From Bacteroidales bacterium (GTDB taxonomy: Bacteria; Bacteroidota; Bacteroidia; Bacteroidales; UBA932), in NCBI GenBank assembly GCA_017553405.1, contig JAFZME010000010.1:1-34099 (forward strand): DNA of 34,099 nt, in the 5' to 3' direction. Each line of letters begins with the position of its first letter. Positions within the stretch are counted from its first letter, which is position 1. Below are positions 1 through 34,099 of this stretch, in pieces. The translations under genes and the position numbers were made by a program. The notes below the pieces were generated by a model. That model had not been told where the DNA came from, did not search any database, and was given only the letters and a program-made list of their open reading frames with translations.

Positions 1-346
1 CTGGTTCATTGATAATCAAGAACTTTTCAATCTCTTCCTTCCACTGTTCCAGCAACGCCTTCGAATGAACGAGTATCAACGTGTTTGTTCTTCGCCTTGC
101 AATCATTCCAATCGCGGCGACCGTCTTTCCGAACGCGGTGGTAGCGGCGAGCACCCCGTTGTTGTATGAGAGCAGTCTTTGAACTGCCGCCTCCTGTTCC
201 GGCCGAAGTTCGCCGGAAAAAGAGACATCGATTATCCTTCCCGCGTTGGTCTGGTCATCCTCTTCCCATGCAGAGAAATTGCTCTGTAGCAATTCTATCA
301 CTGCATCCTCGCATCCCCTTGGCAGTTTGAGGTAATCTTCTGTCAT
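1..346 (-). CDS. SF2 (DEAD/DEAH-type) helicase portion, partial at window edge
   Basis: The frame starting at ATG 344-346 runs off the left edge, giving about 115 residues. It contains LRPEQEAAVQRLL followed by a Walker A-like loop ATTAFGKTVAA (about residues 63-73) and the strand TLILVHSKALLEQW, which is motif Ia of superfamily 2 helicases. It would unwind DNA or RNA with ATP. The opening residues (YLKLPRGC) match the linker that, in the single-chain primase-helicase proteins I know, sits between the primase and helicase domains. The same frame continues backward through 11 codons to a TAA at 377-379, the stop of the upstream primase gene. So this is probably the second half of one broken gene, although the ATG at 346 could restart translation. 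The rest of the helicase lies outside the window. Confidence 0.8.
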   Translation of the reverse strand, partial: MTEDYLKLPRGCEDAVIELLQSNFSAWEEDDQTNAGRIIDVSFSGELRPEQEAAVQRLLSYNNGVLAATTAFGKTVAAIGMIARRRTNTLILVHSKALLEQWKEEIEKFLIINEP

Positions 347-379
347 CTCATAACAAGTCACGAGAGACGGTGTATGTTA
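344..379 (-). pseudogene. In-frame TAA separating primase and helicase halves
   Basis: Minus-strand codons from 379 to 344 read TAA CAT ACA CCG TCT CTC GTG ACT TGT TAT GAG ATG. The primase and helicase frames are identical (379-346 is 33 nt, 11 codons). The residues after the stop, HTPSLVTCYEMTEDYLKLPRGC, still resemble the linker of intact family members (pattern P-x-[LI]-[IV]-x-C-x-E ... YL-x-LPRGC, from memory). A single nonsense change therefore seems to have split one gene. A base-call error or a functional split with restart at ATG 346 are alternatives. Confidence 0.65.
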
Positions 380-1507
380 TAGCGGTTTCCTGGCGTTAAG
401 CAGCTCATAGTATTTGGGATTCCGGAAGGAGGCCAAGCCTTTAAGATGCCTGAGCACCTTTCCGGAAACGCTTTTAATTTGCACATAAAGTCCATTCGCC
501 CGGACAAGTTTGACAGGGCTGTGGAAATCTTCAAATGAAATGCGGTCCGGCTTCGGCGTTTCCCAGGGTTTTGTCTCCGATGACGAAGACAACTCTATCT
601 GATACGCGTGAGTAGCCAGAATGGATTTAAGCTCGGACGCAGATAGTTTCCTTGCCGATGATAACAGAGACCACTGGTCCTTGAAGGCCTCAAAACTCTC
701 ATCTACGAATACGCTGTTTCTGCTTTTTCGAGCCAATCCCTGTAAAGGGAGAGCTATTAGGTTCCCGAAGCCGCCCTTCGGCAAGAAATCTTGATTCGGC
801 AGGAATCTGTCATAAGACTTCATATCCAGACGAACATTGCTTTCCATGGCGGCGCCGATGACAGCGAAGCCTAACCTCCTGGCGTCAGTAGCCAAGATTG
901 GCTCTTCGAAGAATATCCATACATGGGCGCCCTTACCGGAACGAGAGCGCTCGATGTATGCGGAAATACCCCATTCTTTACAAATGCGGACATACGAAAG
1001 GACATCGTCCTGATAACCATGCTCGCAGTTCTTGTCATCAAAATCGGCGCACAAGAAACAAACCGTATTGTCCTCAAGGATTGGATAAATACCGATGACA
1101 TCTGTCTCCTTCGCATCTTTATCCAGATGCCGACGGAAGGCCGTCTCATCCAGCGGAACAAACTCCCTGAAGGGGCAGCCATCACACTTGTATTTATGCT
1201 CTACACACCCGTCTGACCACCTGTTCTTGCAAACAGGTTGATAACCGGCCTTGCCAGTTTTGGAAACGAAGCGCTGCGCAAAAACATCTTCACGCCCTCG
1301 GAACAAACTCCGGAATATGTCTAAACGGCGTTGGATTTCAGCGTCCTTGTCAAGAATTGGTCGAGATGGCTTACTCCCATATTGGGGCGGCTCCGGCTCA
1401 CACAACAAAGAAGAACCATAACCTTTCAAGCGGGCATTCTCCTGCTCTAATTCACGGATACGTGCACGCAAGCGAAGGTTTTCAGCCAGAAGTTCTTCGT
1501 AAGTCAT
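377..1507 (-). CDS. Archaeo-eukaryotic primase (AEP/prim-pol), TOTE conflict system type, stop-truncated
   Basis: This 376-residue protein starts with a short coiled coil (about 1-29). A four-cysteine zinc knuckle follows (C93, C101, C108, C111), then an AEP core: DxD-type motif CADFDD (D155, D157), the GKGAHVW motif with H195, and RFLPNQD...PKGGFGNLIALPLQ (234-256). Family members make primers or fill in DNA; those named 'TOTE conflict system archaeo-eukaryotic primase' normally continue into an SF2 helicase in one chain of roughly 900 residues or more. Here translation stops at TAA 377-379, yet the same frame resumes with the helicase 11 codons later. The ATG overlaps the rloB stop by 4 bp (ATGA), so translation is probably coupled. 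AT-richer than the folE/htpG region. The family call is strong; a role in phage or plasmid conflict is inferred from context. Confidence 0.85.
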   Translation of the reverse strand: MTYEELLAENLRLRARIRELEQENARLKGYGSSLLCEPEPPQYGSKPSRPILDKDAEIQRRLDIFRSLFRGREDVFAQRFVSKTGKAGYQPVCKNRWSDGCVEHKYKCDGCPFREFVPLDETAFRRHLDKDAKETDVIGIYPILEDNTVCFLCADFDDKNCEHGYQDDVLSYVRICKEWGISAYIERSRSGKGAHVWIFFEEPILATDARRLGFAVIGAAMESNVRLDMKSYDRFLPNQDFLPKGGFGNLIALPLQGLARKSRNSVFVDESFEAFKDQWSLLSSARKLSASELKSILATHAYQIELSSSSETKPWETPKPDRISFEDFHSPVKLVRANGLYVQIKSVSGKVLRHLKGLASFRNPKYYELLNARKPL

Positions 1508-2205
1508 TTAGATAAAGAATTAATCCTCTCAATTACGTTTTCCGGATTGTTTAATTCCTCAACCAGTTTGTACACTGTAGTACATGGTTTATGTGAAGCG
1601 TAGTCGGCGCCACTATACCGGCTTTCCAAAGCCTTTGCACTTTTTATGGCCTGCTCTTGGTTTCCAATTTCGGTGAGAAGTTGGTACATGCCCTCATCGT
1701 TCTTTTTATACTCAAACTGCGGATACACTTTTCTAATTTCACGCGTGAGCATTTCAATATACTGATGACGCCCGACCTGCGTATCCAAGAACTGAAAATG
1801 CAGGTAATACCAGAGTTCAAAGGCCTCGTTGGACCATGCCGGATTGACTCCGTTTGATTTGGCATACGCAATGGCATCATTGAAATCCACGAAGTCATCC
1901 TTATCAAATACCGCCCATGTAACATCAAAGTGGATGGGAGAAAGGGCGCGTTTCTTTATAGCAATATCTATCAAAGACTTAGTATTAGCTCCTTCTCCCT
2001 CTATCGTGGCTGTAAGGACCTGTGAATTACGACCTTTCACAAGTGCCTTGAAGTAATTGGGCTCTGTCTTTTCACCCTCGCAGACAATCAAATAGTTCAG
2101 GTGCGTGAGCCTGCTGGCCACTTTAATTTTCTTTTCAAGGTGGTGGGCTTTTCGCTCCCGTTCTCTCATTTCACGGATAGCCTTCCCTGATATAGCTTTT
2201 CCCAT
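1504..2205 (-). CDS. rloB: RloB family protein (TOPRIM-like putative nuclease)
   Basis: The 233-residue product matches RloB. An early strand-loop CEGEKTEPNYF (42-52) carries the conserved glutamate, FDKDDF (100-105) is the acidic pair, SNEAFELWYYLHF (125-137) is the family signature, and a TTVYKLVEEL segment lies near the C-terminus. RloB proteins are predicted TOPRIM-fold nucleases and are usually paired with an ABC-type ATPase (RloA); the related AbiL pair aborts phage infection. The partner is present here: only one base separates the rloA stop (2207) from this ATG (2203-2205). Downstream, the stop overlaps the primase ATG by 4 bp. All three would be made from one message. Length is normal and no key acidic residue seems to be missing. 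Nuclease activity itself is an inference from the fold. Confidence 0.88.
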   Translation of the reverse strand: MGKAISGKAIREMRERERKAHHLEKKIKVASRLTHLNYLIVCEGEKTEPNYFKALVKGRNSQVLTATIEGEGANTKSLIDIAIKKRALSPIHFDVTWAVFDKDDFVDFNDAIAYAKSNGVNPAWSNEAFELWYYLHFQFLDTQVGRHQYIEMLTREIRKVYPQFEYKKNDEGMYQLLTEIGNQEQAIKSAKALESRYSGADYASHKPCTTVYKLVEELNNPENVIERINSLSK

Positions 2206-2206
2206 A

Positions 2207-3415
2207 TTAATCCTCCCAATCGTAATTCAGATAAGGGATGGCACCGTATTTCCCCTGGATGTAATCCTTTTCGAAGCTGCGGTCATTACGCACCTTCACA
2301 CCCTCAGCATCCTTGAATTCAGCAAGGCAATACAAATCTGAAGATTCCGTTTTGTCCTTCTCGACGAACCAGATTTGGTCGCGTCGGAAAATCTTGGAAC
2401 TAAGGAGGTTGGTATCATGCGTTGTAAATATCAACTGGGCACCTTTAGGGTTTGTCTTGGCATTGTTGAAGAGCCCGATTACATATTTCGTAATCAAAGG
2501 ATGCATCGCCCGGTCAACTTCGTCAACAACCAAAGGAGATCCTTCCGCAAGTGCACTCATAATCAGATATATAATATCGAACAAACGGTTTGTACCTGCC
2601 GATTCGGATGTCTTCATTGAAAAACGCTTGTTTCCTATGACGTGCCCGTTGTCATCATAGACATTATGCGTTGTCCAAGCCTTCACCGCCTTGGCTTCTT
2701 CAACGGAAGAGGGTATTTCAAAGGAAGTAAAGCCAAAGTCAAGATTCTTGAAAACCTTTATCACATCGTCAGAATATACCTCTTTAGCAGTTTGAATAAA
2801 TGCGAGTTGCGCATCAAAGAGCTCTTGGGAATTATCCGGAAGAGGCGGAATAACAATGCTATGGACCAGTTCTTTTGCTACCGGACCATTAAAAGCATCG
2901 CATACTGAAAGAAAAAGTGCGTTGCTGCGAGTCCTTTCTTCCAAGCCTTTTCCTTCACTAAATGAGGACGATACGCCGATGTTATCCCCCTCACGTATGA
3001 AAAGGTTTTTCTCGGAACGGCTACCAATCCTATACAGCCATTCCTTAACAATAAAGTCTTGTGTACATTCAAATCCGTAGCGATAATAGTAAAGCGACGG
3101 CGTTATAACCTCAATCTCAAAGAAAGAAGGTTCCTTTTCGCTGGTTCCATCCAGAAGAAACGGAATCACAGGTAAACGGGAGATGGAGCTACTGGACGAA
3201 GACTTATTCACCATTGCAGAGAAAGCGCCAAAAGCATGAAGGAAATTGCTCTTGCCGCTGGAGTTGGCGCCGTACAACGCGGCAGACGGCAGAAGCTGGT
3301 GTTTTCCTACCTCAATAACCTGACTCCCACTATCTTTAATTGGTGCCGCCTCCAGGCTCAATGTTTTCTTCCCCCGGAACGACAGGAAGTTTCCGACTGT
3401 GAAATTGACAAGCAT
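2207..3415 (-). CDS. rloA: RloA-type AAA/ABC-like ATPase (AbiLii-like)
   Basis: A 402-residue ATP-binding protein of the SMC/ABC-like group found with RloB. It opens with MLVNFTVGNFLSFRG, the usual first strand of such ATPases. Walker A is GANSSGKS (49-56). A signature-like ESAGTNRL precedes Walker B PLVVDEVDRAMHP (D298, E299), and FTTHD (330-334) supplies the H-loop. These ATPases are thought to sense a phage-derived signal and control the partner nuclease. It is the first gene of the rloA-rloB-primase run, and a good Bacteroidota promoter lies just upstream. The start is supported by homology-like N-terminal sequence and promoter distance. The gene is AT-richer than the chromosomal genes to its right, consistent with transfer. 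Confidence 0.88.
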   Translation of the reverse strand: MLVNFTVGNFLSFRGKKTLSLEAAPIKDSGSQVIEVGKHQLLPSAALYGANSSGKSNFLHAFGAFSAMVNKSSSSSSISRLPVIPFLLDGTSEKEPSFFEIEVITPSLYYYRYGFECTQDFIVKEWLYRIGSRSEKNLFIREGDNIGVSSSFSEGKGLEERTRSNALFLSVCDAFNGPVAKELVHSIVIPPLPDNSQELFDAQLAFIQTAKEVYSDDVIKVFKNLDFGFTSFEIPSSVEEAKAVKAWTTHNVYDDNGHVIGNKRFSMKTSESAGTNRLFDIIYLIMSALAEGSPLVVDEVDRAMHPLITKYVIGLFNNAKTNPKGAQLIFTTHDTNLLSSKIFRRDQIWFVEKDKTESSDLYCLAEFKDAEGVKVRNDRSFEKDYIQGKYGAIPYLNYDWED

Positions 3416-3436
3416 ACTTTAATCAGTTTGTTTCTG

Positions 3437-3468
3437 CAAATATAACGTATCTGAACTATTTTTGCAAT
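3437..3468 (-). promoter_or_regulatory. Predicted promoter of the rloA-rloB-primase operon
   Basis: On the minus strand a -7 box TATATTTG (plus 3437-3444, CAAATATA) fits the Bacteroidota consensus TAnnTTTG. A TTG (plus 3465-3467) lies 20 bp upstream as the -33 element. It is about 22 bp before the rloA ATG and downstream of the integrase stop, so the defence genes can be expressed without the integrase. Confidence 0.7.
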
Positions 3469-3473
3469 AAATA

Positions 3474-3488
3474 TGAGAATATTTCTCA
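3474..3488. promoter_or_regulatory. Small inverted repeat upstream of rloA promoter
   Basis: TGAGAA-TAT-TTCTCA is a perfect 6-bp inverted repeat with a 3-bp spacer, 6 bp upstream of the -33 element of the rloA promoter. The position would suit a regulator-binding site, but no regulator gene is visible in the island part of this window. It could be chance in AT-rich DNA. Confidence 0.3.
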
Positions 3489-3520
3489 AAATTTCGTTGA
3501 TTTTGGTCAAAAACATGGTA

Positions 3521-4831
3521 TTACAATTCCAGCAGCTTCCTGGCCTCATCCTCGATTGTACTCTTCAGAAATCTAGCATAGGATTTTTGCGTGGAGATGA
3601 TAGTTGTGTGCCCCAGGAGAGCGCTGACGACCTCAAGTCGAATGCCTTTGTTGAGTGCATTGACAGCGAAGGTGTGGCGTGCCATGTGGAAGGTAACGGG
3701 CTTATCGAAACCCAATTCAAATGAAACATCGGCAAGAATCCGGTTGAACGATTTGTCTTTGCTGTTGCGTTCCATGAAGAATGCCTCGGCCTCAGTTACA
3801 TCGTAATCGGCCGGGAGAAGATCGAATACAAAGCGAGGATTCCTCCCCTTCCAGGCTTGCAGAATATCCATAGCAGGCCGAGATAGCGGAACCGGAATCG
3901 GCATCAGGCGCTTTGTCTTATATTGAACCTTCCGCAATTCTGACTTTTCCCAATTGATATGACTCCATTCCAGCGTAAGGATATCTGACAGACGCAGGCC
4001 TCCGGCATAATAAGAGAAATAGAACATCTGAAGTACTTCGCGGCGGCGGGAAAACTTTGTGCTCTCCATATAGTTAAGCAACTGAGCCTGTTGAGCATCC
4101 GTCAGAAATCGCACAGGGCCCTCCAGTTCATCTCCCGGCCTATATGAATGCGGATACGAATCCAGTCTGTTTTCCAGAATGGGCGCGGCAGCAACAGGTG
4201 ATACCATGCCGACCTTTATGGCATATTGCAGGGCGTTATGGAGCGGCCTGAGGGTCTGATTAATCGCCTCGGTGCTCTTGTTGTGCCGCCATTCCATCCG
4301 ATACCGAATAAATGCCTCAAAGGTTTCGGGGTTTAGTTTCATCAGCGTCATCGGCTTACCTCCGGTATGGTATTTCTCAAAGTCAGAAAACACACGCAGA
4401 TAACTCCGCTGATTGTAATAGGTCTGATAGGTGATTTGTTTCTTGACGAACCTCGATTCCAGATATTCCAACGCAAAATCGACAAGCGTTACCATCCTGG
4501 GACGGTCTTCCTCTGCAACATGCGTCCCTTTTAGGATTGAACCGATGAGTGTAATCGTCAGGTTTTCGGGTTTACACTTACCGATTTGTTCCATAATCCC
4601 AGCCTTAAAAGCCGCGAGCTCCGCATTGACGGATAGCGCCTCCTCAGTATCCCCAGTTGCCGTTTCCCTCCGACTGTCCCATAGGTCGGGTTCGATGGAA
4701 ACTCCTGTTGAAACATGCCGGCTTGCGCCTTTGTAATACACCCTGCAATGGATTTGCCGATGGCCAGTTCGCGTTAGCTTGCCATGAAGACAGAAATGTA
4801 CTGTGAGTACAGTATTCTTTTGATTTGTCAT
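3521..4831 (-). CDS. Tyrosine recombinase (integrase), Bacteroidetes type
   Basis: The 436-residue protein has the three-part build of Bacteroidetes integrases: an arm-binding N-terminus (about 10-60), a SAM-like core-binding domain (about 110-210) and a catalytic domain (about 240-430). The catalytic set is complete: R280 in GGLRLSDIL, a lysine at 305 or 307 (QYKTKR), H382 and R385 in HMARHTF, H408 in LLGHTT, and nucleophile Y418 in KSYARFL. It should cut and rejoin DNA at att sites to integrate or excise an element. It sits at the edge of the island carrying rloA, rloB and the primase-helicase, reading in the same direction, with a 105-bp gap to rloA that holds a separate promoter. An att-like inverted repeat and 12-bp repeats lie just upstream of its start. 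The target site is not proven. Confidence 0.93.
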   Translation of the reverse strand: MTNQKNTVLTVHFCLHGKLTRTGHRQIHCRVYYKGASRHVSTGVSIEPDLWDSRRETATGDTEEALSVNAELAAFKAGIMEQIGKCKPENLTITLIGSILKGTHVAEEDRPRMVTLVDFALEYLESRFVKKQITYQTYYNQRSYLRVFSDFEKYHTGGKPMTLMKLNPETFEAFIRYRMEWRHNKSTEAINQTLRPLHNALQYAIKVGMVSPVAAAPILENRLDSYPHSYRPGDELEGPVRFLTDAQQAQLLNYMESTKFSRRREVLQMFYFSYYAGGLRLSDILTLEWSHINWEKSELRKVQYKTKRLMPIPVPLSRPAMDILQAWKGRNPRFVFDLLPADYDVTEAEAFFMERNSKDKSFNRILADVSFELGFDKPVTFHMARHTFAVNALNKGIRLEVVSALLGHTTIISTQKSYARFLKSTIEDEARKLLEL

Positions 4832-4839
4832 GATAAAAA

Positions 4840-4874
4840 GTGTTTTGGTTATCCGGTAATGATAGCCAAAACAC
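4840..4874. repeat. Inverted repeat (14-bp arms, 7-bp spacer) at the integrase start: att-core-like or attenuator
   Basis: Arms 4840-4853 and 4861-4874 match at 13 of 14 positions around CGGTAAT. This is the geometry of a tyrosine-recombinase core site (inverted arms around a 7-bp crossover). In the integrase message the same sequence forms a long stem followed by UUUUUAUC and then the AUG, which also looks like an intrinsic terminator or attenuator limiting integrase expression. Both readings are inference. Confidence 0.55.
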
Positions 4875-4948
4875 AGTTAAGCAACTCTTACTACTCTTTC
4901 TCCTGAAGGAGGAGGAATACTGCCACAAATCGGCAGCTTCGAAAAAAA

Positions 4949-4984
4949 GAGGGTAAAACAGTGGGCAAAAAAGAGGGCAATACG
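4949..4984. repeat. Three tandem 12-bp repeats, possible integrase arm sites
   Basis: GAGGGTAAAACA, GTGGGCAAAAAA and GAGGGCAATACG follow one another without spacing (4949-4960, 4961-4972, 4973-4984). They share the pattern G-[AT]-GGG-[TC]-AA. Short direct repeats near an integrase gene are typical arm-type binding sites for its N-terminal domain, but this is inferred only from position. Confidence 0.45.
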
Positions 4985-4991
4985 AAATAAA

Positions 4992-5023
4992 AATCGGCCC
5001 CAGAGTGCACTCTAAGGCCGATT
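4992..5023 (-). terminator. Intrinsic terminator downstream of the DUF2795 gene
   Basis: AATCGGCC (4992-4999) pairs with GGCCGATT (5016-5023). Between them lies a perfect 12-bp palindrome AGAGTGCACTCT (5002-5013), so the stem is nearly continuous with one 2x2 mismatch. On the minus strand it is followed by TTTATTT, fitting rho-independent termination of the DUF2795 transcript. Confidence 0.65.
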
Positions 5024-5030
5024 CCAACAA

Positions 5031-5068
5031 ATAACCGCCCATAAAGAGGGTAGCTTTAGGGCGGTTAT
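5031..5068. repeat. 10-bp perfect inverted repeat between terminator and DUF2795 gene
   Basis: ATAACCGCCC (5031-5040) and GGGCGGTTAT (5059-5068) flank an 18-bp loop. No T-tract follows on either strand, so it is not a standard terminator. It may be an RNA-stabilising 3' stem or part of the island junction. Confidence 0.5.
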
Positions 5069-5094
5069 AAATCTCTAATATTCAATGAGTTGCA

Positions 5095-5316
5095 TCAATA
5101 CTCCTCCTCGTTAAAGAAGAAGTCCTCTTTGGTGGGGTAATCGGGCCAGATGTCCTCGATGGATTCGTAGATTTCGCCGTCGTCTTCAAGCTCCTGGAGG
5201 TTCTCCATCACCTCTTCCGGGGCGCCGGAACGGTTGGCGTAATCGATAAGCTCGTCTTTGGTTGCGGGCCACGGAGCGTCGTCAAGGCGTCCGGCAAGTT
5301 CAAGTGTCCAAAACAT
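5095..5316 (-). CDS. DUF2795 family small protein
   Basis: A 73-residue acidic protein beginning MFWTLELAGRLDDAPWPATK and ending FFFNEEEY. I recognise it as the DUF2795-type protein that is nearly invariant in Bacteroidales. Its function is not known; the central stretch (PATKDELIDYANRSGAPEEV) looks like a small helical, nucleic-acid-binding-like fold, but that is only an impression. No signal peptide or membrane segment is seen. It is divergent from folE and shares a symmetric promoter region with it. Downstream are the two hairpins at 4992-5068. It most likely marks the first native chromosomal gene to the right of the integrase island, because its composition and conservation are those of the core genome. 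Confidence 0.85.
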   Translation of the reverse strand: MFWTLELAGRLDDAPWPATKDELIDYANRSGAPEEVMENLQELEDDGEIYESIEDIWPDYPTKEDFFFNEEEY

Positions 5317-5374
5317 AATAATAAAGTACTAATAATCAATAACAAATAAGCGAAAGAGCGGCGAGCGCTCCATC

Positions 5375-5439
5375 GGGGCTGCAAAGATATATAAAAAATC
5401 AAAATCCCATCAAAAAAATTTACTATTTTTGCAGCCCCG
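5375..5439. promoter_or_regulatory. Symmetric divergent promoters of the DUF2795 gene and folE
   Basis: A -7 box TATCTTTG for the DUF2795 gene lies on the minus strand (plus 5382-5389) and TATTTTTG for folE on the plus strand (5424-5431). The two are embedded in a perfect 12-bp inverted repeat, CGGGGCTGCAAA (5374-5385) and TTTGCAGCCCCG (5428-5439). Both messages would therefore begin with the same CAGCCCCG-type leader. A TTTG at minus 5411-5414 may be the -33 box for DUF2795; none is clear for folE. Confidence 0.6.
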
Positions 5440-5454
5440 AATGAAAATTTGAAT

Positions 5455-6039
5455 ATGGCATACAAAAAAACAGAACAGTTCGACCACACCGAAGAAATCG
5501 CGGCCCACGTAAAGGCCATCCTCAGGCTCCTCGGAGAGGATCCTGAAAGGGAGGGTCTGCAGAAGACCCCCGAAAGGGTTGCAAAGGCGATGCAGTTCCT
5601 GACCAAGGGCTACGAGGAGAACGGCGTGGAGATAGTCCGCTCCGCCGTTTTCAATGAAGACTACAGCCAGATGGTCATCGTGAAGGACATCGAGCTGTTC
5701 TCGCTCTGCGAGCACCATATGCTCCCCTTCATCGGAAAAGCCCACGTGGCCTATATCCCCAACGGCCGGATCACCGGGCTCAGCAAGATCGCCCGTGTGG
5801 TGGAGACCTTCGCCCGCAGGCTTCAGGTCCAGGAGAGGCTCACCGTCGAGATCCGCGACTGCATCAACGAGTCGCTGAAGCCCCTCGGCGTCGCCGTCGT
5901 CATCGAGGCTATGCACACCTGTATGTCAATGAGAGGAGTCCAGAAATCCAACGCGATCACGACCACTTCGGCCTTCTCGGGTGCATTTCTGAACTCCACA
6001 CGCACAAGGAACGAATTCCTTGACCTTATCAAAGGTTAA
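5455..6039 (+). CDS. folE: GTP cyclohydrolase I
   Basis: This 194-residue enzyme opens the GTP ring to give 7,8-dihydroneopterin triphosphate, the first step to folate (and to queuosine-type 7-deazapurines by a related route). The zinc ligands are visible: C85 and H88 in LCEHHMLPF, and C156 in [11 protein letters not shown]. The substrate motif [20 protein letters not shown] (109-128) is intact. A TTG six bases upstream could extend the protein by two residues, but ATG 5455 (MAYKK) fits the family better. A -7 promoter box ends 23 bp upstream. The gene converges on htpG and the two stop codons overlap (6036-6039), with no room for a terminator between them. Confidence 0.97.
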
Positions 6040-8051
6040 TCCTTCTTCAAATAGGCGTCGCTGACGACCTTGCGGCTTCTCTCGATGAAATCCGAGAGGG
6101 CCTTGCCCTTCAGCATACCGTTGGAGAGCAGGGCGATGTCCACAATCTGACGAAGAGCCTCATTGCCCTTGGCAAAGGCCTCGATGTCGGCTCTGTGGGC
6201 ATTTCTGACAGCCTCACGAGCCTCCCTGGCAGCCTTCTTGTCTTCTTCAGAAGCATCTTTGTCAGCCTCCGGAGGCAGCTCGCCCTGAGGGGCGACAGCC
6301 GATTTCTCGGCGTCGAGGATCATAGCGACGAGCGGATTCTCCATATTGACGGTGATGTTGTAGGACTCTGGCATCTCGCCGTAGAAGTTCATACCGCCGC
6401 CGAGGGCGCTCATCTCGCGGTAGCGGCGCATAAACTCGTTCTGGGTGATGAGGATTGCGGGCTCGTTCTCGCCGAGGTTGTCGCCCTCGACGTAGTAGTC
6501 GTTGCCCTCGGGGAGGACGGCCTTGAAGAGGTTCTCAAGGTCGTAGCGGGCATCTTCGGCCATTTCCAGCTTCACCCTCTCCTCCTTGGGAATGAGCCTC
6601 TCCACGCTGTCGGAATCGACGCGCGCGAAGCGGCAGCCTTCCATCTTCCTTTCAAGCAGGTTGACATAGTGGGCGTCCAGCTCGCAGTCGAACAGGAGGA
6701 CGTCGTAGCCCTTGTTCTTCGCATCCTCGATGAAGCGGTACTGGTCCTCGACGGAAGTCGCATAGAGGCAGACGACCTTCTTGTCCTTGTCGGTCTGCTG
6801 GCCATCGATAGCGGCCTTGTACTCGTCGAAGCTGAAGAACTTGCCGTCGGTGTTCTTGAGAAGGGCGAACTTGAGGGCCCTGTCGCAGAACTTCTCGTCG
6901 GAAAGCATACCGTACTCGATGAAGAGCTTGAGGTTGTCCCATTTCTTTTCGAGATCGGGCCTCTGCTCCTTGAAGATCTCTTCAAGCCGGTCGGCGACTT
7001 TCTTGGTGATATAGGTGGATATCTTCTTGACGTTCTCGTCGCTCTGGAGGTAGCTGCGGGAAACGTTGAGCGGGATGTCAGGAGAGTCGATCACGCCGTG
7101 GAGGAGCGTCATAAAGTCGGGAACGATGTTGTCCACGTGGTCCGTGACGAACATACGGTTGCAGTAGAGGGATATCTTGTTGCGGTCGATGGCAACCCTT
7201 TCCTTGATCTTCGGGAAATAGAGGATGCCGGTGAGATTGAACGGGTAGTCCACATTGAGGTGGATATAGAACAGCGGATCCTCGTTCATCGGATACAGGG
7301 CCTTGTAGAAGGCCTTGTAGTCCTCCTCCTTGAGCTCGGACGGGGCCTTGGTCCATAGAGGCTCGATGTTGTTGATAATCTTGTCCTTATCCGTGTCGAC
7401 ATACTTGCCGTCCTTCCACTCCTGCTCCTTGCCGAAGACTATCGGCACGGGCATAAACTTGCAGTATTTGCCGAGCAGGCCTTCGATGCGGCTCTTTTCG
7501 GCATATTCAGCGGAGTCGTCATCGAGGTAGAGGGTAATCGTGGTGCCGCGCTCCTTACGGTCGGACTCGCCCATCTCGTATTCGGGAGAGCCGTCGCAAC
7601 TCCAGCGGACAGCCTTCTCGCCTTCCTTCCAGGAAAGGGTGTCGATGGTCACCTTCCTGGAGACCATAAACGCGCTGTAGAAGCCAAGGCCGAAGTGGCC
7701 GATGATGCTGCCGATCTGGTCTTTGTACTTCTCGAGAAACTCCCCTGCGCTGGAGAAGGCGATCTGGTTGATGTACCTGTCCACCTCCTCGGCGGTCATA
7801 CCGATGCCGCTGTCGGAAACCTTCAGGATCTTTTTCTTTTCGTCGAGCTCGATCACGACCTTCAGGTCGCCGGTCTCTTCCTTGAATTCGCCGCTGGAGG
7901 CAAGGGCCTTGAGCTTTTCAGTGGCGTCCACCGCATTGGCGACGATCTCCCGCAGGAAAATCTCGTGGTCGCTGTAAAGGAACTGCTTGATGACCGGGAA
8001 TATGTTTTCCGTGGTAACCCCGATCTGTCCTTTGTTTGTTTTCTTTGACAT
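6036..8051 (-). CDS. htpG: Molecular chaperone HtpG (Hsp90)
   Basis: A full-length 671-residue bacterial Hsp90, a cytosolic ATP-dependent dimeric chaperone. The GHKL ATPase domain shows [15 protein letters not shown] (catalytic Glu and Mg-binding Asn), DSGIGMT and [13 protein letters not shown]. The middle domain carries the conserved SRSYLQSD segment, and a C-terminal dimerisation domain follows. A charged, Lys/Glu/Ala-rich stretch near residues 590-620 ([20 protein letters not shown]) looks like a linker or insertion relative to the E. coli protein. It starts at ATG 8049-8051. Its stop overlaps the folE stop on the opposite strand. The upstream 130 bp holds a dispersed repeat and a hairpin rather than a clear consensus promoter. 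Confidence 0.97.
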
Positions 8052-8069
8052 AATATTTTGTTTTTATTT

Positions 8070-8105
8070 AGATTCTCTCGCTTCTTCGAAGCTCGGAATG
8101 ACAAG
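8070..8105. repeat. Dispersed repeat copy (single arm), variant of the 12170-12255 repeat
   Basis: The stretch begins GATTCTCTCGCTTCTTCGAA and continues GCTCGGAATGACAA. It is a diverged version of the arm at 12170-12199 (AGATTTCTCGACTTCGCTCG then AAATGACAA). Such 'GTCATTTCGAGCGAAG...GAGAAATCT' repeats occur in intergenic regions of Bacteroidota genomes. It sits directly upstream of htpG. Confidence 0.55.
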
Positions 8106-8112
8106 GAGACAA

Positions 8113-8140
8113 CAGAACCGACCTTGCCAAGTCGGTTCTG
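8113..8140. repeat. Perfect 10-bp hairpin upstream of htpG
   Basis: CAGAACCGAC (8113-8122) and GTCGGTTCTG (8131-8140) flank an 8-bp loop. It lies between the lipoprotein gene and htpG, both on the minus strand. It may end the lipoprotein transcript, but no run of T follows on either strand, so termination would be weak. Confidence 0.5.
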
Positions 8141-8183
8141 CGAAAGTCAAATTGTATTCCAAAGGGGAAATTATGACAAAATG

Positions 8184-8885
8184 TCATATTTCACGGATGA
8201 ACTGGTGGGTGTCACCACTGCCGGTGTAGAGGAGGAAAAGGCCGTCGATGCGGTCGCCGTTTTGATAGACGTCCATAGTAAGGCCTCCCTTGCAGCTGGC
8301 CCACGAAGAAGACTCGCGATAGCCGGCGTCATAGAAAAGGGGGTCGGACGTGGAACATTTGGCGGTGTAGCCCTCCTGCTCCGTCCTTTCAAACTCGGTG
8401 AAACTGACATACCAGCTGAAATGGCTTCCGCCGCGGGCGGAATGATATGACTTGCGGCAGGTGACAAGGAGGGAATACTTTGTGGGATAGCTGCCGGAAG
8501 GCAGGGCGTATTCGGCGTCACGGGAGAGGATCCAGGTGCTGTCCTGCGCCGTTTTCTCCATCTTCACGCCCTTGATGCTGGCCTCCCTGTCGATTGTCCA
8601 AACCGAGCCCTCGCTCCAGATGGAATGGCCGTCAGGGTGGATGACGGCGGCCTCGTCGGTCTCGTATCTGCCCATCTTGTCGAAGAGAATCGCGCCTTCG
8701 GCTGCAAGGAGGTTGTCAGCGACAAACTGCTGGGCAATGGAGCAGAGGTACTTCTCGTAGGCGGTGGTGTTCTCCGCACTGTCGGAGCCTTTTATCGGAT
8801 TGCTCTTTGTGCTGTCCACGTAGTAGGATTTGGTGCAGGAAACTGACACCAGAAGCATTATCACAAGAAAGAATGACTTTTTCAT
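8184..8885 (-). CDS. Hypothetical lipoprotein
   Basis: A 233-residue protein with a lipoprotein signal: MKKSFF, a hydrophobic stretch and a lipobox ending at C17 (LLVSVSC, then TKSYYVDS). The mature part has no domain that I recognise. It is rich in aromatic and charged residues, with paired elements such as SIWSEGSVWTID and SGSYPTKYSLLVTCRKSYHS that suggest a beta-rich extracytoplasmic fold. It follows the outer-membrane barrel gene at 8892-9527 by only 6 bp and is surely cotranscribed with it. The two may work together at the cell surface or on the inner face of the outer membrane. Function unknown. Confidence 0.75.
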   Translation of the reverse strand: MKKSFFLVIMLLVSVSCTKSYYVDSTKSNPIKGSDSAENTTAYEKYLCSIAQQFVADNLLAAEGAILFDKMGRYETDEAAVIHPDGHSIWSEGSVWTIDREASIKGVKMEKTAQDSTWILSRDAEYALPSGSYPTKYSLLVTCRKSYHSARGGSHFSWYVSFTEFERTEQEGYTAKCSTSDPLFYDAGYRESSSWASCKGGLTMDVYQNGDRIDGLFLLYTGSGDTHQFIREI

Positions 8886-8891
8886 AACCTC

Positions 8892-9527
8892 TTAGAATCT
8901 GTAACCGATGCCGGTCCTTCCGCCGAACATATAATTGCCAAGTGAAATTTCGATGAAGCCGCAGACCTTGCGGCCGACAGAGAATCCGATCGGCACGATT
9001 TCGAAAACCGGATCGATCTTCTTGATGCCGTTGTCAGGAGTGATGCCGTTGCCCCAGCGGAAAACAGGGCCTATGCCGAACCCGCCATAGCAGCAGGTGT
9101 ATTTGGACATTGCGAAATAGAAACGCACTCTTGGCATAATGGATATTTCCTCGATGCTGAGAGACCAGAGCGTCCTGCCGTCCGACTCGTTGCAGACATT
9201 GCCGACCACGTGGTCGTAGTTGGCCTCGAGGGAGACCTTGAGCCACTTTTTAATGGAATAGCCCGCCTCGAAAGAAAAAGACGGAGTGCACCACGCCGGA
9301 GAGATGTAGGTGTGGACAGTGTTGCCGTAGAGGTTGATAAGATCCGGATCGGTCTTGTAGAGGGCGGAAGGATCCGTGACAGTCTTCATATCCTCGAAGA
9401 AATGGGTCTTCGGGACACCGCCGACGCCAAGAGCCACTTCCCATTTGTGCTCGTAGCTCTGGGCCCGAGAGGCAAGCGGGAACACAAGCAGGAGCGCCAA
9501 AAGCGCTGCGAACTTTTTCGTTTTCAT
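8892..9527 (-). CDS. Outer-membrane beta-barrel protein, hypothetical
   Basis: 211 residues. I chose ATG 9525-9527 because it gives a clean Sec signal (MKTKKFAALLALLLVFPLASRAQ, cleavage after Ala); the frame is open 12 codons further up without a signal. The mature part alternates hydrophobic and polar residues in strands (FSFEAGYSIKKWLKVSLEANYDHV, RVRFYFAMSKYTCCYGGFGIG, GFIEISLGNYMFGGR) and ends in Phe, as outer-membrane barrels do. About eight to ten strands could fit. It precedes the lipoprotein gene by 6 bp and follows an acyl-CoA synthetase gene by 59 bp. No specific porin or enzyme family is recognised. Confidence 0.75.
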   Translation of the reverse strand: MKTKKFAALLALLLVFPLASRAQSYEHKWEVALGVGGVPKTHFFEDMKTVTDPSALYKTDPDLINLYGNTVHTYISPAWCTPSFSFEAGYSIKKWLKVSLEANYDHVVGNVCNESDGRTLWSLSIEEISIMPRVRFYFAMSKYTCCYGGFGIGPVFRWGNGITPDNGIKKIDPVFEIVPIGFSVGRKVCGFIEISLGNYMFGGRTGIGYRF

Positions 9528-9586
9528 CCTTGCAAGTATATGGATATCAATACTTAGATGCAAACTTCCAAAGGAACGTTGCAGCT

Positions 9587-11224
9587 CTACTTGTAGAGGA
9601 AGCGGCGAATGGACATCTTCGGAGTCTTCTCGAAGGGCTTGTCCTGGCGCTCGACGGTGACGATGCGGCTGTAGATGGGGAGCTTGCGGTTGGCGCCGTT
9701 GCGGATAAGCTCGGGGATGTCGGAGATGTGCTCCGCATCGAGGAGATCCTTCGCAATCTGCTGCTCGTCGAGGAAGACGAGGGCGACGAGCTTGCCGCCG
9801 CGGTCCACCACGACCGACTCGAGGACATAGGGCTCGTTGTTGACGACGGCCTCAACCTCTTCCGGATAGATGTTCTGGCCGGAAGGGCCGAGAATCATAT
9901 TCTTGGAGCGGCCGCGGATGAAGATGTTGCCGTCGGCGTCGATGATGCCGAGGTCGCCGGTCTTGAGGTAGCCGTCGTCGGTGAAGGCGCTGGCGGATGC
10001 TTCTTCGTTCTTGTAGTAGCCGATGCAGATGTTGTCGCCCTTGGCCTGGATCTCGCCCACGACGTGCTGGGGATCTTCGGAGTCGATCCTGACGTCAGCG
10101 CAGTCGACCGCCTTGCCGCAGGAGCCGGGGACATACTTGGTCCAGTGCTCATAGGCGAGCAGCGGAGCCGCCTCGGTCATACCGTAGCCCACGAGATAGG
10201 GGAACTTGATCTTCTTGAAGAAGCGCTCGACCTCGGGGTTGAGGGCCGCGCCGCCCATAATGAACTCCTGGACTTCGCCGCCGAAGGCCTTGATGAGCTC
10301 CTTGCGGATCTTGTTGTAGATGATGCCGCGGAGGCCGGGGATCTTGAGGGCCAGCTTGATGGCGGGCTTGTCGAGAGTGGGCTTGACCTTGGACTTGTAG
10401 ATCTTCTCCATCACGAGAGGCACGGTGATAAGCAGGTAGGGCTTGACCTCGGCGAACGCCTTGAGAAGCGTGGCCGGAGTCGGAGCCTTGCCGAGCCAGT
10501 AGATGGAGGTGCCGTTGCAAAGAGGATAGATGAATTCTATCACGAGGCCGTACATATGGGCCATCGGGAGCATCGAGACCATCCTCTCGCCGGCAGGGAC
10601 ATTCTTCTGCGAGTACTCTACCGTCGCCGAGAAATTGCGGTAGATGAGCATCACGCCCTTTGGGTTGCCGGTGGAGCCGGAGGTGTAGTTGATGACGGCG
10701 AGGTCGTCCCAGTTGTCGGTCGGGAAGACGACGTCGTCGGGGCCGTAGCCATCCGGCCACTTGGCGGCGAACGCCTCGTCGGCGCCGTCGAAAGCGGCCT
10801 TGAGCTTGTCGTCGACGGCATAGATGACCTTGAAGGTGTCCACGTCGACAACCACCTTAAGACGCGGCATCTGGGCCTTGTCGAGCTTGTCCCAGCGGGC
10901 CTTGTTGGTGAATAATATGACACTCTCGGAATGGTCCGTGAGGAAAGTCACGTTGTCCGGGGTGAAATCTGCGAGGATGGGAACTATGACAGCTTCGTAG
11001 GTGTTGACTGCAAGGAACACCATACCCCAACGGGCACCGTTGGAGGCGCAGAGGGCGATCTTGTCGCCTTTCTTGATGCCGGCCGCGGCAAATGCAAGGT
11101 GGAATTTTTCGATGCGCTGCGCCATTTCGGCGTAGGTGAAGCTTTCACCGCCGAGGGTGTTGAGCGCGCTCTTGTCCCAGAATTTACGGGTGGCTTTCTG
11201 AAGCCTGGAAAGATAATGTTCCAT
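9587..11224 (-). CDS. AMP-forming long-chain acyl-CoA synthetase (first paralogue)
   Basis: 545 residues from ATG 11222-11224 (MEHYLSRLQKAT); the frame is open a further 14 codons upstream without a likely start. The adenylation motifs are clear: YTSGSTGNPKGVM binds ATP, YGMTEAAPL is the A5 motif, and GDLGIIDADGNIFIRGRSKN leads to the hinge; SGQNIYPEEVE follows. A C-terminal lysine segment KTPKMSIRRFLYK carries the probable catalytic Lys. The enzyme would activate a fatty (or other carboxylic) acid as acyl-AMP and transfer it to CoA. The substrate cannot be read from sequence. A close relative is at 28847-30529, and both end in RRFLYK. A -7 box TACATTTG lies about 30 bp upstream. Confidence 0.9.
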   Translation of the reverse strand: MEHYLSRLQKATRKFWDKSALNTLGGESFTYAEMAQRIEKFHLAFAAAGIKKGDKIALCASNGARWGMVFLAVNTYEAVIVPILADFTPDNVTFLTDHSESVILFTNKARWDKLDKAQMPRLKVVVDVDTFKVIYAVDDKLKAAFDGADEAFAAKWPDGYGPDDVVFPTDNWDDLAVINYTSGSTGNPKGVMLIYRNFSATVEYSQKNVPAGERMVSMLPMAHMYGLVIEFIYPLCNGTSIYWLGKAPTPATLLKAFAEVKPYLLITVPLVMEKIYKSKVKPTLDKPAIKLALKIPGLRGIIYNKIRKELIKAFGGEVQEFIMGGAALNPEVERFFKKIKFPYLVGYGMTEAAPLLAYEHWTKYVPGSCGKAVDCADVRIDSEDPQHVVGEIQAKGDNICIGYYKNEEASASAFTDDGYLKTGDLGIIDADGNIFIRGRSKNMILGPSGQNIYPEEVEAVVNNEPYVLESVVVDRGGKLVALVFLDEQQIAKDLLDAEHISDIPELIRNGANRKLPIYSRIVTVERQDKPFEKTPKMSIRRFLYK

Positions 11225-11253
11225 AAAAACGAGGTTTGTTTTAATACAACTCA

Positions 11254-11261
11254 CAAATGTA
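11254..11261 (-). promoter_or_regulatory. -7 box of acyl-CoA synthetase gene
   Basis: Minus-strand TACATTTG fits TAnnTTTG and lies 29 bp before the ATG at 11224. No clear TTTG is found at the -33 distance. Confidence 0.45.
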
Positions 11262-11293
11262 AACAAAAACCTCCATTAAACCGCTTTAATTAT

Positions 11294-11301
11294 TATCTTT
11301 G
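11294..11301 (+). promoter_or_regulatory. -7 box of HAD hydrolase gene
   Basis: Plus-strand TATCTTTG fits TAnnTTTG, 28 bp before ATG 11330. It is divergent from the acyl-CoA synthetase promoter about 33 bp away. Confidence 0.5.
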
Positions 11302-11329
11302 TGCCGATTTTTAATGTAAACGCGTGATT

Positions 11330-12169
11330 ATGAGAAGAAAACCCATAGTAGCCCTTATATACGATTTCGACGGAACTCTATCTCCCGGCAATATGCAGGA
11401 GTTCGGGTTCATCCAGGCCATCCACCAGACACCGGCCGAGTTCTGGACCAAGAGCGACGGCATCGCCATCGGCCAGGACGCCAGCAACATCCTCGCCTAT
11501 ATGAAGCTGATGCACGACGAGGCCAAAAAGGCAGGCATCAAGCTCACCAGGGCCGGCTTCCGCCACTACGGACGCGACATCCGCCTCTACGAAGGCGTCC
11601 GCGAGTGGTTCCGCAACGTCAACGCCTATGGCGAAGAGCACGGCGTGCGCGTCGAGCACTACATCAACTCTTCCGGCCTCAAGGAGATCATAGAAGGCTG
11701 CCCCATATCGAAGGAGTTCAAGCACATCTTCGCCAGTTCGTATATCTATGACCAGAACGGCGAAGCCGAGTGGCCCGGCATCGCGGTGGACTACACTGCA
11801 AAGACGCAGTTCCTCTTCAAGATCAACAAGGGGATATTCTCCTCAAGAGACGCCAAGAGAGTCAATGAAAGCGTTTCCGAAGATGCCAAGCGCATTCCGT
11901 TCACCAATATGATTTACTTCGGCGACGGCGAGACCGACGTCCCCAGTATGAAAGTCATCGGTATGTTCGGCGGCGCAAGCATCGCGATATTCGACCCTTC
12001 CAACCCTTCAAAACGCGCCGCCGCCCAGAAGCTCCAGCGCCAGGGACGGGCAAATTTCATCACCCCCGCCGTCTACACCAAGGACTCCCGCACCTTCCGC
12101 CTCGTCTGCGCCATCATCGACAAGATCAAAAACGACGCGGAGCGGGCGCATTTAGCGAAGTACAAGTAG
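11330..12169 (+). CDS. HAD-superfamily phosphatase
   Basis: 279 residues from ATG 11330; a GTG at 11324 in the same frame is a less likely start. The four HAD motifs can be seen: DFDGT (D12, D14) for the nucleophile and acid/base, a serine in INSSG (114-115), K158 in YTAKTQ, and GDGETD (198-203) binding Mg. A long cap region between motifs I and II (about 20-110) resembles phosphoserine-phosphatase-like members. It should remove phosphate from a small cytosolic substrate that cannot be named from sequence. The gene stands alone, divergent from the acyl-CoA synthetase, and is followed by a dispersed inverted repeat and a bidirectional terminator. Confidence 0.85.
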   Translation: MRRKPIVALIYDFDGTLSPGNMQEFGFIQAIHQTPAEFWTKSDGIAIGQDASNILAYMKLMHDEAKKAGIKLTRAGFRHYGRDIRLYEGVREWFRNVNAYGEEHGVRVEHYINSSGLKEIIEGCPISKEFKHIFASSYIYDQNGEAEWPGIAVDYTAKTQFLFKINKGIFSSRDAKRVNESVSEDAKRIPFTNMIYFGDGETDVPSMKVIGMFGGASIAIFDPSNPSKRAAAQKLQRQGRANFITPAVYTKDSRTFRLVCAIIDKIKNDAERAHLAKYK

Positions 12170-12255
12170 AGATTTCTCGACTTCGCTCGAAATGACAAAT
12201 AGAACAAGTCGTCAGGTTTTGTCATTTCGACCAAGCGAAGCGCGCGGAGAAATCT
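12170..12255. repeat. Dispersed inverted repeat (REP/MITE-like)
   Basis: The left arm (12170-12199) starts AGATTTCTCGACTTCGCTCG. The right arm (12218-12255) is its near reverse complement, with about 8 extra bases (GCGCGC region), and ends GAGAAATCT. The arms share TTTCTC, CTTCGCT and TCGAAATGACAAA. This is the common Bacteroidota intergenic repeat; a diverged single arm occurs at 8070-8105. Confidence 0.75.
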
Positions 12256-12291
12256 AAAAAAGGTCGGCTCTGCAAAGAGTCGACCTTTTTT
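12256..12291. terminator. Bidirectional intrinsic terminator between HAD and OmpA genes
   Basis: AAAAAAGGTCGGCTC (12256-12270) and GAGTCGACCTTTTTT (12277-12291) form a stem with one G-A mismatch around TGCAAA. A-runs on one side and T-runs on the other serve both converging genes. Confidence 0.85.
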
Positions 12292-12306
12292 GTAAGCCTC
12301 TGAATC

Positions 12307-13554
12307 CTAGAGGATGTGAAGCTCGACGCGGCGGTTGGCGGCGCGGCCTTCGGCGGTGTCGTTGTCAGCCACGGGGTCTTTCTTGCCATAGCCCTTGTAG
12401 GAAAGGCTCTTGGCGTTGCAGCCCTTGCTTACGAGGTAGGTGTAGACAGCCTTTGCACGAGCCTGGGAGAGCTTGAGGTTGGACGCATCGGAACCGACGC
12501 TGTCGGTGTAGCCGGCGATCTCAATCTTGGCGTTGGGGTTCTCCTTGATCCAGTCGGCGACTTTGTCGAGGCCGACAGCGGTCGACTTGTTGAGCACGGA
12601 GCTTCCTGAAGGGAAGAGGCCGCCGGAGAGCTCCTTCATAGTCTGCTGGATCTCGACGGGGACTTCCTTCACGACAGTGACGGTGTCGGTGACGGTCTTG
12701 ACGACGGTGTTGACGACGGTGTTCTGGATGTAGACGGTGTCGTGGACGGCGGGCTTGTTCTTGAGAGCCTCATTCTCCTGTGCGAGGGAGTCGGCCTTGT
12801 CCTTGAGGGCGTTGTACTGATCCTCGGTGAAGGGGACAGGGATGACGGTCGGGGTGACGGAGGACTGACGGACGAAGCCGGTCTTGCCGAAGTTGAAGAT
12901 GATACCGGCGGTCACGCTGGGGATGAACGCGAACTGTCCGGTCGTGATGGTGCGGAGCTCACTCTCAGGGACGACGATGCCGCGGAGGTCGATGTAGAAG
13001 TCGAGCCTCTTGCCAAGGCGGATGTCGTTGAGGAGACCGATACCGGCGCCATATGAAAGGTTGGTGGTCTTCTTCTCCTCACCTTCGGGACGATAGCGGA
13101 ACCAGATGCCCTCGAACGTGGCGTAAGGGATGAGATCCCAGAGACGGGTCTCCTTGTAGCCGGAGAGGGTGTTGGAGATGTTCCACAAGAGGTCGAAATG
13201 GACGTTGTTGTAGCCGAACTTGCCGTCAGTGGTGACGAAATTGGTGGGGTCCTTTACCTGGTCCGAGCCAAGACGGAAACCGAGGCGGGCACCAATGCTG
13301 GGGGTAAACCACTTACCAGCATAGATTTCGAATGCACCGCCGACTTTGCCGAGCTTGCTGTTGTCGAAGAAGGTGTTGATACCACCGCCGACACCGACAA
13401 ACCAGTTGTCGATAAAACGGTTGGTGAGGTACGGGCCGTAGACGGGGCTTCCGTTCTCGTCACGGTTGGCGTTTTCCTGGGCGGAAGCGCTGAAGGAGAC
13501 AGCGAGCAACACGGAGGTCGCAAGTACGCCGATCAAAGTTTTAATTCCTTTCAT
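12307..13554 (-). CDS. OmpA-family outer-membrane protein (barrel plus peptidoglycan-binding domain)
   Basis: 415 residues from ATG 13552-13554, chosen because it gives a signal peptide (MKGIKTLIGVLATSVLLAVSFSASAQ). Residues about 27-240 form a beta-barrel. A linker follows with an unusual Val/Thr-rich repeat (NTVVNTVVKTVTDTVTVVKEV) after a short coiled coil (KDKADSLAQENEALKN). The C-terminal domain is OmpA-like: it opens LFPSGSSVLN, contains IEIAGYTDSVGSDASNLKLS and ends GRAANRRVELHIL. Its NxxLSxxRAxxV helix and the Asp/Arg pair bind diaminopimelate of peptidoglycan. It would anchor the outer membrane to the wall. A strong consensus promoter (13615-13645) suggests high expression. Confidence 0.93.
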   Translation of the reverse strand: MKGIKTLIGVLATSVLLAVSFSASAQENANRDENGSPVYGPYLTNRFIDNWFVGVGGGINTFFDNSKLGKVGGAFEIYAGKWFTPSIGARLGFRLGSDQVKDPTNFVTTDGKFGYNNVHFDLLWNISNTLSGYKETRLWDLIPYATFEGIWFRYRPEGEEKKTTNLSYGAGIGLLNDIRLGKRLDFYIDLRGIVVPESELRTITTGQFAFIPSVTAGIIFNFGKTGFVRQSSVTPTVIPVPFTEDQYNALKDKADSLAQENEALKNKPAVHDTVYIQNTVVNTVVKTVTDTVTVVKEVPVEIQQTMKELSGGLFPSGSSVLNKSTAVGLDKVADWIKENPNAKIEIAGYTDSVGSDASNLKLSQARAKAVYTYLVSKGCNAKSLSYKGYGKKDPVADNDTAEGRAANRRVELHIL

Positions 13555-13588
13555 AATTTTGATAAGATATATAATTTCTAACGCAAAC

Positions 13589-13603
13589 ACCCGCACGGCG
13601 GGT
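13589..13603. repeat. GC-rich hairpin in the ompA-family 5' leader
   Basis: ACCCGC (13589-13594), loop ACG, GCGGGT (13598-13603). It would form a tight stem near the 5' end of the roughly 55-nt leader of the OmpA-type message; a role in message stability is plausible. Confidence 0.4.
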
Positions 13604-13614
13604 ACATAACCTTG

Positions 13615-13645
13615 CAAAGCTAATCAAAAAAACTGTCTTTACAAA
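13615..13645 (-). promoter_or_regulatory. Promoter of the OmpA-family gene
   Basis: The minus-strand -7 box TAGCTTTG (plus 13615-13622) and -33 box TTTG (plus 13642-13645) are separated by 19 bp, an excellent match to the Bacteroidota consensus. The predicted start lies about 55 nt before the ATG at 13554. Confidence 0.75.
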
Positions 13646-13660
13646 AATTTTTAAAAAAAA

Positions 13661-15805
13661 TTAGCTTTCCCACACCTTCAAATACTGCTGGAGAGCCCAC
13701 ATTTCGTCGCGATAACGCGCGGCTGCGAGGAAATCCAGCTCGGCCGCCGCCTTCGTCATCTTGCGCCTGGCCTCCTCGACGGCCTTCTCGACCTGAGGCC
13801 TTGACATAGACCTGATTACGGGGTCCTGAAGCACGGCCGCAAGGTCGGCCTTGACGAATCCGTCCTCGAAGGCCGACTTGTCGTCCCGGCGGGCGTCGTG
13901 GCCCAGCCCCACCGTCACGCGGCCCTTCCCAAGTTCCGAAGGATCAGGCACATAGTAGGGTTTCGTCACGGCATCCGGGGCGCTGACCTTGCCGGTCACC
14001 GTGTTGTTCAGCACGGGGTTGAGCGAGCCGCCGGTACGCACGGCCACCTGCTTCGGGGTGATTCCGTGAAGCTTGTTGTATTCCTGCTGCTTCGACCTGC
14101 GGCGGTTGGTCTCGTAGATGGTCTCGCGCATCGAACCCGTGATGGTGTCGGCATACATAATCACGAGGCCGTTTAGATTGCGCGCCGCCCGCCCTGCGGT
14201 CTGGGTAAGGGCCCTGCCGCTGCGGAGGAATCCCTCCTTGTCGGCATCCAGGATAGCCACCAGCGAGACCGTCGGGATGTCGAGTCCTTCACGGAGGAGG
14301 TTGACGCCGACGAGCACGTCGAAAAGGCCGTTCTTGAAGTCGTCGATTATCTCCACACGGTCCGCAGTGTCCACGTCGGAATGGATGTAGCGGCACCTCA
14401 CGCCGGCCTTGAGGAAATAGGCGTCGAGTTCCTCGGCCATCCTCTTCGTGAGGGTGGTGACGAGGACTCTCTCGTCGCGCTCGGCCCTCTGGCGAATCTC
14501 CTCGAGCAGGTCGTCCACCTGGTTCTCGGTGGGACGGACTTCCACGGGAGGATCCAGCAGGCCGGTCGGGCGCACTATCTGCTCCACCACAAGCCCCTCG
14601 GAACGCTGCAGCTCATAATCCGCCGGAGTGGCGCTCACGTAGACGGTCTGGCCGGTGACGCTCTCGAACTCCTCGAAGGTGAGGGGCCGGTTGTCGGCCG
14701 CCGCTGGGAGCCGGAAGCCATACTCGATGAGCGTCTGCTTGCGCGAATGGTCGCCGCCGAACATAGCCCTCACCTGAGGCAGTGTCACGTGGCTCTCGTC
14801 GATGAAGGTGATGAAATCGTCGGGGAAATAGTCTATGAGGGTAAACGGCCTCTGCCCCGGCTTGCGGCCGTCGAAGTAGCGGGAGTAGTTCTCCACTCCC
14901 GGGCAGTAGCCCATCTCCTTGATCATCTCGATGTCGTATTCCACCCTCTGTTTGAGGCGCTTGGCCTCGAGGTTCTTCCCTATCGACTCGAGATAGGCGA
15001 GCTGGGTGGTGAGGTCGTCCTGGATGTGGCTGACCGCCATAGCGCCCTTTTCCTTGCTCGTGACGAAGTTCTTTGCGGGATACAGAAGTATCTCGTCGAG
15101 CTCCTCGAAAGTCGCTCCCGTCACGGGATCTATGAGGGCTATCCTGTCCACCTCGTCGCCGAAGAATTCAATCCTCGCGGCGTAGTCGGCGCCGCCGAGG
15201 AAGATGTCCACCGTGTCTCCCCTCACCCGGAAGGTCCCCCTCTTGAAATCGGTCTCCGTGCGATAGTAGAGAGCGTCGACTATGCGGTAGAGAAGCCTCG
15301 TCAGCGCCATCTTCTCCCCTTTCCTGACCTTGACGGTCTGGTCGTGGAAGTCGTCGGGGTTGCCTATGCCGTAGAGGCACGAGACGCTGGAAACGACAAT
15401 CACGTCCCTGCGGCCCGACATAAGGGCCGAGGCGGCGCTCACCCGTAGTTCGTCGATCTTCTCGTTGATGCTGAGGTCCTTCTCGATATAGGTGTCCGTA
15501 GTGGGGATATACGCCTCCGGCTGGTAATAGTCGTAGTAGGAGACGAAATATTCCACGGCATTCTCCGGGAAAAATGACTTGAACTCCCCGTAAAGCTGGG
15601 CGGCGAGAGTCTTGTTGTGGCTGAGGATGAGGGCGGGGCGCTGGAGCTTCTCGATGACGCTCGCCATCGTGAAGGTCTTGCCGCTGCCGGTCACGCCGAG
15701 CAGAGTCACCGCATCCACCCCCTCGCGGAGCGCGCGGGAGATGCCTTCGATCGCCTCGGGCTGGTCGCCGGAGGCCTTGAACGGTGACACAAGCTTGAAT
15801 TTCAT
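13661..15805 (-). CDS. uvrB: UvrABC system protein B (excision repair helicase)
   Basis: A 714-residue UvrB, longer than the common 660-680 mainly by inserted segments near the C-terminus. UvrB receives damaged DNA from UvrA, verifies the lesion with its beta-hairpin and loads UvrC. Walker A is GVTGSGKT (37-44), the hairpin segment is [14 protein letters not shown] (86-99), the DEAD-like box is DESHVTLPQ, and QTAGRAARN is the arginine-rich motif VI. A UVR domain is at the C-terminus ([13 protein letters not shown]). Its ATG overlaps the upstream RSH stop by 4 bp (ATGA), so it is the last gene of a long minus-strand run that begins with surface lipoproteins. Confidence 0.97.
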
Positions 15806-17946
15806 ACCCTCGTGACCTTATAGACCTGCTTGAGAAGTTTCAGCTGGGACAGCACCTTGTCGAGCTCGAGGTTGGACGGGACGGATATCCTGAGGGATAT
15901 CTCGTAGGTCCCCGCCCTGCGGTTCTCAACTACGTTGAAACTGCGGATGGACGTGCGGAAAGTGTTGACCACGTCGTTGACCGACGAGATGGCCGTGCCC
16001 TCCCCCGCCGTCACGACCTTCAGGGCCACCTGGAACGAGCCGCCCGAAGGGGCGTCGGCCCATTTGACCTTCTGTATACGGTAGGGATAGAGTTCGAGAA
16101 GACGCGCCGCGTTGGGGCAGGTGATCCGGTGGATCTTTATGCCGTCGGTCCGGGAGACGAAGCCGAAGACATCGTCGCCGAAGACCGGGTTGCAGCAGCG
16201 GGCCATCTTGTAGTCGAGGCCCTTGAGGTCGCGCGCATTGAGCACAAGGATGTCGTCCTTCGAAGAGGACGCTCCCCTCTTTATCTTCGCCGCTTCCGCC
16301 GCCTGGGCGGCCTCGACGGCCTCCCTGTGGCGCTGTTCTTCGCCAAGAATGAATTCCTTTATCTCGTTGACGTCTATCTCCTCGTCGGAGATGAGTCCGA
16401 AGAAAGCGTTGACGGAAGATATCTTCCTTTTCTTGAGGAACTCGGAGAGAAGTTCGTCCGTAAGAGTCAGTTTCCAGTTCTTGAGGCGGCGGGAGAGAAG
16501 TTCGCGGCCGTCGGAGGCCTTCCTGTGCTCGGCTTCGCCAAGCGCCTGCTTGATCTTCGAGCGCGCCTTGGAGCTGACAACGAAATTGATCCAGTCCGGC
16601 GCAGGCTTCTGGTTCTTGCCGGTGAGGATCTCCACCACGTCGCCTGTCGAGAGCTTCTCCCTGATGGTGACGGCCTTGCCGTTGATCTTGCCGCCCAGGC
16701 AGTGGGTGCCTATGTTCGTGTGGATATTGAAAGCGAAATCGAGCACGGTGGCCCCTGCGGGCAGGATCCTGAGCTCTCCGGAAGGAGTGAACACGAATAT
16801 CTCCTTCGAAGGCGGCTGCGGAAGGTCTTCGGGAGAGTCGTTGTCGGGGTGCTCAAGGGCGTAGCGCACGGCGACGAGCCACTTGTCCATCGTCTCCTCG
16901 TGGCGGATGCCCTTGTAGGCCCAGTGGGAGGCGAAGCCGTTCTCGGCGATGTCGTCCATCCTGCGCGTGCGGATCTGGACCTCGAGGAAAGCGCCGTCCT
17001 TGTTCTTGACGGTGATGTGGAGGGACTCGTAGCCGTTGGTCTTAGGGTTGGTCACCCAGTCGCGGAGACGGCTGGTGTCGGGTTCATATTCCTCCGTGAC
17101 GAAGGAATAGACCTTCCAGCAGAGCGCCTTCTCAGTCGCGGGATCATCGGGGCAGTCGATTATGAACCTTATGGCGAAAACGTCGTAAACCCCCTCGAAG
17201 GGGACTTTCTGCTTCTGCATCTTGGTCCATATCGAATAGGCCGCCTTGGTCCTGATCTTCAGCTTATACTGTATGCCGGCGTCGGAGAGCTTGCGCTTGA
17301 GCGGTTCGATGAACTCCTCCATCAGGCGCTCGCGGTCCTTCGCGGTGGCCTTCAACTTATTGGTTATCAGGCGGTACTGCTCAGGCTCGGCATAGCTCAG
17401 ATAGATGTCCTCCATCTCCCGCTTCATATTGTACAGACCCAACTGATGGGCCAGCGGGATATAGAGAAGGAGCGTCTCCAGGACCTTGCTCTCCCGCGAG
17501 GAGCGCGGGAACATCGACAGACTGCGCATCACCTCCAGGCGGTCGGCGAGCTTGAGCACCGTCACGCGGGGGTCCCGTGAGTACTGGATGATGAGTTTCT
17601 TGTAGTTTTCGGCCTCCAGGCGCGTGTCCTTCGGCTTGATGGTCGAGATCAGATTGAGGCCGTCGACCATCGTGTAGACGCTCTCGTCGAAGCCGAGGGC
17701 GCGTATGTCGATTTCGGGATGGAGGCGGACCGCCTCGTGGAGAAACACCGCCGCGATGCACTCCGGCGGGAGGCCGATCTCATCGGCCACTATGCGCGCA
17801 ACACCCAGCGGGTGACCTATAAAAGGAGACCCGTCATAGCGGGTCTCCTCTTTCAATGCATCTGCTGCAACCTCGTAAGCTTTGCGTATTGTCTCCCGAC
17901 CCTCCGGAGAATATGCGTCGAACAGCCCCTGAGGAAGATTATTCAT
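15802..17946 (-). CDS. relA: RelA/SpoT homologue with degenerate hydrolase domain
   Basis: A 714-residue long RSH enzyme that controls (p)ppGpp. Order: HD hydrolase-like domain (about 30-170), synthetase (about 225-345), TGS (about 385-450), a zinc-finger-like segment with CC ([13 protein letters not shown]), and a C-terminal ACT domain (about 640-714). The synthetase looks active: D255 in [22 protein letters not shown] (299-313), LEVQIRT with E322, and HWAYK. The hydrolase looks impaired: the HD...ED box is HEAVRLH (H70-E71), and the usual LADRLHNMR is LADRLEVMR, although H45 and D135 remain. The pre-YxS motif is RLRD, close to the RxKD of bifunctional enzymes. It overlaps the upstream lipoprotein gene by 8 bp and uvrB by 4 bp. 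Predicted to be a synthetase only. Confidence 0.9.
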
Positions 17947-19537
17947 ACTCCAGCGATAATTCGTCTACATAAAGTGTACTGCCCACGCCGCCGGTGTAGT
18001 CGTCGGCGTAGAAACTCGAACATACGATAATAACGATGTATTTCGGCGTGCGGTAGCTTCTGTACTCGAGAGGGAGGGTGAACTCGATGTACTGGTCGCC
18101 CTCGGTCCTCGGAAGTTTGACCTCGTTGAAAGCGATGATCTCCGGGGCGTTCTTGAAATCCACGAACACCCTTTCACCGCTGAGGACGTGGAACTGCTCA
18201 TCCCAGTCGGTCAGAAGTATCTGGAACTGTCCGATGTCGTCCTTGCCAAGCAGGTCGTCGTGACCATAATCGACATAGTTGACCGTTGCAGGGGTATAGT
18301 GATACCAGCCCTTGAGAGCCTTCGGCTTCGAGGTGAACGGATATCCCCAAGCTATGTCGGCGCCAAGCCCCTGCAGTCTGCAGAAATCACCCACATAGAT
18401 GCTTCCGCCGGCGAATTTCACCGCAGCATAGGTGCTCTTCATCTTCACAGCCTTGCCCTTTACGACGAAATTCTCCTCAGGGAAAGTTACGTTGTCGAGG
18501 AAACTGGCCGTCGCGGCATTTGCCGTGTCCCAGCAGCGAAGTTCATCGTACATACCGGTCGTACCGGCCGGATAGGGATTCCAGACCTTGCCGGACTTTG
18601 ACCAGTCGTCGAAATTGCTGTTGGGAATCTGGGCGGCCTTGTCGGTCTTGACGGTGACGACATCGGAAATTGTTTCGCCGTTGGCGATACGGATTTCATA
18701 TTCGGTGTCGTCCTCGAGATCCGTGATCTTGCCGGTTATGCCTACACCGGCTACTTTTGCCTGCTCCCAGACCTCCCAGTCTTCATCACCGGACATACGG
18801 TACTGAAGCTGAGGAGACCCGGCGCCGTTGAAGGTGCCCTTGACCTCGATGCTGTAGGCCCACGGAAGGACCGACTTGATCTCGACGGGAGGAGTATACT
18901 GCACGACGGTAAGCGTCCAGGTCGTCGTCTCGCCCTTGTACAGCACGTCGAAAGTCCTGTCCATAACGCAGCTGAGCGTCATCGGGAACTTGACGTTCCT
19001 GGTGACGACAGAGGTGGTCTCTCCGTCCTTCTCGTAGCCGGTCGTGGAGACTATCTTGGAGCCCTTGGGGCCGAGTTTCATCGAATTGAAGACGACGGAA
19101 TTCAGGCTCTGGGTGTTGAGGACGCTGACGACAATCCTGTGCCCGGCCTCATTGATGGAGGCGTCGCCCGACTGGTTTCCCACATTGACATAACGCTCGA
19201 TCGTCTGCGTAGCGGAAATAGTCCACTCGTAGTCGCGGTAATATGAAAACGTGATCTTGAACGGCTCGGTGAGGTCCAGAACATTGGGGATCTCCCTCGA
19301 AACCGTCGCACCCGGGGTGTAGACGAATGACTCCACGTCGAGGGCCGACATATCCGCCGTCTCCTCAAGATCGACGACGACCGTACGGGCCGAAGCGTCT
19401 ATCTTGACGCTTTTCTGAAGCCCCACCTTGAACTCCGTGATGCCGGCAAGGACGACAGGGTAATCCATATCGTTCCTGAGGCAGGAAGTGAGGAGAATCA
19501 GCAGAAGCGCCGCGAATATTTTATTCAGCCTGCACAT
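17939..19537 (-). CDS. PCMD-domain surface lipoprotein
   Basis: 532 residues from ATG 19535-19537, which gives a lipoprotein signal (MCRLNKIFAALLLILLTSC, lipidation at C19). The frame is open 47 codons upstream over the preceding gene, but without a signal. The N-terminal half has beta-sandwich repeats. An Fn3-like module (about 285-335; YEIRIANGETISDVVTVKT) follows, then a PCMD domain ('putative carbohydrate metabolism domain', about 340-532). That domain starts IPNSNFDDW and carries the SKPKALKGWYHYTPATVN segment shared with the protein at 20352-22499; it ends in [10 protein letters not shown]. Likely exported to the surface with the neighbouring lipoproteins; carbohydrate binding is suggested only by the family name and fold. 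The end overlaps relA by 8 bp. Confidence 0.85.
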   Translation of the reverse strand: MCRLNKIFAALLLILLTSCLRNDMDYPVVLAGITEFKVGLQKSVKIDASARTVVVDLEETADMSALDVESFVYTPGATVSREIPNVLDLTEPFKITFSYYRDYEWTISATQTIERYVNVGNQSGDASINEAGHRIVVSVLNTQSLNSVVFNSMKLGPKGSKIVSTTGYEKDGETTSVVTRNVKFPMTLSCVMDRTFDVLYKGETTTWTLTVVQYTPPVEIKSVLPWAYSIEVKGTFNGAGSPQLQYRMSGDEDWEVWEQAKVAGVGITGKITDLEDDTEYEIRIANGETISDVVTVKTDKAAQIPNSNFDDWSKSGKVWNPYPAGTTGMYDELRCWDTANAATASFLDNVTFPEENFVVKGKAVKMKSTYAAVKFAGGSIYVGDFCRLQGLGADIAWGYPFTSKPKALKGWYHYTPATVNYVDYGHDDLLGKDDIGQFQILLTDWDEQFHVLSGERVFVDFKNAPEIIAFNEVKLPRTEGDQYIEFTLPLEYRSYRTPKYIVIIVCSSFYADDYTGGVGSTLYVDELSLEYE

Positions 19538-20348
19538 TCGGATGTCTCTTAGGATTATGGCGACGGTCAAGAATATAGAACGAAGTACCCACCTCGATGG
19601 AAAAGACATTGAGCCCGAAGGAAGTGTTGCCTCCCTGCATAAGACTCCTGTCCACCTGGTTGGTCGTCTGCACCACACGCCTGTAGGTGATGCCGAACAC
19701 GCCCATCTGGGCTATCAGGGCGACGTTGTTCATCACGAAGATGCACAGGCCGGGGAAGAAGTCGAAACTGGCCCTGAAAGTGTCGCTGTAGGTGCCGTGC
19801 TTCAGCCCGTCCTCTATCTTGTAGCTCTTGGACTGCGAATAGGCTCCGCCGATACGTCCTTCAAGGATGATGGCGAACCGCTTGCTGGAGGCTATGGGCA
19901 TATAGTTGCGCAGCGTCAGACAGGCTTCGTAGGAATTGGACTGGTAGTAGTAGTCCTTGACTCCGAAGGAAAGGTCGTCGCCCAACGAGATGTTGAGGTT
20001 GCCGACTCCGAGCTTCATACGTCCGTAGCTGAACCTTGCTCCGATACAGCTGTTGTCCCAGAGGAAATACTCCACGTTGGGAGAAATGGTGAAGCGGTTG
20101 AGCGAGCCCTTCATACCGTTGATAAGCCCTGTCGGCAGGGCGAAGCCCACGTCTTCCAGACCCTGACCAAGCTGGTAGGTCATAAAATTGAACGTGGCGC
20201 CGGCCCCGACGGTCCCTTTCGGGATGAAAAGCGTGTTGGGCTTTTCAATGCCGCGGTCGAAGGGATCGGGTGCCTTCTTCTCGCGGGCCTGTACGCCGAA
20301 TGTCGCGCACAGACCCGCTAAAAGGAGTATTAGGCTGCTTTTACGCAT
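19521..20348 (-). CDS. Outer-membrane beta-barrel protein within the lipoprotein operon
   Basis: 275 residues with a Sec signal (MRKSSLILLLAGLCATFGVQA) and no lipobox cysteine in the right place. The mature part is a series of amphipathic strands with aromatic ends (VEYFLWDNSCIGARFSYGRMKL, RFAIILEGRIGGAYSQSKSY, TSFGLNVFSIEVGTSFYIL), typical of an 8-12-stranded barrel. It lacks the usual terminal Phe and ends in a basic tail (DRRHNPKRHPNVQAE). It starts 3 bp after the stop of the 715-residue lipoprotein and overlaps the next lipoprotein by 17 bp. A role in anchoring or exporting those lipoproteins is a guess from position. Confidence 0.78.
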   Translation of the reverse strand: MRKSSLILLLAGLCATFGVQAREKKAPDPFDRGIEKPNTLFIPKGTVGAGATFNFMTYQLGQGLEDVGFALPTGLINGMKGSLNRFTISPNVEYFLWDNSCIGARFSYGRMKLGVGNLNISLGDDLSFGVKDYYYQSNSYEACLTLRNYMPIASSKRFAIILEGRIGGAYSQSKSYKIEDGLKHGTYSDTFRASFDFFPGLCIFVMNNVALIAQMGVFGITYRRVVQTTNQVDRSLMQGGNTSFGLNVFSIEVGTSFYILDRRHNPKRHPNVQAE

Positions 20349-20351
20349 TTT

Positions 20352-22499
20352 CTAATCACGATATCCGACGAGCTGCCTCTCAGCCTCGGTGAGCTCGGCA
20401 GGATCGTAGATGAGTTCGAACTCATCCACAAGGAGAGTCGAGCCTTCACCGCCGGTGAAGTAGTCGGCATAGCGGCAGGAAGAGGCCATAACCACGATGT
20501 AGGAAGGATTCCTCTCCAGGTCGCGGTACTCGAACGGGATTGTGAACTGCACGTAGCCGCTGTTCCTGACACTCGAATACAGGGCGCCCGCGGCGATGAT
20601 ACTGTCGTCATCCTCGGCCAGGAACTGCATAGAAGACGTGGAAATGGAGAACTGCGAAGACCAGTCCGTCAGGTACATCTTGATGGAGCACTGGTCGGTA
20701 GTGCCGTTGAGGGATGTGTACGGAGCCTTTGTCTTGTTGATGGTCGCAGGAGTGTACTTCATCCAGCCGCGGAGGGCGATGGGCTTTGAAGTAAAGGCGT
20801 AGCCCCACTTCAGATCGGCGCCGAGGCCGTTCACCCTGCCGAATTTTCCGGTATAGATGTTACCCGCGGCAAGCTGGCCATAAGCGACAAGCGCCGTCAG
20901 CTTCGCCGCCTTTCCGCGGACCACGTCGCTTTCTTCGGGAACCGTCGGGTTGCCTGCGATACTGGCCACGCCGGGGTTCGCGGAATCCCACACATAGTTG
21001 CTGGAAGAAGCGTTGGGGATCCACGCACTACCATCCTGATACCAGTTGTCAAAACCGAGATTGGGGATTGTGAGCGCGCTGCCGGTCGTAAACGCTATTT
21101 CTCCGGTGTCTTCATCCTTGTCGGAGACGGTGCGGAAGACGTACTGGGTATTGGGAGCAAGCCCGTAGACCTCAGCATAGACAGTCTTGGCCGCATTGTC
21201 ATAGACGACATAGTCGCTTGCTGAAGGCTCGTGCCAAACGGACTCAGAGGTCTTCTTGTACTGGATCCTGACGCCTGCGGGCATTGTCGCTGCAAACCAG
21301 CGGCCCTTGAGCATTGCGAACTCGGCCCACGCCTTGGCGCTGACGGCCTGGGCATCGATAGGCGAGATCACAGAGAGGTTGTAGCGGACCTCGTTGTAGG
21401 CGTTCTCGGTGTCGATGACGGTCGTGGTGAAGGAGTAATCGCCTATAGGAAGTCTGGAGATAAATGTGGTGAAATCAATCTCCGCCTCAGTGGCGCCCCA
21501 GTCGACGACATTGCAGGCAATGCCGAGGTCGGTGACGGAGCTGATGACCTGAGTGGTCACGAGGTCGGTCCACTGGGGAAGGCCCACGGCGAGAAGGCCG
21601 GCATCGGCGTGGTGGAGCACCAGGGAGGCAATGCCCCTTTCCGCGAGGAAAGTGGCCTTGTGGCTCTCGGTGGATCCTTCGATGACGGTGATGACGTTGG
21701 TCAGCGGGAAGTCCGTGTTGGTGATGGGCTTTCCGTCGAGGCCGAAGTTCATCTTGAGCTTGTACTCGTTGTAGACAGTGTCCTCATCGACGATGATGGT
21801 GAGGGTGAAGCCGCCGGTCTGGGCGCTTTCATCGGCCATCGAGAACTTGAAGTGGTAGTGCTGGTTGGCCTGGACACCGGTGATCTCATTGGGCCCGATG
21901 GTGGTCTGCATTCCGTCGGAATTGACCATTATCAGGGTATAGGTGAGGGTGCCGGTCACGGCGTAGTAGCCGGTGTTGTTGACGGTGCCGTTGTTTTTGG
22001 CGAAAGTGAGAGTCTCACCGTTGCCGTTTTCGATAATCACCCTGTAGTCGCTGAAAAGTTCGGGAATGGGGTCCGTGAACTCAACCGTAACCATTGTGTT
22101 GGCAAGGGTGCAGGTGATGTTGACGGTGTTGGTCCTTTCGGGCTTCACGAGTATCCTCTGGGAACCGCTGTAGTAGGGGCTGCCCCAGGCCGCGGCATTG
22201 TCGCTGCCGGAGTACGCCGTGACGGTGTACCACCCGGCCGCAACCGCGAGGGGCTCGGTCGCGAGAGTGCGGTAGTCCGCTACAGAGTAGCTGTGGACTC
22301 CGTCGTCTCCGACTATCGAAAGGGAGAAGACCATATCGTCATCCGGGGCTTCCGGAGACTTTACGGTGATCTCCGACGGGTCGCCCATTCCGAGCGAGAC
22401 CGTCAGGTAGCCTGTGCCGCTGTACTCCCTCTTCGCGCAGGAGAGCACGGAGAGAAGCACTATCGCGGCAAGGGCTGCTTTAATCTTTGACAATCTCAT
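20352..22499 (-). CDS. DUF4493 and PCMD surface lipoprotein
   Basis: 715 residues with lipoprotein signal MRLSKIKAALAAIVLLSVLSC (C21). The N-terminal third matches the DUF4493 pattern: GYLTVSLGMGD, then a CLANTMVTVEF-type strand (about residue 130). These are followed by a bulky beta-rich middle and an Fn3-like module (VYGLAPNTQYVFRTVSDKDED). A C-terminal PCMD domain starts near IPNLGFDNWYQDG, has SKPIALRGWMKYTPATINK and ends in VDEFELIYD. It is a close relative of the 532-residue protein downstream and of its upstream neighbours. All are probably tethered to the outer membrane. The gene begins 15 bp after the 446-residue lipoprotein. Ligand unknown; a glycan is the usual guess for these families. 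Confidence 0.85.
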   Translation of the reverse strand: MRLSKIKAALAAIVLLSVLSCAKREYSGTGYLTVSLGMGDPSEITVKSPEAPDDDMVFSLSIVGDDGVHSYSVADYRTLATEPLAVAAGWYTVTAYSGSDNAAAWGSPYYSGSQRILVKPERTNTVNITCTLANTMVTVEFTDPIPELFSDYRVIIENGNGETLTFAKNNGTVNNTGYYAVTGTLTYTLIMVNSDGMQTTIGPNEITGVQANQHYHFKFSMADESAQTGGFTLTIIVDEDTVYNEYKLKMNFGLDGKPITNTDFPLTNVITVIEGSTESHKATFLAERGIASLVLHHADAGLLAVGLPQWTDLVTTQVISSVTDLGIACNVVDWGATEAEIDFTTFISRLPIGDYSFTTTVIDTENAYNEVRYNLSVISPIDAQAVSAKAWAEFAMLKGRWFAATMPAGVRIQYKKTSESVWHEPSASDYVVYDNAAKTVYAEVYGLAPNTQYVFRTVSDKDEDTGEIAFTTGSALTIPNLGFDNWYQDGSAWIPNASSSNYVWDSANPGVASIAGNPTVPEESDVVRGKAAKLTALVAYGQLAAGNIYTGKFGRVNGLGADLKWGYAFTSKPIALRGWMKYTPATINKTKAPYTSLNGTTDQCSIKMYLTDWSSQFSISTSSMQFLAEDDDSIIAAGALYSSVRNSGYVQFTIPFEYRDLERNPSYIVVMASSCRYADYFTGGEGSTLLVDEFELIYDPAELTEAERQLVGYRD

Positions 22500-22514
22500 A
22501 ATCCGGATGGGTTA

Positions 22515-23855
22515 TCAGTTGTTGGGAGCCACAAAAATAATGGGCTTGGTCGTGCTCTGGTCCAGTTCGTCAACGACAGTCAGAGTAAAGATATGCCTTG
22601 ATCCTGCGTCACTTCCATCAGGAGCAAGATAAACCTTTATCATAGGAATGAGCTTCGACAGGGAGAACAGTACTTCCGTCTGGCCGAGAACAGCATCTTT
22701 GACAGGAATTCCGAGTTGCATACCGTCGAGCGCATCGCAAAGAGTCGTGTCGTAGATCATATCCATAATGAAAGGATGGGTCGCGTAGTAGGATGTACCC
22801 TGGGGGTCGCTGGCCGGGAGAGAGCCGTCGCGGCCGGACAGGGCGGCGAGGGTCGGTCCGAGAGGGCGGGAGTTGACCTCGACCTCAAAGGTCTTGATCT
22901 TCTCCTGGGCCTCGATAAGAATCTCGACGTTCATCGAGTCGGCGATAAGCATTTCCTCGAAATCAGGGTTGGCCTCCCAGGTGAATACCGGGGCCGTGGA
23001 AACCACGGGCGGATCGTCGGGGTTGTTGGGATCGTCGGGATCGTCGCCGCCTTCACCGCCGCCTTCGACGGGAGTCTCCGTGAAACCGGGGACTTCGACG
23101 TCGTCCACCTTCTCATTGACGGAAGTGTCGATGGTGATGTCGAAGCCGGCCTGGCCGGTGACCTTGGCGTCGAGCATAATGACGTGGTGGTCGCGCGCAG
23201 AAACCCGCGTGATGGCCTTCTCTACGTGGCAGACGTTGTCGGGAGCATCATAATCGATTGACCTGTAGCCGTCGACGGATATGAGAAGAGGAGCCACGGT
23301 GAAGTAGCCTTCACGGCATTCGGTGATGTCGTCACGTTCCGAGTTCTTCTCCCAGGTCAGTGTCTTCTGAGCCACATCAGGGGCGTTCCAGTCATACGCG
23401 TTGGTGACCTTGACGGTGTAGCTCGAGACCTCCTCGTTGAAGTTGGCGGTGGTCGCGATGGTGACCTTCATATTGGCAAGCGTACACACGATGCCGACCG
23501 AAGTAAGTTCGCCGGTCACGATATTGAATTCCTTGGTGCCTGAATAAATGGGCTGGTCCCAGGCCGCGGGCTCCTGATAGAGGGAGGATGCGGTGATGCT
23601 GTAGTGGCCGCTGGGGAGATCCAGTTGGGCAGGCATATCGGCAAAACGGGGGTAAGTGCGCGTCCAGTTGTCGGCAGGACGGTTGATGTCGATGACGAAC
23701 TCGCGGGTGTCGCTGTTGGTCGCTTTGGTCACATAACCTGCGGAAGAACGGTCCAGATTCAATTTGAGGAAACCCGTGCCGTCGGTCTTGACCTCTTTCT
23801 TGCAGCCGGCAAATACTACGGCGGCAAGCATTATGGTATAAAATATCTTTTTCAT
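22515..23855 (-). CDS. DUF4493-type surface lipoprotein, no PCMD
   Basis: 446 residues with lipobox at C18 (MKKIFYTIMLAAVVFAGC, followed by KKEVKTDGTGFLKLNLD). Residues about 25-250 resemble DUF4493, including IVCTLANMKVTI, which matches CTLANTMVTV in the next lipoprotein. A flexible Gly/Asp/Pro linker (GGGEGGDDPDDPNNPDDPP, about 265-283) separates this from a C-terminal beta-domain of unknown family that ends FVAPNN. Unlike its neighbours it has no PCMD domain; that position is taken by the unknown domain. Its ATG shares one base with the stop of the upstream 768-residue lipoprotein. Function unknown, probably surface-exposed adhesion or ligand capture. Confidence 0.82.
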   Translation of the reverse strand: MKKIFYTIMLAAVVFAGCKKEVKTDGTGFLKLNLDRSSAGYVTKATNSDTREFVIDINRPADNWTRTYPRFADMPAQLDLPSGHYSITASSLYQEPAAWDQPIYSGTKEFNIVTGELTSVGIVCTLANMKVTIATTANFNEEVSSYTVKVTNAYDWNAPDVAQKTLTWEKNSERDDITECREGYFTVAPLLISVDGYRSIDYDAPDNVCHVEKAITRVSARDHHVIMLDAKVTGQAGFDITIDTSVNEKVDDVEVPGFTETPVEGGGEGGDDPDDPNNPDDPPVVSTAPVFTWEANPDFEEMLIADSMNVEILIEAQEKIKTFEVEVNSRPLGPTLAALSGRDGSLPASDPQGTSYYATHPFIMDMIYDTTLCDALDGMQLGIPVKDAVLGQTEVLFSLSKLIPMIKVYLAPDGSDAGSRHIFTLTVVDELDQSTTKPIIFVAPNN

Positions 23856-26161
23856 TATTGGTAAAGCATTTCTATTTCATCGAGATAAAGGATATTGGCA
23901 GCGTGGATCCTGTGGCTTCCGCTGAGCGTGTTGACATCTACGCGGTAGAAATAAAGGATGGAACCGCTGTCTCCGACTTTAGGCTTGTCGCTGGCATTCT
24001 GGCAGGACATAAAGCTCATCTTGATAGATGCGGCTTTCTTATTTGTGATGCTGTAGGAAACCGGAATCGTACAGGCGGTCCAGTTGCTGACGTCTGTCTT
24101 GACGTCGTTCTTGGTCCCCTGGCCGATTATGTTGCCGTCGGAATCGAGAATTTCGATATGTACATAGAATGGTGCATAACCCGAAGACGGGACATCCAGC
24201 TTGTACATAAACTTGAGCGAAGCGGGACGGTTCGAGAAGGTGCCGCCTTCGGAGACCTTCGCCCAGTCGTCGAACTGGAGATCGTTGCCGCGGCCGACGA
24301 AGAGTTCGCCGACGTGGTAATCGCTGTTGGTGGTCCAGTCGGAACCGTTGGTGTTCTCACCGATCGTGGCAATCATAACGCCGTTGCCGGAATATCCATC
24401 GCTAATCCAGGATACGGTCGGGAAACACTTGTAATCGGTGTAGGCATCCGGGCCGTTCGCGGTCTTGCGCATACTCACCGGGGAGTTGACGGCCCAGAAC
24501 TTCGAGCCGGCATAAGGCTGCCACCAGGTGACGTCCGCAGAAATACCCACGACACTGCCGTAACCGGCGATACCGTCGCAGACGAAGGAATTCTCCGTGT
24601 AGTCGTCGAAATGGGAATTCGGAACCTGCTCGGGATCCTCGGTCGGAATCTCGGTGACGGAGCTGACGTTGTCGGCGTTCTGGTTGGCGATGACGCGGAA
24701 CTTGTAGGTGCGTCCCGCAATCAGGCCTGTCGCGTTGCCGAAGTTGACTCTCCTGCCGCTGATGGAAGTCTTGTTGACCGTGGTCCAGCTGCTGCCGTCA
24801 AGGCTGTACTGGAGGCGCAGGTCGGCGGAAGAGTTGACATTGGTGACATTGGTGATGAACGCGTACGGGGAGACCATCTTCCAGCCCCAGATGTTGTAGT
24901 CGAGGCAGTGGACGGTCGCCTCGATGGGCTCGCCGTTCATATTGAGAACCGCGGTCGCGGACTTGCCGTAGTCGTCGACGAGAGTCATCGTGAAGGTCGC
25001 CACGGTCGGGTCGGCGGCGTGGTAGTCGCTGTGGACCGAGAGGGCGGGAGTGACTCCGCAGACATTGATGAAGCCGTAAAAGCCGCTGTCCGAGATGTGC
25101 CAGGTGATGCCGGCGTTGTTGAGGAGCTGCTTCTCGGTCGGCTCGAGGTTGATCAGGTCGACCGAAGCGGGAAGTCCGAGGGTGCCGGTGAGGTAGGAGT
25201 TGTTGATGGCGAGCGTCGCGGCGGCGATCCCTCCGGGAGCGCTGAGACTAACGGTCGCGTCGGAGACGTCGGAACCGGCCCCGACGGGGAAGGAATAGTC
25301 GAACGAGGTGCCCTTGACTCCACGGAACATAAAGTAGGGAGGATCCTTGGGCAGGGCGGTCGAAGGGATTTCGACCTGCTGCTCGATAAGTTCGACCTCC
25401 TTGTCCACAAGGATATTGACATCGAGGAATCCCTCACGCTCGCCGCAGTCGACATTGAAAGTGACGAAATCGTTGGGCTCGTAGGCCTTGACGGCCGACT
25501 TGAAGTAGACTATGGAGTCCCTGACGCCGCCGTCCTGCATACCGGAACCGGCAAGCTGGGCAAAGACCTCAAGGTAGAGGTTGCCTCCGGGGATGTAGCC
25601 CTCACGGGTCTCCGTGCGGTTGAAGCGCACTTTTTTCTTGGTAAAGTGCTCGTGGCGCACGACTGCATAGTAGTTAGAGTAATAGGTCTGGAGGTTTTCT
25701 CCGAAATTGACGGCGAGCTTGACGTTGGCAAGTTTCGCAGTCGCGGAGACTGTCTCCGGAACACCGTGGGTAGTGTTGTACCCGTGGACGGTGAAGAGGG
25801 CGTCAGCCAGATAATATGGCTTGCCGAATCCTGCGCCGAGAGAGTCGCCGTGGTGGGCCACGAGGCGGAAGTCTCCGGCGTTCAACTTGAGTACCTGATC
25901 CTTAGCATTGGCGTAAAGATCCCTGTAGAGCCTGACTGCCGAGGAGTTGTACACTTCAACCCAGAAGCTGTCTACAGGCGGCAAAGATGGTTCCTCTTCG
26001 TCGTCTCCCTTGACCACTATTCGCGAATTGCGGTCAAGCGAGATGACTATCCCTCCTTCTTCGCCGACCACTGAAGGATCGACCGGCTCCCTAGAACAGG
26101 ATACAATGCCTGCAAGGAGGGCAAGGATGGGAATCATCCTTTTCAGTAAAGGTTTGTACAT
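23855..26161 (-). CDS. Large DUF4493 and PCMD-type surface lipoprotein, first gene of the operon
   Basis: 768 residues from ATG 26159-26161, chosen because it gives the signal MYKPLLKRMIPILALLAGIVSC (lipidation at C22). The open frame extends 29 codons further upstream without a signal. The N-terminal part is DUF4493-like (GGIVISLDRNSRIVVKGDD, and ATAKLANVKLAVNF). Middle beta-sandwich modules include an Fn3-like one (about 440-510, AGRTYKFRVIANQNADN). The C-terminal 250 residues start PNSHFDDYTENS and resemble PCMD by position, though more diverged and longer than in the two shorter relatives, ending ILYLDEIEMLYQ. It heads the seven-gene run and is divergent from parE. Likely exported to the cell surface; ligand unknown. 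Confidence 0.82.
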   Translation of the reverse strand: MYKPLLKRMIPILALLAGIVSCSREPVDPSVVGEEGGIVISLDRNSRIVVKGDDEEEPSLPPVDSFWVEVYNSSAVRLYRDLYANAKDQVLKLNAGDFRLVAHHGDSLGAGFGKPYYLADALFTVHGYNTTHGVPETVSATAKLANVKLAVNFGENLQTYYSNYYAVVRHEHFTKKKVRFNRTETREGYIPGGNLYLEVFAQLAGSGMQDGGVRDSIVYFKSAVKAYEPNDFVTFNVDCGEREGFLDVNILVDKEVELIEQQVEIPSTALPKDPPYFMFRGVKGTSFDYSFPVGAGSDVSDATVSLSAPGGIAAATLAINNSYLTGTLGLPASVDLINLEPTEKQLLNNAGITWHISDSGFYGFINVCGVTPALSVHSDYHAADPTVATFTMTLVDDYGKSATAVLNMNGEPIEATVHCLDYNIWGWKMVSPYAFITNVTNVNSSADLRLQYSLDGSSWTTVNKTSISGRRVNFGNATGLIAGRTYKFRVIANQNADNVSSVTEIPTEDPEQVPNSHFDDYTENSFVCDGIAGYGSVVGISADVTWWQPYAGSKFWAVNSPVSMRKTANGPDAYTDYKCFPTVSWISDGYSGNGVMIATIGENTNGSDWTTNSDYHVGELFVGRGNDLQFDDWAKVSEGGTFSNRPASLKFMYKLDVPSSGYAPFYVHIEILDSDGNIIGQGTKNDVKTDVSNWTACTIPVSYSITNKKAASIKMSFMSCQNASDKPKVGDSGSILYFYRVDVNTLSGSHRIHAANILYLDEIEMLYQ

Positions 26162-26251
26162 GTCTTTTTGTCTTTTTAACGGACTTTTTGAGGGTCCAAT
26201 TAATTCGCAAAATCGGCGAAAGGTAGGCATAATAATTTTTTTATCCAAATT

Positions 26252-26271
26252 CGGCCCTCTTTTCAGGGCCG
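26252..26271. repeat. 7-bp hairpin in the parE / lipoprotein divergent promoter region
   Basis: CGGCCCT (26252-26258) and AGGGCCG (26265-26271) flank CTTTTC. It lies between the two divergent start regions (26161 and 26337) and could bind a regulator. No second copy was found in the window. Confidence 0.4.
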
Positions 26272-26297
26272 GGACGGGGATTGTGAAAAATAATCAT

Positions 26298-26305
26298 TAT
26301 CTTTG
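26298..26305 (+). promoter_or_regulatory. -7 box of parE
   Basis: Plus-strand TATCTTTG fits TAnnTTTG, 31 bp before the ATG at 26337. A TTG at 26281-26283 is 14 bp upstream, too close for the normal -33 spacing. Confidence 0.45.
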
Positions 26306-26336
26306 CTATTTGTTCGATAATATATATTAAATAGGA

Positions 26337-28250
26337 ATGGCAGAGACGACGAATAAAACCTCAACCTACGGCAGCGACAGCATCATCACCCTCGAGTGGA
26401 ACGAGCACATCCGGCGCCGCGCCGGAATGTACATCGGCCGCACCGGCAACGGCGACAACCAGGGCGACGGCATCTACGTCCTCCTCAAGGAGATCATCGA
26501 CAACTCCATCGATGAATTCACGATGGGCAACGGCACGAAGATCATCATCACCGTAGAAGACGGCGTCGTCACCGTGCGCGACTTCGGCCGCGGCATTCCT
26601 CTCGACAAGGTCGTCGACGCGACCTCCAAGCTCAACACCGGCGGCAAGTTCGACGACACCAACTTCAAGAAGTCCGTCGGCCTCAACGGCGTCGGCACCA
26701 AAGCCGTCAACGCCCTCTCCGAGAGTTTCTATGTAGAGTCCTACCGCGACGGGATGTCGCACCACGCCTCGTTCGTCCGCGGCGACCTCGAAGACGAGGG
26801 CGACGGCAAGACGACCGAAAAGAACGGCACCTTCGTCCGCTTCGTCCCCGACCACCTTATATTCGGCGACTACGCCTACAATATGGATTTCGTGGAGACG
26901 ATGGTGAAGAACTATTCCTATCTGAAGAAAGGGCTCACCCTCGTCCTCAACGGTGTTTCCTACAAATCGGAGAACGGCCTGCTCGACCTCGTCACCGAAA
27001 ATATGGCCGAGACGCCGCTCTACCCCCTCATCCACCTGGAGGGCGACGACATAGAAGTCGTCCTTACCCACGGCAAGAGCTACGGCGAGAACATCGCCTC
27101 CTTCGTCAACGGCCAGAACACCCGCGACGGCGGCACCCACCTCGCAGCCTACCGCGAAGCGATAGCGAAGACCTTCAAGGATTTCTTCAAGAAGAACTAC
27201 GACCCTCAGGACATCCGCCAGGGCGTCGTGGGCGCCATCGCGATCCAGATCCAGGAGCCCAACTTCGAAGGCCAGACCAAGACCAAGCTCGGCTCCACCT
27301 ATATGTGGGACAAGCAGACCAAGGCCGCCGACGGCGCCATCGTCCACGACGTGGGCCCCACCATCCGCAGCTACGTCAACGACTTCCTCTCCCGCAACCT
27401 CGACAACTATCTTCGTATGCATATGGAGATAGTCCCCGTCATCGAGGAGAAGATCAAGGCCTCGCAGAAGGAGCGTGAAGAGATCTCCGGCATCCAGAAG
27501 AAAGCCCGCGAGACCGTGCGCAAGGCCAACGTCTACAACCGCAAGCTCCGCGACTGCCGCTACCACTACAACGACAAGACTCCAAAGAGTATGGAGGAGG
27601 AGTTCGAGAAGTCCAGCATCTTCATCACCGAGGGCGACTCCGCGAGCGGGACCATCACCAAGGTCCGCAACGCCAACAACCAGGCCGTCTTCTCCCTCCG
27701 AGGCAAGCCCATCAACTGCTATAAGGAAAGCCGCAAGAAGGTGGCCGCCAACGAGGAGCTCAACCTCCTGATCAACGCCCTCGGCGTGGAGGACGACCTC
27801 GACAACCTCCGCTACAACCACATCATCGTGGCGACCGATGCCGATGACGACGGGATGCACATCCGTATGCTCGTGCTGACCTTCTTTATGAAATACTACC
27901 CCGACCTCATCCGCCGCGGCCACGTCCATATCCTGCAGACTCCCCTCTTCCGCGTCCGCAACAAGAAGGAGACCTGCTACTGCTATTCGATAGAAGAGAA
28001 GGAAAAGGCGGCGGACCGCCTCAAGACCGGCGTGGAGATCACCCGCTTCAAAGGCCTCGGCGAGATTTCCCCCGACGAGTTCGGCGATTTCATCGGCGAC
28101 GCGATGCGCCTCGACCACGTCAAACTCGCCGAAGAAGAGTCCATCTCCGACATAATGGCCTTCTATATGGGCGACAACACCGTCGAGCGCCAGGTCTTCA
28201 TCAGGGAGAACCTGCGCAGCGAAGAAGAACTAGAAGACGTCAACATATGA
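26337..28250 (+). CDS. parE: DNA topoisomerase IV subunit B
   Basis: 637 residues with GyrB/ParE architecture: GHKL ATPase (EIIDNSIDEF with catalytic E52, DFGRGIP, GLNGVGTKAVNALS), transducer domain (about 220-400), and TOPRIM (EGDSASG near 430 and DADDDGMH near 500). The C-terminus ends soon after the TOPRIM as in ParE. The absence of the long E. coli GyrB insert, and the EGDSASG variant instead of EGDSAGG, favour ParE over GyrB. With ParC it would decatenate replicated chromosomes; no parC is next to it here. Instead an acyltransferase gene overlaps its stop by 4 bp. Confidence 0.85.
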   Translation: MAETTNKTSTYGSDSIITLEWNEHIRRRAGMYIGRTGNGDNQGDGIYVLLKEIIDNSIDEFTMGNGTKIIITVEDGVVTVRDFGRGIPLDKVVDATSKLNTGGKFDDTNFKKSVGLNGVGTKAVNALSESFYVESYRDGMSHHASFVRGDLEDEGDGKTTEKNGTFVRFVPDHLIFGDYAYNMDFVETMVKNYSYLKKGLTLVLNGVSYKSENGLLDLVTENMAETPLYPLIHLEGDDIEVVLTHGKSYGENIASFVNGQNTRDGGTHLAAYREAIAKTFKDFFKKNYDPQDIRQGVVGAIAIQIQEPNFEGQTKTKLGSTYMWDKQTKAADGAIVHDVGPTIRSYVNDFLSRNLDNYLRMHMEIVPVIEEKIKASQKEREEISGIQKKARETVRKANVYNRKLRDCRYHYNDKTPKSMEEEFEKSSIFITEGDSASGTITKVRNANNQAVFSLRGKPINCYKESRKKVAANEELNLLINALGVEDDLDNLRYNHIIVATDADDDGMHIRMLVLTFFMKYYPDLIRRGHVHILQTPLFRVRNKKETCYCYSIEEKEKAADRLKTGVEITRFKGLGEISPDEFGDFIGDAMRLDHVKLAEEESISDIMAFYMGDNTVERQVFIRENLRSEEELEDVNI

Positions 28251-28828
28251 AAAAGATGCGTTCCACCTACCGTCCCGGCTGGGCCCGCTTCTGCGGCTGG
28301 ATGCTCAAACGCCTCGGATGGACGACCGACAACGGTCCCGCGCCCGAAAAGAAGGTCGTAATGCTTGGAGTCCCCCACACGTCCATTTGGGACTTCATCG
28401 TCTCATATCTCTTCTACACCCAGTTCGGCAAAGTGGCCCACCTGATGGTCAAGAAGGAATTCTTCTTCTGGCCGGTGGGGGCGTTCCTTCGCGACTGCGG
28501 CTGCATTCCGGTAGACCAGTCAAGCGCCGCGTCGATGGTAAAGAGCCTGATAGAGTATATGGAGGGGGTGGACGAGTTCCACCTCGCAATGGCCCCGGAA
28601 GGCACCCGCGAGCCCGTCAAGCGCTGGAAAACAGGCTATCACCTCATAGCCCGCGAGACCGGGGCTACGGTCTATATGTCGTATTTCGACTGGAAGACGA
28701 AGCACATCGGCATAGGCAAGCCCGTCGAGCTGACCGACGACGCCCGCGCCGACACCGCCAGGATCCAGGCCCTCTATGAAGAAATGGGCCTGCAGGGCAA
28801 GCACCCCGAGAAATACATTACCCACTAA
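28247..28828 (+). CDS. 1-acyl-glycerol-3-phosphate acyltransferase-like protein
   Basis: 193 residues of the PlsC/LPLAT fold. It shows the acyltransferase box HTSIWD (HX4D, about residues 45-50) and the EGTR motif in MAPEGTREP (about 122-130). Such enzymes move an acyl group to a lysophospholipid or lipid A-like acceptor at the membrane. It is shorter than most PlsC proteins (about 240) and has no clear transmembrane helix. The start overlaps the parE stop by 4 bp (ATGA), so translation is probably coupled. The next gene, an acyl-CoA synthetase, begins 18 bp after its stop, which supports a lipid-assembly role. The acceptor is not evident. Confidence 0.83.
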   Translation: MKKMRSTYRPGWARFCGWMLKRLGWTTDNGPAPEKKVVMLGVPHTSIWDFIVSYLFYTQFGKVAHLMVKKEFFFWPVGAFLRDCGCIPVDQSSAASMVKSLIEYMEGVDEFHLAMAPEGTREPVKRWKTGYHLIARETGATVYMSYFDWKTKHIGIGKPVELTDDARADTARIQALYEEMGLQGKHPEKYITH

Positions 28829-28846
28829 TATTCAGTACTAAAACCT

Positions 28847-30529
28847 ATGGGTAGCCCTTACAAAATGAGACAGCGCTCGCGCGAAGTCAACTGCACGACG
28901 CTCCGCTGGCTGTATCTGTACTCTACCAAAAAGTACAGCAGCCGTACCCTGTCCCGCTACGTGGACGGAGGCCAGTCCTACACCTATGAAGAATTCAAGC
29001 ACCGCTGCGACGCCCTGTCGCAAAGGATGCTCCGCTACGGCATCAGCGCCGGCGACAAGATAGCCATCCTGTCGCAGAATATGCCCAACTGGACGGTCGC
29101 GTTCTTCAGCGCCGCCGCATTCCGCCGCGTCGCCATCCCCATCCTGCCGGACAGCTCGGAGAACGAAGTCACCAACATCCTCCGCCACTCGGAGAGCAAG
29201 GTCATCTTCATCTCGAAGCGCTATCTCGGCAAGCTCAGCAAGGAGATGTTCGACGCCCTCACGCTCGTCATCGACATCGAGACCTTCGAGTTCATCAAGA
29301 AAGACCGCAGCGCCTTCCAGTGCGACGGCTACGTCCGCGACCCCCAGCCCGACGACCTCGCGACCATCATCTACACCTCCGGCACGACCGGCAAGGCCAA
29401 GGGCGTGATGCTTTCCCACCGCAACCTCTGCCACAACATCATCGAGTCGCTCAAGGCTGAATACTGCGACAAGAACGACCGCTTCCTGTCCATTCTCCCG
29501 ATGGCCCACGCCTATGAGATGGCCATCGGCTGCCTCTACCCGATATTCGTCGGTGCCTGCACCTATTATATCCAGAAGCCCCCGACGCCCAGCATCCTGA
29601 TGAACGCAGTCAAGCAGATCCGGCCGACGGTAATGTGCACGGTGCCGCTCATCATCGAAAAGATCTACAAGAAGAACATACTCCCCACGGTCGAAAAGTC
29701 GAAGATCCTTTCCTGGATGAGAGACAAGACGCCGTGGCTGTTCCACAGCCTCGTCGGCGGGCGCCTCAAGAAGTCATTCGGCGGCAAGCTCCACTTCTTC
29801 GGCGTGGGCGGCGGCAAGCTCGACCCCGTGGTCGAAGAGTTCCTCTACAAGTGCCGTTTCCCCTACGCCATCGGCTACGGCCTCACCGAGTGCGCGCCGC
29901 TCGTCTGCAATGCTATGGTCGGCAGGACCAAGGTCGGCTCCATAGGCATCCCGTCCTATAAAGTCGAAGTCCGGCTCGACAACGTCAACCCCGAGACCGG
30001 CGAAGGCGAGATCGTCTGCCGCGGCGACAACGTGATGCTCGGCTACTACAAGGACCCCGAGCGCACCCTCCAGGTCATCGACGACGAAGGCTGGTTCCGC
30101 ACCAGCGACGTGGCCTCCGTTGACAAGAAGGGCTATTATTATATAAAAGGCAGGCTCAACAGCACCATCGTCGGCCCGTCGGGCGAGAACATCTACCCCG
30201 AGGAGATCGAACGCGTCATCAACGACATCGAGGATGTCGACGAATCCCTTGTGATGGAGCGCGACGGCAAGCTCGTCGCCCTCGTGAAGTTCGACGACAA
30301 CGTCATCAACTGGGACCAGGCCTGGGAAGACAAGTTCTTCGAGAACCTCGAGGCCAGGAAGAAGGCCGTGCTCGACTTCGTCAACAGCAAGGTCGGCAAG
30401 AACTCCAAGGTCAGCGAGGTCGACGCGATGAAGGAACCCTTCGAGAAGACCGCAACCCAGAAGATCCGCCGCTTCCTCTACAAGGACAAAAAAGGCGACG
30501 ACAAGGACATTAAAACTCCGGAGGAGTAA
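28847..30529 (+). CDS. AMP-forming long-chain acyl-CoA synthetase (second paralogue)
   Basis: 560 residues of the AMP-binding family, related to the protein at 9587-11224. Motifs: YTSGTTGKAKGVM binds ATP, YGLTECAPL is A5, VDKKGYYYIKGRLN and GPSGENIYPEEIE surround the hinge, and KTATQKIRRFLYK at the end matches the other copy's KTPKMSIRRFLYK. A charged tail (DKKGDDKDIKTPEE) follows. It would load a fatty acid onto CoA (or another acceptor) for the adjacent acyltransferase. It begins 18 bp after that gene and likely shares its transcript from the parE promoter. No terminator with a T-run is obvious downstream. Confidence 0.9.
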   Translation: MGSPYKMRQRSREVNCTTLRWLYLYSTKKYSSRTLSRYVDGGQSYTYEEFKHRCDALSQRMLRYGISAGDKIAILSQNMPNWTVAFFSAAAFRRVAIPILPDSSENEVTNILRHSESKVIFISKRYLGKLSKEMFDALTLVIDIETFEFIKKDRSAFQCDGYVRDPQPDDLATIIYTSGTTGKAKGVMLSHRNLCHNIIESLKAEYCDKNDRFLSILPMAHAYEMAIGCLYPIFVGACTYYIQKPPTPSILMNAVKQIRPTVMCTVPLIIEKIYKKNILPTVEKSKILSWMRDKTPWLFHSLVGGRLKKSFGGKLHFFGVGGGKLDPVVEEFLYKCRFPYAIGYGLTECAPLVCNAMVGRTKVGSIGIPSYKVEVRLDNVNPETGEGEIVCRGDNVMLGYYKDPERTLQVIDDEGWFRTSDVASVDKKGYYYIKGRLNSTIVGPSGENIYPEEIERVINDIEDVDESLVMERDGKLVALVKFDDNVINWDQAWEDKFFENLEARKKAVLDFVNSKVGKNSKVSEVDAMKEPFEKTATQKIRRFLYKDKKGDDKDIKTPEE

Positions 30530-30568
30530 CTATAAGCCTACCCTCACGCAAAGCTTTTTCTTAGACCC

Positions 30569-30656
30569 TATAATTAGCCAAAATCAACCAAATTCACCTT
30601 ATTCTGGCTAATTATAATTTTATATTTGGCCAAATCCATAGTTTTTTCTACCTTTG
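30569..30656 (+). promoter_or_regulatory. Promoter with palindromic operator candidates for the DUF234-type ATPase
   Basis: TTTG at 30625-30628 and TACCTTTG at 30649-30656 are separated by 20 bp, a near-ideal Bacteroidota promoter. The -33 box lies inside the palindrome ATTTGGCCAAAT (30624-30635). Just upstream is a 12-bp perfect inverted repeat, TATAATTAGCCA (30569-30580) and TGGCTAATTATA (30605-30616). A regulator binding here could block transcription of the gene at 30678. Confidence 0.65.
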
Positions 30657-30677
30657 CGGCTAAAGATAAATATCATT

Positions 30678-32120
30678 ATGATTGGACGCAAAATAGAATT
30701 CGAGAAACTGCAAGCTGCCATTGATAAGGACAGGGCACAATTGATTGCAGTGTACGGTAGAAGAAGAGTTGGCAAAACTTTCCTTGTCAATGAGTTCTTC
30801 GGCAATAAGTACATTTTTAAGCATACCGCTGTTTCGCCGGTGGATGATACCACCAAAAAAAGGAAAAAGAATATAATGAAGCTCCAGCTTCAAGAATTCT
30901 ATTTCTCTATGCGTTCGTATGGCTTGAAAGAAGGCACAAGCGTCCCAACCAACTGGCAGGAAGCCTTTTTCGTGCTGGAACAACTCCTGGAGGAGAAGGA
31001 TGACGGTAAACTGCAGATAGTATTTATTGATGAACTGCCTTGGATGGATACCCCCAGGGCCAACTTTATGTCGGCATTTGAACACTTCTGCAACGACTGG
31101 TGTCTTGCCCGGAAGAACTTCAAGCTTGTAGTATGCGGAAGCGCGACCTCCTGGATATTGGATAAACTGATTAATAACAAAGGCGGGCTATATGGCAGAG
31201 TAACCACACCTATTTATGTCTCTCCCTTCACATTGCACGAGTGCCGGGAGTTCTTCAAAGCAGACGGCATTCATTTCGATGAGTTTGATATCTGCCAGGC
31301 CTATATCGCATTCGGCGGAATCCCCTTTTATCTGGATCAATTCAGAAAAGGGCTGAGCCTGGCACAAAATATCGATGCCATCCTTTACGACACAAATGCC
31401 CCGCTCAAGGAAGAATTTGACAATCTCTTCACATCCCAGTTCACCAATGCCGACACGCTGAAACGAATCGTGACAACGCTCGCCGGTAAGCGAATCGGTT
31501 TCACTCGAGACGAGCTTGCCAAGAAACCAAGTCTTTCTTCCGGTGGCAGCCTCACCGATAACCTGGCCGCTCTTGAAAAGAGCAAGCTGATTATGGAATA
31601 CATCCCGTTCGGAGAGTCCGCACCTAAGTATAAACTTATAGACCCTTTCTGTATCTTTTATTTGAAGCACGTCAAGGGCAATACGGGCAGTTCCTCCTAT
31701 TGGCAGTTAAACGAAAAATCCCCTTCTGTTATCTCCTGGATGGGTTTTGCCTTTGAAGATTTGTGCTGGGGCCACGTCAGGCAAATAAAGCACGCTCTGG
31801 GAATCGACGGCGTCATCACAAAAGAATCGCCGTGGAACATTATGGCGGATTCGCCTCGTAGCGGCCCCAAGATTGACCTGATTATCAACAGAGATGACCG
31901 CTACATCTGTATGTGCGAGATGAAGTTTACACGCGGGGACTTCGAGGTGACTAAAAGCTACAACAAAACACTTTTGGAACGAACGGAGAGGGTGCAGCAA
32001 ATCATTGGAAACAAAAAGACAGTTATGTCTGTCCTTGTAACCACCTACGGCCTGAAGAGAAACGAATATGCAAGCCGTTTTGACAGAACCGTAACCTTGG
32101 AGGATTTATTTCAGAAGTAA
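30678..32120 (+). CDS. AAA ATPase with DUF234-type PD-(D/E)XK C-terminal domain
   Basis: 480 residues from ATG 30678 (MIGRKIEFEK); a TTG-initiated frame 8 codons upstream is less likely. The N-terminal STAND/archaeal-type ATPase has Walker A GRRRVGKT (27-34) and Walker B IVFIDELPW (D118, E119). The C-terminal domain carries a PD-(D/E)XK-like set D400 (GPKID), E414 and K416 (CEMKF). This is the archaeal-ATPase/DUF234 group, common in Bacteroidota and often found alone on islands; its role is unclear, and nuclease activity is possible. The gene is AT-richer than parE to its left and the ribosomal genes to its right, indicating transfer. The promoter region is palindromic. It ends right against a remnant on the opposite strand. 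Confidence 0.85.
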   Translation: MIGRKIEFEKLQAAIDKDRAQLIAVYGRRRVGKTFLVNEFFGNKYIFKHTAVSPVDDTTKKRKKNIMKLQLQEFYFSMRSYGLKEGTSVPTNWQEAFFVLEQLLEEKDDGKLQIVFIDELPWMDTPRANFMSAFEHFCNDWCLARKNFKLVVCGSATSWILDKLINNKGGLYGRVTTPIYVSPFTLHECREFFKADGIHFDEFDICQAYIAFGGIPFYLDQFRKGLSLAQNIDAILYDTNAPLKEEFDNLFTSQFTNADTLKRIVTTLAGKRIGFTRDELAKKPSLSSGGSLTDNLAALEKSKLIMEYIPFGESAPKYKLIDPFCIFYLKHVKGNTGSSSYWQLNEKSPSVISWMGFAFEDLCWGHVRQIKHALGIDGVITKESPWNIMADSPRSGPKIDLIINRDDRYICMCEMKFTRGDFEVTKSYNKTLLERTERVQQIIGNKKTVMSVLVTTYGLKRNEYASRFDRTVTLEDLFQK

Positions 32121-32365
32121 TCATCCCGTTCTAAGCACCTCGCGGATGATTTGTAGCGCCTGTTTGCGCTCAAATTCACCGGGCTCTTCTGATGTCATAA
32201 GGGGCCTCATAGTTCATTGTATTAGTCGTTCGGACATAATACCTATCTCGATTACGCCCTGACAAACGCAATCTTCATAGTCGGGATCTCCATTTGCGGT
32301 TTTGTAAAAATAAGCACTTTTTTTCAAAAATTGAAATCCCTCAGTGACGTTCCGAACTCACTCAT
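32121..32365 (-). pseudogene. Decayed small ORF, interrupted by a stop and probably a frameshift
   Basis: On the minus strand a frame reads KKSAYFYKTANGDPDYEDCV...GIMSERLIQ, TGA (32214-32216), then TMRPLMTSEEPGEFERKQAL...REVLRTG, TGA at 32121-32123. An ATG at 32363-32365 opens a neighbouring frame (MSEFGTSLRDFNF) that would join by a one-base shift in the A7 run. The pieces look like one protein of about 80 residues, broken twice. I do not recognise the family. The stop abuts the ATPase stop (32118-32120). May be chance coding; low confidence. Confidence 0.3.
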
Positions 32366-32371
32366 ATCTAC

Positions 32372-32414
32372 AAAAAAAGAGGTCGACTCAATTCTGAGTC
32401 AACCTCCATTTTTT
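32372..32414. terminator. Intrinsic terminator downstream of rplI
   Basis: GAGGTCGACTCA (32379-32390), loop ATTC, TGAGTCAACCTC (32395-32406), one mismatch. On the minus strand the stem is followed by TTTTTTT, ending rpsF-rpsR-rplI. A T-run on the plus side (TTTTTT, 32409-32414) could also stop the ATPase transcript. Confidence 0.85.
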
Positions 32415-32427
32415 GAAGGACGGATCT

Positions 32428-32871
32428 TTACTCGGCGACGACCTCGAAGTTGAAGTCGGCCTTGACGCTCTTGTAGATCTTGACTGAAGCGGCGTAGGTG
32501 CCGACAGCCTTGACCTCTTCGGCGAGGGTGACGTCCTTCTTGTCGACCTCGAGACCAAGGGCGGTGAGAGCCTCAGCGAGCTGGGCGGCCGTGACGGAGC
32601 CGTAGGTCTTGCCGGATTCGGCGACCTTGACGGCGACCTTAACGGGAGCAGCGCTGATCTTCGCGGCGAACGCTTCGGCGTCGGCGATGAGCTTAGCCTC
32701 TTTGTGGGCCCTCTGACGGACAGTCTCTTCGTACTGTTTCTTCACTGACGGAGTGGCGACGGTGGCAAGACCCTGGGGGACCAGGAAATTGCGGGCGTAA
32801 CCATTCTTGACCTTTACGATATCACCGGCCTGGCCGAGATTCGCAACATCTTTCTTAAGCAAAATTTCCAT
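32428..32871 (-). CDS. rplI: 50S ribosomal protein L9
   Basis: 147 residues, the full length of L9. The N-terminal domain MEILLKKDVANLGQAGDIVKVKNGYARNFLVP is the rRNA-binding signature and is followed by the long connecting helix (about 40-75) and the C-terminal RNA-binding domain (VKVAESGKTYGSVTAAQLAEAL). L9 bridges the large subunit near the L1 stalk. It is the last gene of the rpsF-rpsR-rplI operon, 9 bp after rpsR, and is followed by a strong terminator. Confidence 0.98.
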   Translation of the reverse strand: MEILLKKDVANLGQAGDIVKVKNGYARNFLVPQGLATVATPSVKKQYEETVRQRAHKEAKLIADAEAFAAKISAAPVKVAVKVAESGKTYGSVTAAQLAEALTALGLEVDKKDVTLAEEVKAVGTYAASVKIYKSVKADFNFEVVAE

Positions 32872-32880
32872 AAGGCTCTC

Positions 32881-33150
32881 TTATTTAAGAAGGTCAGTGA
32901 CATACGGAAGCAGGGCAAGGGAGCGGGCTCTCTTGACGGCCTGCGCGACTTTCCTCTGGAATTTCAAGGAAGTACCGGTGATGCGGCGGGGAAGAATCTT
33001 ACCCTGCTCGTTGAGGAACTTCTTGAGGAATTCGGGATCCTTGTAGTCGACATATTTGATACCGGCTTTCTTGAAGCGGCAGTATTTCTTTTTCCTGAGC
33101 TCCACTGTGGGAGGGTTGAGATAGCGGATTTCTGAATTTTCCTGTGCCAT
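32881..33150 (-). CDS. rpsR: 30S ribosomal protein S18
   Basis: 89 residues. The S18 core is plain: [19 protein letters not shown], then [20 protein letters not shown] and [13 protein letters not shown]18 pairs with S6 on the platform of the small subunit, and the S6-S18 pair can repress its own operon. It sits 17 bp after rpsF, with no ssb gene between them, as usual in Bacteroidota. A single cysteine (YCRFKK) is kept. Confidence 0.98.
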
Positions 33151-33167
33151 TTTGATTTCCTCCTTGA

Positions 33168-33590
33168 TTAATCGTTGGACTCAATTTCTTCCTCCTCGAT
33201 GGCAGGGATTTCCTCCTCTGCAACGGGAGCTTCTTCTACGACGGGAGCGGCGGGCTTGGCAGCTTTGCCATTCCTTCTCTTCTCGGCATACGCGACAGCG
33301 TCTTTGTCGAGGGCGACGGTGAGGTAGCGGATGATGCGCTCGTCACGGTGATACTGGGTCTCGAGAATCGAGACAAACTCCGGGGTGGCCTTGAACTCAA
33401 TCAGGTAATAGAAACCTGTCGTCTTGTGCTCGATGGGGTAAGCGAGCTGACGGAGTCCCCAATCTTCCTGGTGCACGATTTCTCCGCCGTTGTCGGCGAT
33501 GAGCTTCGTGTACTTTTCCACCGCTTCCTTCATCTGGGCCTCAGACAAAACGGGAGTTGCAATGAAAACGGTTTCGTACTGTTTAAGCAT
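33168..33590 (-). CDS. rpsF: 30S ribosomal protein S6
   Basis: 140 residues. Residues 1-95 are the S6 ferredoxin-like fold: [43 protein letters not shown] and [27 protein letters not shown] long acidic tail ([24 protein letters not shown]) follows, as in other Bacteroidota S6 proteins. It binds S18 and 16S rRNA on the platform. It is the first gene of the operon, behind a strong promoter (33658-33688). Confidence 0.97.
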
Positions 33591-33657
33591 TTCTTAAATG
33601 TTTAATAATAAATAATTTACAGCCCTCCTGCCTCGCTTTCCGCGCGCAAAAGGACTG

Positions 33658-33688
33658 CAAAGATACGAATTATTTCTGTTTTTCCAAA
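33658..33688 (-). promoter_or_regulatory. Promoter of the rpsF-rpsR-rplI operon
   Basis: The minus-strand -7 box TATCTTTG (plus 33658-33665) and -33 box TTTG (plus 33685-33688) are 19 bp apart, an exact match to the Bacteroidota consensus. The predicted leader is about 60 nt. Confidence 0.8.
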
Positions 33689-33732
33689 TCAAAATGTCAT
33701 ACCGAGGCCGTCAGGCCGAGAGTATCTCCTTT

Positions 33733-34099
33733 TCAGAAAGTATACGACGCGCCAGCGAGGAGGTTGAACCTCGGCATAGGGTAGCAGGTGACGACCTCGT
33801 ACTGCGTGTTGCAGATGTTGTTGAGGTCGATGGCGAAGGTGACGCCCTTGAAGGTCTTGGAGAGACGGACGTCGAGGGTGGTCCAGGGCTTCAGGGCATA
33901 TTCCGGAAGATTCGGCGTCACGGTGTAGCGAGTGCCGGTCCAGAGGAAGGACACGTCGGCGCGCCAGCCCTTCCATTCGGCCTCGGCGGAGACCGAGCCG
34001 CTGTGCTTCGGAATATACTGAATCTGGGCGCCGTAGCTGTAGGAAGCGGCGTCGGTGTGGTCAAGGGCCCGCTGATAGGTGTAGCGGGCGGAGATTCCC
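33733..34099 (-). CDS. TonB-dependent outer-membrane receptor, C-terminal end (partial)
   Basis: The frame enters from the right edge and ends at TGA 33733-33735. It shows about 120 residues of barrel strands: GISARYTYQRALDHTD, SYSYGAQIQYIPKHSGS, EWKGWRADVSFLWTGTRY, and the last hairpin LNNICNTQYEVVTCYPMPRFNLLAGASYTF with a terminal Phe. This last piece is typical of BtuB-like receptors (vitamin B12 or other cofactors), but the ligand is not determinable. The plug, TonB box and signal peptide lie outside the window. No promoter relation to the rpsF operon; 67 bp separate its stop from the rpsF promoter. Confidence 0.8.
   Translation of the reverse strand, partial: GISARYTYQRALDHTDAASYSYGAQIQYIPKHSGSVSAEAEWKGWRADVSFLWTGTRYTVTPNLPEYALKPWTTLDVRLSKTFKGVTFAIDLNNICNTQYEVVTCYPMPRFNLLAGASYTF

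Follow-up and report, generated by a model that had tools for sequence, protein, structure and literature searches.

Does a primase-helicase gene that stands behind an anti-phage gene pair work with this pair as one system, or was it picked up by it? The AbiL-type pair of an ATPase and a nuclease is already known from anti-phage defence, and the variant described here has a primase-helicase attached behind it. The locus lies at the 5′ end of the window, i.e., the whole analysed stretch of 34,099 nucleotides of a Bacteroidales contig. The original prediction saw in it a composite defence cassette of three tightly spaced genes behind one promoter.

Organization of the locus

The features concerned, all on the minus strand, are:
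2..376, minus strand: SF2 (XPB-like) helicase part of the third gene, in the same frame as the AEP part, beyond the stop and cut by the contig end
377..1507, minus strand: AEP primase part of the third gene, 376 aa, with the AEP-TOTE domain at 623-1327 and the in-frame TAA end at 379-377
1504..2205, minus strand: rloB, RloB/AbiLii TOPRIM-type protein, 233 aa (profile matches; conserved acidic residues)
2207..3415, minus strand: rloA, AbiLi-like ABC/AAA_21 ATPase, 402 aa (profile matches; conserved P-loop residues)
3437..3467, minus strand: promoter-like TTG-N20-TATATTTG (-33/-7 type), read by eye, just downstream of the palindrome
3474..3489, minus strand: palindrome TTGAGAAATATTCTCA with the core TGAGA-N5-TCTCA, a candidate operator for rloA-rloB(-aep)
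3521..4831, minus strand: tyrosine integrase, neighbour gene (Pfam matches)

The tight run that had been predicted is present, with a 1-bp gap between rloA and rloB and a 4-bp overlap (ATGA) between rloB and the AEP gene, and so is the adjoining integrase (4831-3521), which lies 105 bp from rloA on its upstream side (Phage_integrase 5.9e-22 and Arm-DNA-bind_5 2.3e-08 in Pfam). The integrase is probably a neighbour of the operon and no part of its function; at its position the related locus L158 holds a different frame, which has no Pfam match and clusters with an integrase-like gene of L161. The single promoter is borne out as far as TTG-N20-TATATTTG before rloA fits by eye the Bacteroidota-type -33/-7 consensus. 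No tRNA was found in the window, and Rfam gave no match at gathering score in positions 1-6000.

The proposed gene families were all matched. RloA hits AAA_21 of Pfam (1.2e-32) and, over residues 1-398, AbiLi of PADLOC (2.7e-93), and its P-loop residues G49, G54 and K55 as well as D298 and E299 are invariant in 41 aligned sequences. RloB hits the Pfam family RloB (1.5e-43) and PADLOC AbiLii (4e-29); in 44 aligned sequences E43 and D101 are invariant and D103 nearly so. An ATPase of the AbiLi/RloA family is thus followed directly downstream by its RloB/AbiLii TOPRIM-type partner, and from these sequences it seems fairly probable, taken jointly with the capture of the third gene argued below, that the pair is an AbiL-type abortive-infection unit.

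A primase-helicase gene divided by a stop codon

The third gene matches AEP-TOTE (PF22548, 3.2e-88, 295.6 bits against a cut-off of 27; the label is Pfam's name) and, after this domain, ResIII (2.8e-10) and DEAD (1.1e-06). Residues D155, D157 and H195 (L158 numbering) are invariant in 16 aligned homologues, a set to which the window does not belong. The nearest solved AEP chains are PDB 7nqd/7nqf (best 1.2e-26), presumably of the Marinitoga prim-pol, and the helicase part is XPB/RadD-like, not of the replicative type. Both parts of the predicted primase plus SF2 helicase are therefore matched, but not as one open frame, since the in-frame TAA at 379-377 parts them and the contig (G000:C130) starts within the helicase, at base 1 of the window.

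Is the gene then a ruin? Between the window and L158, at a dS of about 0.5-0.8, dN/dS is 0.048 for RloA, 0.057 for RloB, 0.089 for the AEP part before the stop and 0.020 for the 125 codons of the helicase part beyond it, which are 96.8% identical to L158. At dN/dS values of 0.02-0.09 purifying selection is strong on each of the three genes, so the trio was functional and the TAA is either recent or an error of assembly. Because the codons beyond the stop are as strongly selected as RloAB, loss of the third gene must be recent, and the gene mattered. Such selection on the AEP is equally compatible with a passenger and with a third subunit that is integrated into the system.

The trio in close relatives

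In L158 the trio is intact and spaced as in the window, while L159, L160 and L273 retain no more than the beginning of the third gene as a junction remnant (68 matching residues in L159, 89 in L160). Stops or frame breaks inside the AEP also occur in G344, G397, G536 and G576, which belong to the same family, where 14 genomes carry an AEP. These losses, together with the TAA of the window, make it possible, if clearly the lesser chance, that the third gene is a functionless leftover in the window and most of its clade and that only RloAB matters; against this speak the intact L158, the selection beyond the stop, which indicates a recent loss, and the chance that the stop arose in assembly. In L159 and L160 rloA and rloB are still open while the AEP is truncated, an observation in line with a gene captured by a self-sufficient pair.

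Tight spacing alone is ordinary: among 415 other genes of at least 100 aa in the loci examined, 137 follow a gene of the same strand just as closely. It was rejected as evidence by itself: an upstream same-strand gene at -60 to +25 bp was found for 22 of 47 assessable AEP loci (L159 and L160 excluded), which against these other genes gives a Fisher p of 0.074, and all gaps are approximate since genes were called simply as longest frames. The upstream side of the AEP is tighter than its downstream side (8/46, p=0.0036), from which it follows only that AEP genes tend to end operons; with upstream coupling not above background, nothing shows an AEP preference for operons of defence genes. What goes beyond chance is that four other genomes (L158, L159, L160 and L273) have the same ATGA junction and that protein conservation extends across it. 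The trio is thus real as a unit within a small clade.

Distribution of the primase-helicase and RloAB

As a conserved unit under purifying selection the predicted cassette therefore stands, but as a general type of system it does not. The search covered 125 RloB loci (the best 80 of 309 confirmed loci, 40 more and 5 viral ones), and in 118 of the 120 non-viral loci 500 bp or more of sequence follow rloB. A primase-helicase match was present in 4, directly behind rloB in L158, L159 and L160 (the adjacent, coupled arrangement that had been proposed for the search) and upstream of rloA in L210; the other 121 had none. Within the order, RloB occurs in at least 118 and the AEP in 42 of 393 genomes, and in a sample of the phylum 10 of 24 AEP-bearing genomes also have RloB, never on the same contig. 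As the count of RloB in the order is a lower bound, some RloB-AEP neighbours sharing a contig may have escaped it, but the gene maps of the loci do not rest on this count. The neighbours of the AEP vary (AbiEii, AbiD, HipA, RhuM, a DUF4143 ATPase, a methylase), and many AEP loci adjoin restriction, Abi or toxin-antitoxin-type genes. With 4/125 loci and such varied neighbours, a general system made of RloAB and an AEP is rejected; the original prediction had named random AEP neighbours, with either RloAB or the primase-helicase conserved alone, as the outcome that would tell against it, and this is largely what was found. Both observations favour the capture of a separate gene. Three AEP loci (L068, L092 and L093) count against a purely random picture, as they lie less than 5 kb from RloA, in other gene orders and with 0.8-2 kb between, when genes scattered at random would, by a rough estimate, give 0.06-0.08 loci that have RloB within 7 kb.

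One may ask if the three proteins could nevertheless form one machine, in which the primase-helicase would make, unwind or remodel DNA that is sensed by the RloA ATPase, with RloB as the killer. By analogy it would resemble Gabija (OLD nuclease and helicase) or retron-Eco8 (reverse transcriptase and OLD), and OLD nucleases do occur beside a UvrD-like helicase or within retron cassettes (PMC10568477). The conserved coupling, selection on all three genes over the dS given above, the same junction in five loci and the three further AEP loci near RloA would suit such a machine. However, no AEP match exists at 121/125 RloB loci, most mapped AEP loci have other neighbours, and RloAB stays open where the AEP is truncated, so that we regard this explanation as unlikely.

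Least probable, indeed improbable, is that an integrated mobile element uses the primase-helicase for its replication or maintenance and carries RloAB as cargo. The integrase lies 105 bp away, AEPs are common on mobile elements (PMC5862659), homologues occur in 110 of 72,556 plasmid records (3 of 6 inspected ones have genes for integrase, transposase or conjugation close by) and the sole viral-contig relative, L062, has several integrases alongside. But the helicase resembles XPB/RadD and not replicative helicases, a search of 50,697 phage records gave a single match, which covers 34% of the query, and many AEP loci sit beside the defence-type genes named above.

A palindrome at the promoter of rloA

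The least expected result of the analysis is the palindrome TGAGA-N5-TCTCA before rloA. Its pattern was first read from the window and L158-L161, five training cases; the exact core is found upstream of 51 of 117 RloA loci, or of 46 of 112 when the training cases are left out, and it is counted 63 times in 30,333 bp of upstream DNA versus 4 times in 1,558,182 bp elsewhere. In 24 loci two copies stand at fixed spacings of 38-39, 49-51 or 61-64 bp, for which a period of 11.5 bp, not 10.5, fits best (10-12 tried in 0.5 steps; related loci are not independent). A TAnnTTTG box accompanies the core in 52 loci versus 10.15 in single-base shuffles, and the distances from palindrome to -7 box are discrete.

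What kind of site is it? An RNA hairpin was considered, and nine flanking positions were compared with shuffles for complementarity. The position next to the core exceeds them (38/67 against a shuffle mean of 27.1, P 0.001), positions 4 and 5 do so weakly (P 0.03 and P 0.01, respectively) and the remaining six show no excess (P from 0.08 to 0.57); the two inner pairs fall below shuffles. A DNA site bound by protein is favoured, because the core is fixed, its paired copies keep set spacings and the -7 box distances are discrete. An attachment site or a host regulon is disfavoured, as the 16-base pattern has a single site in the window's own genome (up to one mismatch allowed), the distribution of the palindrome tracks the RloA tree (13 changes, against 38 when shuffled) and no linked gene family (frames of at least 60 aa) is shared by more than 4 of the 67 core loci. 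A specific palindrome at the operon promoter is what toxin-antitoxin-like self-regulated operons have, and it looks like a candidate operator for self-regulation of RloAB. Against self-regulation stand the absence of the core (more than one mismatch) from 50/117 RloA loci and the single copy in the window. The accessible AbiL literature yielded no description of a comparable palindrome.

Probable capture of the third cistron

The explanation that we favour, with moderate confidence, is that a separate defence gene, the AEP-primase/SF2-helicase, was captured by an AbiL-type two-gene unit and became its third, co-translated cistron. The genes with their spacing, homology and selection, the repeated loss of the third gene and the palindrome are observed, while every biochemical step, and which protein sits on the palindrome, is inferred. 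RloA and RloB alone would be the core, RloA as ATPase sensor or antitoxin and RloB as TOPRIM nuclease effector; RloB would be restrained by RloA until a phage product acts on the latter, and freed RloB would then cut nucleic acid and stop the cell. The primase-helicase would work alongside them on phage DNA or on intermediates of replication, having gained the RloAB promoter and its control, and in the window it would be broken or assembled with an error. RloA (or RloAB) on the palindrome would probably repress transcription, similarly to toxin-antitoxin operons. A fuller scheme is only tentative: RloA could be sensor and repressor at once on one or two TGAGA-N5-TCTCA operators and let go upon phage action, by which RloB would be freed and the operon raised, with the primase-helicase wired in as an inducible third effector in this clade.

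How far can RloA be called an antitoxin? In published work AAA-domain antitoxins are described as partners of OLD-TOPRIM toxins and RloB is joined to the same AAA node of a toxin-antitoxin network, with no convincing antitoxin-toxin interface from modelling and zero hits in a phage screen of one AAA pair (PMC10440598), and an AbiLii of Fusobacterium proved toxic to E. coli (PMC3985639). The antitoxin role of RloA is not secure, since according to the latter source Lactococcus AbiLi and AbiLii are not toxic in E. coli and Fusobacterium AbiLii is not neutralised by its AbiLi (PMC3985639).

The trio offers a natural experiment: related copies with an intact, a nonsense-bearing, a truncated and an absent third gene allow a test of whether the primase-helicase adds to an AbiL-type system or merely travels along. 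The palindrome is a specific and cheap lead on the control of a widespread ATPase-TOPRIM defence pair; it predicts DNA that RloA or RloB should bind and can be used for finding and sorting RloAB operons in several phyla.

Comparison with known systems

The nearest solved structures to the window AEP belong to a CRISPR-associated prim-pol (7nqd/7nqf), although the PrimPol_Msp equivalog scores only 102.8 bits against a cut-off of 200; the primase domain of TOTE conflict systems is present as PF22548. Gabija and retron-Eco8 likewise set an ATPase-TOPRIM module beside a nucleic-acid enzyme (PMC10568477). In the window, however, the ATPase and the TOPRIM protein have a gene each, their partner combines an AEP primase with an XPB-like helicase in one fusion, and no Gaj profile (GajA/GajB) is among the matches listed for five window proteins. 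In PARIS (AriA/AriB) ABC ATPase and TOPRIM nuclease are separate genes too, but the AriA profile matches RloA at 2.7e-28, far behind AbiLi, and AbiLii alone matches RloB at E 0.001, with no AriB-type partner. AbiL of Lactococcus is the closest, with the same order of an ATPase and then an RloB-family protein, and AbiLi and AbiLii are the best PADLOC matches of both window proteins. From AbiL the window clade differs by its third, co-translated primase-helicase gene and, as far as the AbiL accounts consulted show, by the conserved palindrome before rloA.

Gene organization of the locus

The genes and the sequence element discussed here are as follows, AEP denoting the primase part and, for short, the whole third gene:

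3415-2207, minus strand: rloA, AbiLi-like AAA_21 ATPase
2205-1504, minus strand: rloB, RloB/AbiLii TOPRIM-type protein
1507-377, minus strand: AEP-TOTE primase frame of the primase/SF2-helicase gene
3474-3489: palindrome TGAGA-N5-TCTCA before rloA (also found, e.g., in loci L191, L196, L207, L108, L178 and L205 of other genomes)

The rloA and rloB genes are separated by a 1-bp gap, the rloB and AEP frames overlap by 4 bp (ATGA) and, on the upstream side, 105 bp separate rloA from the end of a tyrosine integrase gene; the gene families, tight spacing and neighboring integrase named in the original prediction are thus borne out. A TAA in frame at 379-377 breaks the third gene; since the contig begins at base 1, about 125 of its codons are visible past the stop. 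The gene beyond the integrase is, in our reading, folE. Within the genus, 26 genomes including that of the window were compared, and 21 match positions 4832-6036; the longest matches, the own genome aside, start at about 5070-5100 and stop short of the integrase, a pattern that fits an inserted island.

The three genes in close relatives

The trio is a real unit, as had been predicted from its coupling. In L158 (RloB 95% identical), the three genes and both junctions are as in the window, and the primase-helicase is intact (949 residues). Both rloA and rloB are open in L159 (RloB 94%) and L160 (91%), which share the ATGA junction; their matching AEP comprises only 68 and 89 residues, respectively, before unrelated DNA follows. 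What is left in L273 (genome G706) is the C-terminal 61 residues of RloB, followed across the junction by a few AEP codons, and L161 and L162 (RloB 82%) contain RloAB with no AEP match. The junction is therefore present in 5 of 7 close loci, with rloA and rloB open in 4 of these 5 and the primase-helicase gene whole in one.

Substitutions between the window and L158 were counted by a Nei-Gojobori type method (custom script). At dS of 0.50-0.81, dN/dS was 0.048 for RloA, 0.057 for RloB and 0.089 for AEP before the stop vs. 0.020 for the 125 codons after it; strong purifying selection thus acted on all three genes until recently. Because this selection was strong, and no laxer on codons past the TAA than on the remaining ones, the stop is either recent or a base error in assembly GCA_017553405.1. 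No variation was seen in the AEP and helicase motifs across 16 aligned homologues (window left out), and the closest solved structures are AEP chains 7nqd/7nqf and XPBII helicases. Stops or frame breaks, at differing positions, were also seen in AEP-helicase genes of four genomes from the window's own family (G344, L009/L069; G397, L150/L250; G536, L151/L251; G576, L152/L252). In part of the gene family the C-terminus carries a conserved IIDKSxxWYGSxN-like motif (L158 2827-5676, residues ~830-949); the motif is reminiscent of phospholipase-D-like nucleases, but the region has no Pfam match.

The primase-helicase outside the trio

Across the order, RloB was counted in 118 and AEP-TOTE in 42 of 393 genomes. 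When 125 RloB loci, including the best 80 of 309 confirmed in an RloB-based scan of genome contigs, were queried with four primase-helicase proteins, four matched. In L158-L160 the gene immediately follows rloB; in L210, which is identical to locus L092, it lies upstream of rloA. The adjacent arrangement was thus recovered in three relatives, while 121 of the 125 loci had no match. In a phylum sample AEP occurred in 25 of 296 genomes; RloB was also present in 10 of the 24 other than the window's own, sharing a contig in none. Among 57 mapped AEP loci (AEP frame recognized in 52), RloA/RloB neighbors were confined to the window clade and L068, L092 and L093; in these last three they lie in other gene orders, 0.8-2 kb from AEP (a weak AAA match in L069 was left out). 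This exceeds the roughly estimated scatter expectation of 0.06-0.08 loci, as is expected for genes sharing defense islands.

Elsewhere, genes directly upstream of AEP include those for DUF4143 ATPase, AbiEii, AbiD/Abi_2, Schlafen-AlbA, Eco57I-type methylase, RhuM, HipA and DUF3307, and on an Acinetobacter plasmid AEP directly follows a HigB-family toxin and regulator. Tightness of upstream coupling of AEP was not above the background of other genes in the examined loci. With so few matching RloB loci and such varied AEP neighbors, the composite defense cassette of the original prediction was rejected as a general system; with coupling at background as well, the primase-helicase has the character of a stand-alone gene able to end many operons. 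Another tight pairing was seen in two genomes (L066, L245, about 7027-11255), where the primase-helicase overlaps a DUF4143 AAA_14 ATPase by 4 bp, that of L066 matching the PADLOC candidate PDC-S01.

A palindrome upstream of rloA

The most testable by-product of the trio analysis is the palindrome. The sequence TTGAGARATWTTCTCA is kept upstream of rloA in the window and L158-L161, in a region otherwise diverged among close loci. RloB and AEP searches supplied 117 distinct RloA loci having 100 bp or more of upstream sequence; in these the core was exact in 51 (46 of 112 with the five pattern-source loci set aside), within one mismatch in 67 and absent (more than one mismatch) from 50. The stretches upstream of rloA (30,333 bp in total) held 63 exact cores, vs. 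4 in the other 1,558,182 bp of these loci, of which two lie, in our reading, just inside frames whose start was probably called too early; nine permuted palindromes gave no matches. The 52 AEP loci (664,690 bp) contained one exact core, adjoining an RloA, and a second, overlapping set of 30 loci found with RloA had it in 9. Two copies, each within one mismatch and spaced by 38-39, 49-51 or 61-64 bp, occur in 24 loci, with a TAnnTTTG promoter box between them in 21; the window has a single copy, immediately upstream of promoter-like sequence, and its genome holds no other site of the 16-base pattern within one mismatch. Presence of the palindrome tracks the RloA tree (13 changes vs. 38 in shuffles) and extends from Bacteroidota to Bacillota (L205 exact, L232 one mismatch) and Lentisphaerota (L190, one mismatch).

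Since none of the neighboring gene families is shared by over 4 of the 67 core loci, the largest being AEP itself, the binding protein would most simply be RloA or RloB. A single hint points to RloA: L093 (11403-12783, G184:C29) has an intact rloA and two palindromes, while of its rloB there seems to remain only a short piece of the gene start, recognized by nine matching residues in the expected position, a match that is not significant by itself. The remnant is followed by a 362-aa gene common to L092, an AlbA-like gene (own reading) and the primase-helicase.

Proposed mechanism and known systems

Beside the observed anatomy, homology, selection, decay and palindrome, we propose that RloA would act as sensor and restraint and RloB as the cutting effector, that the operon may repress itself through the palindrome, and that the primase-helicase would be a second, parallel activity placed under this self-control. 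The open-access library searched yielded no report of RloB, primase and helicase together, nor the phrase "TOTE conflict" or TOTE with primase and TOPRIM. One source describes AbiL as a two-gene Abi system whose effector is a TOPRIM protein, links RloB to AAA-domain antitoxins and pairs OLD-TOPRIM toxins with AAA antitoxins; modeling of such pairs gave no convincing interface and a phage screen of one AAA pair no protection (PMC10440598). Another reports that Fusobacterium AbiLii was toxic in E. coli and not neutralized by its partner AbiLi, Lactococcus proteins being non-toxic (PMC3985639). In PARIS, phage proteins are sensed by the ATPase AriA, which then frees the AriB nuclease to cut tRNA (PMC12409363). 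We rate the trio as a new variation on AbiL-type defense.
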